Shown piece by piece: positions 1 through 64,000 of a DNA stretch of 64,000 nt (positions are counted from its first letter, which is position 1; each line of letters starts with the position of its first letter). This DNA is from Methanotorris igneus Kol 5 (GTDB taxonomy: Archaea; AGJL01; Methanococci; Methanococcales; Methanococcaceae). A program made the position numbers and the translations under genes. The DNA lies in the NCBI RefSeq assembly GCF_000214415.1, contig NC_015562.1, forward strand, positions 868,001 through 932,000, written 5' to 3'. The notes beneath the pieces were generated by a model that was not told where the DNA came from, searched no databases, and saw only the letters and a list, made by a program, of their open reading frames with translations.

Positions 1-2
1 TT

Positions 3-965
3 GCAAAACAAACAAAATCAAAAAGAAAGAACTTTGGATTTGCAGGAACCAAGGACAAATTTGCCATAACTACCCAAAGAGTAGGGTGTTTTGGTGTAAG
101 TATTGAGGACTTAAAGAAGGTAAACATCCCAAACATAACATTGAGAGACTTTCAAAAAACCAACAAAAAACTTAAAATTGGTTGTTTATGGGGGAATAGA
201 TTCACGATAAAAGTTAGAGATGTAGAAGTTGATAAATCTGAGCTGGATAATATTTTAAAAGAACTCTCAAAATTAAAATACGTATTGAATTACTTTGGAA
301 TTCAAAGATTTGGGAGTGTAAGGCCAATAACTCATGTTGTTGGTAAGTTTATAGTGCAGAGGGACTTTGAAAGTGCATTTTATGCCTATTGTGGAACTCC
401 TTTACCATACGATGGTGAGAAATCAAAAGAAGCAAGATCTTTAGTTGATGAAGGAAAATTTAAGGAAGCTCTAAAAATTTATCCGAGGATATTCTACTAT
501 GAGAAGAGGATGATTAAGTATTATTTAAAGCATAGAGATTATAAAAAATCTTTTAATGTCCTACCTCCACAACTAAAATCTATGTTTGTAAATGCATATC
601 AGTCCTATCTATTCAATGAAATGATAAATGAAAGATATAAGTACGGATTTGAGCCGTTAGAGGGAGATATTTTAAAAGATGGTCTTCCTACGGGAGCATT
701 GATTGGCTATAATTCAAAATTTGCAGATGGGATTCAAGGAGAAATTGAAAGAGATATATTGGAAAGAGAAGGCATAAAATTAGAGGATTTCAAAATTAAA
801 GGTTTTGGCAATTTCTTTGGAGATCGAAGGCCATTAATAGCAAGAATATATGATTTAGAGTATAGAATTGATGATGATGGTTATGTTTTGAGGTTTAAAT
901 TGGAGAAGGGAACTTATGCAACTTCTGTATTAAGAGAATTTATTGATAAAAAAATTAATATATAA
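3..965 (+). CDS. truD: tRNA pseudouridine synthase D, 5' end cut off
   Basis: This enzyme isomerises a uridine in tRNA to pseudouridine (U13 in the bacterial family). The window opens inside the gene: the reading frame is already open at base 3 and encodes the family's catalytic-loop motif FGFAGTKDK, with the presumed catalytic Asp, at about bases 33-60. The visible 320 codons cover the rest of the catalytic core, with the family signatures FGIQRFGS, NAYQSYLFNEM and LPTGALIG, and end at TAA 963-965. A methionine at 141 lies downstream of the catalytic motif and cannot be the true start. The next element downstream is a candidate structured RNA on the same strand. The family assignment is firm; the N-terminus lies outside the window. 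Confidence 0.93.
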   Translation, partial: AKQTKSKRKNFGFAGTKDKFAITTQRVGCFGVSIEDLKKVNIPNITLRDFQKTNKKLKIGCLWGNRFTIKVRDVEVDKSELDNILKELSKLKYVLNYFGIQRFGSVRPITHVVGKFIVQRDFESAFYAYCGTPLPYDGEKSKEARSLVDEGKFKEALKIYPRIFYYEKRMIKYYLKHRDYKKSFNVLPPQLKSMFVNAYQSYLFNEMINERYKYGFEPLEGDILKDGLPTGALIGYNSKFADGIQGEIERDILEREGIKLEDFKIKGFGNFFGDRRPLIARIYDLEYRIDDDGYVLRFKLEKGTYATSVLREFIDKKINI

Positions 966-994
966 GTAATCAAAAATATATAACTGTCCTTTTT

Positions 995-1110
995 TAGGCA
1001 TGGACCTTCTAGGGATGAAAGTGCCTAAGGACGTTCTGGCTACACGGCGGCCGTATCGAGTAGCCATCAGGCATCGATGAAGATGCGGTTTTCCAAAGCC
1101 AGATACATTT
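995..1110 (+). ncRNA. candidate structured RNA, H/ACA-like
   Basis: A GC-rich island in an AT-rich spacer, about 15-20 bases after a TATA-like box at 973-982. Visible pairings: 995-1000 with 1022-1027; 1035-1041 (TCTGGCT) with 1097-1103 (AGCCAGA), perfect; a hairpin 1071-1075/1082-1086 with loop GATGAA, which resembles a kink-loop; and an alternative stem 1038-1043 with 1060-1065 that excludes the second pairing. Directly after the closing stem comes ACA at 1105-1107 and then a T run, as expected at the 3' end of an archaeal H/ACA guide RNA. GC-rich islands of this kind in AT-rich hyperthermophiles are often ncRNAs. The exact class and ends are inferred. Confidence 0.55.
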
Positions 1111-1133
1111 TTCGTTCATTTTGTTTATTATTG

Positions 1134-1255
1134 TTTATAGTTGTTTGCCTTACTTCTTAACCTTTATTTGGAATTTTACAATGATTTATTATCCTTTTAA
1201 AAAATAAATGGCAAAACAAAGTTTTGCCGTATAAAATTAGCAAACAACTATAGTT
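1134..1255. repeat. palindromic repeat, family A (copy 1)
   Basis: Inverted termini TATAGTTGTTTGC (left, about 1135) and GCAAACAACTATA (right, ending about 1253) enclose an internal hairpin, GGCAAAAC/GTTTTGCC followed by GTATAA. The same termini and internal hairpin recur at 17.45, 48.9 and 62.6 kb. The flanks are imperfect direct repeats: TTTTCGTTCATTTTGTTTAT before the element and TTTTCGCTTATTTTATTTAT after it, suggesting a long target duplication. Confidence 0.7.
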
Positions 1256-1258
1256 TTG

Positions 1259-1414
1259 ATGTCCTGTAAGTTTTCGCTTATTTTATTTATAGTCTTAGAT
1301 ATTATTGAAAAAGAAGAAGATTTTGAAACTCAGTTATTGTCTCATGAGTTATTGGTAAAATCATTGGTGGAAACAATTTTAATCGAAGAAAACAGGCAAA
1401 GGAATAAAAAATAA
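1259..1414 (+). CDS. possible 51-residue small protein
   Basis: A short open frame from ATG 1259 to TAA 1412. The product has a hydrophobic N-terminus (SLILFIVLDII) followed by a charged, probably helical half ending ENRQRNKK. It starts at the edge of the palindromic repeat and runs through the repeat's right-hand flanking duplication, so its 5' part may be recent. No convincing ribosome binding site is visible. It ends two bases before the stop of the convergent Fe-S protein gene. It could equally be the tail of a gene broken by the repeat. No family recognised. Confidence 0.25.
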   Translation: MSCKFSLILFIVLDIIEKEEDFETQLLSHELLVKSLVETILIEENRQRNKK

Positions 1415-1416
1415 AT

Positions 1417-2070
1417 TTAGAACACCTTCAAATCAATACCTTCAATATAAACTCTTTTTCCCTCAACCTCTACAACAACACCACTATGAACCTTTTGCAT
1501 CATGCAGTGTTCAGGCAGGAATTTTACAGTTTTCCCAACTTCTGGAATTTTTTCCTCTTTAACAATTCCCTCAAATGCAACAACCATGGCAATTCCTACG
1601 TCCTTATAGTTGAATTCTTTATCATCTATCCTATGGCAAGGACCTATGAGATGAACCACATATAAACCATAATTCTTATCAATAACCTTAGCAAAATGTG
1701 TAATTGGGCATCCAAGGGGTCTATACCTTATTATATCCCCTACCTCAATCTCTTTTTTATCTAAGATTAATAGGGTCTCCCTACATGAATGTTCATTTGG
1801 TAATGGAGCCAATATAAAATCTGCTTTGTATCCATCTATTAATCCAATTATTTCTTTTTCTTCTTTTTCTAATTTAGTTTTCACATCTCTAAGTAATTCC
1901 TTTATTTTGTCAAGATTTTCTTTAAAATCTTCCCTAAACAAGAAAGGACATTTCTCAACATCTTCTCCTTTAAACAACGCCTCAGCAAATAAATCACATC
2001 TTTTATATCCACACGCTTTACAATTGTATTTTGGGAGTAAGTTTAGTATAGCGTTGATTCTTTCTTCCAT
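1417..2070 (-). CDS. Fe-S binding protein of a three-gene module
   Basis: Residues about 17-41 carry a four-cysteine motif of the Fes type (CKACGYKRC followed by a later CPF), expected to hold a [4Fe-4S] cluster. A charged helical segment follows, then a 120-residue C-terminal domain with further cysteines and histidines ([21 protein letters not shown]) that might bind metal. The start follows GGTGGTGAG. The gene lies 8 bases after a P-loop GTPase, which in turn follows an ABC-type ATPase, so the three form one minus-strand transcription unit. A role in assembling or inserting a metal cofactor is an inference from this combination. I do not recognise a characterised orthologue. Confidence 0.75.
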
Positions 2071-2078
2071 CTCACCAC

Positions 2079-2783
2079 CTATTCCCCAACATATTTCATA
2101 AAACCATCTATCCTTCTCAAAACACCCCTATGAAATTTCTTGGCAATTCTTGTTTCTCCTACACATAATGTGCAAATGCATAATGGAGCACTATGCCTTA
2201 ACTCCTCATTCTCCAAATTCTCAACATCCTTACACTCCAATATCTCCTTAGCAATCTCAGCACTACCCTGCCCACTTAACCCATTAACATCATAAATTCT
2301 ACATCTCGGATTCATTTCTAAAACTCTCTCCCTAAATACCTCCCTCTCCGCCTGAGAAACAATATCTCCCTTTGTTATAGCAACAACATCTGCACTCGTT
2401 AAGAAAGGTCCAACTTTTCTTGGTGTATTTGGGCCGCATGTGGCATCAATTACACAAATTCCCAAACTGTTTTTTGTATATGGTGCACATCTGTGACACA
2501 AACCTGCAGTTTCAACAATTAAAATATCCGCATTCTGCTCCTTAGCCCACTCAACCATTTCCTCTATATTGTAGATGGCAAAATGATCAGGACACATATC
2601 CTTACTTAACCCCACCAAAACAGGAACGCCCAACTTTTTATATCTCACATCATCATCAGTATATAAGCAATCAATCTTAACCACCGCTGGATGGCATCCT
2701 CTATCCTTCAAATGTCTTATTGTGTGGATTAGGAGGGATGTTTTTCCTGCTCCTGGAGTTCCAGCAACAATCACAATCTTCAT
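2079..2783 (-). CDS. HypB/UreG-like P-loop GTPase
   Basis: The N-terminus [16 protein letters not shown] is a Walker A loop. A Walker B-like [10 protein letters not shown] at about residues 90-100 and TKGD, in the position of the NKxD base-specificity motif, place it with SIMIBI metallochaperone GTPases (HypB, UreG, CooC). Cysteine pairs in HRCAP and near the C-terminus (PLCICTLC) suggest metal or Fe-S binding. The first ATG preceded by AGGTGGA is at 2783; an in-frame upstream codon has no better signal. It sits between the ABC ATPase and the Fe-S protein. It is probably a maturation factor for a metalloenzyme, target unknown. It lacks the His-rich region of classical HypB. Confidence 0.75.
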
Positions 2784-2845
2784 AAATTCCACCTTTTACA
2801 CCGTTAATCACATTAACAAAAATCATAATTATAAATTCCATTAAA

Positions 2846-3625
2846 TTAACAAAAGAGTTCTAACTCCTTTAAAGTTAATCTTTCTCCATGTCTGACTTTT
2901 TCCCTCAACATAAGCATCCAATTGTCTATCTCACCTAATCTCCTTGAAACTTCCTTTTCCTCCTCTGTTGTTTCAATAACTTCCTTCATTCCACCATTTT
3001 TCATAACTACCCTTCTATCCGTTATTAACGCCAAAACTGGGTCATGAGTAATAACTAAAACAATCTTCCCATGTCCAGCCAATAACTCCAATGCCTCATG
3101 CTTCTTAATTCCAGCGTTTTCAATCTCATCTATCAATACAATTGGGGAATCACTTATAACCGCAATATCTGCAACCATCAAACTCCTTGACTGTCCTCCA
3201 CTCAATATTGTAAGAGGGCAATCCTTATCAATTGGCTCTCCAGTCAACTTATTAGCTAATTTTATAACTTTATCAACAATCCCATCTTTTTCAATACCCC
3301 TACTCTTTGCATGCATAAGCAAAAACTCCTCAACAGTCATATCTGCCAAAAAATGCATGTTTTGTGAAAGTTGGGCAATTCTCCTCTTTCTTGGATCTCT
3401 CCTCATCTCTACTGGAGGCACTTCTCCATTCACCAAGATTCTTCTTTTTGATATGGTATCTCCCTGTGCTAACTGCTCAATATCACTTATTAAATTTGAT
3501 TTTCCACTACCTGTTGGTCCAACAACCCCTAAAATCTCTCCTTTTTTTATTGTTAGCTCCCTAACTCTTTCTGGATTACCAAACTTATCATACCCACCCA
3601 AAATAGTAATTTCCTTTATATCCAT
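2846..3625 (-). CDS. ABC-type ATPase, soluble
   Basis: A stand-alone ABC nucleotide-binding domain of 259 residues: Walker A GPTGSGKS at about 36-43, signature [10 protein letters not shown] at about 140, Walker [12 protein letters not shown], and switch histidine in LVITHDP. No membrane segments occur here and no permease lies next to it, so a transport role is unlikely. A C-terminal helical tail follows the core. The gene is first in a minus-strand unit with the GTPase and Fe-S protein genes, 63 bases upstream of the GTPase start. The trio looks like an ATP- and GTP-driven cofactor assembly or reductive activation module; that function is inferred. Confidence 0.75.
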
Positions 3626-3715
3626 GTGTATCCCATCATTTTTCTTTCTTTTAATTAAATGAAATCAAAAAATCAAAATAATAATTTTTAATTAACATTC
3701 AAAACTTCAAACTCC

Positions 3716-4471
3716 TTAAACCTTCCCAAACGTATCCCCTCTCAACCCTCTCCTTAATGTTTCAAGAGATATGACTTCATCATACGCTATGTTTCCTAAA
3801 TTGACACCACTTCCAAATTTTAAGATAAATTCTACCTGCTGATTCTTGTTTGGAGCCTCAAAAATTACCTTTTTGATATCAACATTCTTAGCCAGTATCT
3901 CCAATTCATCCTTCTTGACATTCCCTTTTTCATCAAACAAACCTATACATTTCCCGCTTTCTCTTCCCTCAATAATTACATAATCGGCTCCACATTCCAA
4001 ATCAAAGTTTATCAACTTTATCCTATCTTCTATCGTCAATTCCCTATCTTTCTCAACACTCTTTTTTCCTACTTCAGTAAGCACTATAAAGCCCTCATCC
4101 TTTGCTCTTTTTATTGCATATTTTCTATCTTCCAAACTAAAATCCATAGAACCATTAGAAATCTCTACCCCATCAAATCCCAAATCTTTGCACTCCTCCA
4201 AAAATTCATCAAACATACCCTTTGAAAACGCCGCCTCAAACAATGTTCCTCCAGGATATGTTTTTATGCCATATTCCTTGTAGATGCTTATTTTTTCTTT
4301 AACAACATCCCTATCTTGCACTGCACTTGTTCCCCAACCAAATTTAACAAAATCTATGTGTTTTCCACAAACTCTTAGATAATCTCTAATAAAATTCGGA
4401 GATAATCCCTTATCCAAAACCATAGTTATGCCTTCATCTCTCTCCTTACTTAAAAATGAAAACGCATTCAT
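3716..4471 (-). CDS. comA: phosphosulfolactate synthase
   Basis: Adds sulfite to phosphoenolpyruvate to make (2R)-phospho-3-sulfolactate, the first committed step of coenzyme M synthesis in the ComABC route. At 251 residues it is the usual family length. The N-terminal LDKGLSPNFI, the KFGWGTSA segment, YPGGTLFE and the EGRESGKC loop are characteristic of the ComA TIM barrel. It is divergent from hypE, with a spacer of about 250 bases that must hold both promoters. No other com genes are next to it. Confidence 0.93.
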   Translation of the reverse strand: MNAFSFLSKERDEGITMVLDKGLSPNFIRDYLRVCGKHIDFVKFGWGTSAVQDRDVVKEKISIYKEYGIKTYPGGTLFEAAFSKGMFDEFLEECKDLGFDGVEISNGSMDFSLEDRKYAIKRAKDEGFIVLTEVGKKSVEKDRELTIEDRIKLINFDLECGADYVIIEGRESGKCIGLFDEKGNVKKDELEILAKNVDIKKVIFEAPNKNQQVEFILKFGSGVNLGNIAYDEVISLETLRRGLRGDTFGKV

Positions 4472-4562
4472 ATTATCACTTTCATAAATTTGTTTTTTCT
4501 TATAGTAAAAATTTTTATGATTTTTTTATATTATAAGAATAATCTAAATTACTATTAGAAAA

Positions 4563-4727
4563 AGTTATATTTATATGTTGCGATATGATTTCAATATGAC
4601 AGACATAATACAAAAATAAAAATAATAATTAAAAATTAAAAATAACAATAAAACAAAATAAAAACAAAATAATAAGAGAAACAAGAAACAAATAGACAAT
4701 AAACAATAAAAATCAGGAGTGATTCTA
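4563..4727 (+). promoter_or_regulatory. hypE promoter and A-rich leader
   Basis: TTATATTTATATG at about 4564-4577 fits an archaeal TATA box. Roughly 100 bases of almost pure A and T with very few G or C follow, then AGGAGTGAT at 4715-4723, a near-ideal ribosome binding site 4 bases before ATG 4728. Because that site contains an in-frame GTG (4719), the ATG is the better start. Confidence 0.55.
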
Positions 4728-5732
4728 ATGAAAATAACGAGAATGCATGGTGCTGGTGGAAAAGTCATGCAAGATTTAATCAAAGAGGTTATTTTAAGCA
4801 ATTTAGAAAAGACCTCAGTAAATGGTGGAATTGGGCTGGAGTGTTTAGATGACGCCTCAACAATACCAATTGGGGATAAGGAGATTGTTTTTACTGTTGA
4901 TGGTCACACCGTTAAGCCAATATTTTTCCCTGGTGGAGATATCGGAAGGTTGGCGGTTTGTGGAACAGTAAATGATTTAGCAGTTATGGGAGCAAAGCCA
5001 CTTGCTTTGTCCTTATCATTAATATTGCCTGAGGGGTTTGAGATTGAAAAACTTGATAAAATAATGAAATCAATAAACGAAGCATGTAAAGAGGCAGACG
5101 TAGCAGTAATAACAGGCGACACAAAGATTTCTAATGTTGATGATATCATCATCTCTTCCGCTGGAATAGGGATAGTTGATAAGGGGAAAGCCATTAGAGA
5201 TAGTGGCATGAAAGATGGAGATGCAATTATCGTCTCTGGGAATATTGGAGAGCATGGGCTGGCAATTTTATTATCAAGGGAAAGATTTGAATTTGATGCA
5301 GACATAAAATCAGACGTGGCCCCACTAAACAAGATGATTGAAATGGTCTTAAATGAGGGGATAGAAGTTCATGCAATGAAAGACCCTACAAGGGGAGGAT
5401 TGGCAAATGCATTAAATGAGATGGCAGAGAAAAGCGGATTGGGAATAGATATATATGAAGATAAAATCCCAATTAGTGAAGAAGTCCAATCTATGGCAGA
5501 TATCCTTGGAATAGATCCCTTAACAGTTGCAAATGAAGGAAAGGTTGTTATGGCAGTTAAAAGAGAAGATGCCAAAAGATGCTTGGAGATCTTAAGAAAG
5601 CATCCACTTGGAAAAAATGCAGAAATTATTGGTTACGCCACAAAAGAACACAAAGGCGTCATAATGGAGACAATCGTTGGGAAAAGGATAATCGATACCC
5701 CTATTGGCGATCCTATCCCAAGAGTTTGTTAA
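4728..5732 (+). CDS. hypE: hydrogenase maturation protein HypE
   Basis: HypE dehydrates the carbamoylated C-terminal cysteine to a thiocyanate and donates cyanide to the [NiFe] hydrogenase iron centre. The protein (334 residues) has the PurM/ThiL-like fold markers FTVDGHTVKPIFFPGGDIG and KDPTRGGLA, and ends in PIGDPIPRVC, with the terminal Cys that carries the cyano group. bpsA follows after only 20 bases, so they are probably co-transcribed although functionally unrelated. A short stretch closely resembling codons 149-159 of this gene is found as a scrap at 8157-8190. Confidence 0.96.
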   Translation: MKITRMHGAGGKVMQDLIKEVILSNLEKTSVNGGIGLECLDDASTIPIGDKEIVFTVDGHTVKPIFFPGGDIGRLAVCGTVNDLAVMGAKPLALSLSLILPEGFEIEKLDKIMKSINEACKEADVAVITGDTKISNVDDIIISSAGIGIVDKGKAIRDSGMKDGDAIIVSGNIGEHGLAILLSRERFEFDADIKSDVAPLNKMIEMVLNEGIEVHAMKDPTRGGLANALNEMAEKSGLGIDIYEDKIPISEEVQSMADILGIDPLTVANEGKVVMAVKREDAKRCLEILRKHPLGKNAEIIGYATKEHKGVIMETIVGKRIIDTPIGDPIPRVC

Positions 5733-5752
5733 ATTAAATTTTGGTTGATATT

Positions 5753-6928
5753 ATGAAAATCATTGGCAAAATAGGAAAAGGAAAAAAAGAAGTTGAAGAA
5801 AAAGATGTTATAAAACCAATTTTGTTAAAGGAAGTTGCAAGAAAAGCAGATATTGCAGAAGGAGAGAGGGCTGTTGAAGATATTTTGAGATGTATATACA
5901 GAAACCAGCCCATATCCACCAAAAAAATTGGGCAGTATGTTAAATTACCACTACCCATTGTTGCAAAAGTTAGGACATTATTGGAAAGGGCTAAAATACT
6001 TGATAGAGAAGAAAAAGGGGCAGTATTAACAGAAATTGGTAAAGAGTTCGTTGAGAAAGAATTAAAATTAAAAATGAAGCATGATTTAACGTGTCCATTG
6101 TGCAATGGCAAAGGTATCGTTTTGGATGAGATGTTTGAAGAGATACTGAAAAAACAAAAAGAATATGCAAAGAAAAGACCAATAGCAAATACAACAATTG
6201 ACCAATCTTATGCTACACCAGAGACTGCCATTTATAGAGCTGCATTAATGGCACAAAGAGGGGATTTGGAAGGAAAAAGAGTTTTGTTCGTAGGAGACGA
6301 TGATTTAACATCAATCCCAACGGCATTAACTAATTTGTGTGAAGAAGTTGTTGTTGTAGATATTGATGAGAGGTTGCTAAAGTTAATTGATGATGTTTCA
6401 AAAAAGGAGAATCTAAACATAAAAACGATAAAACATGATTTAAGAAATCCACTTCCAGAAAAATTAAAAAATAAATTTGATGTAATTTTTACCGATCCAC
6501 CTTACACATTAAATGGCATGAAATTGTTTCTTTCAAGAGGAATTGAAGGTTTAGGGGATGAGGGGGTTGCATATTTAGCATTTTCCCATAAACCAATTGA
6601 TGAGTGGATTGAAGTTCAAAAAACCTTATCTGAAATGGGATTTGTTATCTATGAGCTAATTCCTGGATTCAATTTGTATGAAGGTAGCGAAATCATTGGG
6701 AACACTACATTCTTAGCGAGATTAATTGGAAAAAATCTAAAGCCAATCATTGGAGATACTGAAAAAATCTATACTGGAGAAGTTAAACCAACCTTAAGAT
6801 ACTATAAATGTTTAAAATGTGGAAAGATTCATGAAGTTGGTGATAAAATAAAACGAGTTGAAGATTTAATCTGCGAATGTGGAGGACAAAAATTTTCTAT
6901 GGTCAAGAGAAAGAAAATTAAGAACTAA
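5753..6928 (+). CDS. bpsA: branched-chain polyamine synthase BpsA
   Basis: Transfers aminopropyl groups from decarboxylated S-adenosylmethionine to spermidine to give N4-bis(aminopropyl)spermidine, a branched polyamine of thermophiles. The product has an N-terminal winged-helix domain (about 25-105), a small CPLCNGKG cysteine motif, a Rossmann aminopropyltransferase core with the family GDDDLTS motif and TDPPYT, and a C-terminal zinc-ribbon-like CLKCGK...CECGG. Start ATG 5753 is preceded by GGTTGAT; an in-frame TTG 12 bases upstream overlaps that site. It lies directly downstream of hypE. Confidence 0.92.
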   Translation: MKIIGKIGKGKKEVEEKDVIKPILLKEVARKADIAEGERAVEDILRCIYRNQPISTKKIGQYVKLPLPIVAKVRTLLERAKILDREEKGAVLTEIGKEFVEKELKLKMKHDLTCPLCNGKGIVLDEMFEEILKKQKEYAKKRPIANTTIDQSYATPETAIYRAALMAQRGDLEGKRVLFVGDDDLTSIPTALTNLCEEVVVVDIDERLLKLIDDVSKKENLNIKTIKHDLRNPLPEKLKNKFDVIFTDPPYTLNGMKLFLSRGIEGLGDEGVAYLAFSHKPIDEWIEVQKTLSEMGFVIYELIPGFNLYEGSEIIGNTTFLARLIGKNLKPIIGDTEKIYTGEVKPTLRYYKCLKCGKIHEVGDKIKRVEDLICECGGQKFSMVKRKKIKN

Positions 6929-7038
6929 AATTAAACACATATATAATTTTGATCATTTTATTCTTTTTATGATTTTTTGTATGTTGCAACATAAATCAAT
7001 TAATCCAAATTAATTAATATTTATTAGTAAAAATTAAG

Positions 7039-7110
7039 AGCCGGGGGTGGGATTCGAACCCACGTAAAGCGGATCTGCAGTCCGCTGCCTAGCCACTAGA
7101 CTACCCCGGC
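7039..7110 (-). tRNA. tRNA-Cys (GCA)
   Basis: A full cloverleaf on the minus strand: acceptor GCCGGGG pairs with CCCCGGC, the anticodon loop CTGCAGA carries GCA, and the T arm has GGTTCGAATC. The discriminator base is U, as expected for Cys. No CCA is encoded, unlike the other four tRNA genes in the window. Confidence 0.96.
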
Positions 7111-7253
7111 AATGTGGGCATAGGTATGATTAACACTACCCCTATATAAACTTTTTGGTTTTTATTTATAAATGTAAATATTCAAATTATTTTAATTATT
7201 CAAAAAATATACACATATCTACTTATAGGATTCACATAGGTATTTAACTACAA

Positions 7254-7550
7254 GGGGTCTGTCCATCATGAGAATTTAGGAGTAAATGTGAATAAAAGTG
7301 CTTCCGCTTAAATTAACCCTCACGATGGACTTGGGTGACATTGGTCTCAACTCTCCTCTGGGTTCATTGGAGAGTAAATCATCGACCTCCACCCCAGTCA
7401 CGGACATAAAAACCTAACGGTTTTTAAGTTCCCGTCGCTTCGCTCCGGGAGAACCCCAACTCCGCCAAATGGTTTTGCCAATAACCCCTGACCCTTCTTG
7501 GGACCCCATTTTACTCCCGCATCTGGGCAGGAGTATAAAAACAAACTCCC
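7254..7550 (-). mobile_element. relic of the TnpB element right end (solo guide-RNA end)
   Basis: Bases 7254-7397 match 15915-16058, the 3' end and right terminus of the TnpB element, with only a few substitutions. They include the terminal inverted pair GTCCATC(A/G)TGAG / CTCACGATGGAC. Further on, the part encoding the first zinc-finger cysteines is recognisable, but about 110 bases are missing and an unrelated hairpin-rich segment (about 7400-7450) is present. No TnpB could be made from it. What is preserved is the part that in active TnpB elements is transcribed into the guide-bearing omega RNA. Confidence 0.75.
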
Positions 7551-8156
7551 AACCGAAATCGTACTGACTTACAAGATTAAACAATTAGCAGTTATACATT
7601 ATTATTGTATATATAGTTTTCTAATACATTATTGATCACTAGTAATCACAAATACACATATAAAACACAACAGTTTCAAACGGCTCATCTTCAGGTAAAA
7701 ATTTTTAAGATTAAAGTCATAATTTTAAATAAAATTAAATTTCATAAAAATTACGTAATTTATACTACAAATGAGTATTAACTAAGTATTCAAAAAAATT
7801 TCAAAAAATTATTTTTACTCTAATTCCCACCACATATTTAAATATTTATGAATGTTAATTGATTTTTTATCTTTTTAATGGTATTGCTTTTTAATAATAA
7901 AGTTAAAGAATAACATTAAGTAATAATATTTTAGCCTTTACTTCATATTTTTGAATATTTAGCATGAATTAACCTCATCACCTTCTTAATCATTGTAAAG
8001 CAATTAAAAAACACAAAACCCATAACATTTAAAGAATTTTGATATAACTACATATTTATATGTTTGATGGGAACTACGGTTTCTAAATATTTTTGTGCCG
8101 GGACTATATTTTCCATAGTTAAATCATAAACAATCCAAAATATTTTTAGACAACTT
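7551..8156. other. long spacer without a recognisable gene
   Basis: AT-rich sequence with stop codons in all frames. No reading frame, tRNA or clear repeat was seen. Together with the flanking TnpB relic and the hypE-like scrap it has the look of decayed DNA between two tRNA genes. Confidence 0.5.
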
Positions 8157-8215
8157 ATAGTTGACAAGGGAGAAGCTATTAGAGATAGGATTAAACAATA
8201 CCGAAAAGGATATAT
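8157..8215 (+). pseudogene. hypE-like fragment
   Basis: Bases 8157-8190 differ at only about 4 of 34 positions from 5172-5205 inside hypE and would encode IVDKGEAIRD against IVDKGKAIRD there. The frame stays open only to TAA at about 8214, and no other part of hypE is recognisable nearby. It is most simply a leftover of a duplicated or displaced hypE segment. Chance similarity cannot be excluded at this length. Confidence 0.4.
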
Positions 8216-8318
8216 ATTCCTTCAATAATATTGGGGACATATACGAAACACGGAGAACGGGAAAATCGGTAGGCCATGGGATCTAAATATATAAATTCAT
8301 TATGTTGAGCAATCGAAA

Positions 8319-8330
8319 CATATTTATATC
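8319..8330 (+). promoter_or_regulatory. TATA box of tRNA-Ser
   Basis: CATATTTATATC, 33-44 bases before the mature tRNA-Ser 5' end and preceded by a purine-rich CGAAA that can serve as the TFB element. Confidence 0.6.
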
Positions 8331-8362
8331 GCATAATGTAAAATAAAGTATGGCTTTTTTGA

Positions 8363-8448
8363 GCAGAGGTAGCCTAGCCCGGCCAAGGCGTGGGACTGGA
8401 GATCCCATGGGGCTCTGCCCCGCGGGGGTTCAAATCCCCCCCTCTGCG
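8363..8448 (+). tRNA. tRNA-Ser (GGA)
   Basis: Acceptor GCAGAGG/CCTCTGC, anticodon loop CTGGAGA with GGA, and a long variable arm (GGGGCTCTGCCCC) typical of serine tRNAs. The discriminator is G and CCA is encoded at 8449-8451. Confidence 0.96.
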
Positions 8449-8529
8449 CCACTGATTTTCCCGTTCTTTTTAAATATTTCAACACAAGATTTATTTTTAT
8501 AAACACGATTATTCTTTGGAGGTGCAACA

Positions 8530-8988
8530 TTGACCCAAGAACAAACAGATTTTAAATATTTAATTAGAATATCCAGAACAGATGTAGATGGTAAAAAGCC
8601 ATTAGTTCGTGCTTTGCAGGAAATATATGGTATTGGAGAAGCTATGGCTAAAGCTATTGTTAGAGTAGCAAAATTAGACGAAAAAAAATTAGCTGGTTAC
8701 TTAACAGATGAAGAAGTTAAAAAGATTGAAGAAATTCTCAGTGATCCTGCAAAATTCGGAATTCCATCATGGATGTTTAACAGAAGAAAAGATTACCACA
8801 CTGGAGAAGATAAACACGTAATTGAAGCAGACTTAACCATAGCTATACAAGAAGATATCAACAGATTGAAGAAGATCAGATGTTACAGAGGTATCAGACA
8901 CGAATTAGGATTACCATGTAGAGGACAAAGAACAAGAAGTACATTCAGAAGAGGTCAGACCGTTGGAGTCTCCAGAAGGAAGAAATAA
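8530..8988 (+). CDS. rps13: ribosomal protein uS13
   Basis: Small-subunit head protein contacting the large subunit and P-site tRNA. At 152 residues it has the H2TH-like [13 protein letters not shown] segment, [16 protein letters not shown] and a basic tail. It starts with TTG 8530 behind a perfect GGAGGTG; no ATG exists near the N-terminus. It opens a plus-strand ribosomal/RNA polymerase cluster, and a box-A-like TTTAAATAT lies at about 8468-8476. Confidence 0.97.
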
Positions 8989-9146
8989 TCTTCATCCATT
9001 AATTTCTAAAAAATTAAATTTTGAAACATCTCTTAATTTTTTAATGGTATATGCATAAGTACTTAAACAAACTCATAGAATTAAACACGGCGCAAACACC
9101 CGCAACATTAAGCAACATTAAAAACGTCAAATAGAAGGTGAAACCA

Positions 9147-9725
9147 ATGGGAGATCCAAAAAAACCAAGAAAAAAATATGACACCCCAAACCATCCTTGG
9201 ATCAAAGAGAGAATTGAAAGAGAACATGAATTATGTAGAAAATATGGATTAGTTAATAAAAGAGAAGTTTGGAAGGCTGAAACAAAATTAAGAAACTACA
9301 GAAGACAGGCAAGAAGATTAATTAGCGACACAACAAAACAAGGTGCTAGAGAAGCACAACAATTATTTAATGTATTAAAAAGATACGGTATTCTCAAAAA
9401 AGAAAACCCAACATTGGATGACGTCCTTGCATTAACAATTGAAGATATCTTAGAAAGAAGATTACAAACAATTGTATTTAGAAAAGGTTTGGCAAGAACA
9501 ATAAAACAAGCAAGACAATTAATTGTCCACGGGCACATTGCTGTAAATGGTAGAAAAGTTACAGCTCCAAGTTACATGGTTACAGTAGATGAGGAAGACA
9601 CCATTGACTACGCACCAAACTCACCATTTGCTTCTAAGGATCATCCTGAAAGAGTAAAAATTATGAGTGTTGAAGCTAAAGAAGGAGAAGAAAGTCAAGA
9701 GCAAGTTTCTCAAACTACTCAATAA
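9147..9725 (+). CDS. rps4: ribosomal protein uS4
   Basis: Primary 16S rRNA-binding protein of the small-subunit body. The S4 RNA-binding domain is visible at about residues 105-170 ([20 protein letters not shown], then [10 protein letters not shown]). The tail is acidic and low-complexity ([11 protein letters not shown]). ATG 9147 is favoured: GAAGGTG lies 6 bases before it, and the in-frame GTG at 9138 is part of that site. Second gene of the rps13 cluster, in the standard archaeal order. Confidence 0.97.
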
Positions 9726-9825
9726 TTAATATTTTAATTTTTTAAAATTATTAATAATAATTATTGATAATATAATTATGTTAATTTTGAATTTAGTAAA
9801 AAAATAGAATTCAAGGTGATTATTA

Positions 9826-10209
9826 ATGGCTGAAAAAGTCGAAAGGTGGGGAGTTGTCCACATATATGCGTCATACAACAACACAATAATCCACGTCACC
9901 GATATCACTGGAGCAGAAACAATTGCGAGAATTTCTGGTGGTATGATAGTAAAAAACCAAAGAGATGAGGCTTCACCTTACGCAGCAATGCAGGCTGCAT
10001 TTAAAATTGCAGAAATTCTCAAAGAGAGAGGTATTGAAGCAGTTCATGTAAAAGTTAGAGCTCCAGGTGGACACAAATCAAGAACACCAGGTCCTGGAGC
10101 ACAAGCTGCTATTAGGGCATTGGCAAGGGCAGGAATTAGAATTGGAAGAATTGAGGACGTTACACCAATTCCACACGACGGTACAACACCAAAAAAGAGT
10201 AGGAGGTAA
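9826..10209 (+). CDS. rps11: ribosomal protein uS11
   Basis: Platform protein of the small subunit that binds near the mRNA exit. All 127 residues fit the archaeal family: [15 protein letters not shown] at the N-terminus, [19 protein letters not shown] and the C-terminal [18 protein letters not shown] 9826 follows AAGGTGAT. Confidence 0.97.
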
Positions 10210-10252
10210 ATTACATACTTAATTTCTTTCGTCCTGTTTGAGGTGATGTAGT

Positions 10253-10840
10253 TTGATTACTATTAAAGAAAAAGAAAAAACCAGAATAGGGGAAATTTTT
10301 AAATTCACATTAAAAGCCCCTATATCATTCTCAAATGCCATAAGAAGAATTATGATTTCTGAAGTTCCAACTTACGCCATTGAAAATGTTTATGTTCATG
10401 AAAATACATCATCCATGCATGATGAAATCTTAGCTCATAGGTTGGGATTAATACCAATCAAAGGAAAACCTATTAGTGAAGATGAAGTTATAACCTTTAC
10501 TTTAGTTAAAGAGGGGCCTTGCACAGTTTATTCATCTGATTTAAAATCTGAAAATGGAGAAGTAGCATTTAAAAACATACCTATAATAAAATTAAAAGAG
10601 GGGCAAAGAATAGAACTTGTATGTGAGGCAACTGTTGGTATTGGAAAAGTCCATGCCAAATGGCAGCCTTGTAATGCCACATACAAACAAATTGATGACG
10701 ATGAAGTTGAATTTTTAGTTGAATCTTTTGGTAATATGGATCCAGAGGATATATTAAAGACGGCTGTTGAAATATTGAAAAATAAGGCAGAGACATTTTT
10801 ATCAGAACTTGAAGCATCAGATCTCAAAAATGAAAATTAA
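10253..10840 (+). CDS. rpoD: RNA polymerase subunit D
   Basis: Archaeal counterpart of the alpha/Rpb3 subunit; it pairs with subunit L and nucleates polymerase assembly. The N-terminal dimerisation region contains SNAIRRIMISEVPTYAIENV and ILAHRLGLIPI. At 195 residues it is the compact form. I see no ferredoxin-like cluster of cysteines such as some archaeal D subunits carry. The start is TTG 10253, placed 6 bases after GAGGTGAT. It sits between rps11 and rpl18e, as in other archaea. Confidence 0.95.
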   Translation: MITIKEKEKTRIGEIFKFTLKAPISFSNAIRRIMISEVPTYAIENVYVHENTSSMHDEILAHRLGLIPIKGKPISEDEVITFTLVKEGPCTVYSSDLKSENGEVAFKNIPIIKLKEGQRIELVCEATVGIGKVHAKWQPCNATYKQIDDDEVEFLVESFGNMDPEDILKTAVEILKNKAETFLSELEASDLKNEN

Positions 10841-10919
10841 TTCAAAATTAATATTAATTAAATAAACTTCATTATTCATAATTTTTTATTGTAGCAAAAA
10901 AGGAAACACGGTGAGAAAA

Positions 10920-11282
10920 ATGAAAAAAATAAGAGCCACAAACCCAAGACTTGTTGCATTAATACAAAAATTGAAAGAAGAAGCTTACAAAAATAATGCT
11001 AAGATTTGGAAAGATATTGCAAGAAGATTAGCAAAACCTGCAAGAAATAGAGCAGAAGTTAACGTTAGCAAAATAAACAGATACACAAAAGAAGGAGATG
11101 TTGTTGTAGTTCCTGGTAAAGTTTTAGGGGCTGGAACAATAAACCATAAAGTTACAGTTGCTGCATTTGCATTCTCAAAAACTGCTAAACAAATCATTGA
11201 AGCAGCAGGCGGGAGATGCATAACAATTGAAGAATTAGTTAAAGAGAATCCAAAAGGTTCAAATGTAAAAATCATGGCATAA
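10920..11282 (+). CDS. rpl18e: ribosomal protein eL18
   Basis: Archaeal/eukaryotic large-subunit protein related in fold to uL15. Diagnostic stretches are NPRLVALI, WKDIARRLAKPARNRAEV and VVPGKVLGAG. ATG 10920 is preceded by GGTGAG; the in-frame GTG at 10911 overlaps that site, so the shorter start is chosen. About 80 bases separate it from rpoD. Confidence 0.95.
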   Translation: MKKIRATNPRLVALIQKLKEEAYKNNAKIWKDIARRLAKPARNRAEVNVSKINRYTKEGDVVVVPGKVLGAGTINHKVTVAAFAFSKTAKQIIEAAGGRCITIEELVKENPKGSNVKIMA

Positions 11283-11376
11283 TTCACGTTGAATATTTTA
11301 TTTAATTAACTTTAATTAACTTCAAATAATAATTATTTTTAGTTAACAATAATAAAAACACGTCATAGGTGGAATT

Positions 11377-11790
11377 ATGGTGGTAGTAAATGCAGAAAAT
11401 GCTGTTGTTGGAAGACTGGCATCATACGTAGCAAAAATGGCACTACAAGGGGAAGAAGTTATTGTTGTCAACGCTGAGAAAGCAATTATCACAGGAAACA
11501 GAGAATATATCCTCAAAAAATACTTACAAAAAAGAATGAGAAAGAGTATAACCAACCCAAGAAGAATGGGTCCAAAATATCCAAGAAGACCAGATGACAT
11601 TGTAAGAAGAATTATTAGAGGAATGCTCCCATACAAAAAACCAAAAGGAAGAGAAGCATTTAAGAGAGTTAAAGTCTATGTTGGGGTTCCAGAGGGAATA
11701 ACCATTGATGTAAACATGGTTCACAAGCCAAATACAAACAAATATATAACAGTTGGAGAGTTAAGTAAGTGGTTAGGTGCAAAATTCTAA
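11377..11790 (+). CDS. rpl13: ribosomal protein uL13
   Basis: Early-assembling large-subunit protein. [19 protein letters not shown] and the [16 protein letters not shown] segment are characteristic. 137 residues; ATG preceded by AGGTGG. It is followed after 12 bases by rps9, the near-universal L13-S9 pair. Confidence 0.96.
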
Positions 11791-11802
11791 TGAGGTGATT
11801 AA

Positions 11803-12210
11803 ATGAAAATTGTCCATACAGTTGGTAAAAGAAAAACTGCCATTGCAAGGGCAACAGCAAGACCAGGAAAAGGTAGAATCAGAATAAACAAAGTTCCAAT
11901 TGAATTAATCGAGCCAAAATACAAAAGAATGAAGTTAATGGAACCTATAATCTTAGCAGGAGAAGAAGTTATAAAACAAATGGATATTGACGTTGTTGTT
12001 AAAGGCGGAGGAGTTATGGGACAAATGGATGCTGCAAGAACTGCAATCGGTAAAGCAATTGTTGAATTCACAGGAGACCCAAAAATAAAAGAGAAATTCC
12101 TTGCTTATGATAGAACACTCCTTGTCAGCGATGCAAGAAGAACAGAGCCACACAAACCAAGTAGATCAACAAAAGGTCCAAGAGCAAAAAGACAAAAATC
12201 CTACAGATAA
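11803..12210 (+). CDS. rps9: ribosomal protein uS9
   Basis: Small-subunit head protein whose C-terminal tail reaches the P-site tRNA anticodon. [12 protein letters not shown] at the N-terminus, [13 protein letters not shown], and the conserved end [12 protein letters not shown] with terminal Arg are all present. ATG 11803 follows GAGGTGATTAA. Confidence 0.97.
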
Positions 12211-12305
12211 ATTGCCAACATTTATTCTATTATTCCCTTTTGCATTTAATTTCCAATTTGTATAGTGTTATTTTTCAGAGATTAACTATATTATCGGTGA
12301 TGAAT

Positions 12306-12524
12306 GTGATATTCCCAGTCAGATGTTTTTCTTGTGGAAATGTTATTGCTGAAGTTTATGAAGAATATGTCCAAAGAATACTCAATGGAGAAAGTCCAAA
12401 AGATGTTTTAGATGATTTAGGCATCAAAAAATACTGCTGTAGAAGGATGTTCATATCCCACAGGATTGACGAAAAAGGTAGAGAACTTATTGATGATATC
12501 ATGGAACATGATAACTTGCTATAA
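12306..12524 (+). CDS. rpoN: RNA polymerase subunit N
   Basis: Small zinc-binding polymerase subunit (Rpb10 homologue) bridging D/L and the large subunits. The CFSCG and YCCRRM pairs form the zinc site. GTG 12306 gives the canonical N-terminus [11 protein letters not shown] and lies 4 bases after GGTGAT. The in-frame ATG at 12300 overlaps the GGTGAT and longer starts add non-family residues. 72 residues. Confidence 0.93.
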
Positions 12525-12555
12525 TTTTAGATATTATTCTAATTTTTGGGTATGA

Positions 12556-12630
12556 GGGGCCGTGGGGTAGCCTGGTCTATCCTGTGCGTCTGGGGGGCGT
12601 GCGACCCGAGTTCAAATCTCGGCGGCCCCA
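12556..12630 (+). tRNA. tRNA-Pro (GGG)
   Basis: Acceptor GGGGCCG pairs with CGGCCCC, the anticodon loop CTGGGGG carries GGG, and the T arm has GAGTTCAAATCTC. The anticodon stem is weak (two G-U pairs). CCA is encoded at 12631-12633. It lies between rpoN and rpoK on the same strand and may be processed from the operon transcript. Confidence 0.92.
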
Positions 12631-12684
12631 CCATTTATTATGCTTATAGTTATCACCCTTACAATAAAGAATGGTGATCTTTAT

Positions 12685-12867
12685 ATGAAATTGACAAAAT
12701 TTGAAGTTGCAAGAATGTTAGGTGCAAGAGCAATGCAGATTTCAGAAGGAGCTCCAATAACAATAGAAACTGATAAATCATCAACATTAGAAATTGCAAT
12801 GGAAGAGATAAAAAAAGGTACCGTTCCTTTAAGAGTAAAAAGGCCAAAAATTGGTTCTGAAGAGTAA
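12685..12867 (+). CDS. rpoK: RNA polymerase subunit K
   Basis: Omega/Rpb6 homologue stabilising the polymerase core. The 60-residue product begins MKLTKFEVARMLGARAMQI and has the conserved GAPITI and LRVKRP motifs. ATG 12685 is placed 6 bases after GGTGAT 12673-12678; a longer frame upstream runs from within 10 bases of the tRNA-Pro CCA and adds no family sequence. Confidence 0.95.
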   Translation: MKLTKFEVARMLGARAMQISEGAPITIETDKSSTLEIAMEEIKKGTVPLRVKRPKIGSEE

Positions 12868-12941
12868 ACGTATCATATTTTAATTTATTTTTTGATTTAT
12901 ACAATTTTTTATATAGTATCAAATTCTAAAAGGGGATATAT

Positions 12942-13880
12942 GTGGAAAACACGACTATTATTGAAAGAATTACTGCAAAAAAAGTATTCAAAGGTTCAAA
13001 AATTAAAGTAATGATAACAACGGTCACAAACACAAGCATTGGTTATGATATAATCGATACAGAAAATCCCGACTATGTCATCTCAGACGTGGAGAATGTT
13101 ATAGCACCAGAATTGGTAGGGTATCCAGCATCCAACCAAGATTTTATAGATTCCCTAATATGCAACGTTTCTGTTGATGATACAAGAACAACAATGGGAG
13201 TTTCTATAAGCGTAGCAAGAGCTGCAGCAAATAGCATGGATATCCCACTGTTTAAACATTTAGGCGGAGCTTTAATAACTGAATTGCCCATTGTTGGATG
13301 TTCTTTACTATCCGATAAAGAAGACAACAAATTAATCGCCATTCCTATGGCAGACTCTATTGGAGAAATTGTCGTTATTTATGACAAGATTTTAAATAAA
13401 TTATCTGAAGTCTATGAAATCAAAAACATGCATGGAGAATTCGTTTGTAAGGATGTATTTAATGAAATCAATACATTTAAATCAATTGTAGAAAATGTTA
13501 AAGAAGAAGAAGATGTTGAAATTTTGGTTGGGGGGAAGGTAACAAGATATGATGAGAGAATTAATGAATTAGATTACTTAGAGTGTGATGAACTCATAGA
13601 ATTTGATGGTTTTCTTTGTGTAGATGGAGTATACGAAGAATCTGATTTTTCAAAAATAAACCCATACGAAATGGGAACAATAACTGAGATGTATTATTAT
13701 ATAAACTACATCTTAGAGAAAGGCGTATACCCTGCAATATTTGGAAACAACTCTTCATTTTCACATATTGGTGTAGGATTCAAAGTTCCTTTTTTAAGGG
13801 CAGATATTGGTTCAAATGTGCTAAATGAATTGTGGAATATAGAGAGGAGTTTGAGTAATCCAAATGTTAGAAGGTTTTAG
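12942..13880 (+). CDS. enolase homologue without active-site residues
   Basis: Homology to enolase shows in the N-terminal domain (GVSISVARAAA...IPLFKHLGG, about residues 85-110) and in the last barrel strands (INPYEMGTITEMYYYINYIL and the ADIGSNVLNELWNIERSL end). The residues enolase needs are absent: the NGGxH loop after the N-terminal domain, the SIEDP acidic strand, the strand lysine before NQIG (here INPYEMG), the SHRSGE histidine loop (here GNNSSFS) and the final KTG lysine (here RADIG). At 312 residues it is about 100 shorter than enolase. GTG start after AGGGGATA. It follows rpoK by 74 bases and could share its transcript. A structural or regulatory role is possible; the true enolase must be elsewhere. 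Confidence 0.8.
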   Translation: MENTTIIERITAKKVFKGSKIKVMITTVTNTSIGYDIIDTENPDYVISDVENVIAPELVGYPASNQDFIDSLICNVSVDDTRTTMGVSISVARAAANSMDIPLFKHLGGALITELPIVGCSLLSDKEDNKLIAIPMADSIGEIVVIYDKILNKLSEVYEIKNMHGEFVCKDVFNEINTFKSIVENVKEEEDVEILVGGKVTRYDERINELDYLECDELIEFDGFLCVDGVYEESDFSKINPYEMGTITEMYYYINYILEKGVYPAIFGNNSSFSHIGVGFKVPFLRADIGSNVLNELWNIERSLSNPNVRRF

Positions 13881-14026
13881 TTTTAAAAGGGCATTGAGCT
13901 TAAGATTCAACAAGTCAATAAAAATAGCACTTATTACACCCAATTAATCTTTTTTATGAAATGTTTTCCTTTTTGATGAAATAAGTTTCTCTTCTTTCTT
14001 TAGTTATTAAAAAGTTTCATAGTAAA

Positions 14027-14037
14027 GCTTATATATA
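14027..14037 (+). promoter_or_regulatory. ferredoxin promoter TATA box
   Basis: GCTTATATATA about 60 bases upstream of the ferredoxin start, a strong archaeal TATA box. It implies a leader of roughly 35 bases and a transcription unit separate from the rpoK cluster. Confidence 0.6.
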
Positions 14038-14097
14038 CAAAAACACCATTTTTATTTTTGTATTTATAAACCACGATAAAGTTAAAAAGGTGATATG

Positions 14098-14286
14098 ATG
14101 GCTGTAACAATTGATTACTCAAAATGTAAGGGTCCAGAATGTGCAGAATGTGTAAACACATGCCCTATGGAAGTATTCGAAATCCAAGGAGACAAAGTTG
14201 TTGTTGCAAAAGAAGACGAATGTACATTCTGTGGAGTTTGTGAAGACGTCTGCCCAACAAAAGCAATAAAGGTAACTCAAGAATAA
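14098..14286 (+). CDS. 2[4Fe-4S] ferredoxin
   Basis: Small electron carrier of 62 residues with two cluster-binding motifs: CKGPECAECVNTCP, and CTFCGVCEDVCP near the C-terminus. The first motif has extra spacing between its first two cysteines compared with classical clostridial ferredoxins. GGTGAT at 14089-14094 fits ATG 14098 better than the adjacent ATG 14095. It converges with hypC; the T-rich interval 14290-14337 could terminate both. Confidence 0.93.
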   Translation: MAVTIDYSKCKGPECAECVNTCPMEVFEIQGDKVVVAKEDECTFCGVCEDVCPTKAIKVTQE

Positions 14287-14337
14287 ATTGTTAAAAGAGT
14301 TATTTTTATTTTAAAATTTATTTTTTATTTTTTTAAT

Positions 14338-14604
14338 TTATTCGTTTATTTTCTCTTTTTCTTTATCCATTTCTTCTAAAGCATTAAACAATTCTTCCCA
14401 TGCTTCTAAGCTTAGTTTTGCATCTTCTTCACTCATAACTTCCAGTGCATACCCAGTATGTATTAAAATATAATCCCCTACTTTTACATTTTCCAATAAA
14501 GTTAATTTTGCCTTTTGCTTAACTCCCTTATATTCAGCTATTGCGTATTTTTCTCCATCCTCTTCAATAATTTCAATAACTTTACATGGAATTGCTAAAC
14601 ACAT
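14338..14604 (-). CDS. hypC: hydrogenase maturation chaperone HypC
   Basis: HypC/HupF chaperone that, with HypD, carries the Fe(CN)2CO unit to [NiFe] hydrogenase large subunits. The invariant N-terminus MCLAIPCKV supplies the metal-binding Cys2; the OB-like barrel follows, then a charged helical tail ([12 protein letters not shown]). 88 residues, start ATG behind GGTGATG. hypE lies 9 kb away, so the hyp genes are scattered. Confidence 0.95.
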
Positions 14605-14706
14605 AACATCACCACTATAACAAAAGAATTTGTGTTTTATTGTTTCATTGACTATATACTCTAATTTAATATAAAATCCTGTTTATGAATTTTTTAGTAT
14701 TTAGTA

Positions 14707-15192
14707 TTAAAATGGAAGATAGTTTTTTATTGGCAAAACAAATGGCAAAACAGCTAATCCATGCTTAATCATTCTACTCAAAAAAACTGCAACCATATAC
14801 TTTTCAAATGGCATATTAAACATACCACAAACCCAGCATATTATCTCAAATGGTATTGGAGTAAAGCTCACAACGATAACACCCATAACTCCCCATTTTT
14901 TTAAAAATTTTTCTCCTTTTTTTAATTTTTCCTCATCAAACAATCTCAATGCTAACTTTTCCCCATACTTTGTTGCAAGGCAATATGTTATTATAGCCCC
15001 AAGGTTACAACCAAGTGTAGAGACAATTAAAACCAACTTCCAATCAAGACCCAAAAGAACTCCACTAATTATAAAAATTTCTGTTGGGATAGGTTGAAAA
15101 ATGGGCTCAGAAAGCCCTATTAAAAATATACCCAAATACCCATACTCTTTAACAAGATTCAACCCCACATCCTTAAATATTTCAAAATCCAT
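14707..15192 (-). CDS. VTT-domain (DedA/TMEM64-type) membrane protein
   Basis: Polytopic membrane protein of 161 residues. The re-entrant EPIFQPIPTEIFIISGVLLG segment and the second-half FTPIPFEIICWVCG match the VTT/SNARE-associated family, proposed lipid scramblases or ion-coupled transporters. It ends in a third hydrophobic segment. It lies one base from the flavoprotein pseudogene on the same strand; VTT proteins often accompany MerA-type oxidoreductases, so the pair probably once worked together. Substrate unknown. Confidence 0.75.
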   Translation of the reverse strand: MDFEIFKDVGLNLVKEYGYLGIFLIGLSEPIFQPIPTEIFIISGVLLGLDWKLVLIVSTLGCNLGAIITYCLATKYGEKLALRLFDEEKLKKGEKFLKKWGVMGVIVVSFTPIPFEIICWVCGMFNMPFEKYMVAVFLSRMIKHGLAVLPFVLPIKNYLPF

Positions 15193-15193
15193 T

Positions 15194-15914
15194 TTATCCC
15201 AAAATCATCTTATAGAATGCATCTGTAGATGGATGAACCTCCCTAAAATCATTGTAAATATCAATACCTTTAATATATTGTGCAAAGTAAGGAACTATTT
15301 CTGAAGTTGGGTATATTGTTATCGCTCCAACAACTTTGCCATTCTCATAATAAATTCTTGTTATCCCAACATTCTTATTTGATACCTTAAAGTAATTACC
15401 CTTTCCAACGGGATTTGGTATAGTTTTGTGCTCTTTTGTCTCTTTCCCAACAACCGCTATATTTAACGACATTCTTATAGCATATGGTATTAAATTGTAA
15501 TTTGGTTTTATTAAGTTTTTGTTATTAATTTCATTAAATATATTATTTGCTACGACCTTCGCCTCCATCCTTGCTGTTGGTGTTAACCCGCCTTTAATAC
15601 AATCTCCACATGCATAGACATTTTCTTTACCAATAACCCTCAAATATTCATCCGTTTGAAATCTTGTCTTTCCACCAAGATATTTTCTTTTGTAATTCCT
15701 TAAATGAAATTATATCCTCCAATTTTATTTTTTCATTTTTTAGAGTGTTGATATTTTCAATGATATCTGCCATCTCCCTAAGTCCAGTTATGTATGTGCA
15801 ACCATAGTTTAAGCATGTTCCTCCAATTTTGTCCTTTTCATAAAGTTCCACATCAAAACCCTTCTTTGCTAACTCCATAGCACATGTTCTTCCAGCAGGA
15901 CCCCCTCCAATTAC
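15194..15914 (-). pseudogene. MerA/Lpd-like flavoprotein disulfide oxidoreductase, broken
   Basis: Two pieces of one flavoprotein gene are visible. The 5' piece (15914-15648) encodes the FAD-binding VIGGGPAGRTCA, the redox loop GGTCLNYGC and ends ISWWKDKISNG. The 3' piece encodes TDEYLRVIGKENVYACGDC and the complete C-terminal dimerisation domain (15657-15194). About 200 residues between them (rest of the FAD and NAD domains) are deleted, and the pieces are in different frames. The first codons before VIGGG are separated by the TnpB element, whose end abuts base 15914. Loss of function is clear; intact copies elsewhere cannot be judged. Confidence 0.85.
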
Positions 15915-16080
15915 GGGGTCTGTCCATCGTGAGGATTTAGGAGTAAATGTGAATAAAAGTACTCCCGCTTAAATTAACCCTCACGATGGACTTGGGTGAC
16001 ATTGGTCTCAACTCTCCTCTGGGTTCATTGGAGAGTAAATCATCGACCTCCACCCCAGTAACGGGGACCCCGACTCCGCC
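15915..16080 (-). ncRNA. candidate TnpB guide (omega/re) RNA region
   Basis: By analogy with studied TnpB systems, the last part of tnpB plus the right end is transcribed into a guide RNA whose 3' guide is the flanking host DNA. Here the conserved 140-base block ends at 15915 with a strong terminal stem. The adjacent minus-strand bases GTAATTGGAGGGGGTCCT, the start of the flavoprotein fragment, would be the guide. Expression is not visible from sequence. Confidence 0.5.
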
Positions 16081-17241
16081 TAAGAGTTTTTTAACTAATT
16101 TAACTCCTCTTTTAAAGATATTAAAAGAGCCGACGAACTGCCTATTGAAAACTCCACATTTTTCGCATGTTACAACCTGTCCCTCTTGGGACTCCATTCT
16201 ACTCCCGCATATAGGACAGGTTTTTGAAGTATAGTGAGGATTAACGTAAAAAACAATACTCTTATACTCTAACTTTTTCGCTATCTCTCTCCAGCTTGTC
16301 CTATCTAAATCTCTGTTAAAGTTTGAATTTTTATACATATTGAGCTTATCCAAATCCTCAAAGATAAAAATTGCATTTGGAAAGAGTTTAGATAGCTGGG
16401 AAGTTAATTTGTTAATAAAATCTTCAACTCGATTTTTTCTCCTATTATAATACTTTTTTAGCAATATACCAATTCTTTTTGGGGCTTTTTTATAAATCGA
16501 CTTTAACTTATCGATAATAACATCATAAACATTCTTTATTCTATGTAGTTCAGATAAGTCAACTCTAATCCACCCTTCCTCTGGATGGAATAAATCTAAG
16601 GATTTTAGATTGCTATCTACACCGATAACGACTTTTTTATCAAATATATTTAAAGGTTTTTTAAAGGTTATTAATGCCTCGTTGTCCTTCAAAATAATCT
16701 CTCCAATGTCAAAACCTCTAATTTTTTCGAAAAACCATTCATTTTTAATGTCTAAAACTAAATACTCCTTCCTCGCTTTTATCGTTATCCTTATCGTTCC
16801 ATTTTCTTTATCGTATTTTATTAGGGTATTTTTAACTCTAACAAAAGGTCTTTTAAATGTCGGTTTATTTCTTTTTCTTTTACCATCTAAATAATTCGAT
16901 TTCCAACTCTCTATTGTTGAATAAGCCACTTTAATAGCCCCATCAACATAATGAGAAGCAAAATTCCATCCATTTAGTAAATAATTTCTTAGTTCTCTTT
17001 TGAAATCCTTATCTTTTGGAATTTCTGGGATTAATCGGGTGGTTGTGTAGTATTTGTATTTATTTTTAGATTTAAATCGATGTTTAACTTGTTTTTCTTT
17101 CCAGTTGATATTTTCCCAGATAATATCAACTGCTTTCTGAGAGGTACTCATAAATCCATCTAACAAGTTTTTTAAATCGTAATTATGTTTAATCTTGTAA
17201 GTTAATACGATTTCGGATGGAAGTTTGTTTTTATTTTGCAT
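15937..17241 (-). CDS. tnpB: TnpB, RNA-guided nuclease family, RuvC-III Asp possibly lost
   Basis: 434 residues with the TnpB layout: N-terminal WED/REC-like region, RuvC-I IGVDSN (Asp209), RuvC-II FIFEDLDKL (Glu295), zinc ribbon CPICG...CEKCG (about 342-362) and the RuvC-III region NRQFVGSFNI. In that last motif the position normally Asp (DRDxNAAxNI) is Asn366. If the alignment is right, one of three catalytic acids is missing and the protein might bind but not cut. The C-terminal 55 residues overlap the guide-RNA region. TnpB promotes retention of its element by cutting donor joints. Confidence 0.85.
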   Translation of the reverse strand: MQNKNKLPSEIVLTYKIKHNYDLKNLLDGFMSTSQKAVDIIWENINWKEKQVKHRFKSKNKYKYYTTTRLIPEIPKDKDFKRELRNYLLNGWNFASHYVDGAIKVAYSTIESWKSNYLDGKRKRNKPTFKRPFVRVKNTLIKYDKENGTIRITIKARKEYLVLDIKNEWFFEKIRGFDIGEIILKDNEALITFKKPLNIFDKKVVIGVDSNLKSLDLFHPEEGWIRVDLSELHRIKNVYDVIIDKLKSIYKKAPKRIGILLKKYYNRRKNRVEDFINKLTSQLSKLFPNAIFIFEDLDKLNMYKNSNFNRDLDRTSWREIAKKLEYKSIVFYVNPHYTSKTCPICGSRMESQEGQVVTCEKCGVFNRQFVGSFNIFKRGVKLVKKLLGGVGVPVTGVEVDDLLSNEPRGELRPMSPKSIVRVNLSGSTFIHIYS

Positions 17242-17450
17242 TATTCTCGCCTGCAGTATCTTTAATCGTTTTTACATAGCCCCCAACAACCCACATACAA
17301 TTTTTCCAAGTTTATATCTAATCATTAATAATAACCAATACTCATTTAATATTTAACAGTTTCGGAAGGCAATTTTATACACAATATCACCAACTTATTT
17401 TTGAATCTAAACTTCTAAATTGATTTAATAACAAACATCAACTTAAATTA

Positions 17451-17799
17451 TAGTCGTGTGCGTTAGAAGGTTTTTTGGCAAAACTAAAAGTTTTGCCGTA
17501 TAATTCGGAAAGAAACCTTTAAAAAAGGTTTCATCCAAATTGGATGCACTACCGAGCGTAGCGAGGTAGTGCCTCTTAGATATATTATTTGGCAAAACCT
17601 TTAGGTTTTGCCGTATAATTTGGTAAATTTTTAAGGGTTAATGCGTTATTTCAAATTTTAATGAATGCATAACGATTATTTGAAATTTATTGATTATAAA
17701 ATAAGGTTTAAAAATTAATGGCAAAACCCAAAGGGCTTTGCCGTATAGATTAATGGCAAAACCGAAGGTTTTGCCGTATATATTTCGCACACGACTATA
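17451..17799. repeat. palindromic repeat, family A (copy 2)
   Basis: Perfect 14-bp termini TATAGTCGTGTGCG (17451-17464) and CGCACACGACTATA (17786-17799). Inside are four GGCAAAAC/GTTTTGCC-type hairpins, each followed by GTATA, and a GC-rich hairpin GCACTACC/GGTAGTGC at about 17547-17573. There is no coding capacity. It lies just downstream of cas6 and upstream of the TnpB element. Confidence 0.8.
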
Positions 17800-17865
17800 T
17801 TGTCGTATCTTTGATTTCGTAGCGAAGAGTTGCAAAATCCATAAGGATTTTATTAATTGTAGAAT

Positions 17866-18579
17866 CTATAAGCTGATAGCTTGCACCATTCCAAAGCCCA
17901 TGGAATTTTTCTCCCCAAATCCACAATCATAACCAAACTTTATTAACTCATAATCCCCCCAAACCCTAAACACCATTTCAGAGCATTTATGGTATGTATT
18001 TTTAATCCTCATCCTTTTTGGTTTATACTTCAAAACTTCAAATTCAAAATCCAAGTCACATTTTTTATTATAGAATGCCTCATACTTTTTCTTCAGGTTC
18101 TTTTTTAGATTTTCGTAGAACTTTGAGTTATTTGGCAATAAATCATAGGTCTTTTTACCTTCCTCAGTATCAACCAATGTTTTTAAATATATGGGGGAAA
18201 GTGTCTTTAAAACTTCAAATTTTTCTGGTGTGGGTAATATTTTCGCCTTTTTTACAAAAAACTCTATATCTCCAACTTTTAGCATCCCATCTTCAAGTAG
18301 TCCACTTATAAAATTTTCCAAAAATTCCACACTTGGGGATGAGATATATAGATTAACTTTCCCATCAATTGTCTCAATACCATCTTTTTTAATCATTCTT
18401 TTTCTAATTTGTAATAAGGAAAATGTAAAAAACTTAAATTTCTGATAGCTATGCAATCTTTCAGCATATTCTGGATTGGACGAGTGTATTTTATTATATA
18501 ATGCCGATGCTAAGTAGTATTGGTGGTTGTAGGGGATTATCGTAAATTCCTCAGTTTCCAATTCCAACTCAATTCTCAT
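17866..18579 (-). CDS. cas6: CRISPR endoribonuclease Cas6, orphan
   Basis: Metal-independent RNase that cuts CRISPR precursor RNA within repeats. Two ferredoxin-like halves are visible. His19 in the N-terminal YNHQYYLASALYNKI helix is the likely catalytic residue, and the C-terminal glycine-rich loop GFGEKNSMGFGMVQ is the family hallmark. 237 residues. Start ATG 18579 follows a GAGGT motif. No other cas gene and no repeat array was found in the window, so it must serve an array elsewhere or be a remnant; its reading frame is intact. Confidence 0.9.
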   Translation of the reverse strand: MRIELELETEEFTIIPYNHQYYLASALYNKIHSSNPEYAERLHSYQKFKFFTFSLLQIRKRMIKKDGIETIDGKVNLYISSPSVEFLENFISGLLEDGMLKVGDIEFFVKKAKILPTPEKFEVLKTLSPIYLKTLVDTEEGKKTYDLLPNNSKFYENLKKNLKKKYEAFYNKKCDLDFEFEVLKYKPKRMRIKNTYHKCSEMVFRVWGDYELIKFGYDCGFGEKNSMGFGMVQAISL

Positions 18580-18686
18580 AATACCTACCTCAAACTCCCT
18601 ATGTTAAATATGGTTAAAGACATTTAAAAATGTTTGTATCTGAAAATATTGCACAAAAATCAAATAAATACACAAAAAAGCTAATT

Positions 18687-19937
18687 TTATCCAACGATAT
18701 GCCCTTTTATAACTATTGAAGGAGAAATTAACTTACCTCTTTGCTCAACATCATTTAATGGAACTGCATCCTTTAAACACTCAAAGATATTCCCAGACAA
18801 CAAACCTTTTTTAATAGGAATTTCTTCCCCACCCTTCACCATGAATGCATTTTGAATCTCAACTGCAAAGTCCCCAGTTATTGGGTTTGATGTGTGGGAG
18901 CCGATAACTCCATTCACATAAACATAGTTGTCAAAGTTCTCCAATTTATCCACTGGCTCAATTATAAAGTTTGATGGGGAAATGTATGGGAGAGAACTAT
19001 AGTCCCTCATTCCATTTCCGGTGCACTCTTTGCCATCAATATTTGCCCTCTTTATATCATACAAATAACTCTTCAACACTCCATTTTCAACTAAAACTGT
19101 CCTTTTTGTTGGGCAACCTTCTCCATCTACCTTTGATGAGTAATTTGCATTGTCTAAGGTTCCATCGTCTACTATGGTTATACTTTCCCCAAATACTTGC
19201 TCTCCCAATTTGTCCTTTAAAACAGACCTATTTCTTTGCACATTTTCCGCACTAAATGAAGGTATTAACGTGTATGGCAAGAGAGAACTAAGTGCTCTTG
19301 GGCTTAGTATAATATCTCCATCATAGGTTATTGTTTTACCATTCACTGATTTCTTTGCCAACTCTACAGCTTTTTTTGCTATATTTTCCACATCGAATCT
19401 TTTTGTTTTTGTTAAACCTTCGTAACCCGTTTCATTTTCATATATAACAGACAAATATGCGGAGTAAAAAGTAAACTCCTCCTCAACATCAACACCATTA
19501 GAATTAACTATCCTATTGTATTCGTAGCTCTTAGAAATCCCTCCACCAGTTACAGTAACACCTTCATCCTTTGCTATGTCTTTCATTAAAATTAAATCAC
19601 TCAACATCTCCTCCTCATCCAATTTCAAAATATCCTTGTAAAAAATCCCTTTTGGTTCTTTAAATTTTTCCTTTTCTGCAAATGAAACAAACTTATCCTC
19701 AACTAAATTTTTCATTGCTTTATACACTACATTCACATCCTCTTTTGTTGAATATGCAAAACCAACTTTACCATCCTTTATAACCCTCACCCCAACCCCA
19801 AAGTCCTTTGATGTCTCTACACTATCTACACTTTCCCCATCTAAATCAATTGATGAAGAAATTCCTTTTGAAATAAAAACCTCAACTTCAAATCCTTCTT
19901 TTTCCCCAATGTTTATGATTTTTTCTACAATATCCAT
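18687..19937 (-). CDS. pmbA: TldD/PmbA-family protein (TldE type)
   Basis: In bacteria TldD and TldE(PmbA) form a metalloprotease complex that processes peptides; the TldE partner lacks the zinc HExxxH motif. This 416-residue protein has no HExxxH but has the family's N-terminal domain (SVETSKDFGVGVRVIKDGK) and C-terminal VNGVIGSHTSNPITGDFAVEIQNAF, so it fits TldE. Start behind GAGGTGATTAA. No tldD partner lies adjacent. Function in methanogens is not established. Confidence 0.88.
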   Translation of the reverse strand: MDIVEKIINIGEKEGFEVEVFISKGISSSIDLDGESVDSVETSKDFGVGVRVIKDGKVGFAYSTKEDVNVVYKAMKNLVEDKFVSFAEKEKFKEPKGIFYKDILKLDEEEMLSDLILMKDIAKDEGVTVTGGGISKSYEYNRIVNSNGVDVEEEFTFYSAYLSVIYENETGYEGLTKTKRFDVENIAKKAVELAKKSVNGKTITYDGDIILSPRALSSLLPYTLIPSFSAENVQRNRSVLKDKLGEQVFGESITIVDDGTLDNANYSSKVDGEGCPTKRTVLVENGVLKSYLYDIKRANIDGKECTGNGMRDYSSLPYISPSNFIIEPVDKLENFDNYVYVNGVIGSHTSNPITGDFAVEIQNAFMVKGGEEIPIKKGLLSGNIFECLKDAVPLNDVEQRGKLISPSIVIKGHIVG

Positions 19938-20123
19938 TTAATCACCTCATAAGAATTAGTTATGATAATATAATGCCATTAATAATATAAAAATGCACTA
20001 AAATATGTCGCAAGAACATTAGATTAATAATACTAAAATAACCATCAATAAAAATCATATAGGTAAAAATAACGAATTAAAATTTAAAAAATTTAAATTA
20101 AAATTTAAAAAATGTATAAACAA

Positions 20124-21218
20124 TTATCCAACAACTCTCTTAATTGCATTCCAAATTAAAAAGCTCTGTGGATTTAGCATCCTCCTCAATAGATTTAAAA
20201 ATAGAATATTCTCCTCAACTAAAAAATTCCTCACATGCATTGGGATTTTTTCTATTGGAACGGCATAATTCTCTTTAAACAACTTCAATGCCTTCAAAAC
20301 GTCCTCTTTTTTAACCTTAATTAAATTTCCATCAATATTGATTTTTGCCTCAATGTAATCCATTTTTTCTAAAAAGATTCCTAATTTTAAGATTTCATTG
20401 TTTAATAATTCATCCAAAATCTCATTTAAATTTTTGTACTTTACTTCCTCAACCACATAATTTATGTCTTTCGCTTTTCCCCCAACATAGGAATAAATTA
20501 ATTCTTTTTCTCTGTTTGTTAATTTAATGCCATATTCTACTGCTAAAAAATTCATAAACTTTAAGGCAGTTTCTTTATCAAAATCATTAACTAATAAGTA
20601 TTTTGCCCTCCCCTCTAATTCCCCAGCGTTATAAACATATTCAATAAACAAAGAATCAGAAGACAGACAAAAAACATGACATAGATGTTGTTCTTTTGTT
20701 AAAGAAACTAAAAACTGAAATAACTCCTTTAACAAATATCTCTGCCCATTTAGAACTACCTCTTTAATCATCTGTAATTCATCAAAAATTAGTATTGGAA
20801 TTTTTCCACTCTTTTTAGTTTCCAATAAAATATCATTCAAATATTGAAAGGCATCATTTATTTTCTTCTCAAATAGATTATCAAAATCCGCCTCTGGAAT
20901 TGGGACGCCAGTAAAGATTTTTATCCCCTTATTCAATAACTCCAAAACTTCTTTTTTATCCTTAATTTTTTCAAAGATTGTATCTTTTTTAGTTGTAAAT
21001 ATCGCTTCTATGAACTCCCTTTTTTCAGAGATGAGACAAGTCCTAAAATTTATATAAAAAACTTGATAATTATTGCTTAATTTATTTTCAATAATATGTT
21101 TTATTAGTGTCGTTTTTCCTGAATTTATTGGGCCGAAAATAAAGTAAATATCATTGGGTTCCTTTTTCAATATATTTAAAATTTCATTTATTTCCTCAGT
21201 TCTATCAAAGAATTTCAT
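20124..21218 (-). CDS. archaeal STAND-like ATPase (copy 1), coupled to scpA
   Basis: P-loop ATPase of the archaeal ATPase family abundant in Methanocaldococcus: Walker [10 protein letters not shown] at about 28-36, Walker B ILIFDELQ at about 143-150, a sensor stretch [10 protein letters not shown], and a winged-helix-like C-terminus ending [15 protein letters not shown]. Start ATG 21218 lies 10 bases after the scpA stop, with the ribosome binding site GGTGAA in between, so the two are translated from one message. A paralogue of nearly the same length lies at 53621-54703. Function unknown; members are often linked to mobile or stress functions. Confidence 0.82.
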
Positions 21219-21228
21219 TTTTTCACCA

Positions 21229-21915
21229 CTATTCCTTTAACTTAACAATTAAATCCTTAAACAACTCCTCCTGAATAAGTTCAACTTTCCCATCGTTTGC
21301 CAAATATAGGGATGGGAGGAAATACTTAACCTTATCCTCTTTTGATGAGAATCTTTTTTGAAATACTATAATTTTTTCCCTTCTCAAATCATCCAACAGT
21401 TTATCAATAATATCGGAAATATCCTCTTCTTCAATCAACTCTTCAACAATATCCTGCACATCTCCTAAAATTACTTCAGATTTTTTGCTACTTTTGCTTT
21501 TCTTTGTCTTCTTCTTTTTTACTTTTTCTAATTCGTCCCTCAATGTTTTTATCAAATCATCCAAGGTTATTTTTTCTTTATTAATTTTTGCTGGTGGTCT
21601 TCTTACTGGTGGAGTTATCTTCACATCCTCATTATCTTCATCATAGCCGTAATAATCATCATAATCCTCATAAAACTCTTCCTCGTATTCATCATCTATA
21701 ACTTCACATTCACCATAAAGAACCTCTGATTTCATCCTTAACAAAATCCCCCCAACAAGAATAACATCAGCAGATAACCTTATATCAAATTTTTTAAGTT
21801 CCTTTATTTTACTCATATATAAATCAGCAATTTCCGCTATATTTATATTCCATGGGTCTACGTTCTTTTTTTCTATACTCTCCTTTATCATCCTAACCCA
21901 TAATTCAAACTCCAT
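21229..21915 (-). CDS. scpA: condensin kleisin subunit ScpA
   Basis: Bridges the two heads of the SMC dimer in chromosome condensation. The N-terminal helical domain ([43 protein letters not shown]) binds the SMC neck; the C-terminal winged helix (VFQKRFSS...[15 protein letters not shown]) binds the head. Between them lies a low-complexity linker with an acidic Tyr-rich stretch ([17 protein letters not shown]) and a Lys/Ser-rich stretch. No scpB is next to it. smc is about 33 kb away in this window. Confidence 0.9.
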
Positions 21916-21969
21916 AAAACCACCATCAGTTTAAGGATAAATAAGGTTGTTTCATAGATAGTAAAAAGT

Positions 21970-22062
21970 GTATAGTTTGAGTATAGTTGTTTGCCTTTAC
22001 TTCTTCATTAAATTATATGTGTTGTATCCTGAAATTATTTTGTTATAAAGTAAAGTAAAGTT
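21970..22062. repeat. partial repeat: family A terminus plus transposon-end sequence
   Basis: TATAGTTGTTTGCC (about 21974) is the family A terminus and the following TTACTTCTT also matches copy 1. Directly after it, TGTTGTATCCTGAAATTATTT (about 22020-22040) resembles the sequence TTGTGGCATCCCGAAATTATTT found at 35471 at the edge of the transposase relic. No second A terminus was found here. Confidence 0.45.
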
Positions 22063-22137
22063 TATAATATTAAAGTAAATTTAACAAAAAAATAAAGTAA
22101 TTAACTAAATTAAATGAGTATATCATATTGCCAACAT

Positions 22138-22602
22138 CTAAATATTATTTTTTACTTTTTTCACAACTCTTATTCCATATATTTCGGTGTTTGGATACTG
22201 CCCATTTTCGTCTTTCTCTACACTCTTAACCATGTCCCATATTGTTAATAAAGCAATAGAAACCCCTGTCAACGCCTCCATCTCAATGCCTGTTTTGTAT
22301 GTTGTCTTTACCTCAACTGTTGCCTTAATTTTATCATCAAAAACCTCAAAATCAACTCTAACAGAAGTTATAGGTAAAGGATGACATGCAGGAATTAGGT
22401 TAGAAGTATTTTTAACTCCCATCATTGCCGCTATTTGTGCTGTTGTTAAAACATCCCCCTTAACAATTTCATTTCTCTTTATCAACTCTATTGTAGACGG
22501 TTTCAATTTTATATATCCCTCTGCAACACATATCCTCTCAACATCTTCTTTTTTTGAAATATCAACCATTTTTACCCCTTTTTCATCTATGTGTGTCAGC
22601 AT
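22138..22602 (-). CDS. moaC: cyclic pyranopterin monophosphate synthase MoaC
   Basis: Second step of molybdopterin/tungstopterin synthesis, converting the MoaA product to cPMP; methanogens need it for formylmethanofuran and formate dehydrogenases. Family signatures [11 protein letters not shown] and the [22 protein letters not shown] block are present; about 154 residues. Start ATG 22602 is preceded by GGGTGAG. The first ~40 bases of the gene have an imperfect second copy at 22783-22821, on the other side of a palindromic repeat that sits immediately upstream. Confidence 0.95.
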
Positions 22603-22620
22603 GAATCTCACCCAAAATAG

Positions 22621-22835
22621 TTGAACATTACCTCACTTCACTAGACAATGCGCCTTTTTTGATGATTTTTTGATGAAACCAAACCAAGCAAAGTGAAGTT
22701 TGAATATAAGTTGTTCGCCTTACAAATGCACTAAATCCTCATTTCTTTTTTGATTAAACTTTTTCTAAAAGTTTCTTTGAGGTATCGACCATTTTAACTC
22801 CTTTTCATCAACAGGGTTGGCACAATACACCTCAT
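22621..22835. repeat. palindromic repeat, family B, with duplicated moaC start
   Basis: The arms TTTTTTGATGAAACC (about 22664) and AAACTTTTTCTAAAAGTTTC (about 22757-22776) are the family B termini. Beyond the right arm, 22783-22821 matches moaC codons 5-15 (22552-22590) at about 33 of 39 positions with one gap, including the stretch encoding [16 protein letters not shown] lies in the matching upstream position (about 22830), probably the old ribosome binding site. Confidence 0.7.
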
Positions 22836-22936
22836 AAATAAACAAAAACTAAAAATCTACAAAATATAAGTTTAATATTTACAATATTAATAATTTAGTA
22901 ATCAAGTTTTTAATTTAATTACAAAAAGGTGGAAGA

Positions 22937-23764
22937 TTGAAATTGCTTATCTATGTTCTTATTCTGATTTTGTTCATATTTAGTGTTTGCACAATCCAAA
23001 ATCATCCAAAAACCACAGTTATGTATGTTATAAACGAAACAAAACCACAAACAAATTTAGGCACTAAATCCCCAATTGAGACTTCGTGGGGGAGTTATCT
23101 CTTTGAAATTCATTATAAGCATATAAGCAATAAAAATCCTAACTATACTAGCCCCATAATCTTAGTGCATGATGTAAGTCCTTTATATTATAACGAACTA
23201 AAAGAAATTGTAAAAATAATTGATAAACACAATTATCAAAACAGAACATATTTATTTGTTATAGTAAACCACGATAATAGATACAACTTAAAAAATTATC
23301 CTAAATTTATCAAATTTCTTCATAAATTGGAAGATGATGGATACCACATTGAATTACATGGCTACAATCATATAGATGGTGAATTTAACTGCAACAAAGA
23401 GATTGCAGAGGAAAAAATCAAAAAATCATTGGAAATATTAAATGAGTGTGGATTCAGCAACATATCCTACATCCTACCCCCAAGATACGAAATTTCAAAA
23501 GATGCTGAAAATGTCATGCTATCATATAACCTAACCATCATAACGAAGAACTATATTTTAACAAAAACAGAAAAAATTCCAATTAAAAATAGAGAATACA
23601 CTTGGTATCTACCAAAAAGTTTTACAAAAATAATGCTAATCTTAGCAGAATTTGATTACAAAACATCCAATCATCAATTCTACCTATCAATACATCCAAA
23701 AAGTATAAACTATGGAGGAGGACTTAAGTTCTTAGATGAATTCTTAAATGAAACAACAAACTAA
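22937..23764 (+). CDS. exported DUF2334-like polysaccharide-deacetylase-fold protein
   Basis: A hydrophobic N-terminus (LLIYVLILILFIFSVC) is a signal peptide or anchor; the cysteine at its end could be a lipidation site. The rest resembles the DUF2334 branch of the polysaccharide deacetylase superfamily: ILVHDVSP supplies the Asp/His start of the metal site and HIELHGYNH the HxxxxH-type motif. Start TTG 22937 follows AAGGTGGA. Substrate unknown, acting outside the cell. The closest neighbour, an HTH-ACT regulator, follows after 85 bases. Confidence 0.7.
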   Translation: MKLLIYVLILILFIFSVCTIQNHPKTTVMYVINETKPQTNLGTKSPIETSWGSYLFEIHYKHISNKNPNYTSPIILVHDVSPLYYNELKEIVKIIDKHNYQNRTYLFVIVNHDNRYNLKNYPKFIKFLHKLEDDGYHIELHGYNHIDGEFNCNKEIAEEKIKKSLEILNECGFSNISYILPPRYEISKDAENVMLSYNLTIITKNYILTKTEKIPIKNREYTWYLPKSFTKIMLILAEFDYKTSNHQFYLSIHPKSINYGGGLKFLDEFLNETTN

Positions 23765-23849
23765 CATTATAACACAAATAACCATAAAACGAAATAAACA
23801 AATATTCTTAAAATCAATCTTAACATTAACAACCCTGCACAGTGAAAAA

Positions 23850-24284
23850 ATGAAAGTTAGTGGACTAACAAAGAAAATTATGGAACTTTTAAAAACTTGC
23901 TCAACAACAAAGGAGATTGCAGAAAAATTAAATATGCACCCAAAAAATATAGACAGGCATATAAGAACTTTGCGGGATTTGGGGTTAGTTGAGACAAAAA
24001 AAGGGAAAAAAGGAGGAATAAAATTAACAAAAGATGGTAAATATCTGCTTGAAAAGGGAGAGATAAACTTATCAATAATAAAGGTTCAAATAGTAGCAAA
24101 GGATAGAATTGGGTTGTTAGCGGAGATAACATCAAAGATATCAGAAATAAATGGCAACATTTTATCCACAACTCTCGAAAAAGACAATGAAGATGTAATA
24201 ATTTGGCTCGTTATTGAGAATGTGGATATTGATGAGTTGAGGGAGAAGTTAAAAGATACCGTTAAAAAATTGATAATCCTTTAA
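23850..24284 (+). CDS. winged-helix and ACT-domain regulator
   Basis: Residues about 1-70 form a winged helix-turn-helix (TTKEIAEKLNMHPKNIDRHI, RTLRDLGLVETKKG), and the C-terminal half is an ACT domain (VQIVAKDRIGLLAEITSKIS), typical of amino-acid-sensing regulators. The frame is open for 34 codons further upstream, but those residues are not family-like and have no ribosome binding site, whereas ATG 23850 follows AGTGA. It is followed after 12 bases by the CYTH gene with a GGTGAT site. The ligand and targets cannot be told from sequence. Confidence 0.75.
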   Translation: MKVSGLTKKIMELLKTCSTTKEIAEKLNMHPKNIDRHIRTLRDLGLVETKKGKKGGIKLTKDGKYLLEKGEINLSIIKVQIVAKDRIGLLAEITSKISEINGNILSTTLEKDNEDVIIWLVIENVDIDELREKLKDTVKKLIIL

Positions 24285-24296
24285 GGTGATTTTATT

Positions 24297-24839
24297 ATGA
24301 TAGAAGTTGAGATAAAAGCAAAAATAAATGAAGATGAATTGGAAAATATAAAAAAAACATTAGAAGAACTTGGATTTGAAAAAATAGAAGTTAAAGAACA
24401 AATAGACATCTATTTTAATGGAATTGATAGGGATTTCGCAAAAACAGATGAAGCGTTGAGGATAAGAAAAGAAAATGACGTTTGGTTCATAACCTACAAA
24501 GGTCCAAAAATTGACAAAATCTCAAAAACAAGAGAGGAGATTGAGGTTAAAATAGAAGATGGGTACAAAATGGAAAAAATTCTTGAAAAATTAGGATTCA
24601 AAAAAGTTCCACCAATAAGGAAGATTAGGGAAATATACAAAAAAGAAGATATTGAAGCATCAATTGACAATGTTGATGGCGTAGGGCTTTATTTAGAGTT
24701 AGAAAAAACCATTAAAGATGAAAAAGAAAAAGACACTGCCTTAAATCTACTCATGGATACACTGAAAAGTTTAAATATAAGTTCAGACAGATTAGAAAGA
24801 AAGTCATATTTAGAATTACTACATAAGAGAGGATGCTGA
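24297..24839 (+). CDS. CYTH-domain protein (class IV adenylate cyclase-like)
   Basis: The N-terminal EVEIKAK is the ExExK signature of CYTH phosphohydrolases/cyclases (CyaB, ThTPase, triphosphatases). ALRIRKEND, ITYKGP, TREEIEV and DNVDGVGLYLELEK supply the tunnel's basic and acidic residues. Archaeal members are labelled CyaB but cyclase activity is generally unproven; triphosphatase activity is as likely. The last codons (SYLELLHKRGC) have an imperfect second copy at about 24984-25022, after a palindromic repeat; that copy ends SYLELWREGNG and TAA and may be the ancestral C-terminus. Confidence 0.85.
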   Translation: MIEVEIKAKINEDELENIKKTLEELGFEKIEVKEQIDIYFNGIDRDFAKTDEALRIRKENDVWFITYKGPKIDKISKTREEIEVKIEDGYKMEKILEKLGFKKVPPIRKIREIYKKEDIEASIDNVDGVGLYLELEKTIKDEKEKDTALNLLMDTLKSLNISSDRLERKSYLELLHKRGC

Positions 24840-25012
24840 GCAAAGTGAAGCATCTTATCCTTTTTGATGAAATCGAAGCGAAGCTTCGAGCAGCGAAATC
24901 TTTGATTTCGCCTAATCGAACTGAAGGTTCGAGCTGCAAAACCAACAGGTTTTGCTTAACTTTTTCTAAAAGTTTCAAAGAGAATCATATTTGGAGTTGT
25001 GGAGGGAAGGCA
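24840..25012. repeat. palindromic repeat, family B, inserted at a gene end
   Basis: Begins at the stop of the CYTH gene with GATGCT/AGCATC, then CTTTTTGATGAAATCG, a chain of hairpins (CGAAGCGAAGCTTCG; GCGAAATC/GATTTCGC; CGAACTGAAGGTTCG; GCAAAACC/GGTTTTGC) and the closing arm AACTTTTTCTAAAAGTTTC (about 24959-24977). It is flanked by the duplicated 3' end of the CYTH gene. Confidence 0.75.
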
Positions 25013-25096
25013 ATGGATAAAAGAAAACTCCTTGCAATTTTAATTGGTGTAGCAATGATATGCTCAACAATACCATTCTTTCTTATGAATTTCTAA
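25013..25096 (+). CDS. possible 27-residue membrane peptide
   Basis: ATG 25013 has an excellent upstream site (GGAGGGAAGG) and encodes a basic N-terminus (MDKRK) followed by one hydrophobic helix (LLAILIGVAMICSTIPFFLM). Its start overlaps the displaced old stop codon of the CYTH gene in the form ATGGATAA, an arrangement typical of translational coupling. It ends three bases before the stop of the opposite-strand gene. No homologue recognised. The reading frame is short enough to be chance, but the start signal argues for a gene. Confidence 0.4.
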   Translation: MDKRKLLAILIGVAMICSTIPFFLMNF

Positions 25097-25098
25097 GG

Positions 25099-25593
25099 TT
25101 ATTTTTCAAAATAACTCCTCAACTTATACACAATTTCCCTTAAATCATTGATATTCTTAGCTCTGATATCTTTCTTTTGGGGGAACTTTAAAATTATCTC
25201 ATCAAAAATATCTGTATTGTGGGGTTTTTTCATTAGATAATAGTATCTCGTTATACAGTTTATTCTCGCAGTAATTAACTCGCTCAAATAATTTAAACAC
25301 GTATTTATTCCCAAAGACTCATCTGCAATTAATGAACCCGATTTTTTTGGTTTTAAAAATGCAATACCTACAAGAATCTCAGCAATATCACATTTAATTA
25401 ACTCCTTTGACCTTTGCTGTTCCTTCTTTAATTCATATAGGTATATTGCCAAATCCTGCAAATTTTCCCATGGTAAACCAAAATTAACTTTATCAAGATC
25501 TTCTTTTTTTAATTTCCACAATGGAATTTTTTCATCATCCAATAAAACTTCATATTCTAAACATTTTTGGAATAAAATTTCATAGACATCCAT
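25099..25593 (-). CDS. uncharacterised helical protein downstream of trpG
   Basis: 164 residues, predicted mainly helical and soluble, with a middle segment CDIAEILVGIAFLKP...LIADESLGINTCLNYLSELITARINCITRYYYL. I do not recognise a family. The start (ATG 25593) is 10 bases after the trpG stop with GTGAG between, so it is probably co-translated with trpG. A link to aromatic or folate precursor metabolism is possible from context only. Confidence 0.65.
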   Translation of the reverse strand: MDVYEILFQKCLEYEVLLDDEKIPLWKLKKEDLDKVNFGLPWENLQDLAIYLYELKKEQQRSKELIKCDIAEILVGIAFLKPKKSGSLIADESLGINTCLNYLSELITARINCITRYYYLMKKPHNTDIFDEIILKFPQKKDIRAKNINDLREIVYKLRSYFEK

Positions 25594-25603
25594 TTTCTCA
25601 CGT

Positions 25604-26185
25604 TTAACCCTCTATGAAATTTTTAATTAATTTTAACCCCAATTTTGGAAATGGCATCTCTTCTGAATGTGTTAGAACACTCTCTGGGTGGTATTGAACA
25701 CCCTCAATTGGCAATTTTTTATGCCTAACCCCCATAACATATCCATCATCTAAACTTTTTGCAGTTATTTTTAACTCTTTTGGAACCTCATAGGCAACTA
25801 AAGAATGATATCTTGTTCCATAGAATGGATTCGGAATGTCCTTGTATATCCCTTCCCCATCGTGCTCAATCTTACTTGTTTTTCCATGCATGATGTGTTT
25901 TGCTCTCCCGACCTCTCCACCAAATGCCTCAACAATACACTGATGCCCCAAACAAACTCCTAAAATTGGGATATCATCTATCTCTTGAATGATTTTTATA
26001 CAGTTCCCTGCCTCTTTTGGTGTTTTTGGTCCTGGGCTAATTATTATTCTATCTGGATTTATTTTTCTTATTTCGCTGAGGGTTATAGTGTTATCTACTA
26101 ACTTCACCTTATGCTTTAACATTCCCACATACTGAACCAAATTCCATACAAATGAATCTATATTATCGATAATTAGGACTTTCAT
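25604..26185 (-). CDS. trpG: anthranilate/aminodeoxychorismate synthase glutaminase subunit
   Basis: Class I glutamine amidotransferase that supplies ammonia to the chorismate-using partner. IDNIDSFVWNLVQY at the N-terminus, oxyanion ISPGPKTP, nucleophile GVCLGHQ (Cys about 77) and the His-Glu pair in YHPES are present; 193 residues, standard length. The large subunit (trpE or pabB) is not in the window, so tryptophan versus p-aminobenzoate role is open. It lies next to the ATPase/nuclease-like pair that separates it from argS. Confidence 0.9.
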   Translation of the reverse strand: MKVLIIDNIDSFVWNLVQYVGMLKHKVKLVDNTITLSEIRKINPDRIIISPGPKTPKEAGNCIKIIQEIDDIPILGVCLGHQCIVEAFGGEVGRAKHIMHGKTSKIEHDGEGIYKDIPNPFYGTRYHSLVAYEVPKELKITAKSLDDGYVMGVRHKKLPIEGVQYHPESVLTHSEEMPFPKLGLKLIKNFIEG

Positions 26186-26199
26186 TGTTTCACATCCTA

Positions 26200-26829
26200 T
26201 TATATAGTATTTATTTCAGCCCAATTTATGGAATCCTCATTAAATTCCCTTTTATGTAGTACTATTTTAGTGTTGTATATCCACTCAAATTTTAACTCTG
26301 AACTTTCCCATTCTTTTAAAAATTCCCTCTCAGAGCTATCTCTATCCATATTGGCAATGTCAAAAGTAGTTGGAGATATAGTTTCTTTTCTAAGATGTGG
26401 AATTAAGCCATAAATTTTCTTTGGTATTATGTCAAAAAGTTTCAATATAATCAAAGACACATAAAGAGAACATTTGAATTTCTCTTTAATCTCTATAAGT
26501 TTCTTTATCCTAAAGGTTCTAAGCGTAGATTTCATTTCAACAAGAGTTAAATAATAACTATCATTTTCTTTTACTAAAATTGCACATTCACATTTTTTAT
26601 TTCCATTGATATTAAATACTGTGTAATATTTATCCTTGTCAATTAGTAATGGTAAAATTTCAATTTCTTTTGGAAATTCAATTTTTAATTCTTTAAAATC
26701 TGCTTCAGTGGCATTTTCTTTAACTTTAACAATTATATAAGTATCTTTTTCTTCAATCTCCACTCTTTCTGGTTTATGTATTAAATCATTCCTAAATATT
26801 TTTCTTATTTCATTCTTCAAAGTTTCCAT
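26200..26829 (-). CDS. nuclease-like partner of the OLD-type ATPase
   Basis: About 209 residues, no recognised family. The central segment CECAILVKENDSYYLTLVEM, followed by KS, has the acidic strand, 13-residue spacing and final ExK of a PD-(D/E)xK nuclease core, with Glu in place of the usual first Asp. A helix with KKLIEIKEKF follows. The start (ATG 26829, or the adjacent 26832, after GAGGGG) lies inside the last codons of the ATPase gene, a 20-base overlap that implies co-translation. The pair sits as a unit between trpG and argS, likely an accessory insertion. A defence role is inferred from the gene pairing. Confidence 0.6.
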   Translation of the reverse strand: METLKNEIRKIFRNDLIHKPERVEIEEKDTYIIVKVKENATEADFKELKIEFPKEIEILPLLIDKDKYYTVFNINGNKKCECAILVKENDSYYLTLVEMKSTLRTFRIKKLIEIKEKFKCSLYVSLIILKLFDIIPKKIYGLIPHLRKETISPTTFDIANMDRDSSEREFLKEWESSELKFEWIYNTKIVLHKREFNEDSINWAEINTI

Positions 26830-28309
26830 CATCCCCCTCAATTAAACCCCTCAATTCTTCTGTTTCATTGTGTAGGCTAAATAAGATATGGTAAAATGCC
26901 TCATAAGAAATTCCTTCATTATCTATAATCTCTAATTCTTTTATTTTAACTCCATCTACTTCATCAACAAATAAATATGGTGCAACTTTTCTTGGATTTA
27001 ATATCTCATCTTCTTTATAATCATGCCTATTTAAAAATGCCTTTAACTTTTCTTTGTCTATTTTTTCCAAATAATATAATTTCATACAATTGTTAATTTG
27101 CTGTAGGATATATGGACTGTGTGTTATTAATAAAACATAAACTCCTTTGTTAATTAGTTTAACTATTGCCCTTGCAAAAATCCTTTGTGCATCTGGATGA
27201 AGATGAGCTTCTGGTTCTTCAATTATTAGGAGAGTGCCTTTTTTAACAATATTTGAATATTTCACTAATTTCAATATTGGAATTGTTTCTACTACTGATG
27301 AAGATGCACAATGAATTGGAATTGATTTTCCATTTTTTGTAACATACCCAAGTTTATTCATATCTTTGTCATAAACTAATTCCCCTTTTATTATGTGGTC
27401 TTCAAATAATGAAGCAATGTCTTGATTGTCTTGATTAACATCTGAGTTATAAAATTCCGGTTTAAGGTAAGATTTCATAAAATTCTTTATTGGTTCAGGA
27501 AATGCTAATTTTTCTCCTGTATCAAGCATATTCTTAGAATTATCATATATTTCGAAAAAGGCAGGACTATCAAAAACTTTATCAATAAATAAACTTGAAG
27601 ATAAAATAAGACCACTCTTCGAAGCTGGAAGATATATAACATTTTTAATCATATTTTTCAGTAAAATTCTGCACATGTCTATTATTATATGCCCCAATAT
27701 TCTATCATGTTCTTTCAACGCTTTATTATTTATACCTATCAATATATTTTTTCCTATAAGCCTAAAAGATGCAGTCCATGGAGAATTTTCAAAAATTCCA
27801 ATACATAACTTATTTATTTTTTTATTTTTTATATTCCCTTCTTTTAGAAAATCCATTAATATTTTATCAACATACTTTTCATCCATAAATCCAAAATTTT
27901 TTGTTATAACATAATATTCAAATTTTTTATCTAAAACAATTTCTAATTCTCCAAAATCAATACCTTCATAATTAAAAACTCTTTTAATATAATCCTTCTC
28001 CATACACAATTTAATTTCATTAAATTGAATTTTCTCAGTTGATTGTGTTGTATTAGTTATCATTGATTTTAATTTTGATATAACGAAATTTAGGTTATTA
28101 TCGTTGATTATTTTAAATTTACGGAAAGGGGGATATGTAAGATTTTCGAAAATTCCCCAAATCAAATACCCCATATATGTTTTTCCAGTATTATTTTTCC
28201 CAAAAAATATGGTTAATGGTTTTAGTTTAACTTCTCCTTCTTTAATAACACCAAAATCTTTAACTTTAATTGTTAACAATTCATAGTTTTCTTTATTTTC
28301 ATTTTTCAT
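26810..28309 (-). CDS. OLD/AAA_15-type ABC ATPase
   Basis: 499 residues. Walker A FFGKNNTGKT at about 35-44 follows an N-terminal strand pattern typical of OLD/RecF-like ATPases. The region before SSSVVETIPIL resembles a signature segment, Walker B LLIIEEPEAHLHP and the switch LITHSPYIL come near residue 360-400. The middle is a long helical insertion. There is no TOPRIM domain, so nuclease activity would come from the downstream partner. Similar ATPase-plus-effector pairs include PARIS (AriA/AriB), AbiL and Septu; this partner differs. Base composition is slightly more AT-rich than argS next door. Confidence 0.8.
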   Translation of the reverse strand: MKNENKENYELLTIKVKDFGVIKEGEVKLKPLTIFFGKNNTGKTYMGYLIWGIFENLTYPPFRKFKIINDNNLNFVISKLKSMITNTTQSTEKIQFNEIKLCMEKDYIKRVFNYEGIDFGELEIVLDKKFEYYVITKNFGFMDEKYVDKILMDFLKEGNIKNKKINKLCIGIFENSPWTASFRLIGKNILIGINNKALKEHDRILGHIIIDMCRILLKNMIKNVIYLPASKSGLILSSSLFIDKVFDSPAFFEIYDNSKNMLDTGEKLAFPEPIKNFMKSYLKPEFYNSDVNQDNQDIASLFEDHIIKGELVYDKDMNKLGYVTKNGKSIPIHCASSSVVETIPILKLVKYSNIVKKGTLLIIEEPEAHLHPDAQRIFARAIVKLINKGVYVLLITHSPYILQQINNCMKLYYLEKIDKEKLKAFLNRHDYKEDEILNPRKVAPYLFVDEVDGVKIKELEIIDNEGISYEAFYHILFSLHNETEELRGLIEGDDGNFEE

Positions 28310-28324
28310 AATATCACCATAGAA

Positions 28325-30022
28325 TTACATCTTACCGGGACAATCTATACCCAATAATTTTAAGGCATTTTCTATAACAATTTTTGTCGCTTCTACCATT
28401 TTTATTCTTGAGGATTTTTTAACAACATCTTCCTCTTTTAATATTGGGCAATTTCCATAGAACTTGTTGAATGTCTGTGCAACCTCTAAGGCATAATTTG
28501 CAATAATATGTGGTTTCCTACTTTCCGCCGCTTTTTCAACAATTTTTGGGAATTTTGAGAGCGTTTTTATCAATATTTTTTCACTGTTATCTAACTCATA
28601 GTTAAATAAATCTCCTTCAATATCTCCAACTTCAACTTTCTCCAAAATCCTACAACATCTTGCATGAGCATATTGGATAACTGGACATCCAACTTTTTCA
28701 AAATCAAGTGCATCTTCCCATTTAAATACCATTGATTTTTCTGGAGAGATTCTGACGATATTGTATCTCACTGCACCAATTGCAATTATGGTTGCTATTT
28801 TTTCTATCTCTTCCTCATTTTCAGCAATTCCTCTCTTTTTAACTTCCTCCAATGCCCTTCTCTTTGCCTCCTCAAAAAGTTCATCGACACTTATAAACCT
28901 TCCTCTTCTTGTACTCATAGAACCTTCTGGGAGAGATATGAATTCATAAAACACAACCTCAGGAACATTATAGCCAAGCAATTTTAACGCTCCTTTAACC
29001 ATCTCTGCTGTAAGTTTGTGATCCGCCCCTAATATGTCAATTGCAACATCACAATTTCTCATCTTATCTACGTGATATGCGATATCCCTTGTTGAGTATA
29101 AACTTGTTCCATTAGCCCTTGCCAAAACCAACTTCTTCTCTATTCCAAAATCAGATAAATCAAGTTTATAAACATCTTCCTTAACAACCTTTCCAGTTTT
29201 CATAAGATTTTCTATAATTTCCCTTACCATCCCATTCCTTACATACGAACTCTCCCAGACAAATGTGTCGTGTGTTATGTTTATGTTTTTCAGTGTTTCT
29301 TTTATACCCTCTAAAGCATGATTTACTGCATTTTTGAATTTTTCAGTTATCTCATTTTCAATGTTCTTCTCACATGCATCTTCATATTCTTTCATCAAAT
29401 CCAATATCTTTTCCTCTTCTTCTGGATGCTCCTCAAGATATTTATTTGCCTCAATATAGACCTCTGCAATTGCATGGTCTGGTTTTTTGTCGTTTAAGCC
29501 AAACTTATCTATCCCAAACACAACAATTGCCATCTGTCTTCCCATATCATTTACATAATAATGTGTTTCAACATCATACCCAGCAAATTCCAAAATCCTC
29601 TTTAAACTATCCCCTATTATCGCATTTCTCCCATGTCCAATGTGCAAAGGCCCATTAGGGTTAGCTGATGTGTGTTCTAAAATTACTTTTATGTTTTTCT
29701 TTTCCCCTTTTCCATAATTTTCATTTTTTTCTATAATTTCTTTGGTTATTTCATTTGAGAAATCTTTATAGTTTATAAAGAAGTTTATGTATCCGTTTAC
29801 AGCCTCAATCTTCTCAACACCCTCTATGCTCAAACTTTTTGCAATTTCTTCAGCAATTGCCATCGGAGGTTTTCTTAACTCTCTCGCCAATTGGAATGAT
29901 ATATTTGTTGAGTAATCTCCTAACTCTACTGAAGGAGGCTCATCTAACTTTATCTCAAAATCTCTACCAGTTAATTCCCTAATCTTTTCTTTTAGTGCAT
30001 TAATTATATTTTCTTCAATCAT
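28325..30022 (-). CDS. argS: arginyl-tRNA synthetase
   Basis: Class I synthetase charging tRNA-Arg. N-terminal Add-1 domain ([15 protein letters not shown]), then [20 protein letters not shown] with the HIGH motif at about 127-130, and MSTRRG in place of KMSKS as is usual for ArgRS. The DALR anticodon-binding domain ends the protein. 565 residues. The gene starts behind GTGTGATAGGATG and is followed after 15 bases by the ATPase gene. The matching tRNA-Arg (TCT) is encoded at 59702-59776. Confidence 0.96.
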
Positions 30023-30096
30023 CCTATCACACTTTTATTTTTATTTTAATTAATTTTTATCTTTTAATTTAGTTTTTTTAATTTTAATATTTTATT

Positions 30097-30972
30097 TTAA
30101 TTATTTTCAAATAATTCTTTGATATGTTTGTTTTCTGGATGATTCCACCAATCAAACTGAGATATTGGGACATAGTAAATAACATTTCCATGCTTTTCTC
30201 CTAAAACATATTCTTCAGGAGTATCACATAATTTTGATGGATTGTAGTAATAACTACTCAATGCATTTAAATAGTTATCATCTATTGGTGGGTTTAGGTA
30301 ATGCCTAATAAAATCATCAAGGTTTTTTGGTAGTATATAATTGCCGTTTGAATACTTATTTAAATAATCAAGATACATCTGATATAGGTAAGAGTATTCT
30401 AAATACTTTCTATTATTACCCATTATTATACCTGGTGGATGGTAATGGTTTTTAGTTAAATATGTGCTCTCAATGGCAACCAAATCCCCATTATCCAACT
30501 CAACAATAACCCACATGTGCCCGGCATTTGATAACGATGCCTCTCCTGGTGGTGGGTTGGGAGATTCCGCTATATATGCCTTAAATCCATAACCCTCTAA
30601 AATCCACTCCAATTGGGCTGATGCTTCTGAGCAATCATAGTATTCTTCCTTATATGTGGGAAGTTTTATGTTTTTTAAGATTGCATAGAGTGTTCTGATA
30701 TTCCTAACCTTAACATCAGGATACATTTTATCTGCAACCTCATAATAATTCTTTGGAAATTCATCCATTTTTGGATACGTTTTATTGAAGGTTTTGTTTA
30801 GTTCATTTATAAATATTGAATTACTGGTATTAATGTGGTTCAAATCATCCAACAAACTCAAATTTCTCAGTTTTGTATTTGTGTAGAGTTCTGTTTGTAT
30901 GCCCGTATAGATTATCATCTCTACTACCAATATAGCAACTAAAACCGCCAAAATTTTATCTAACAGTCCCAT
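30097..30972 (-). CDS. membrane-anchored transglutaminase-like protein
   Basis: One N-terminal transmembrane helix (ILAVLVAILVVEMIIYTGI) anchors a 265-residue extracellular domain. A transglutaminase/papain-like triad is recognisable: Cys114 in YYDCSEAS, His152 in NAGHMWVIVE and an acid in AIEST (Glu168). Such domains may be peptidases or be inactive scaffolds. It is divergent from rqcH with about 50 bases between. Substrate unknown. Confidence 0.65.
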   Translation of the reverse strand: MGLLDKILAVLVAILVVEMIIYTGIQTELYTNTKLRNLSLLDDLNHINTSNSIFINELNKTFNKTYPKMDEFPKNYYEVADKMYPDVKVRNIRTLYAILKNIKLPTYKEEYYDCSEASAQLEWILEGYGFKAYIAESPNPPPGEASLSNAGHMWVIVELDNGDLVAIESTYLTKNHYHPPGIIMGNNRKYLEYSYLYQMYLDYLNKYSNGNYILPKNLDDFIRHYLNPPIDDNYLNALSSYYYNPSKLCDTPEEYVLGEKHGNVIYYVPISQFDWWNHPENKHIKELFENN

Positions 30973-31029
30973 ACTGTCCCCAATGAATTAATAAAAGAAT
31001 ACAAAAATAAATAAATTTTGGTGAAGATT

Positions 31030-33057
31030 ATGAAAACAGAAATGACAAACATAGACATTAACGTTGCTGTTAGAGAACTCCAAAAGGCAATAAATGGAAA
31101 ATTGGATAAAGCATTTTTAATAGATAGAGAAGATGGAAAAGAACTAATCTTAAAAATCCACATCCCAGAAATTGGGACAAGGGAAATAGCAATTGGTGTT
31201 GGTAAATACAAGTATATAACAATGACTAACTATGAGAGAGAAAAGCCAAAAATTCCCCCAACTTTTGCAATGCTTCTCAGAAAACACCTAAAAAACATAA
31301 AAATAACAAAAATAGAGCAGCATGACTTTGATAGAATAGTTATCATTACATTTGAGTGGAATGAAACAGTTTACAAATTGGTTATAGAATTGTTTGGAGA
31401 GGGGAACGTAATACTATTGGACAAAGAAGATAGAATAATCATGCCTTTGAAAATAGAAAGATGGAGCACAAGGACCATTGCACCAAAGGAGATTTACAAA
31501 TTTCCACCACAAAGAGACCTAACACCATTCAACTTAGATTATTCTATTGCATTTGATATCTTTAAGGACTACTTTAACAAAGAGGAAAATAAAGACACTG
31601 AATGCGTAAGAGTTATATCAAGAATTTTTGGGCTTGCTGGGCTTTATGCAGAGGAGATTTGTGAGAGAGCCGGAATAGATAAGAGCAAGAAAAATCCAAC
31701 CGAAGAGGAATTAAAGAAACTCTTTAATGCTACAAAGGACTTATTTAATGATGTACTCAACAACAAAAAACCACAGATAATCATAAAAGACGGAGAATAT
31801 GTTGATGTAGTTCCAATAAATTTAAAGAAGTATGAGAATTTTGAAAAAAAAGAATACGGGGAGTTTTTAGAAGCATTGGATGATTACTTTGCACAATTTA
31901 TGGCAAAGGTTGAAACCAAAAAAGAAGAGTCAAAACTACAAAAATTAATAAAAAAACAGGAGAGAATTTTAAAGACACAGTTAGAGACCTTAGAAAAATA
32001 TGAAAAGCAGATGCAGGAAAATCAGGAGAAAGGGGACTTAATATATGCAAACTACACATTGGTGGATGAAATACTAAACACCCTAAGAAACGCCAGAGAG
32101 AAGATGGAGTGGTATAAGATAAAGAAAATAGTAAATGAACATAAAGATCACCCTATATTAGGATTAATTCAAAATATAAATGAGAAAAATGGGGAAATTG
32201 TAATAAAACTATCCGCTGATTATGGAGACAAAAAAATAGAGAAAAATGTATCATTAGACATTAGAAAAAACGCCTTTGAGAACGCAGAAACTTACTATAC
32301 CAAATCCAAAAAACTAAAAAGTAAAATAGAGGGGATAAAAGAAGCAATAAAATTATCTGAGAAAAAATTAGCGGAATTAAAAGAAAAAGGAGAAATTGAA
32401 TTAAAAGAACTCAAAGAGAAAGAAAAAATCAAGAAGAAAGAAAGAAAAGAGAGAAAATGGTATGAAAAATTCAAATGGACTGTAATAAATGGATTCTTAG
32501 TTATTGCCGGTAAGGATGCAGTGACAAATGAACTCCTCATAAAAAAATATACTGAAGATGATGATATCGTGTTCCACGCACAGATAGAAGGGGCTCCTTT
32601 TACAGTCATAAAAACCAATAAAAGAATTGTTGATGAAGAAACATTAAACGAGGTTGCAAAGTTCTCTGTTGCCCATTCAAGGGCTTGGAAATTAGGTTGG
32701 GGAGCATTGGATACATACTGGGTAAAGCCAGAACAGGTATCCAAAACAGCAGAGAGTGGGGAGTATTTGAAGAAAGGGGCGTTTGTGATTAGAGGGAAGA
32801 GAAACTTCATAAGAAATGTCCCATTGGAGTTGGGAATAGGGATTATCGAGTATGATGGGGACTTAAAATTAACAACCGCTCCACCAGACACACTAAAAAA
32901 GAGTTTCAAAAAATGGGTTTTATTAAAACCATCTGACAGCAAGAAAAAGAGTGAATTGGTTAAAGAGTTGAAAAATATCTTTAAAGAATACGGTGTTGAT
33001 GATGAAGACATTTTAAGGGTTCTTCCACCAGGGGATAGTGAAATAGTTCAGAAATAA
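31030..33057 (+). CDS. rqcH: ribosome rescue protein RqcH (NEMF/Rqc2 family)
   Basis: Binds peptidyl-tRNA-obstructed large subunits and, in other organisms, recruits tRNA to add C-terminal tails to stalled chains. NFACT-N domain at about 1-180 (MTNIDINVAVRELQ, ILKIHIPEIGTREIAIG), helix-hairpin and long coiled coil at about 290-480, then the NFACT-R domain WYEKFKWTVINGFLVIAGKD. ATG 31030 follows GGTGAAG; in-frame TTG/GTG codons at 31018-31023 overlap that site. Confidence 0.92.
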   Translation: MKTEMTNIDINVAVRELQKAINGKLDKAFLIDREDGKELILKIHIPEIGTREIAIGVGKYKYITMTNYEREKPKIPPTFAMLLRKHLKNIKITKIEQHDFDRIVIITFEWNETVYKLVIELFGEGNVILLDKEDRIIMPLKIERWSTRTIAPKEIYKFPPQRDLTPFNLDYSIAFDIFKDYFNKEENKDTECVRVISRIFGLAGLYAEEICERAGIDKSKKNPTEEELKKLFNATKDLFNDVLNNKKPQIIIKDGEYVDVVPINLKKYENFEKKEYGEFLEALDDYFAQFMAKVETKKEESKLQKLIKKQERILKTQLETLEKYEKQMQENQEKGDLIYANYTLVDEILNTLRNAREKMEWYKIKKIVNEHKDHPILGLIQNINEKNGEIVIKLSADYGDKKIEKNVSLDIRKNAFENAETYYTKSKKLKSKIEGIKEAIKLSEKKLAELKEKGEIELKELKEKEKIKKKERKERKWYEKFKWTVINGFLVIAGKDAVTNELLIKKYTEDDDIVFHAQIEGAPFTVIKTNKRIVDEETLNEVAKFSVAHSRAWKLGWGALDTYWVKPEQVSKTAESGEYLKKGAFVIRGKRNFIRNVPLELGIGIIEYDGDLKLTTAPPDTLKKSFKKWVLLKPSDSKKKSELVKELKNIFKEYGVDDEDILRVLPPGDSEIVQK

Positions 33058-33240
33058 ATTATGGCAATAGTTTAACATTTACAATATCCAAAATAAAAAA
33101 TACGTGGTTTTTAAGTTGTATTTTTTATATATCTCTTTTTGTTTCCCATGATTTTTATTTTTGTGTTTTTATTTTATTATTTTTCCACTTTCATACATCG
33201 TATTATCTGTTCATTAACTATTCGTATTTTTCGACATCCT

Positions 33241-35169
33241 CTAAAATATTAATAATCCTATCATATAAACTATTAGAGCAGCTATGAAAGCTACAAATGT
33301 GCTATATATTACAGAGAATATAGCCCACTTCCACCCAGCTTCCTGTTTAATGACAGCAATTGTGGCTAAACATGGGATGTAAAGTGTAAAAAACACCATA
33401 TATGAGAGTAGAGAGGCTTTTGGTAGAGTGGATAGTGTGGCTTTTAAACTCTCTTCTCCAACACCATACAGTATTGCCAATGTACTAACTACATTCTCTT
33501 TAGCTATAAAACCATATATTAAAGCTGAAGACAACTTCCAATCCCAACCAAATATTTGGAATATGTATGAGAGGTATTTACCAATAATAGCTGAATATGA
33601 TAGTGAGATATCTGACACATAACCACTGGGTCCAAAGCTTGATAGGAACCATATTAATATAGATCCAAATAAAATTACTGTTCCTGCCTTTCTTATAAAG
33701 GAATATATATTTTCCCAAGCATTTTTTAAAGCCATTTTTATATTTGGAAAGTGATATTTAGGAAGCTCTATTATTAGAGGTTCTGGCTGATCTTTAAATA
33801 TTGCTTTTCTAAACAGTAAAGCTGAAAATAAAGCTGCAGCTATTCCTACAAAATACATTAATAATAGAATTAATCCAGGATTTTTTGGGAATAGTAAAGC
33901 TGAGAGTATAATTAATGCTGGTAATCTTGCAGGACAAGTTATGAAAGGATTTATTAAGATAGTTACTAACCTATCCCTCTCATTCTCTATTATTCTTGTA
34001 GCTAAAATTCCAGGAACATTACAACCAAATGACATTATTATTGGTAATATTGCCAATCCTGGCAGTCCAAATTTATTTAAAATCTTTTCAGTTAATAGAG
34101 GTAATCTTGCTAATAAACCAGTTTCTCCTAATATGGATAAACTTATAAATAGGAAGGCAATGTTTGGTAAGAATGTTAAAACTGATCCTACTCCCCCTAT
34201 AATACCATCAGCCACTAATGAGGCTAATACTTTATCTCCTATACTTTTAGAAGCATAGTCAGCTAAGTAGCTAATGAAGTAATCAATAATATCTACAAAA
34301 GGCTGAGCAAAATCAAAGGTTATTTTAAATAAAATCCAAACTATTGGAATTAAAGCGAGGATACCATAAACTTCATGAGTGAAGATTCTATCCAATAGAT
34401 CTGTTATATCTCTCTTTTCCTCCCTTTTTATACACTCCTTCACAATCTTATCAATAATCTTATACCTCTCTTTAGATATATCTACTTTAATATTTTTTAA
34501 AAGCTCTTCAATATCTTTTGAAACTTTAGAATTTTTAACTATTTCTTTTACAATTTGATCATTTTCTAATAATTTAACAGCTAAAAATCTTAAATTATAA
34601 TTTTTTAAATTCTCATCTCTCTTTAATATTTCAATAATTTTGTTAATAATATCTTCAATTTCCTTATTATATCTTATTTTAGGTTTTCTTTTATTTTTTA
34701 AATTTTCTAAAATTTTTTTCTTTAGATCTTCAATTCCTATATTTTTCTTAGCAGAGATTTTTACAACATCTATACCCAATAACTCTTTTAGCTTTTTTTC
34801 ATCCACTATAACATTTGTAGAATCTATTTTATTTAACACTAATAGAACATTATAACCAGTGTCTAACAACTCTAAGGTTAAATATAAATCTCTATCAAGG
34901 GTATTTATATCAGCTATATTAACAATTAAATCTGGCTTCTCTGTTAGGAAGTATTTTTTAACTACTATTTCATCCATAGCACTACCTGAGAGATTATAAA
35001 CTCCTGGAAGATCAATAATTTCAATTTTCTCATCTCCATATATGAAAACTCCTTCTTTTTTCTCAACCGTGACTCCTGGCCAGTTACCCACATAAACTCT
35101 ACCACCCGTTAAAAGATTAAATAAAGTAGATTTCCCCACATTAGGGTTTCCTATTAATGCTATCCTCAT
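33241..35169 (-). CDS. feoB: ferrous iron transporter FeoB
   Basis: Inner-membrane Fe(II) transporter with an N-terminal GTPase: G1 GNPNVGKST at 7-15, DLPGVYN (G3) and LVLNKID (G4), then a helical GDI-like domain and the C-terminal membrane part with two Gate motifs (FGCNVPG; PCLATIA). 642 residues is full length. The start overlaps the feoA stop by four bases (ATGA type), so feoA and feoB are co-translated. The spacer on its 3' side (33058-33240) holds nothing recognisable. Confidence 0.96.
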   Translation of the reverse strand: MRIALIGNPNVGKSTLFNLLTGGRVYVGNWPGVTVEKKEGVFIYGDEKIEIIDLPGVYNLSGSAMDEIVVKKYFLTEKPDLIVNIADINTLDRDLYLTLELLDTGYNVLLVLNKIDSTNVIVDEKKLKELLGIDVVKISAKKNIGIEDLKKKILENLKNKRKPKIRYNKEIEDIINKIIEILKRDENLKNYNLRFLAVKLLENDQIVKEIVKNSKVSKDIEELLKNIKVDISKERYKIIDKIVKECIKREEKRDITDLLDRIFTHEVYGILALIPIVWILFKITFDFAQPFVDIIDYFISYLADYASKSIGDKVLASLVADGIIGGVGSVLTFLPNIAFLFISLSILGETGLLARLPLLTEKILNKFGLPGLAILPIIMSFGCNVPGILATRIIENERDRLVTILINPFITCPARLPALIILSALLFPKNPGLILLLMYFVGIAAALFSALLFRKAIFKDQPEPLIIELPKYHFPNIKMALKNAWENIYSFIRKAGTVILFGSILIWFLSSFGPSGYVSDISLSYSAIIGKYLSYIFQIFGWDWKLSSALIYGFIAKENVVSTLAILYGVGEESLKATLSTLPKASLLSYMVFFTLYIPCLATIAVIKQEAGWKWAIFSVIYSTFVAFIAALIVYMIGLLIF

Positions 35170-35390
35170 TTAATATCACCTACAATAATTTTCATAGCTA
35201 CTCCTCTCCCTAATGCTATCTTCACACCTCTATTTTCTACAATTACTGGACCATGACTGTTTTTTAACACTTTAACCTTATCACCAATAACTAAACCCAT
35301 TGACTGTAACCTATTTTTTAAACCATAGCCAGCCAGTATATCTTTTATTACTACAACCTTCCCCTCTTCTACATCAGCTAAACTCATCAT
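35166..35390 (-). CDS. feoA: ferrous iron transport protein FeoA
   Basis: SH3-like protein of 74 residues that interacts with FeoB. GYGLKNRLQSMGLVIGDKVKV and the VENRGVKIALGRGVAMKI end are diagnostic. First gene of feoAB. A TTAAAATTT-type inverted repeat lies 15-42 bases upstream of its start. Confidence 0.93.
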   Translation of the reverse strand: MMSLADVEEGKVVVIKDILAGYGLKNRLQSMGLVIGDKVKVLKNSHGPVIVENRGVKIALGRGVAMKIIVGDIK

Positions 35391-35404
35391 AATTTAACCT
35401 CACT

Positions 35405-35432
35405 TAAAATTTTTAAGTATAGTTAAATTTTA
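35405..35432 (-). promoter_or_regulatory. possible operator of feoAB
   Basis: TAAAATTT (35405-35412) and AAATTTTA (35425-35432) form an 8-bp inverted repeat with a 12-base spacer just upstream of feoA. Iron-dependent DtxR/MDR1-type repressors bind such sites in other archaea. In such AT-rich DNA the pattern could be chance. Confidence 0.3.
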
Positions 35433-35455
35433 TCATATCATATATATAATTTTCG

Positions 35456-36008
35456 GTTAAACAGAGGTTGTTGTGGCATCCCGAAATTATTTCGCACCAG
35501 TAGGTAAAGAGGAATGTTAATAATAGGGATAATATGAAGGGAGCAAAACTTAACGATAAAAAGATTAGGAAAATCATTACATGGAAAGAAAAGGGCTTTG
35601 AAACCAGCCGTATAGCTAAGAAAGTTGGAGTAACTCCCCGTAGAGTTCAGCAAATATGGAAAGAATATAGAGAGACCGGGGAAATTCCAAAGATAAAGCG
35701 TAGGGGTAGAAAGCCAAAGAAAATATCGAAGGAAGAGATTAATTTAGTTCTTAAAGCAGTTGAGGAGTATAAAGGAACCAGTCCCGTACACTTAGAGAAA
35801 TACATAGAACGCAAGCACAATATACATATTCCTCATAATCGTATATATACATTCTTGAACGCAGATTCTATTTATATGGCATTTCAAAGCTTGAGGGTTT
35901 ATAGAAGCATTATCTAAAACTGAAGTTTCGTTAAATGCATAAACCCTCCAATTAATAGTAAACTTAGCAAAGCTATCCACAACCTCATATTATCACCTAT
36001 TGTTTAAC
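35456..36008 (+). mobile_element. transposase relic with possible short terminal repeats
   Basis: GTTAAACA at 35456 and TGTTTAAC at 36001 may be the ends of an insertion sequence whose middle is deleted. The first 127 codons of a transposase (35534-35917) remain: a helix-turn-helix domain IRKIITWKEKGFETSRIAKK with a basic linker RRGRKPKK, resembling the N-terminus of IS481/IS630-type enzymes. After HNRIY the frame changes character and the DDE catalytic domain is absent. Sequence near its left end recurs at about 22020. Confidence 0.6.
35534..35917 (+). pseudogene. truncated transposase, DNA-binding part
   Basis: 127 residues; residues 10-60 are the helix-turn-helix (VGVTPRRVQQIWKEYRETG), residues 80-112 the start of the next domain (EEYKGTSPVHLEKYIERKHN). 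The last 20 residues (LNADSIYMAFQSLRVYRSII) do not continue the family, marking a deletion junction. Without a catalytic domain it cannot transpose. Confidence 0.65.
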
Positions 36009-36091
36009 TTGATTATATGTAGTAATTTAGCTACACATATAATTAAAAAATAAAAATGGAGTTGTGCATATTTATGACATATTATTAAACA

Positions 36092-36688
36092 TCACTTTAT
36101 TCCCATAACCTTTCTCAAAACCATGGATGTCGCCATTGAGCACAATATATACCATCCAAGCCATCCTAATGTAGCATCAGAAACAATTCCAAAGCCACCT
36201 TTATAAAAGATACTTCCAAGCCAATGCCAAAATGAAACAAAAAGGATCTTTGACAATATATATGGGAGATGAACAATTACCCCATTCCAATCTGGATATA
36301 GCGTATGGAAAACCCCACCATAACCATAGACGTGCCTCAAATATGCAAAAATTGCTATAATTGGAATCCATGTATATATCATTGGCTTAAAACTCATTTT
36401 CATCATTTCCATTTGCATTTCCATCATTTTCTGCTGTTCCTCTTGTAACTTCTGCAACATTTCTGGGTCTTTCATAGCTCTTTTATATTTTACTTGGAAT
36501 TCTTGAATCTCTTTTTTTAATTTTGCCATTTTATCTTGGTCAACAAGTAGTTTTGTTGCGAGATTTATGATGAAGGACACCAAAAATGCAATAATAAGTA
36601 TCGCAATAGCAGGATGTAAATGCTCTATCAGTGGCATAAATATGGCATCTAAGGTTCTATAATAAACATCAAAAATAAAATCAAACAT
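36092..36688 (-). CDS. YidC/Oxa1-like membrane insertase (DUF106)
   Basis: Archaeal DUF106 protein of the Oxa1 superfamily (related to EMC3 and TMCO1), expected to insert membrane proteins co-translationally. Three hydrophobic segments are visible (about 22-46, 103-117 and the C-terminal region) with a long cytosolic, Met-rich coiled coil between the first two ([17 protein letters not shown]). It is third in the series secY-adkA-DUF106 at the end of the ribosomal operon. 198 residues. Confidence 0.88.
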
Positions 36689-36759
36689 CTATATCCCCTT
36701 TTTAAGAACTTTTTAACATTATATCAAATCTTAATAAAAATAAAGGTAAAGAATTCAAT

Positions 36760-37347
<588 letters not shown>

Positions 37348-37507
37348 TTAATGAACCTTTAGCAGGACTTTTTATTTATGTAAAATTTTGTTTTATATAA
37401 TTTGCTGAAAATAGGAAGACATTAAAAAGTTAATAAAAAGTTAATACAGAACCAAAAAATTGTATTAAGTAGGTCTCTAATCTATTCTAACTTCTATTTA
37501 TAATGTT

Positions 37508-38833
37508 TTATCTTTTATTTAAGAGTTTTGCAATTGTTGGGTGGAGTTCGGTAATTCTTTCTTGCAACAACTGCTCATACATCCTATATACAATTGATAC
37601 GGTAAGTAAAACCCCCGTACCTCCTCCTAATGCTCCAGTGAAATCTGCCAACGCTGCTAATAACCCAACAAATGCTGAACTCATGACAGTTATTGGTTTT
37701 ATATATCTCCTCAATCTTTGCTCTATTGCCTTTGTGCTTTTCCTAAACCCTTTAATTGCCATATCCAAACTTCCAATTCTCCTTGCCATTGATTTTGCAT
37801 CAAGTCCTGACGTTTCAACCCAGAATATACCAAAGAAGATACAGAATATTATCATTGCCAATGTATAAATTATTGCATGTAACGGGTCTGCTATAACGCT
37901 TGTTATCCCATAAGGTGTTGAGAGATAATATGCTAATCCATCTACTGGCCTTCCATTTACAAAATGCCCTAAGATAGGAAGGCCCATCTTATCTAAGAAC
38001 ATCCCCCACAATTGAATGTTAGCAAATAACGCCGCTGCCAAAATTACAGGAAGGTTTGAGACATAGATGAATTTTATTGGATATTTACCCACTGCTCCCT
38101 TAATCCTTCCATGGGCAAGTGGAATTTCAATCCTCATACTCTCTGCATAGACAACAACCAAGAATACCAATATTGTTCCAATTATTGGTAATATATACTC
38201 AATATTAGGCATTCCTGTTACCAATGAGTTAAAGAACTTCCACAAATACCCTTCCGGCCCAAAAGTTCCAACAAATATTGTCTGGGAAACCCCTGCAGCG
38301 ATAAACAACCCAATACCCGAACCAATACCATATTTTGATACAATTTCATCCAAATAAATCAACAATATTGCCCCTAATGCCAATTGTAGGACAAGTATTA
38401 TCATCATTGCTGGAGTTAGAGCTCCAAATGCCCCAGCTCCAACGAACATAATTGCCTCAACAAAACATAGAACTATTGCAAATAACTTTTGTAATCCTTG
38501 GAACAATGCCCTATTTTCAGGATTTGATAAGTCCAACCTTATAAGTTCAGAACCAACCAACAACTGCATTATAATACCTGCAGTAACAATCGGTCCAATA
38601 CCAAGAGTTATTAAAGTTCCCATCTTTGATGCCGTAACAGTTTGCCAGAATTCAAATATTGCTGGAATCTCCGCCCCTCCAGTATAGACATCAATTGTAC
38701 CCATTATAAAGTAGAGAATAAGGACAATTCCAGTCCATTTCAATTTTTCTTTGAATGGTATTTCTCTATCTGGACTTTTCACTTCAGGAATTTTTTCCAG
38801 TATAGGTTTCATCCTATGCAGGAATTCCTCCAC
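37508..38833 (-). CDS. secY: protein translocase channel subunit SecY
   Basis: Ten-helix channel of the Sec translocon. Typical are the cytosolic N-terminus (KPILEKIPEVKSPDREIPFKEK), plug-domain GGAEIPAIFEFWQT, PIVTAGIIMQLLVGS and the C-terminal YRMYEQLLQERITELHP. 441 residues, similar to other archaeal SecY. It is preceded by a 390-base spacer after rpl15 that may hold its own promoter. Confidence 0.96.
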   Translation of the reverse strand: MEEFLHRMKPILEKIPEVKSPDREIPFKEKLKWTGIVLILYFIMGTIDVYTGGAEIPAIFEFWQTVTASKMGTLITLGIGPIVTAGIIMQLLVGSELIRLDLSNPENRALFQGLQKLFAIVLCFVEAIMFVGAGAFGALTPAMMIILVLQLALGAILLIYLDEIVSKYGIGSGIGLFIAAGVSQTIFVGTFGPEGYLWKFFNSLVTGMPNIEYILPIIGTILVFLVVVYAESMRIEIPLAHGRIKGAVGKYPIKFIYVSNLPVILAAALFANIQLWGMFLDKMGLPILGHFVNGRPVDGLAYYLSTPYGITSVIADPLHAIIYTLAMIIFCIFFGIFWVETSGLDAKSMARRIGSLDMAIKGFRKSTKAIEQRLRRYIKPITVMSSAFVGLLAALADFTGALGGGTGVLLTVSIVYRMYEQLLQERITELHPTIAKLLNKR

Positions 38834-38980
38834 AGTATCACCTTTAGGATTTCAGAATAATTAAATATTTTTTATAATTATCTTTAATGTTACCAACAAA
38901 TTATTTCATCATAATTTTTATTAATATGATAATACTTCCCCCTCAGATCTACTTTATCATACTTTAAAATCCTAAAAATA

Positions 38981-39244
38981 TTACAAAATATTAACATTAT
39001 AAAACATAATAATAATGGGGCTATTCAGCATTAGATATAAACCAAAAATAGAACAGGACAAAAACAGTGCAATAAACACAACAAAAAAATCCATACATAA
39101 AAATGATTTAATATTTTTTAAGATTTCATTTTCTCCAAATTTAGTTATGTTGTTTTGCAATCCATCACAATCAAAAATAAGAAAAATTAGAATTAGAATA
39201 ATTAAGTTATATTTTACATATTTATAATTCAACAACTTCTCCAC
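38981..39244 (-). CDS. possible small two-helix membrane protein between rpl15 and secY
   Basis: An open frame of 87 codons with two hydrophobic segments (LIILILIFLIFDC; FFVVFIALFLSCSIFGLYLML). It starts inside the last codons of rpl15 with GTG, or with TTG a few codons later behind GGTGGAG. No homologue is recognised. Opposite-strand reading is also open, and the base composition is very AT-rich, so it may be spurious. Confidence 0.3.
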   Translation of the reverse strand: MEKLLNYKYVKYNLIILILIFLIFDCDGLQNNITKFGENEILKNIKSFLCMDFFVVFIALFLSCSIFGLYLMLNSPIIIMFYNVNIL

Positions 39245-39653
39245 CAGCAGATTCTATTTTTTCTCTTGCACTTTCGGAGAACTCAATAGCTTTTACAATC
39301 ATTGGTGTTGATATCTTACCTCTACCAAGGACTTTCTCAAAGCCCAACTCTGTTACATCAACGACAATTTTTCCATCTTCAACTTCAAATTTATCTTTGT
39401 TTTTCAATACAAGCTCTTCTAATTCACCAACGTTGATGGTTTCAAGATCTTTAATTAAGCTTGGGTGTCTTGAGAACCCATATTTACCAAATCTATCTGG
39501 CTCGTATTTTATAACATATGACCACTTGTGGTCAAATCCTCCTGCTCTACCTCTACCTCCCCTACTACCAGCACCTCTGTGTTTTTTGTGTGAACCATAA
39601 CCGCAGGTTCTTGAACCTCTTATTTTTTTAATTTTTTTCTTTTTTCTTATCAT
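39222..39653 (-). CDS. rpl15: ribosomal protein uL15
   Basis: Late-assembling large-subunit protein. The glycine/arginine-rich N-terminus (RGSRTCGYGSHKKHRGAGSR) and the C-terminal VKAIEFSESAREKIESAGG are characteristic. 143 residues. Last ribosomal gene of the minus-strand spc-like operon. Confidence 0.96.
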   Translation of the reverse strand: MIRKKKKIKKIRGSRTCGYGSHKKHRGAGSRGGRGRAGGFDHKWSYVIKYEPDRFGKYGFSRHPSLIKDLETINVGELEELVLKNKDKFEVEDGKIVVDVTELGFEKVLGRGKISTPMIVKAIEFSESAREKIESAGGEVVEL

Positions 39654-39718
39654 ACCATCACCTTGACAATTTTGAACCCATACAAAATAACACTCATATA
39701 AAATTTCCGACCTAATAT

Positions 39719-40183
39719 TTAAATCATTCTCAATATTAAATCATTTATTTTCTCTCCTCTGTATCCTAAAGCTCCTCCAACTGAGAATGGTTTTTTAATT
39801 CCTCCTCTCTCGTAACCTTTTCTTGGAGGATGTAATCTAAATACTGGTTTTAATGGAGTGTCTTTTAATTTAATTTCTCCATTTATTAATTTTTCAGCAA
39901 GCTCTTCTACAGTCATGTTCATTTTTTCTTTTATAATTTCTTCATTAACTCTTTTGTTTCCTGGTAACCTTCCTCTTTTCAATATCAATTTTACCAAGGT
40001 ATCTTTGTTGATTTCCCCGTAGGTTACGTAGTCCTTAACTTTGTTCAGCATACCTTTGAATGTGTCTGTTTCTGGGACTATTACACAATGGTTTACTCTG
40101 TGTAATCTCAACATTTTGAGTGTGTCAGCTATGTCCTTTCTAACACCTACTCTCCCTCTCACTCTTACAACTGCGTAAGCCAT
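39719..40183 (-). CDS. rpl30: ribosomal protein uL30
   Basis: Archaeal long form of L30 (154 residues). [20 protein letters not shown] and [13 protein letters not shown] are the conserved core, followed by the archaeal extension ending [10 protein letters not shown]. Start behind AAGGTGATG. Confidence 0.95.
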
Positions 40184-40291
40184 GTTTTCATCACCTTTTT
40201 AATTAAATTAAATTAATTTCTTAGAAAAAATTAAAAATTTTTTTAAACAGTTGTGAGATCTCCCATTATATAATTTTTTGAAAAAATGCAT

Positions 40292-40951
40292 TTAGAATGT
40301 TCTACCTTCAATAATACCTAATTTTTGTTTGTGTTCATCTAATGTTCTTACAAAGTTCAAGTTTTTGAGTGCTTCAAATGTAGCCATTGCGAAGTTGTAT
40401 GTTGTTCTTGTATCCCCAAATGTCTTTGTCCAGACATCCTTTACTCCGGCTAAACCTAAAACTGCCTTTGCAACATTACCAGCAACTAAACCTACTCCTC
40501 TTGGAGCAGGCATTAATTCAACCTCAACACTACCACATTTACCTCTTGATTTAAATGGAACTGAGTGTGCTAAACCACAACCGCACTCCCAAGAACCGCA
40601 ACCTCTTCTAATTTTAATTATTGATAATTTTGCTTGTGCAATTGCTTTTCTTATTGCAGGACCTACTTCTTTTGCTTTACCCATTCCTACTCCAACATAA
40701 CCATTTCTGTTTCCTACAACAACAGTTGCTCTAAATCTTGCTCTTCTACCTGACTTGTGCATTCTTTGGACTAATTTAACGTCTAAAACTTGCTCTTCTA
40801 AATCTGGTAAGAGAACATCTACAATCTCTGGCTCCAACAATGGCAAGTTGTTGTCCAATATGTAATCTATATCTGTTATAGCGCCTTCTTTTACCATCTT
40901 ACCGACTTTTGTTTTCGGTTCCCATGATTCAATGTCAAATCTTCTATTCAT
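40292..40951 (-). CDS. rps5: ribosomal protein uS5
   Basis: Small-subunit protein at the mRNA entry, important for fidelity. S5 double-stranded-RNA-binding domain at about 60-125 ([35 protein letters not shown]) and C-terminal [11 protein letters not shown]. 219 residues, archaeal length. Confidence 0.96.
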
Positions 40952-40961
40952 CCTATCACCT

Positions 40962-41552
40962 TTATAATTCCAAACTCATGATTTTTTCCTTGATTTCATC
41001 AAAGTGCTCTGGTAAATCCTCTGGTTTTAATCCCTTTTCTAAGTATTTTGAGAATTGTCTCTTGTATTTTTCTTCATCTTCACTTTTTAAGAGTTCCGCA
41101 TATATCTTTATGTGTTCTCCTCTTATTCTACTTTCATCTGGAAGAATTTCTTCACCGTGTGGAATTTCCATACCTGCATCTAAAGCCCCTTTAAGAACTG
41201 CAAATACTGCCGCTCCTTTTGTAGCTCTGTGCAATCCAATATCTAAAACTGCCTCTTTGTAACCTTTGCTAATTGCTTTTCTACCCAATAATAAACCTGT
41301 CAAGTATGCAGCAGGAACATTTCCACAGTGTCCTTTGTATCCCAATTTAATTAACTCTCTTGAGTGTGCTGAAACAACTGTTCTATCTCCTTTTTCATCA
41401 TATAATATAACTTGTGCAATGATGTGGTTCAATGTTCTTCTTGCAACTAATCTTGGTTTTCCTGACAATAACAACTTCAATCTCTTTCTGTAGTTTGTTT
41501 TTCCTTCTCTTCTTCTTCTAAAAGGCACTCTATATTTAGCGTCACGTGCCAT
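40962..41552 (-). CDS. rpl18: ribosomal protein uL18
   Basis: Binds 5S r[22 protein letters not shown] and [19 protein letters not shown] are conserved. The start ATG 41552 follows GGGAGGT; an upstream frame of five codons contains that binding site and is not used. 196 residues. Confidence 0.95.
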
Positions 41553-41616
41553 GTTTTTACCTCCCATTATGTGAAAATTTTTAGTTTAAAATAATAATTT
41601 CTTTAAATTAAATGAA

Positions 41617-42066
41617 TTATTTAGCCAAAATATCGTGGTCTCTCATGTATAAGAGCATGTGGCTTCTACTTCTGAATGCTCCACCTTTTGCCATTCTGTA
41701 TAATCTTCTGTATGTTCTTCTGTCTATTGTACCATTGTCTCTCAACTCTTTCAATAATCTTCTTAAAGGTCTTATTGTGTTTATCCATCTTTCTTTTTTA
41801 GGTGTTCTTGCTCCTTTAGCCCCTCTTCTTGAACCAGGGCCTCTTCTTCTACCTTTTCTTTTTTGTTCTTTTAATTTTTTGGTTCTTGCACTACTAATAC
41901 CTTTCTTTTGTTTCTTTTTAATAACCCCTTCCTTTATTAATGCCCTTATATCATCCTTTGTGATTGCTGCTTTAACTTTATCCAACTGCTCAGGGTCTAT
42001 CCATACTCTGTCAAGCCCACATTTTAAAATATCCGCAGCCATCCTTCTTTGAACGGAAACATCCAT
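41617..42066 (-). CDS. rpl19e: ribosomal protein eL19
   Basis: Archaeal/eukaryotic large-subunit protein forming an intersubunit bridge. QRRMAADILKCGLDRVWIDP at the N-terminus and the basic GSRRGAKGARTPKKERW segment are typical. 149 residues, 2 bases after rpl32e. Confidence 0.96.
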   Translation of the reverse strand: MDVSVQRRMAADILKCGLDRVWIDPEQLDKVKAAITKDDIRALIKEGVIKKKQKKGISSARTKKLKEQKRKGRRRGPGSRRGAKGARTPKKERWINTIRPLRRLLKELRDNGTIDRRTYRRLYRMAKGGAFRSRSHMLLYMRDHDILAK

Positions 42067-42068
42067 AT

Positions 42069-42485
42069 TTAATCACCTTTTATACCTAAGAGTTCCTTTT
42101 GTTTTTCTTCTGAAATGTTGAGGATTCTTATACCCAATTCTCTTGCTCTTTTTATAATTTCAATTCTTTTTCTTTTTCCTACTGTTGCTGCAATTCTTGC
42201 CCCTTGTGTTTTAGGATCTAATTGCTCCAACTCTTTTACGTTGTGGACAAGAACGTCCTCCAATCCACTTGGGTGCAAACCTCTAACAAGTTTAGGGCTT
42301 CTATATCCAACTTTAACAATAGCAGGTCTGTGTTTTAACTGCAATCTCATTCCACTGTGTCTTCCTTTTGGTTTTCTCCATTTTTCTCCTAATCTTTTGT
42401 ATCTAAACCACTCTTGTCTTAAGAATTTAGGTTTTTTCATCTTTTGTTTGAACCTAACTCTCATTAATCTTTTAAATTCACTCAT
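42069..42485 (-). CDS. rpl32e: ribosomal protein eL32
   Basis: Large-subunit protein with the family stretch [19 protein letters not shown] and [15 protein letters not shown]. 138 residues, a common archaeal length. It starts 9 bases after rpl6 ends. Confidence 0.95.
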
Positions 42486-42494
42486 GGCATCACC

Positions 42495-43043
42495 TTATAG
42501 TACTTTTCCTGCCTTCTCCACAATGTAAATACCATCTTGGAATACTCTTGGGTCTCTTCCTTTAATTTTTGTTGCCTGTTCAATGTTTGCAGCAGTTTGA
42601 CCGACTTTCTCCTTATCAATTCCAGTAACAATTACGTCCTCACCGCTAACTTTAACAGTAACTCCTTCCAAGATTTTTGCTCTTCTTGGGTGTTTTTCCC
42701 CTAAGAAATTATCGATGATAACTTCATTTCCTTTAACAGTAACTTTCATTGGGAAGTGAGCATATCTTATCTTCAATCTGTATGTAAAGCCCTCTGTTAC
42801 TCCTTTAATCATATTTTTTATGTGTGCCTTAAATGTTCCAATGACAGCAGCTTGTTTCTTTCTTGGGAATTCACATTCAATAACAACTTTGTTGTCCTCT
42901 TTCTTTATCTCAACACCTGGATATGAGAGGACTCTTCTGAGCTCTTTGTTTCCTGACTTAACAATAACTTCATTCCCCACGATATCTACAGTAACGTTTT
43001 CGGGAATTTCTATTTCTTCCCTTATAAATGCTGCAACTGGCAT
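42495..43043 (-). CDS. rpl6: ribosomal protein uL6
   Basis: Large-subunit protein near the sarcin-ricin loop; two repeated L6 domains. [19 protein letters not shown] opens the first and [20 protein letters not shown] the second. 182 residues, start behind AGGAGGT. Confidence 0.96.
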
Positions 43044-43102
43044 ATTTTTACCTCCTATTCAATAAATTATTAATAAAAACTCTCTAAACAAAATCAATTA
43101 AT

Positions 43103-43495
43103 TTAGTATACGTAGGAGATTAATCTTCCACCAATTCCTTTTTCCTTTGCTTCGTAGTGTGTCATTATTCCTTGGGATGTGCTTACAATTAACAAACCAA
43201 AGTCTCTTGCTGGAAGGTATCTCTTTTCGAATTTCTCAAATTCGTGTTTCTTAACAGCATATCTTGGTTTAATTGCACCGCATTTGTTTATTTTACCAAT
43301 TAATTCAACTTTAAATATTCCTGCTCTTCCATCCTCTATAAATTCAAACTCTCCAATGTATCCGTGGTCTTGCATAACCTTCAATACTCTACCAATCAAC
43401 TTTGATGCGGGTTTTATGTAAACTACCTTCTTCCCCACTCTTTCACAATTTGTTAAATGGTTTAATGCATTTGCTAGTGGGTCCATTAAACTCAT
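43103..43495 (-). CDS. rps8: ribosomal protein uS8
   Basis: Binds the central domain of 16S rRNA; it may also bind its own operon mRNA, as S8 regulates the spc operon in bacteria. [19 protein letters not shown] and the C-terminal [19 protein letters not shown] are diagnostic. 130 residues. Confidence 0.96.
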
Positions 43496-43551
43496 GTTGA
43501 TACCTCCTTAAATTTAACTATTTTTTAAAGTTTTAAATTAAAGCGGCTAAA

Positions 43552-43713
43552 TTAATCGTATTTTTTAAATCCTAATTTTGCAGCCACTTCTCTAAAACAT
43601 TGTCTGCATAAGTTGAGTCCGTATTTTCTAATTAATCCTGGTCCTACGTGCCCACATCTTCTACATGGCCTTATTCCTATTCCATATTTTCTTTTCCATG
43701 GAGCTTTTGCCAT
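43552..43713 (-). CDS. rps14: ribosomal protein uS14, zinc form
   Basis: A 53-residue gene. The product begins [11 protein letters not shown] and has the zinc-binding pairs CRRCG and CRQC, ending [13 protein letters not shown] 43713 follows AAGGTGATG. It lies between rpl5 and rps8 as in other archaea. Confidence 0.96.
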
Positions 43714-43735
43714 TTACATCACCTTTTGTTTTTAT

Positions 43736-44284
43736 TTATTCTCCTCTTACAACTTCTACACCAAAGTGTTTCTCAATGAATTCAATTGCTTCCTCTTTTG
43801 TAACTCTATGTCTTTTAGGAATGCGTGCTCTTTTTACTTTTCTCCTCTTAACTCTGTATCCTGGTCTTTCTAAGGTAACACAAACGTCCATCCCATAAAT
43901 TCCAATCATTGGGTCATATTTTTGTCCAGGGAAGTCTATATGCTCATGAATACCGAATGAGAAGTTTCCATATTCGTCAAATGAACTTTCATATAATTTT
44001 TTACCTTCTGCTTTAAATGCAATGAATGCGTTTTTTAAGAATTCTTCTGCTTTCTTTCCTCTTAATGTAACTTTTAATCCAATTGGTAATTTTTTTCTAA
44101 TTCCAAATGCTGGGTTTGTTTGCTTTGCCAATGTTCTTATTGGCTTTTGCCCTGTGATTTCTTCCATAACTTTAGCTCCCTTTGTTAACCTATCTCCAGC
44201 TTCCCCAACACCGAAGTTAACCACGACTTTTTCAATTCTTGGTTTTAACATTGGGTTGTTTTTCCAAAGTTCTTGGTATGACAT
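43736..44284 (-). CDS. rpl5: ribosomal protein uL5
   Basis: Binds 5S rRNA at the central protuberance. NFGVGEAGDRLTKGAKVMEEITGQKP and the FSFGIHEHIDFPGQKYDP segment are typical; 182 residues. Start behind GGGAGGATAAACCATG. Confidence 0.96.
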   Translation of the reverse strand: MSYQELWKNNPMLKPRIEKVVVNFGVGEAGDRLTKGAKVMEEITGQKPIRTLAKQTNPAFGIRKKLPIGLKVTLRGKKAEEFLKNAFIAFKAEGKKLYESSFDEYGNFSFGIHEHIDFPGQKYDPMIGIYGMDVCVTLERPGYRVKRRKVKRARIPKRHRVTKEEAIEFIEKHFGVEVVRGE

Positions 44285-44307
44285 GGTTTATCCTCCCAAT
44301 AACGTTT

Positions 44308-45042
44308 TTATAATTTGATTATTGGTTCTTCATCTCCAACAACGAATACGTAGTCCTTGATTGTTTTAAATTTCTCTCCATCAGCGTTTTCTAATGTTAT
44401 TATATCTGGGTAGAGAATTCTCTTTTCAATGTCAACAATTTTTGCAAATTCTCCAATGTGTTTTCCTCCTGTAATGTATGCCAATTTACCAACTTCAAAT
44501 GGAATGTGTGCTTTAATTTCTTGTTCAGGTATTCCCATTAAAATAACGTCCCCTGTTTTGTAAACATCTTCCTCAGCTTTTGTTGGATCTGAAACTCTTA
44601 TGAGGTGGTTTCTTCCATCGTGTAAATTGAGTTGAATGTGCCCTCCTTTAACAACAGTCTTGTTTCTAATTCTACACAATTTAACATCCGGGTTTTCAGT
44701 AGGTCTTAAAACAATTCTACCTTTTTCATCAAATAATGCTCTGAAGTGTTCATTTGTATCTGGAATTGATACAACATCCATTAAACCAACAGGGAACTTG
44801 TGTTCCTTTCTTTTTCTTCCATCAACTAAGATTTTACCCATTTTAATAATCTTTTTAGCTTCTCTTGCATTATCAGCATATTTTAAGATATCTCTAACAA
44901 TCAACAACAATGGTAATGACTCATTCATTGCGTGTGGTCCTGGTAATGGCCTTACAACAAACTTATGAACTTTTCTTGGAATCTGCCAATTTGCTGGAGC
45001 TGCCAGTCTTTTCAAGTGTCTTCTTGGTCCTTTATTTGCCAT
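44308..45042 (-). CDS. rps4e: ribosomal protein eS4
   Basis: Archaeal/eukaryotic small-subunit protein with S4, central and KOW domains. MANKGPRRHLKRLAAPANW at the N-terminus, ILVDGRKRKEHKFPVGLMDV and the KOW-like YITGGKHIGEFAKI are visible. ATG 45042 follows GAGGTG; the GTG six bases upstream is part of that site. 244 residues. Confidence 0.96.
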   Translation of the reverse strand: MANKGPRRHLKRLAAPANWQIPRKVHKFVVRPLPGPHAMNESLPLLLIVRDILKYADNAREAKKIIKMGKILVDGRKRKEHKFPVGLMDVVSIPDTNEHFRALFDEKGRIVLRPTENPDVKLCRIRNKTVVKGGHIQLNLHDGRNHLIRVSDPTKAEEDVYKTGDVILMGIPEQEIKAHIPFEVGKLAYITGGKHIGEFAKIVDIEKRILYPDIITLENADGEKFKTIKDYVFVVGDEEPIIKL

Positions 45043-45069
45043 ATTCACACCTCATTAATTTGTTTGGCA

Positions 45070-45435
45070 TTATTCCTTTTTTATTTGTTTGAATCTCTTT
45101 TCGTCTCCTTCATACAATTTGACAATCATTACATTTGATGGGTGGATTGGGTATAGACTTTCTTTTCCGTCTTGCCTGTAGTTTACAGCACCTTCAACGT
45201 AAATTCTATATCTCTTGTAATCTACTTTGACAACTTCTCCTTGGTGTCCTTTAAAGTCCCCTCTCATGATTTTAACGACATCTCCTTTTCTAATTGGGAG
45301 GGAGTTTTTACCTAATTTTTCTTTCAATTCTTTTGATAACATTGCAGACATGACTTTGTTTCTTAAATGCAATGGTGCGTTAAATAGGGCTTTTCTTTGT
45401 TTCCTTGGTTGTTTTGACTTGGTTAAAGCCACCAT
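45070..45435 (-). CDS. rpl24: ribosomal protein uL24
   Basis: Early assembly protein of the large subunit near the exit tunnel. [17 protein letters not shown] and the KOW motif [20 protein letters not shown] are present; 121 residues. Confidence 0.96.
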
Positions 45436-45471
45436 ACTTTCACCTTTTTAGTTATTTGGAAATTTTTTTAA

Positions 45472-45870
45472 TTATAAGATGATTCTTGCCAATCTTGAGA
45501 TACCTGGCCATCTTTCTGCAGCTTCTTTTGCAACAGGTCCCTTAATCTCTGAACCTTTTGGGTTTCCGTCAGGTGTTACAATAACAGCAGCGTTGTCCTC
45601 AAATTTAACTCTTGTTCCATCAGGTCTTCTAATTTCTTTCTTTTGTCTAATAATTATAGCAGGGAAAACTTGTTTTCTCATTTCTGGGGTTCCTTTTTTA
45701 ACTGAGACGAAAACCATATCTCCTACTCCAGCTGAAGGCAATCTTCTTGCGACCCCTTTGTAGTTTTTAACTGCGATGATTTCCAATTCTCTTGCTCCCG
45801 TGTTGTCAGCACAAACCAATCTCGCACCATTTGGTAATGCTCTTGTGACTTTTGAACCATGACCTTTCAT
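45472..45870 (-). CDS. rpl14: ribosomal protein uL14
   Basis: Five-stranded beta-barrel protein at the subunit interface. [20 protein letters not shown] and [16 protein letters not shown] are diagnostic; 132 residues. Confidence 0.97.
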
Positions 45871-45894
45871 AATGCCACCTCTTTAGAATAATAA

Positions 45895-46242
45895 TTATTC
45901 TTCTCCTTTTACTTCCTTTACATGTCCGAGTTTTTCAATAACAACGAATGATTTTGTTTTACTTATTGGTCTGCATTCCATGACTCTAACGATATCTCCA
46001 ACTTTAGCGTTTATACATTCTGGGTTGTGAGCAACTAATTTTGATGTTCTTTTTTCATATCTTTCATATTTCTTCAAGTATTTTACAATTTCTCTTTTAA
46101 TAACAACTGTTTTGTGTGCTTTGTCGCTAACTACGACTCCTTCAAACATTTGTCCTCTTACAGATAATGTCCCATGGAAAGGACAGTTTTTGTCATTGCA
46201 CTCTTTTTTAGGAGCATTTACTGGAATTCCAATGTTCCTCAT
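45895..46242 (-). CDS. rps17: ribosomal protein uS17
   Basis: Primary 16S rRNA binder. The archaeal N-terminal segment [17 protein letters not shown] and OB-fold stretches ([34 protein letters not shown]) are visible. ATG 46242 follows GGAGGTCTGAAC and gives 115 residues; the frame upstream encodes a Cys-rich stretch that is not family-like. Confidence 0.94.
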
Positions 46243-46338
46243 GTTCAGACCTCCTACAACTTTGCATGTTTTTGAGCATAATGTATAGCATGAATTTTTT
46301 ATTTTCATAAAATCAAAGTGCTAAAAATACATCCAAAT

Positions 46339-46395
46339 AGGGATTATAAAATTGCAGTATCCCTTGGGAGAATTATCTAAGCAAAGAATAATTCT
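46339..46395 (-). other. two tandem hairpins between rnp1 and rps17
   Basis: AGGGAT/ATCCCT (46339-46344 with 46359-46364) and AGAATTAT/ATAATTCT (46369-46376 with 46388-46395), perfect 6- and 8-bp stems in a 230-base gap of an otherwise compact operon. They could be processing or attenuation structures. No T run follows, so a bacterial-type terminator is unlikely. Confidence 0.35.
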
Positions 46396-46471
46396 GAAAT
46401 ATTAATAACTGATATTTATACTTTACACTGGTGGGGACTTTAAAATAGTAATTTTTGATATTTAAAGTTTT

Positions 46472-46759
46472 TTAGTATGGGTAGAGCTCCTTTATCTTCC
46501 TCTTTAATCTGTCCTCTGGCCTACCGATCAACAATCTCCCATCAACGTCCACTCTGCATGTTGGTAGTTTGAATCTGAACACTGCAATGTCCTTTGGAAT
46601 TACTACTTCTTTGCCATTCTCTTTTTCAATCACTAAGGTATTTCTGCTCTCATCTACGACTCTGCCTTTTATGCCAATCATTGATGGGTTTCTGGACTTT
46701 ACTATCTCCACTTCCAGTCCTATAAGTTCATGTCTTAAAATATTATATGGAGTTATCAT
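46472..46759 (-). CDS. rnp1: RNase P protein component Rpp29/Pop4
   Basis: Protein cofactor of archaeal RNase P, which trims tRNA 5' ends. The Sm-like barrel is recognisable by ILRHELIGLEVEIVKSRNPS, GIKGRVVDESRNTLVIE and DVDGRLLIGRPEDRLKRKI. ATG 46759 follows GGTGGGGCAAAAT and yields 95 residues; the frame is open further upstream, but through the hairpin described at 46782-46817. It is in the usual archaeal place between aIF1 and rps17. Confidence 0.93.
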   Translation of the reverse strand: MITPYNILRHELIGLEVEIVKSRNPSMIGIKGRVVDESRNTLVIEKENGKEVVIPKDIAVFRFKLPTCRVDVDGRLLIGRPEDRLKRKIKELYPY

Positions 46760-46781
46760 ATTTTGCCCCACCATATAGAGA

Positions 46782-46817
46782 CGTGGTGGGTGTGCCCAAA
46801 AAAGGGCATCCACCACG
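46782..46817 (-). promoter_or_regulatory. GC-rich leader hairpin of rnp1, possible translational switch
   Basis: On the transcribed strand an 8-bp stem (46817-46810 with 46789-46782) and an inner GCCC/GGGC stem enclose a loop of six U. It ends 23 bases before the rnp1 ATG. Its 3' strand contains CCCACC, which is complementary to the rnp1 ribosome binding site GGTGGG a few bases on. Pairing within the hairpin and pairing with the binding site exclude each other. Confidence 0.45.
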
Positions 46818-46872
46818 CCCAGAAATTATTAAATTAAAAATTTTAATTAGAAAAGACATAAATCAAATAAAT

Positions 46873-47181
46873 TTATCTAACATCAATCATGTCCTTTGAA
46901 AAGCCCATTTTAACAAGTATCTCTTCAACTTTTTTCCTATGGTCTCCTTGTAATTCAATAGCATTATCTTTTACAGTCCCTCCACAGGCACAGATATCTT
47001 TCAATTTTTTAGCCAATTCTTTAATATCTATTAAATCAGTATCAAATCCCTCTATGATAGTCATTAATTTCCCAAATCTTCTTTTTGTAACGTATACTTT
47101 TATTTTTTGTTCTTCTTTTGCTATTTCTTCACATACACACAAATCTTTTGGTAATCCACATACTGGACAAATCTCGGGCAT
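46873..47181 (-). CDS. translation initiation factor aIF1 (SUI1)
   Basis: Ensures correct start codon selection on the 30S subunit. An N-terminal zinc-knuckle [13 protein letters not shown] precedes the SUI1 domain ([31 protein letters not shown]). Start ATG 47181 behind GAGGTGCA, with GTG directly before it as an alternative. 102 residues. Confidence 0.94.
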
Positions 47182-47324
47182 CACTGCACCTCTTATTATT
47201 TCACTTTTTATCTGGTCTTTCTAATATTAATAACATAAAGTTTTTGGTATTTATAATTTATGTCTATTAGGTTGTGACAACCAGCATAACATTTAACGCC
47301 TACAATATTTGGTTTTAATTTGAT

Positions 47325-47534
47325 TTAAGCTATTTGTCTCTTTTTTTCATTCATTATAGTTAATATTCTTGCTATTGTTCTCTTTAATTCTTTAACTCTT
47401 CCAGGGTTTGAAGGAGCACCACTAACAGCTTTATGTACATTTTCTTTTAACAATTCTTTCTTCAACTCTACAAGTTTTTCTTTCATTTCTTCTATACTCA
47501 TTTCTCTAATTTCACTTGCTCTTAAAATTGCCAT
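47325..47534 (-). CDS. rpl29: ribosomal protein uL29
   Basis: Small helical protein near the polypeptide exit. [21 protein letters not shown] and the basic [20 protein letters not shown] helix are typical; 69 residues. Starts 92 bases after rps3 ends. Confidence 0.95.
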
Positions 47535-47626
47535 ATTTTTTCACCCCTCGTTAGATAAATTTTAAAAATATCTAAATCATAAAGCCCTAAATAGCATATA
47601 AATAGGGTTTAAAAATTTAAGGGGTA

Positions 47627-48256
47627 TTATTCTACAACCTCTTCAGAAACTTCTTTAATTTCTCCATCATCTTTGATTATAACTTCATCTGGCAATACGA
47701 TGTCTGGAGGCATGATTTTTACAGTTACACCAATGACTCCCAACTTCAATTTAGCAAGTTTAAATGCTTTTCTGACAAGTGTTTCTGATGGATCTCCACA
47801 GTGTTTCATGTATCCAGCCATGAATTTTTCTGTTCTTGCTCTTTCCCCAGTCAATTTTCCAGAGATAATTACAACAACTCCTTTTGCCCCTGCGTTCATA
47901 ACTCTTCTTACTGCTGCGTGAGCAACTCTTCTGAAGTGCATTCCTCTTTCCAATGAGGTTGCAATTTTTTGTGCTACGACTTCTGGATCTAAGTTTGGAT
48001 CTTCAATTGGTTTAACTTCAATTTGTGGTTTGTTTACTTTGTATGTTTTTTCAAGAGTTTCTGTTAACTCTTTTACCCTTTTTCCTTTTCTACCAATAAC
48101 AAAACCTGGTTTTTCAGCATATATTGTTATTTTTGTTCCAATTGGTGTCTTCCTAATCTCCATGTGGCTGTATCCTGCCTTTGCCAATGTCTTCTTGAAA
48201 TACTCATCAATTAACATTTCCTTAATACTCTCCTCTACAAATACCCTCTCAATCAT
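47627..48256 (-). CDS. rps3: ribosomal protein uS3
   Basis: Small-subunit head protein at the mRNA entry with a KH domain ([19 protein letters not shown], about residues 50-75) and C-terminal S3 domain. The tail is acidic ([14 protein letters not shown]). 209 residues. Eleven bases follow rpl22. Confidence 0.96.
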
Positions 48257-48266
48257 GCTAACCCTC

Positions 48267-48728
48267 CTAGTGGTATTCTTCTAATATAACTTGTATGTGA
48301 ACTGTCTCTTGGAACTTAGGCGATGCTCTACCAAATGCTCTTGGCATGTATCTTTTGATTGTTGGACCTTTGTTTGATGAGATGTGCTTGATTCTTAATT
48401 TTTCAACATTTAATCCTTTGTATTCTGCGTTTTTCTTAGCATTTTCTAAAACTTTTAAGATTTCTCTTGATGCTTTTACTGGATATCTACCAGCGTGCCA
48501 TCCAAATTTACCTTTTCTGTGTGGAACATCTTTGCAGTGTCTTTTGAATGGAACAAATCTTTTCAATGCAATAACATCTTTTAAATACTGGATAGCATCA
48601 TCTAACTTCATACCATTTAACTCTCTACAGATTTCTACTGCATGTTTTCTTGAGATTTTTAATGCTCTACCCATTGCTCTTGCTGTTTTCTTAGGGTCTG
48701 TCTCTATTTTGTAGTTCAATTTTGCCAT
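48267..48728 (-). CDS. rpl22: ribosomal protein uL22
   Basis: Large-subunit protein lining the exit tunnel. Start ATG 48728 (MAKLNYKIE) follows GAGGTGAATGG; codons upstream are unlike the family. [21 protein letters not shown] and [21 protein letters not shown] are conserved. 153 residues. It is the first gene of this operon here: rps19, rpl2, rpl23, rpl4 and rpl3, which usually precede it, are not upstream; a family A repeat is. Confidence 0.95.
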
Positions 48729-48888
48729 TCCATTCACCTCAAAATCCCAATTTAAAGAAGTAATATCAACGTGTTTTTTTATACCATACATAATCATCAT
48801 AATGTCTTTATAAATAATTCTTTACCAAAGCTCTAATAGCCCTTTTTATTTGATTGAACTTATTTATATATTTTATCATGCTTTTTAA

Positions 48889-49240
48889 AACTATAGTCGT
48901 TTGCGTTATAAGTGGCTAAAAACCTCGACGAAATTAGAAAGATGGATTATGCTTTCATTAAAATTTATGTACGATTTATGCATGATTCGTTATTCTTTCA
49001 AAAAATTGTTAAGTTCAAATATAGTCGTGTGCGTTAGAAGGGTTTTTTGGCAAAACTGAAAGTTTTGCCGTATAATTTGGAAATATGCTATTGACAAATT
49101 CTTAAAGATTTATACCTTATTTCAATTTTTAAGGAGGACTAAAGATTATTTAAAAATTCATTAATGCATAGATACGTTTAAAAATTAATGGCAAAACCAA
49201 AAGGTCGGGAATTCTGCAAATGACTATACACAACACATGC
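48889..49240. repeat. palindromic repeat, family A (copy 3)
   Basis: Two left-type termini, ACTATAGTCGTTTGCG (48891) and TATAGTCGTGTGCGTTAG (49020), the GGCAAAACTGAAAGTTTTGCC hairpin followed by GTATAA (about 49048), and a right terminus GCAAATGACTATA (about 49217). The core from 49100 to 49200 is recognisably homologous to 17630-17740. It sits upstream of the rpl22 operon and may mark an old breakpoint of the ribosomal cluster. Confidence 0.7.
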
Positions 49241-49396
49241 TCTAATATACTATGATATTTCATATATAAATGTTAAATTGTTCTAAAATAATGACAGCAA
49301 TAACAAATACAAACTATTAAAGAAAAGAAAATATGCTTACGCATTAAAAGACGCAAAAATTAGGTTTAAAAATTATTATAAATAAAATTACCAAAC

Positions 49397-49666
49397 TTAT
49401 GCAAGTGATACTTCAACAACCTCTACACTTTCAACATTTTCTAAGTTTCTCAATGCTTCTTCAATTGGCTCTGTTCCTCCTTCTTTTTCTTCCATCTCTA
49501 CAACAACATAAACTGCATACAAACCAAATGCCAATGGTTCATCTGAAACTCCTCTGCAAACTGCATCTGTTTTCTCAATTGTCTCTTTAACCTTCTCTTT
49601 TAATTCCTCTTTGTTTACTTCTGGACTTGTTGGCATAACTTTTATCTTAGCAAGAACTTTTGCCAT
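49397..49666 (-). CDS. elongation factor aEF1-beta
   Basis: Guanine nucleotide exchange factor for aEF1A. The short archaeal form (89 residues) covers the catalytic domain: VLAKIKVMPTSPEVN, GVSDEPLAFGLYAVYVVVEM and EEALRNLENVESVEVVEV. ATG 49666 lies 4 bases after GGTGG; the preceding ATG 49669 is too close. It is followed upstream-to-downstream by the zinc-ribbon gene in the same orientation. Confidence 0.93.
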   Translation of the reverse strand: MAKVLAKIKVMPTSPEVNKEELKEKVKETIEKTDAVCRGVSDEPLAFGLYAVYVVVEMEEKEGGTEPIEEALRNLENVESVEVVEVSLA

Positions 49667-49723
49667 CATTCCACCTTGCTTATTTATTAATGCTGCTAAA
49701 TATGCTGAACTCATTATTAAGCG

Positions 49724-49888
49724 TTATGGTCCTTCAAAACCACACTCTGGGCACTTGTATGGGTTACTTAATTTTCTGCATTTTTCACATCTAACTATCT
49801 CTACTTTACCACAGTTTGGACACAAGAATCTTGTTGCATGTTCTCTTGGGGTAATCTCAGCATTGCATGATATGCATACGTATTTCAT
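49724..49888 (-). CDS. small zinc-ribbon protein (HVO_2753-like)
   Basis: 54 residues with four CxxC pairs: CISC, CPNCG, CEKC and CPECG, giving two zinc sites. This matches archaeal small zinc-finger proteins commonly encoded next to aEF1-beta, which have been tied to growth and RNA or protein binding in haloarchaea. ATG 49888 follows GGTGGTAGA. That site lies in a stretch that appears to be the old 3' end of mfnE. Confidence 0.85.
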
Positions 49889-49896
49889 TCTACCAC

Positions 49897-50123
49897 CATG
49901 TTTATTTTTCTATGAAACTTTTAGAAAAAGTTATGCAAATCAAAGATTCGCTATCCAACCTACGGTTGGTTTCATCAAAAAGATGCATCACCTCAGTTTG
50001 CTTGGTGATGCCTCGTAGTTTTCTACAAACAATGTTTTTATTACATGAAACTTTTAAAAAGCTTTATTCAAATAAGATAGGATACCTACTCCACAGGATC
50101 CTTAGAGATTGTAACATTATAAG
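49897..50123. repeat. two family B palindromic repeats in series with duplicated mfnE ends
   Basis: First unit: ATGAAACTTTTAGAAAAAGTT (about 49912), hairpins including CCAACC/GGTTGG, then TTTCATCAAAAAG and GCATCACC/GGTGATGC. Second unit starts ATGAAACTTTTAAAAAGC at about 50044. Each unit is preceded by a short sequence resembling the mfnE 3' end: ACCATGTTTATTTTTCTAT (49896-49914), ACAATGTTTTTATTACAT (50029-50046) and the in-gene ACCATGTTATTTTTGTGCAT (50129-50148). Confidence 0.65.
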
Positions 50124-50753
50124 TTAAAACCATGTTATTTTTGTGCATATATCCATTTTTCCATTTAGTAAATTGATTATTCTCTCAGGATATTTCCCAT
50201 TTACCACATAACAATTCATTTTATATTTTATAAGTAGTTGGGGTAAGTGTTTATCAACAGATGTAAAGCCTCTAATGTCTTTTGCACTTATAGTATTTAA
50301 TAATTTCCCTCCAGGATATTTATCATATACTCCATCAACATCAGTCGCAACTATTATTTCCTCCATGTTTAAGAACTTTGCCACATACAACGCTATTGTA
50401 TCTGATGTTACATCCCAAGAATGAGGCAATTCATCAGCTGAGAGAATTAATTTTGAAGGTAAAAAGATAATCTTACCATTTTTTTCCAATATTCTCTTTG
50501 CATCAAAAAGATTATCTGTTGTTTCTATGCCAGAAATCTCTGAAAAATACAATCCCATTAAATCAACACAGAGCGTTGCAAGCTTATGTGCCCCACTATC
50601 ATTTAGGTTTGTTTTTTCGTAGAGCTTTCTTACAACATTAGCAAACTCTCCTCCGCCGGGAATAATAATTATTGGTTTCTCTATTTTTTTTAATTCATTT
50701 AATAATCTTTCTGCATGATATGTTAAACTACCACCTATTTTTATTAGATGCAT
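50124..50753 (-). CDS. mfnE: methanofuran biosynthesis kinase MfnE
   Basis: Amino-acid-kinase-fold enzyme that phosphorylates the aminomethylfuran methyl phosphate intermediate to its diphosphate in methanofuran synthesis. IKIGGSLTYHAERL, IIPGGGEFANVVR and ATDVDGVYDKYP mark the ATP and phosphate sites; 209 residues, as in the M. jannaschii enzyme. The C-terminus CTKITWF appears to be rebuilt by the repeat inserted after it. Confidence 0.88.
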   Translation of the reverse strand: MHLIKIGGSLTYHAERLLNELKKIEKPIIIIPGGGEFANVVRKLYEKTNLNDSGAHKLATLCVDLMGLYFSEISGIETTDNLFDAKRILEKNGKIIFLPSKLILSADELPHSWDVTSDTIALYVAKFLNMEEIIVATDVDGVYDKYPGGKLLNTISAKDIRGFTSVDKHLPQLLIKYKMNCYVVNGKYPERIINLLNGKMDICTKITWF

Positions 50754-50777
50754 GTTTTCACTCTTTCTTATTTTTAA

Positions 50778-51080
50778 TTAAAACTCAAGGTCTCCAATGT
50801 CATCTACAAAATCTCCCATATCATCTCCAATATCATCCACAAATTCCTCCATGCTCTCTTCAATTATTTCATCATCCATCATATCTTCAGCAATATGCTC
50901 AATTGCCTCCGCTGCTAAAACTCCTGCAGCAACCGCACCAGCAGTTTCTAAGAAATTTGAACCTCTGGAAATCTCAGCATATTTTGGGGCTTTAATTTCA
51001 TAATATCTCTTCCTTCCAAACAAGAGATAACCAATTAAAATACCAATTCCCATGAGTATAAAAATTGTAATTATGGACAT
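50778..51080 (-). CDS. small membrane protein with acidic tail
   Basis: One N-terminal transmembrane helix (IITIFILMGIGILIGYLLFG) with a basic flank (RKRYYEIKAPK), a second alanine-rich helix (TAGAVAAGVLAAEAIEHIAED) and a strongly acidic tail (DDIGDDMGDFVDDIGDLEF). About 100 residues. ATG 51080 has GTGATGG just before it. No family recognised. It precedes mfnE by 24 bases and may be co-transcribed. Confidence 0.65.
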   Translation of the reverse strand: MSIITIFILMGIGILIGYLLFGRKRYYEIKAPKYAEISRGSNFLETAGAVAAGVLAAEAIEHIAEDMMDDEIIEESMEEFVDDIGDDMGDFVDDIGDLEF

Positions 51081-51120
51081 AACCATCACATATTTAAATT
51101 TTTATTCTTTGTCTTAAATT

Positions 51121-51601
51121 GAGTGTGGTGCATAATTGATACATCTAAATTTATGCCCTAACATCTTTAATCCTTATTAATGGGCAACCATTATGTTTTT
51201 AGGTTGTAAATAGCTAATATCTGTGCGGTTACAACTGATAATATACAGAAAACGTATTTTTTCTTAAAACCTTTTATATTCGTCCAAAATCCATTCATAA
51301 TTTAGTTTTTTATTATCGAATTTAACTGCTCTATTCGTTCTCTCATCTTTGCAAACTTTTTATCCATTTTTCTCTTTTTATCTTTACCTAATCTTCTTGG
51401 ATTATGTCTAGTTTTAAGTATAACACCATGAACCTGCCACGCTGTTAATTTTAAATCTCCGATTTATCAGTAAGGTATTTATCTATCAAAGTTATAACTA
51501 TCTTAACGGCGTCCATGGGTATTCACCATTCGATTTTTATCACTTTTTGTATTCTATTTTTGACTCACCATATTTAAATTTTTTAATTATGCACCACCCT
51601 C
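51121..51601 (-). mobile_element. non-autonomous transposon relic with 17-bp ends and 16-bp target duplication
   Basis: Termini GAGTGTGGTGCATAATT (51121-51137) and AATTATGCACCACCCTC (51585-51601) are inverted repeats with one mismatch. The identical sequence TTCTTTGTCTTAAATT flanks them on both sides (51105-51120 and 51602-51617). The 481-bp interior has minus-strand fragments of a basic protein broken by many stops. The family is not recognised; the long target duplication is notable. Confidence 0.85.
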
Positions 51602-51648
51602 TTCTTTGTCTTAAATTTATTATTAATATTCCACTCTATTCCTAAGAT

Positions 51649-52896
51649 TTATTTTAAAATTTCATAGAATATTTTCGCCATTTTTATTAAATCCTCTATT
51701 TTTATATGCTCATTTGGTTGATGGGCTGTTTCCTTACCAATACCCCAAACTACTGTATCATACCCCTTCTCTCTCAAAAACGCTGCCACTGTTCCTCCAC
51801 CCATTCCACAAAGTTTTGGCTCTTTATTTAAAACTTTCTTTATTACATCCTTTAACTCTAAAACTATTGTGGAATCTTCCTTTGTTCTTTGGGATTTTTC
51901 CACCTTTAGTATTTCGTAGGTAATCTCAATCTCATCTTCATTCTTTTTATCATAAAGGATGAGATATTTATCAATATTTTTCTTAAACTCCTTAATATAC
52001 TCCTCAATAAATTTCAAAACCTCATCTACATCATAATCTGGCAAAATCCTACAATCAAAGCAAACTTCAACATATCCCGGAATTGTGTTGGTGTTTTCTA
52101 CATTATTTACAATAACTGTTGGCTCAAAAGTTGATTGTGGTGGGGAAAAGATACCATCTTTTCTATTATATTTCTCATACAATCTCCTATACAACCCATT
52201 TGCAAAGTTAAACATTAAGATGTCGGCATTAATTCCATCATCTGGCATACTTCCATGGCACTGCTTTCCTTTTATTTTAAATTTAATCCACAATATGCTT
52301 TTCTCTGCTATCTCAATGTAGTTCCCTTCTGGCGTACCAAAATCTGGGACAATTATTAAATCATCCTTTTTGAATATCTCTTTTTCATAGTTATCTAATA
52401 GATATTTTAACCCATATTCACTGCCATCTTCCTCATCAGACACAAATATTAAACATAAATTGTATTTTGGGGAAATATTGCTTTCAAAAATCATTTTCAA
52501 CAGCAAAAATGAAGAAACAATTGCTTTATGGTTATCTTCACTCCCCCTCCCATATATCATACCATCCTTTATAACTGGCTCATAAGGATTAGTTTCCCAT
52601 AAACTTAAATCGCCCTCTGGAACCGTATCAAGGTGAGAAATGATATGTAAGGTCTTTTCTTTTTCAAAATCAAATTTTGCAACTATATTAGGTCTTTCTA
52701 TGCCATATTTATCCACAACGTTGTATGTTTTTATAGTGCAGTTTTTTATGTTGTATTTTTTAATATACTCACCTAATTTGTTTAATACATATTCTGCCTT
52801 TTCCTTCTCTCCTTTTCCTCCAAATGTTGGATTTACTGAATTTATCTTGATTAAATCGGATGATATTTTTATGGTTTCCTCTATAATGTCTTTCAT
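51649..52896 (-). CDS. M20-family metallopeptidase/deacylase
   Basis: Two-zinc hydrolase of the DapE/ArgE/PepV group. Metal ligands are seen in HIISHLDTVPEGD, GRGSEDNHKA, VSDEEDGSEYG (catalytic Glu and ligand) and GKETAHQPNEH; the lid domain lies between about residues 190 and 310. ATG 52896 follows AGGTGTC and gives 415 residues. The substrate may be N-succinyl-diaminopimelate or a small peptide; sequence alone does not decide. Confidence 0.87.
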   Translation of the reverse strand: MKDIIEETIKISSDLIKINSVNPTFGGKGEKEKAEYVLNKLGEYIKKYNIKNCTIKTYNVVDKYGIERPNIVAKFDFEKEKTLHIISHLDTVPEGDLSLWETNPYEPVIKDGMIYGRGSEDNHKAIVSSFLLLKMIFESNISPKYNLCLIFVSDEEDGSEYGLKYLLDNYEKEIFKKDDLIIVPDFGTPEGNYIEIAEKSILWIKFKIKGKQCHGSMPDDGINADILMFNFANGLYRRLYEKYNRKDGIFSPPQSTFEPTVIVNNVENTNTIPGYVEVCFDCRILPDYDVDEVLKFIEEYIKEFKKNIDKYLILYDKKNEDEIEITYEILKVEKSQRTKEDSTIVLELKDVIKKVLNKEPKLCGMGGGTVAAFLREKGYDTVVWGIGKETAHQPNEHIKIEDLIKMAKIFYEILK

Positions 52897-52970
52897 ATAG
52901 ACACCTTTAATTCTTATAGTCATAACTATTGTTTTATGTTTTATATTTTTTAAATATTAATGGGGATAGT

Positions 52971-53546
52971 ATGAGATGTGCAAGGTGCAATAGAAAGGAC
53001 TGCCAAAATGGAAAAAACTGCAAAGAAAATATACTAAAAGAGATTTTAAAAGAATATAAAAAAGAGGAAAACCTAAAAATAGCAAAAGTTGCTTCTTTTA
53101 TTGAAGGGAATTTCTACATGAAAAAAACGAGATTGGAGGAGATTATTGAGTTTTGCAAAATGATGAATTACAAAAGGATCGGCATTGCTTTTTGCATTGG
53201 GTTGGAAAAAGAAGCAGAAATTTTAGATAAAATATTATCTAAGCATTTTGAGGTTTATTCTGTATGTTGTAAGGTTTGTGGTATTAATAAGGATGAATTT
53301 GAATTAACTCACATCAACAAAAATCAAAAAGAAACTATGTGTAATCCAATCGCCCAAGCATTAATTTTAAATGAAAAAAAGACGGATTTAAATATCATCT
53401 TAGGCCTTTGTGTTGGACATGACATCCTATTTCAAAAATACTCCAACGCCCCAACAACAACATTTGCAGTTAAGGACAGAGTCCTCACTCACAATCCCCT
53501 AGGGGTTATTTATAGCAAATATTACCTAAGAAAATTTGGTATTTAG
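52971..53546 (+). CDS. DUF1847 cysteine-rich protein
   Basis: 191 residues. The N-terminal MRCARCNRKDCQNGKNC is a probable metal or Fe-S site; further conserved cysteines lie in VCCKVCG and ETMCNP, and LGLCVGHD is a family motif. It probably binds metal and its function is unknown. ATG 52971 follows GGGGATAGT; the open frame upstream is not family-like. It is divergent from the M20 peptidase. Confidence 0.75.
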   Translation: MRCARCNRKDCQNGKNCKENILKEILKEYKKEENLKIAKVASFIEGNFYMKKTRLEEIIEFCKMMNYKRIGIAFCIGLEKEAEILDKILSKHFEVYSVCCKVCGINKDEFELTHINKNQKETMCNPIAQALILNEKKTDLNIILGLCVGHDILFQKYSNAPTTTFAVKDRVLTHNPLGVIYSKYYLRKFGI

Positions 53547-53620
53547 CCCAGAATGCTTGACTTCCACAGCCCTACCATAAAACTAAACCTTAAATTTATA
53601 TATAAAAATTTGGTGAGATG

Positions 53621-54703
53621 ATGAAATTTTTCAACAGAGAAAAAGAAATAAAAGAAATCCTAAGCATTTTAGAAGATGAGCCAAATAACATTTATTTTAT
53701 CTTTGGTTCTATAAACAGTGGTAAAACTACTTTAATAAAACACATCATAGAGAATAAACTCAACAGAGATAAATATGTAGTTTTTTACATAAACCTTAGA
53801 GAACATTTTATTTCAAGATATGAAGATTTTATTGAAGTTTTATTCAATACTTATGAAGAATCATTTATTGAAAAAATTAAAAGATACTTTCTAAGCTTTA
53901 TTAAAGATTTACCTAATAATATCGACATTAACTCAACAATATTAACCGGAATTCCAATCCCAAAAAATCTCATAAATGAATTTTTATCAAAAAAAAATTC
54001 TGAAAATGTCTTTAAGTATTTAACTAAAATTTTTGAAGATGTTAAGAGGAAAGGCAAACAGCCAATCTTAATTATAGATGAATTACAAAAAATAGGAGAT
54101 TTAAAAATAAACGGATTTTTAATCTATGAATTATTTAATTTCTTCATTGATTTAACAAAAGAAAAGCATATATGCCATGTTTTATGTTTAAGTTCAGACA
54201 GTTTATTCATTGAGAAGGTTTATGATGAAGCGATGCTTAGGGATAGAGTAGATTATATCTTAGTTGATGACTTTGATGAAGAGACGGCATTAAAATTCAT
54301 TAATTTCTATGCAAAAGAAAAAAATATCAAACTTGATAAAAAAGAAAAAGAACTTATTTATTCTTATGTTGGTGGAAAACCAATCCTAATTATAAAAGTT
54401 ATAAACAAAATGAAAATAAAAAATCTCAGTGATATACTAGATGAACTATTAAAAGTTGAAATTTCAAAATTAGAAAACCTTTTGGAAGATATTAAAGAAG
54501 GCAACTACAATGTTAATTATGAAGAAGTTATTGAATCATTAAAATTATTTAAAAATACTTACTCAATCCCAAAAAGCAAAATAAAAAAAGATATTAGAAA
54601 TTTACTAATAAAAAAGAATTATTTATTCTTAAATCCAGTAAATAATGAAATAAAACCCCAAAGTTTCTTAATTTGGAATGCAATAAAAGAATTTTATAAA
54701 TAA
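53621..54703 (+). CDS. archaeal STAND-like ATPase (copy 2)
   Basis: Paralogue of the ATPase at 20124-21218, with the same N-terminus ([14 protein letters not shown]) and C-terminus ([13 protein letters not shown]). Walker [11 protein letters not shown], Walker B ILIIDELQ and [13 protein letters not shown] are present. 360 residues. ATG 53621 has GGTGAG 4 bases before it. It converges with smc, its stop being about 120 bases from the smc stop across a repeat. Confidence 0.82.
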
Positions 54704-54716
54704 ATCAATAAAAATC

Positions 54717-54825
54717 TTATAGTTTAATACCAACAACCTTACTCAATCCATTCTCACATGAAACTTTTAGAAAAAGTTTCATCAAAAAATATACAATATC
54801 ATCCCACTACACCCAACCTCCAAAG
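54717..54825. repeat. family B palindrome with duplicated smc 3' end
   Basis: Read on the minus strand, 54755-54717 encodes ENGLSKVVGIKL and a TAA, matching the last codons of smc (54864-54826, ENGLSKVVGIRL, TGA). Between the two copies lies the minimal family B unit TGAAACTTTTAGAAAAAGTT followed by TCATC (about 54759-54783) and a short C-rich stretch. Confidence 0.8.
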
Positions 54826-57800
54826 TCATAACCTAATCCCTACAACCTTACTCAATCCATTCTCCATACAAACCCCATACAAAGTATCTGCTCTACTAAC
54901 CATCTGCTCTCTATGGGAAATGACGATAAATTGAGTTGTTTTTGATGCATTTTTAATCATATCCCCAATTAATGCAGCATTTTTTGTATCCAATGCGGCA
55001 TCAACCTCATCCAATACATAAAATGGGGATGGATTTAGTTCTTGTATTGCAAATAAGAACGCTAAAGCAGTTAATGACTTCTCTCCCCCGCTCATAACAT
55101 CCAAACTCTGCAACTTCTTGCCCTTTGGTGATGCATCTATTAAAAGCCCGCCTTCAAATGGATTCTCTTCATTCTCCAAACTCAACTTTCCAGTTCCACC
55201 AATTTCTTTGTATATCTTCTCAAAGTTTTTCGCTACCTTCTCAAACACTTCCATAAATACCTCTTTCTTCCTCTTTTCCACTTCCTCCATTAATTGCAGA
55301 TACTTTTTCTCATCCCTCTCATATTCTTTCCTCTTCTCAATCAACTCGTTATACCTTTCAAAAACAAAATTATAGTCCTCAATAGCCCTCATATTCACTG
55401 GTTCTAATTTTTTAATCTCAGTTTCAAGGTTTGCCTGATGTCTTTCAAGTTCATCAATATCCAGCATTATCAACTTCTCACTAACCTCCACCTTTTCGCA
55501 GAGATAGAGTTTCCTCTCCTCTTCCTCTAACTTTGCCTCATATTTTGCCTTATCAACCAACAAATCCCCAATTTTATTTTCAATTTCCTTAATTTTATTT
55601 AAAAGTTCATTTTTTTGTTTGTAGAGATTTTTTATCTCATTTTCATACACTTCCTTTTTCTCATTCAACTCTTTCAAGTTTTTGGTTAATTCTTCATACT
55701 TCTCTTTCTTTTTCTTTAAAATTTCTGTATTCTTCTCTATGTTTGATTTGTAAAACTCAATATTCTTGCTTAAAATTTCCTTCTTCTCATTCAATTCCTT
55801 TATTCTTTCATTTAACTCATTAATTTTTGGGATTAAAACATCTTTAACAAGTGTCAAACCTTTCTCTATCTCATTTTGCATCTTGTTTTTTATTTTGGTT
55901 AATTTTTCTATCTCAGCATCAATTTCCTTAATCCTTGTAATGTGTTGTTGATTTTCAAAGGATTTAAGTTCATTCAAAATATTCTCTCTTTGGGACATCA
56001 AATTGTCTATTCTCTTTTCCAAATTCCCTATTTTATAAAGAAGTTCTTCTTTTTCATCATTTAGTTCCTCCAACTCCTCAGCAATCTTTTTATTTTCTAA
56101 TTCAAGTTCCTTTATTTTTAAATTGTTGTTTTTTATTGTCTCTTCTTTCTTTAACTCATCTTCTCTAATAATTCTTAATTTACTCTCCAACTCTGCCTTT
56201 CTTGATGAGTAGTAGGATATTTTGTTGTTTAATTCCTCGATGTTTCTTTTTATCTCCTTTAATTTATCTTCAACCTTCATTATTTCATCGGTAAGTTGCT
56301 CTAACTTTGAAAGGTCAACATCAACCTTAATTCTTGATTTCCTTTTAACACTTCCCCCAACCATGGCCCCAGATGGTTCTATAACATCCCCCTCTAATGT
56401 AACAAACCTCACTCTCCTGTATTTTTTTGATAATTCCTTCGCAACATCCAAATTTTCAACAATTATTGTATTTCCAAACACATAGTTAAAGACATTCCTA
56501 TATTTTTCATCAAACTCCACCAAATCAATTGCTCTCCCAACGACACCATCCTCATAAACGTAATCTGCCTCCCTTCCCTCAATTCTATCCAATGGTAAAA
56601 ATGTGGCCCTTCCAAGGTTCTTCTTCTTTAAATATTCAATTGCCCTTGCCCCATCTTCCATTCTCTTAATAACAATAAAATTCAACCTATTCCCTGCTGC
56701 TATCTCTATTGCTATTTGATATTCTGGTTTTGTCTTTCCTAAGTTACCAACAATATCAATAACTCCTGGAAGATTTGCATTTAAGATTTCCTTTATTGTT
56801 CTATCTAAATGTATATCCTCCATTTCTTTCAATGCCTTTACTCTTGCGTTTTCCTTTACATACTCTGAGTGAAGTTCATCTAATTTATTTTGATAAACCT
56901 TCTTTTCCTCCTCCAATTTCTGCAACTGCTTTTTTGAAAATTCAAGTTCAACAGCTACATCCTCAAGTTCTTTATATAAAGTCCTTGTATCTTCCTTTTT
57001 ATTTGCTAAAATTTCTAATTCCTTCTTTAATTTTTCAATGGTTTCGTTATTGTTTTTTAATGCATAAGATTTTTTGTTTATTTCCCCCTCTATTTTATTC
57101 AACTCTTCCCTCAACTTGTAGAGTTCATTTTGGGCTTTTGCAATCTCCTCTGAGATTTCACTCTCTTTTTTCTTCAATGCCTCTATAATATCTTCGCTTT
57201 CTTTAATCTTTGATTTTAAATCTTCCCTTTCCCTTTCCAAATTACCTATTTTTTCCTGAATTTCTTTAATTTCTTTTTCTTTTTCCATTATTTCTTTTCT
57301 TATATTCACTATTTTGTTATGAGTTTCCTTTACCTCATTATCCTTCTCCTCAATGTTTTTTTCTATATTAGTAAGTTCATTTATAGTTCTATTTAGTGCT
57401 TTTCTGTCATTTTCAATGCTAATTTCTAATTCTTTTATGGATTTGTGGAGTTCTATGACCTCTTCATTACCCTTCTCTTGCAGTTCGTTGATTATGTTAT
57501 TTAGTTTGTTTTTTAACTCTGCTATTTGGTTGTCTATCTCATCGACATCCTCTTGAAACTCTTCCTTTAATTCATTTAATTTTTCAATTTCATTTTTTAT
57601 CTCATCCAAAACTACATTCAAGAAATCTATTCTTTTGGATATTAGAGCATATTTTGTCATCTTTAGTTCTTCATTTAATGCAATATATTTTTCTGCGTCC
57701 TCCTTTTCTTTCTTCAATTTCTCAAGATTGCTTTTTACCTCATTTATCCTAATATCTATTTTTTCAATATATTCTCTTGCCTTTTCCAATTCTGCCTTTG

Positions 57801-58371
57801 CTTTTTCCTTTTTCTCATCAAACTCTGCAATACCACTAATCTCATCAATAATCTTCCTTCTCTCTATTGGGGACATACTTATTATCTTTAACAAATCCCC
57901 CTGCAATATGATGTTGGGTCCATCTGGTTTAAGACCAATCCTTCCAATAATATCCAATAGTTCAGATTTCTTTATTCTCTTTCTTTTTTCTTTAGTTGTT
58001 ATTTTCCCATCTTTTTCCTCAACTTCCTCCCAAATTAAATAATAAGCACTATCTCCATCAAGAGTAACCTTTCTTGAAATCCCCACCTTATCTGAATCTA
58101 CCGGCAATGCCCTATCGCTGTTGTCAAAGTATAAAGTTACCTCCGCAAATTTCTCCCTCTTTCCATTGTGATAAGTAATTAATTCATTAAACCTCCCAGC
58201 CCTTAAAGTTTTAGCAGAGGATTTTCCCAAAACAAAACAAATAGCATCAACAATATTTGATTTTCCACTGCCATTTGGCCCCACTATTGCTGTAAATCCC
58301 ATTGGAATTTTTAATTTTGCATTCTTAAATGATTTGAAGTTTTTTAAATGTAACTCAGATAACACTGTCAT
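54826..58371 (-). CDS. smc: chromosome condensation ATPase SMC
   Basis: Full-length SMC of 1181 residues. Head: FTAIVGPNGSGKSNIVDA near residues 28-45; signature SGGEKSLTALAFLFA and Walker B FYVLDEVDAALD near the C-terminus. Hinge at about 515-670 (LPGVIDIVGNLGK, GRATFLPLDRI, SGAMVGGSVKRKS), separated from the heads by two long coiled coils. ATG 58371 follows GGTGAATG. It works with ScpA (21229-21915). The last 12 codons are duplicated downstream around a repeat. Confidence 0.96.
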   Translation of the reverse strand: MTVLSELHLKNFKSFKNAKLKIPMGFTAIVGPNGSGKSNIVDAICFVLGKSSAKTLRAGRFNELITYHNGKREKFAEVTLYFDNSDRALPVDSDKVGISRKVTLDGDSAYYLIWEEVEEKDGKITTKEKRKRIKKSELLDIIGRIGLKPDGPNIILQGDLLKIISMSPIERRKIIDEISGIAEFDEKKEKAKAELEKAREYIEKIDIRINEVKSNLEKLKKEKEDAEKYIALNEELKMTKYALISKRIDFLNVVLDEIKNEIEKLNELKEEFQEDVDEIDNQIAELKNKLNNIINELQEKGNEEVIELHKSIKELEISIENDRKALNRTINELTNIEKNIEEKDNEVKETHNKIVNIRKEIMEKEKEIKEIQEKIGNLEREREDLKSKIKESEDIIEALKKKESEISEEIAKAQNELYKLREELNKIEGEINKKSYALKNNNETIEKLKKELEILANKKEDTRTLYKELEDVAVELEFSKKQLQKLEEEKKVYQNKLDELHSEYVKENARVKALKEMEDIHLDRTIKEILNANLPGVIDIVGNLGKTKPEYQIAIEIAAGNRLNFIVIKRMEDGARAIEYLKKKNLGRATFLPLDRIEGREADYVYEDGVVGRAIDLVEFDEKYRNVFNYVFGNTIIVENLDVAKELSKKYRRVRFVTLEGDVIEPSGAMVGGSVKRKSRIKVDVDLSKLEQLTDEIMKVEDKLKEIKRNIEELNNKISYYSSRKAELESKLRIIREDELKKEETIKNNNLKIKELELENKKIAEELEELNDEKEELLYKIGNLEKRIDNLMSQRENILNELKSFENQQHITRIKEIDAEIEKLTKIKNKMQNEIEKGLTLVKDVLIPKINELNERIKELNEKKEILSKNIEFYKSNIEKNTEILKKKKEKYEELTKNLKELNEKKEVYENEIKNLYKQKNELLNKIKEIENKIGDLLVDKAKYEAKLEEEERKLYLCEKVEVSEKLIMLDIDELERHQANLETEIKKLEPVNMRAIEDYNFVFERYNELIEKRKEYERDEKKYLQLMEEVEKRKKEVFMEVFEKVAKNFEKIYKEIGGTGKLSLENEENPFEGGLLIDASPKGKKLQSLDVMSGGEKSLTALAFLFAIQELNPSPFYVLDEVDAALDTKNAALIGDMIKNASKTTQFIVISHREQMVSRADTLYGVCMENGLSKVVGIRL

Positions 58372-58428
58372 AACATTCACCACTGTTTTTATGTGGAAAT
58401 TTTAACAAAAATAAAAATAAAAACATAA

Positions 58429-59553
58429 CTACTTTATAAAATCATCTAAAAGTTTTTGTGAGGAAATTGTTCCTATTTTTTCCACATTATCCAATTTTTT
58501 TGGTCTTTTTCTTAATGCATCCCTAACTGCCTCTCTAATAACCCAAACCCCCAAAGGAACAGAATATTCCTCATTAACTACCCTCTTCACGATAACTTTT
58601 GCCTGTCTTCTCATCTCATCTAACTTCTCCAAAACCGCCAATCTTGCTGCATAATATGCCCCACCGGTGTTTTTTGCATAGGTTTTCCTCTCCTTAATTT
58701 CATAATCAGATACAGTTATTGGCTTATTTGTTGGATTCCAAACGCATTTGTTGTATATCTCTATTAACTCAAATGCCCACGCTGAAGGAAGGAAATAAAT
58801 CCTAAACTCATTCCCCAAATAGGATGTTTCAAACATAAGTGGCTCTTCCAGTATCTTATACTCCCTAATCTTTTTTATCAGATATTTTCCAATCATGTCA
58901 TCAACAGCCGTTATGGCCCACCTTGTTGGGACAAGTTTTTTCTTTCTTCCCAAGATTCCAGCAGAGAACAACCTTGATGCATAAATCTCATCAAACTTCT
59001 CATATATCCTCAAAACACCCTCAAAAGAGTAATCATCCGCAACCTTATCAACTATCTTTGGTATTTTTGGGTTATCATAGGATATTCTCTTCAACTCCCC
59101 ATAAGGCCCCATTGGTGGCAAGTTATCAACAAAACTAAGAGATAATTTTGGTTTTTTGTAAAATTCCACTTCTGTATCTACTCCCTCCTTACTCATTGCC
59201 AATTCCTGCAGTTTTTCAATGATCGTGGTTCTTTTATTCACATTTGCAGCAACTGAAGGAGAAAGAAGATTTATCCTTATTTTAATAATCTCCGCTAAAT
59301 TATAACCAAACAAATGCTCAACGTCTTTTGGAATATCTGTTATTAATGGAGAGATTTTGACGTTCGGATATCCCCATCTACCAACAAAAAACGACACGTT
59401 ACTACCAAAAAAATCCATATCAACATTTGGGAGATTTTCCAATAAATCACTACATTTAAATTTTTTGTTTATTTTTTGAAGTATTGGACAAAAAGGTCTT
59501 CCACAATAACCCCTCGCTTTGCAGATTATACACCTCAATATATCCCCCAACAT
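58429..59553 (-). CDS. nreA: DNA repair protein NreA
   Basis: Archaeal repair factor that interacts with PCNA. An N-terminal zinc motif CIICKARGYCGRPFC, the Nre core (VGRWGYPNVKISPL, LFSAGILGRKKKLVPTRWAIT) and a C-terminal PIP-box-like QKLLDDFIK are present; 374 residues. It lies 57 bases upstream of smc in the same orientation, so the two genome-maintenance genes may be co-transcribed. Confidence 0.92.
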   Translation of the reverse strand: MLGDILRCIICKARGYCGRPFCPILQKINKKFKCSDLLENLPNVDMDFFGSNVSFFVGRWGYPNVKISPLITDIPKDVEHLFGYNLAEIIKIRINLLSPSVAANVNKRTTIIEKLQELAMSKEGVDTEVEFYKKPKLSLSFVDNLPPMGPYGELKRISYDNPKIPKIVDKVADDYSFEGVLRIYEKFDEIYASRLFSAGILGRKKKLVPTRWAITAVDDMIGKYLIKKIREYKILEEPLMFETSYLGNEFRIYFLPSAWAFELIEIYNKCVWNPTNKPITVSDYEIKERKTYAKNTGGAYYAARLAVLEKLDEMRRQAKVIVKRVVNEEYSVPLGVWVIREAVRDALRKRPKKLDNVEKIGTISSQKLLDDFIK

Positions 59554-59606
59554 AAATACATTTAAATTTATGGATTAATGTGTCTAAAATAAAATATAAA
59601 TAATGG

Positions 59607-59681
59607 TGCTCCGACCGGGATTTGAACCCGGGTCGCGGGCTCGAAAGGCCCGCATGATTGGCCGGACTACACCATCGGAGC
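59607..59681 (-). tRNA. tRNA-Glu (TTC)
   Basis: Acceptor GCTCCGA/TCGGAGC, anticodon stem GCGGGC/GCCCGC with loop CTTTCGA (anticodon TTC), T arm GGGTTCAAATCCC. Discriminator A; CCA encoded at 59604-59606. Confidence 0.96.
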
Positions 59682-59701
59682 ATAAGAGAAGGTTTGCATG
59701 G

Positions 59702-59776
59702 CGGACCCGGTGGGATTTGAACCCACGACCCCCGGCTTAGAAGGCCGGTGCCCTATCCAGGCTAGGCTACGGGTCC
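59702..59776 (-). tRNA. tRNA-Arg (TCT)
   Basis: Acceptor GGACCCG/CGGGTCC, anticodon stem CCGGC/GCCGG with loop CTTCTAA (anticodon TCT), T arm GGGTTCAAATCCC. Discriminator G; CCA encoded at 59699-59701. It lies 20 bases upstream of tRNA-Glu; the two probably form one transcript. Confidence 0.96.
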
Positions 59777-59818
59777 TCATCGCTTTCCATTGAAGGCATA
59801 CAATACCATGCACTTTCT

Positions 59819-59833
59819 CATATATATACTTTT
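59819..59833 (-). promoter_or_regulatory. TATA box of the tRNA-Arg/tRNA-Glu unit
   Basis: On the minus strand AAAAGTATATATATG, about 43-57 bases before the tRNA-Arg 5' end. It allows a leader of about 20 bases. Confidence 0.6.
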
Positions 59834-60026
59834 CGTTTCAAACCTTAAAATATTACAAAAATATATTTTCAACATCTAAAATACAAAAATAATGGCTAAA
59901 AATTTAAGAGGAAAATGCCTCTTACACTTTATCTAAAAAATAGAAAAGTTTAATGTTATTTTCAAAAAATAGCAACTAAAAAAGATTTTGGTATGTCTAT
60001 TCATAGTTATTATCTATTATTCTTTC

Positions 60027-62315
60027 CTAATCCTCAAATATCTTTACTATCCTTCTATCCTTAACTTCCTGTTGTTTTGCCTTGTTGAAGTTGGAAACAT
60101 TTTGCAAGTAACCAGTTATCCTACTAAATTTTGCAATATTCTCATTTCCACAATTTATGCACTTATCTCTTAATCCACCCATTGCCATCCTACATTTCTC
60201 ACAAACACTCAAATTCTTCGTATATGCCCAGAATCCAATGTTTGTTTTCGTTATCTTTTTAGTTATGCTCATTAACACCTCTGGATCTGCTGCACTCTCA
60301 ATATTCCACAAGTGCATTATATGCCCACCATTGCAGATAGGATGGAATCTTTCCTCTATCCTCAACTTCTCTCCAAGAGTTATTGGAGCATCAACCCTAA
60401 CATGAGAGGAATTTGAGTAGTAGAGTGAATCAATATCACTCAAGTCTCCATTAACAACGGTCTTTGCCTCCTCCCTATAATACTTCATGTCCAACCTTGC
60501 AAATCTTCCCGCTGTTGACTCGGCAGGAGTTTGAGTTACAGACCATCTTAAACCAGTTTTTTCTTTTAAATCATCCGCATATTCTCTCATATATCTTATA
60601 ACCCTCTCCCCAAACTTCAAAGCATCTTTTGATGTGTGGAGTTCTTCTCCTAAATGGTATTTAAGCATCTCGTTCAACCCAACAAATCCAAACGTCTTTG
60701 TTGTGTGGTCATATCTGTAGTACTCCTCCCCATCAAACTTTTGGGTTAAGAACGGCATAACTCCATCTTCATATAACCTCTCCATTGTGACCTTATGCTT
60801 AATTAACAATGCCTCTTTAACCAACTCCAACCTCTCACGCAAAATCTCAAATAATCTATCATCATCCCCTTTTGCCTCATAAGCAATTCTTGGTAAGTTT
60901 ATTGTATACCATTGCATGTTTCCAGTTCTTAATGTATCAACCTCAGCATCCCCAGTCCAATCCCCACTTAACCTTGTCCTACAACCCATTGCGTTTGTGT
61001 TATTAACTTGCCAATCTGGAAGCATGTTTATAAAGTAAGGAGTTCCAAATTTCGCACATAATTGATGGATTTTTATCATTAATTCCTCATCTTCAAACGC
61101 ATTTTCCCTCAATTTGAATATGGTGTTTGGGAATAAGAATGGTTTTCCTGTTGCATCCCCCTCCAACATCACATCTACCAATGCATGGACAATCATCTTT
61201 GCCTCTTCCTCATATTCCTCATAAGTTCCCCTTGTGGTTCCCGCAACTACTGCTTCCTTGTCTTTTAAAAATTCTGGAACTTCCAACTCAAGGTTTATAC
61301 TACTAAATATAACTTGCCCTCCTCTTGCCACATACATCTGGTTTAATTCATAAACAAACATCTGCATTAACTGCTTTATTTTCTCATAGCTCAATCCCCT
61401 CACGTATGGAGCAAGCCAAATGTTGAATTCATCTATACTTTGCCCACCACTCATGTTAGTCTGTGCTGCCATCATTACCTTTGCAGCGTGTTGGATAGCA
61501 ACTTCTGGATGTTTTGCAGGTTTTGAGACACTTGTATGTAACCCAGTTCCATCAACCCTCAACCCATACTTAAAGAACGGTCTCAAATCATGTTGCAAAC
61601 AAACAGGCCTTACAGCAGCGTATTCTAAGTCGTGTAAGTGTATATCCCCCCTCATGTGAGCATCTGCTATATATCTTGGAAAAATTTTCATTAAGGCATA
61701 TTGTTTCATCGTCTCGTCAGCAACCCATTTGTGAATACTCTCTGGGTTGTGCATTAAGTTTGCATTCTCTCTTGAACCACTTTTAATTAACTTGGTTATA
61801 TCGTATATTGGAATACCCAACCTTGTATGTTTATGCCTAAGTTCCTCTAAACCATGCTCAATTAACTTAGCATTTACAATTTCTCTTATCATTGGGGCAG
61901 TCAAGTATTTTATCTCCAATTTTTTTACAATTTTTTCAACTTCATCTGCAATTTTTTTTGCTATCTCCACATCTGCACCTGTCTCTTTTATCAAAGCATC
62001 TACTATTTTCTGTTTGTTAAATGGCTCAAACTGTTTTTCGGATGTCCTCACTTTAAGGCAATTTTCATACTTGTAATTATCAGCAACGTCTTTATCAATT
62101 TCTTTTAATGCTTTATATACTAAATTTTTTAATTCCTTAGTTGATATTCCATTGTATATATTGTTGCAGATTTTTTCAATTACCAAATTCACTTTATCAT
62201 AATCAAGCCCTGCATTCATTAGAGATTTTACCAGTTTATTTATGTTGAATCTCTCTTCTATTCCATTCCTTTTCACTACCATTACTTCTGGTTTTACGGA
62301 TTTCGCGGATATCAT
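60027..62315 (-). CDS. nrdD: anaerobic ribonucleoside-triphosphate reductase
   Basis: Glycyl-radical class III reductase making deoxynucleotides. Two ATP-cone-like modules occupy about residues 10-170 (VVKRNGIEERFNINKLVKSL; FEPFNKQKIVDALI). The barrel carries QTNMSGGQSIDEFN and the C-terminus a zinc site CEKCRMA...CINCG, followed by FSRITGYLQ with radical Gly735. 762 residues with no intein. Start behind GGTGATTAA. The activase nrdG is not adjacent. Confidence 0.95.
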   Translation of the reverse strand: MISAKSVKPEVMVVKRNGIEERFNINKLVKSLMNAGLDYDKVNLVIEKICNNIYNGISTKELKNLVYKALKEIDKDVADNYKYENCLKVRTSEKQFEPFNKQKIVDALIKETGADVEIAKKIADEVEKIVKKLEIKYLTAPMIREIVNAKLIEHGLEELRHKHTRLGIPIYDITKLIKSGSRENANLMHNPESIHKWVADETMKQYALMKIFPRYIADAHMRGDIHLHDLEYAAVRPVCLQHDLRPFFKYGLRVDGTGLHTSVSKPAKHPEVAIQHAAKVMMAAQTNMSGGQSIDEFNIWLAPYVRGLSYEKIKQLMQMFVYELNQMYVARGGQVIFSSINLELEVPEFLKDKEAVVAGTTRGTYEEYEEEAKMIVHALVDVMLEGDATGKPFLFPNTIFKLRENAFEDEELMIKIHQLCAKFGTPYFINMLPDWQVNNTNAMGCRTRLSGDWTGDAEVDTLRTGNMQWYTINLPRIAYEAKGDDDRLFEILRERLELVKEALLIKHKVTMERLYEDGVMPFLTQKFDGEEYYRYDHTTKTFGFVGLNEMLKYHLGEELHTSKDALKFGERVIRYMREYADDLKEKTGLRWSVTQTPAESTAGRFARLDMKYYREEAKTVVNGDLSDIDSLYYSNSSHVRVDAPITLGEKLRIEERFHPICNGGHIMHLWNIESAADPEVLMSITKKITKTNIGFWAYTKNLSVCEKCRMAMGGLRDKCINCGNENIAKFSRITGYLQNVSNFNKAKQQEVKDRRIVKIFED

Positions 62316-62594
62316 TTAATCACCATTGAACTTATATAAAATAATAATGAACAATAAAATTTTATGAAATACATAATGATATTCATTCGAAATTCGTTAA
62401 GTTTTTTAATATTTAAATACGATTTCAAAACTCTTTATATACCAATATCAAAGGTTAGATTATACTATTGGACAAAAGTATAAATAATTTGTGATTTTTT
62501 TGCTTTTAAAAAAGGAATATGCCTTATATAAAGTATTTAAAGGTCTGTAATAAGTATTCCATCAATATGAAAAAATAAAAAAATCTATCAATCT

Positions 62595-62830
62595 ATGGTT
62601 GTGTGCGTTAAAGTTTAGACAAAACCTCAATAAAATTTTTGGTTGATTTATATTTGTTTTAATTTTTAAGGGCTTATGAGAGTTTTAAAAATCTATTATG
62701 CACTTTTTATGGCAAAACCAAAGGTTTTGGTATATAAGTCAACTTTATACACCTCTTGGTTTTGTTTTTAGGTGACATCATCACACCCATCCATTTTATT
62801 ACAAACGACTCAAATTACACCATTTATACC
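62595..62830. repeat. palindromic repeat, family A (copy 4, degenerate)
   Basis: Left terminus ATGGTTGTGTGCGTTA (about 62599), the AATTTTTAAGGGCTTATG core shared with copies 2 and 3, the hairpin GGCAAAACCAAAGGTTTTGGTATA (62710-62735, given as positions beyond the first stem), and a right end ACAAACGACT (62802-62811). The rest of the 625-base gap between nrdD and carS (62316-62594, 62831-62940) holds nothing recognisable apart from AT-rich promoter-like DNA. Confidence 0.55.
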
Positions 62831-62940
62831 ATATTAATATAATATCATTCATAATCATTGTAGTAATCTATATTTAAGTTGGGTATCAAAGCATATTTTC
62901 GATCAAATTATTACTCTCCATAATTTACAAAATATAGCTA

Positions 62941-63480
62941 TTACCACCAAACTTTTTTAATTTTGAGTTTATATGCAATGATATTTGATGTTAAGTGAAT
63001 TACTGGGGTAATTATACATATTGTTATTACCATATTCAATGGAATCGGTGAAAACGGATACGTAAAAAGTATAGCTCCAAAAACAAAGTTTAATTGGTCC
63101 AATATTGGCGCTGGATTACCCTGCTTTATTCCCAATCTCCTCTTTATAAAACTACCAACCATATCCCCAAAAAGTGCCCCAGAAGATAACAAAAACCCTA
63201 AAAAAGTATATTCAAATATATTCGAATAAAATACCATTGGAACGTTAACTATTTTTAAATTTAATATAACTCCCTGTAAAATTGCCGCTATAGTTCCACA
63301 TAATACTCCAGAAAAAGTTCCTTTGAAGGTTACACCATCCCCTACTAACCTTCTTCCATCTATAAAATTTTTTCCTAAATCTAATGGTGTTCCTCCCCCA
63401 AATATACATGCAGTAGCATTTGCAATATATGCTGGCAAAATATACCAAAAAGACGTAAAAACTAACCCAATAATATCCAT
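62941..63480 (-). CDS. carS: CDP-archaeol synthase
   Basis: Membrane enzyme that activates the unsaturated archaetidic acid precursor with CTP, a step in archaeal phospholipid synthesis. The cytosolic loop GRRLVGDGVTFKGTFSG, followed later by SGALFGDMVGSFIKRRLGIKQG and APILDQLNFV, is the DUF46/CarS signature; at least four hydrophobic segments. 179 residues, usual length. Confidence 0.93.
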   Translation of the reverse strand: MDIIGLVFTSFWYILPAYIANATACIFGGGTPLDLGKNFIDGRRLVGDGVTFKGTFSGVLCGTIAAILQGVILNLKIVNVPMVFYSNIFEYTFLGFLLSSGALFGDMVGSFIKRRLGIKQGNPAPILDQLNFVFGAILFTYPFSPIPLNMVITICIITPVIHLTSNIIAYKLKIKKVWW

Positions 63481-63590
63481 ACAATCCCTCTTAACACTTT
63501 GTCTTTAAAGTTCATCTAAATCCTTTAAATTTTATTACAACTAAGTTTATATAAATTTACCTCAAACAAATAGCAAATTAAAATAACCAT

Positions 63591-63605
63591 AAATTTAAAT
63601 ATATG
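63591..63605 (+). promoter_or_regulatory. TATA-like box before the G-rich island
   Basis: ATAAATTTAAATATA, about 25-40 bases before the first G run. It would place a start site near 63628, where the base composition changes abruptly. Confidence 0.45.
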
Positions 63606-63627
63606 GATTAATACTTCATTTAAAAAA

Positions 63628-63802
63628 ATTGTGAGGGGGAGGGGGCAAAAAATAGATTGGGGGGAGGGGGATTTTGAGTAAATTCTCTTGGGGGGTATGA
63701 GGGGGGTGGGAATGGTATTAGGAGGCATGCCTCCAGCACGGTGTTATCAGCAGTGAGGTGGGGGGATGGGGGATGCTCTCACTGCTATCCCACACCGTGC
63801 CG
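63628..63802 (+). ncRNA. candidate G-rich structured RNA
   Basis: Six or more runs of 5-6 G occur between 63635 and 63710, then a perfect 14-bp palindrome GGAGGCATGCCTCC (63721-63734), then a long hairpin: 63736-63744 with 63792-63800 (GCACGGTGT/ACACCGTGC) and 63749-63757 with 63778-63786 (AGCAGTGAG/CTCACTGCT), both perfect 9-bp stems around a G-rich 20-base loop. No coding frame fits. In DNA this AT-rich such an island is unlikely by chance. The family is not recognised. Strand is inferred from the upstream TATA-like box. Confidence 0.5.
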
Positions 63803-64000
63803 CTATATCCATTAACATTTCTAATATATAAAATTTACGGTTAAACATCTTTGATTTAAATTAAATGTTATTTTACGCAAACCTAAAATTTATCATAAAT
63901 TAATTTTTGGGACAATTAGAAGCTCCAAGTATATATAATAACCCTCATTAAAAAATTTAAGGATATACATTTTTATAATAAGGTGAGTGAATTTATAGAG
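63803..64000. other. AT-rich end of window, possible start region of a further gene
   Basis: No reading frame is completed here. AAGTATATATAATAAC at about 63930 could be a TATA box and AAGGTGAG at 63982-63989 a ribosome binding site on the plus strand, so a gene probably begins at or just beyond the edge. Confidence 0.35.

Follow-up and report, generated by a model that had tools for sequence, protein, structure and literature searches.

A G-rich island and the strand opposite it

The DNA analyzed here, referred to below as the window, is the whole 64-kb stretch G000:C1:868001-932000 of a single-contig archaeal genome of 1,854,197 bp. Near its right end lies a G-rich island, and the question is what kind of element occupies it. 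The island (63635-63772) is strongly non-random: it holds eight of the 18 runs of ≥5 G in the window, with start positions from 63635 to 63768 (∼140 bp), and the densest other 203-bp stretch on either strand contains at most two such runs. The GC content is 50% across 63600-63799 vs. 20-40% for most of the flanking 6 kb, where a tRNA cluster forms the other GC peak.

The original prediction had described a G-rich, quadruplex-prone island with a hairpin, placed downstream of a TATA-like box. The island is real and every piece described there exists. The runs of 5-6 G are present, but they number eight, not the six given as a minimum; the 14-nt palindrome GGAGGCATGCCTCC and the two stacked stems (9 and 10 bp) were found as well (Table 1). 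Two choices had to be revised. The G-rich strand serves as the template for a predicted C-rich RNA, and the relevant TATA box lies on the opposite side of the island, on the minus strand. We concluded that the island is almost certainly the reverse side of a gene for a stand-alone small RNA, structured and C-rich, transcription of which is predicted from the features listed in Table 1.

Table 1. Coordinates of the predicted small RNA gene, its parts and the adjoining carS gene (window positions; RNA letters on the minus strand)
Feature	Position	Strand	Basis or remark
Promoter TATA box AAATTTTATATATTAG	63821-63836	-	TATA proper 63825-63832; 3' end 24 nt before the first stem base
Small RNA gene, ∼154-nt predicted transcript	63647-63800	-	Covariance model match, fold z, TATA spacing, T run
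Predicted RNA ends	5' end 63800; 3' end at U6, 63647-63652	-	3' end presumed
P1 lower stem, 5' arm GCACGGUGU	63792-63800	-	Pairs with 63736-63744
Internal loop, 5' side GGGA	63788-63791	-	Invariant; alignment
P1b upper stem, 5' arm UAGCAGUGAG	63778-63787	-	Fold and covariation
C-rich apical loop, 20 nt, AGCAUCCCCCAUCCCCCCAC	63758-63777	-	Single-stranded in MFE
P1b upper stem, 3' arm CUCACUGCUG	63748-63757	-	Fold and covariation
Internal loop, 3' side AUA	63745-63747	-	AUG or AGG in two orthologues
P1 lower stem, 3' arm ACACCGUGC	63736-63744	-	Fold and covariation
P2 small hairpin GGAGG-CAUG-CCUCC (the 14-nt palindrome)	63721-63734	-	Fold and relatives
Tail C-run module AUACCAUUCCCACCCCCCUCAUACCCCCC	63690-63718	-	Methanococcaceae comparison
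Distal C-run module and T6 terminator-like end CCCCCUCCCCCCAAUCUAUUUUUU	63647-63670	-	Similar end in many relatives
carS, CDP-archaeol synthase, PF01864	62941-63480	-	Pfam E 5e-73

Fold, covariation and the choice of strand

On the minus strand, the segment 63647-63800 has a fold well beyond chance (z -5.6; 0/200 dinucleotide shuffles), and its MFE and centroid structures are identical. The plus strand of the same segment folds moderately (z -2.3, dinucleotide shuffles). The orthologue in G028, which we take to be M. jannaschii, has the same predicted fold (z -5.4); this copy is placed at G028:C1:1129140-1129196 on the minus strand. In the alignment of 16 distinct orthologues, 97.7% of the stem cells are paired and 11 of 19 stem pairs carry a double-sided change; across relatives such changes affect 5/9 pairs of the P1 lower stem. 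The covariation score is 0.525, compared with 0.237 ± 0.023 for shuffled alignments (0/500 shuffles as high), and sliding the pairing partner destroys the signal. The P2 arms also co-vary in relatives (AGAGG/CCUCU, GAGAU/AUCUC and GGAGC/GCUCC). The original prediction had staked its hairpin on stem conservation in relatives; both the covariance search and the covariation find the stems conserved.

The strand was assigned from wobble pairs. Read as minus-strand RNA, the alignment holds 35 G-U pairs vs. 3 A-C cells (equal to plus-strand G-U), and because of this 35:3 ratio we read the RNA from the minus strand. Plus-strand RNA was rejected on the same count together with its weaker fold, and the count also argues against a DNA cruciform as the selected form. 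The 5' end of the hairpin is constant among orthologues; loops and tails vary. A pseudoknot between GGGA and UCCC, both nearly invariant, is possible.

The wobble count also bears on the quadruplex idea, that the plus strand acts as a G-quadruplex element in DNA or RNA. The eight runs within ∼140 bp invite this reading, and G4Hunter reaches 2.4 on the G-rich strand. However, the pairing evidence favours the other strand, the conserved promoter is directed away from the plus strand, and the strict four-run G3 motif is missing from the G-rich strand in 12/19 orthologues (including all Methanocaldococcus copies) and was found in 0/19 on the RNA strand. The quadruplex is thus not conserved, and as an explanation of the island it is extremely improbable. 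As a side effect, the DNA of the template strand could still form a quadruplex.

Promoter, predicted ends and the carS gene

The 3' end of the TATA box lies 22-25 nt ahead of the first P1 base in all 19 orthologues, which is the spacing expected for archaeal initiation. Since this distance is constant, the first P1 base is the predicted 5' end of the small RNA. The box reads CGAAAAGTTTATATA in several relatives, and the promoter closely resembles that of a tRNA-Cys in the window. The RNA would end at a run of T5-T8 located ∼120-155 nt downstream in most genomes; under the rule used, some copies in Methanococcus and Methanothermococcus extend further, to a run at 218-265 nt. Many relatives have a similar combination of C run and T run at this end. 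No long conserved open frame was found in the small RNA: the longest stop-free stretch is ≤50 codons and its frame differs between orthologues.

The downstream neighbour in the window is carS, on the same strand, as in many Methanococcaceae, and the small RNA could on that ground be taken for a cis-acting leader of carS, either a riboswitch or a thermosensor. The arrangement is not kept across genomes: in Methanocaldococcus and some Methanococcus the downstream gene encodes a DUF4013 or DUF2099 protein instead, which argues against a carS riboswitch, and carS is preceded by a T6 run and a TATA-like box of its own. We therefore rejected the carS leader, which we consider most improbable. The original prediction had proposed comparing carS neighbourhoods in relatives; the constant neighbour that emerged is hdrA, not carS.

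On the far side of carS, a long AT-rich intergenic stretch (62316-62940) separates it from an anaerobic ribonucleotide reductase gene. This stretch contains an apparent inverted repeat near 62712-62765 (CCAAAGGTTTTGG ... CCTCTTGGTTTTG) and carries no assigned feature.

Distribution among Methanococcales

The relatives of the window genome are Methanococcales, with Methanocaldococcus and Methanothermococcus among the record names. A search with a covariance model built on the P1 hairpin detected exactly one strong copy of the small RNA in 24/36 Methanococcales genomes, with E values of 5e-6 to 7e-15; the model was built from 18 sequences, which match by construction. The window copy scored 74.5 bits (E 7.5e-15) against this model, which includes the window sequence. 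Independent matches came from five genomes (G005, G022, G026, G030 and G035), all missed by BLAST at E ≤ 1. A sixth, G016, was also outside the model, but a near-identical congener was included. The small RNA is absent from several Methanococcales lineages, and no homologue was detected in 23 genomes of another archaeal phylum or in the neighbourhood of HdrA relatives from other archaea and from bacteria.

Most Methanococcales genomes examined share this structured RNA, and two model species, M. jannaschii and M. maripaludis, appear to be among them. With genetically tractable relatives at hand and natural losses in some lineages, its role in a methanogen is directly testable.

The divergent hdrA gene and the selenocysteine trait

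A selenocysteine-containing hdrA is the divergent neighbour in 23 of the 24 genomes with the small RNA, that is, at all loci that could be checked; in G022 the small RNA and hdrA lie near the ends of different contigs. The in-frame TGA (selenocysteine) stands at codon 197 at every intact locus. In the genome studied here, hdrA lies just outside the window. The small RNA thus has a fixed position beside a selenocysteine gene of core methanogenesis. Eight genomes keep Sec-hdrA yet have no small RNA, so the RNA is dispensable. From the synteny and these eight genomes it follows that the small RNA is tied in place to hdrA and not required for selenocysteine use.

Three of the genomes differ in local gene order. 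In G011, G013 and G018 (L063, L058 and L060), carS lies near hdrA in reversed orientation and the small RNA is gone; loss at these loci therefore goes with local rearrangement.

The complete genome G012 (1,714,918 bp; L066 and L110) has no tRNA-Sec over the cut-off, only Cys-type HdrA and no small RNA. It is the sole complete genome without tRNA-Sec, and it belongs to a genus that otherwise uses selenocysteine; this is a recent loss of the Sec trait along with the small RNA. Strict co-occurrence with the Sec trait, tempting from G012, is ruled out by the eight Sec-hdrA genomes that have no small RNA.

A looser link is that the small RNA is a selenium-linked regulator of Sec-hdrA, or of a switch between Sec and Cys isoenzymes. 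The constant divergent neighbour at intact loci and the joint absence of tRNA-Sec, Sec-hdrA and small RNA in G012 are consistent with this link. So is a contrast among 32 genomes: those with both Sec- and Cys-type HdrA have the RNA in 12/12 cases, and those with Sec-HdrA alone in 12/20 (p ∼0.01, uncorrected for kinship or genome size). Presence and absence on the HdrA tree require at least 3 changes, and with only 3 changes the co-occurrence of RNA and Sec may reflect shared ancestry and synteny. The eight Sec-hdrA genomes without the RNA speak against a selenium regulator, and so does the hdrA start region, which ranks 35/70 for pairing with the small RNA; hdrA mRNA was rejected as a special target on that rank. 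We regard such a selenium regulator as improbable.

C-run modules and a possible mode of action

Each small RNA contains 3-7 runs of 4+ C vs. 0-1 runs of 4+ G. Every orthologue has a C run in the apical loop, where CCCCC is invariant in the alignment. The Methanococcaceae tail AAUCCCAUUCCCACCCC is nearly constant in sequence and the stems change by compensation; in most Methanococcaceae the tail module reads AAUCCCAUUCCCACCCCYCAUA. Beyond the stems, the conserved parts are the internal loop GGGA/AUR and the C-run modules in single-stranded places. This pattern of conservation is as expected of a trans-acting RNA that touches its partners through C runs.

We tentatively propose that the small RNA acts in trans, with C-run modules predicted to pair with G-rich ribosome-binding regions. 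The hairpins would protect and present single-stranded C-run modules in the apical loop, the tail and the distal end. These modules could pair with several mRNAs at G-rich sites around the ribosome-binding region and in the early coding region, and so alter how stable the mRNAs are or how well they are translated; C-rich bacterial sRNAs such as RsaE/RoxS and the Methanosarcina sRNAs that target ribosome-binding sites serve as models. The small RNA shares its intergenic region with hdrA, the divergent selenocysteine gene, and the two may be under common control. A minus-strand small RNA gene combined with C-run pairing is our best explanation of the locus as a whole, with a probability of about 0.5.

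The C-rich segments form predicted duplexes of -20 to -30 kcal/mol with the G-rich start regions of some window genes. These energies are not specific, because any G-rich start region will do as a pairing partner for a C-rich RNA. Pattern searches gave no conserved near-exact target; the complements that recurred between genomes lay in the small RNA locus or at a conserved site in coding sequence that genomes without the small RNA have as well. Exact antisense targets of CCCCTCATACCCC and ATCCCATTCCCAC were discarded on these grounds: outside the locus, the matches fall in coding sequence and are not conserved, or they mark a site in an rfcS-like gene that RNA-less genomes have too. A search for 16-nt complements that allowed 3 mismatches gave counts similar to those of the reversed control or modestly higher, and the repeated matches resemble the complement of 5S rRNA, probably a chance resemblance of C-rich sequence. 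The Methanococcaceae tail AUCCCAUUCCC (63690-63718, minus strand) resembles an apparent conserved stretch of 5S rRNA, AUCCCAUCCC. This likeness is probably chance, and mimicry of 5S rRNA by the tail is no more than conceivable.

The main rival to antisense pairing is that the small RNA binds a protein recognizing C runs and titrates it or serves as its scaffold, as CsrB does for CsrA. The C-run motif is repeated, its number (3-7) and spacing differ between species, CCCCYCAUACCCC occurs in both the apical loop and the tail of several Methanococcaceae copies, and the pattern searches yielded no conserved antisense target, all of which would suit protein binding. Against this, no candidate C-run protein was found, and the near-constant tail of Methanococcaceae exceeds the length that a simple repeated protein site would need. 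Hfq was considered as the partner: the Hfq model matches only Methanocaldococcus and Methanotorris, including genomes without the small RNA, and none of the RNA-bearing Methanococcus, so Hfq does not co-occur with the RNA and an Hfq-dependent sRNA was rejected. Protein binding in place of base pairing is possible but rather doubtful. A broader version is less probable again: throughout the order, the C-rich RNA would titrate or scaffold a C-run-binding archaeal protein, or tune translation globally, and would be wired to selenium and heterodisulfide-reductase status through the shared hdrA intergenic region. Pairing through the C runs stays our working proposal for the small RNA.

Comparison with known RNA classes

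The original prediction saw no likeness to tRNA, RNase P, SRP or guide RNA and suggested an Rfam search; its impression agrees with our result, a structured element with no Rfam match at the gathering threshold. Neither this locus nor any of 17 orthologous loci gave a score above that threshold, and nothing credible appeared up to E = 10. Lax searches of the window and of the G028 and G003 orthologues returned chance-level matches only.

A class missed by the Rfam models, such as SECIS or a guide RNA of the box H/ACA or box C/D type, was weighed separately, as the small RNA adjoins a selenoprotein gene, its hairpin has an internal loop, and one orthologue reads CUGAUGA. The eaSECIS pattern used here has a GAA_A bulge with 3 G/C pairs above the bulge (PMC11227280), its stems being expected on the mRNA strand of the selenoprotein. 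It is absent from both strands of all 19 copies and was found after hdrA as a positive control (GGCGCCATCC-GAA-GGC-TCT-GCC-A-GGATGGCGCT), and SECIS was rejected. That canonical archaeal SECIS lies downstream of hdrA on the hdrA strand, at G000:C1 ∼934200-934235 (L002 near 9200-9235). Like an eaSECIS, the small RNA is a hairpin near a selenoprotein gene; it differs in lying on the opposite strand, upstream of hdrA, and in having no GAA_A bulge. For H/ACA, the 4 × 3 nt internal loop is too small for a pseudouridylation pocket, and the basal stem is followed by UGG/AGG/GGG-like sequence, not ACA. For C/D, there is no RUGAUGA, the CUGA sits inside stem P1b, and no Rfam C/D model matched over threshold. 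Membership in any of these classes is highly unlikely.

We classed the small RNA as a new family of archaeal intergenic small RNA that has no Rfam family. No description of it was found in the searchable literature. GC-content screens of M. jannaschii gave 18 (Schattner 2002) and 5 (Klein 2002) ncRNA candidates, according to a review (PMC3432209). Those candidates are likewise GC-rich islands in an AT-rich genome, and the M. jannaschii copy may be among them. The Hgc families of Rfam gave no match at the window locus or in its orthologues.

Two trans-acting systems offer the closest functional parallels to the proposed pairing. Methanosarcina sRNA154 is also an intergenic trans-acting sRNA of a methanogen and stabilizes nif-related mRNAs. 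No sRNA154 homologue was reported in Methanococcales (PMC9765008), and we found no sequence relation to the small RNA. RsaE/RoxS (RF01820) belongs to another domain of life, has another architecture and shares no homology; the RF01820 model gave 15.3 bits (E 3.3, gathering 79) against the distal region of one orthologue. The likeness to RsaE/RoxS lies in single-stranded C-rich motifs beside hairpins, for which pairing with G-rich ribosome-binding sites is expected.
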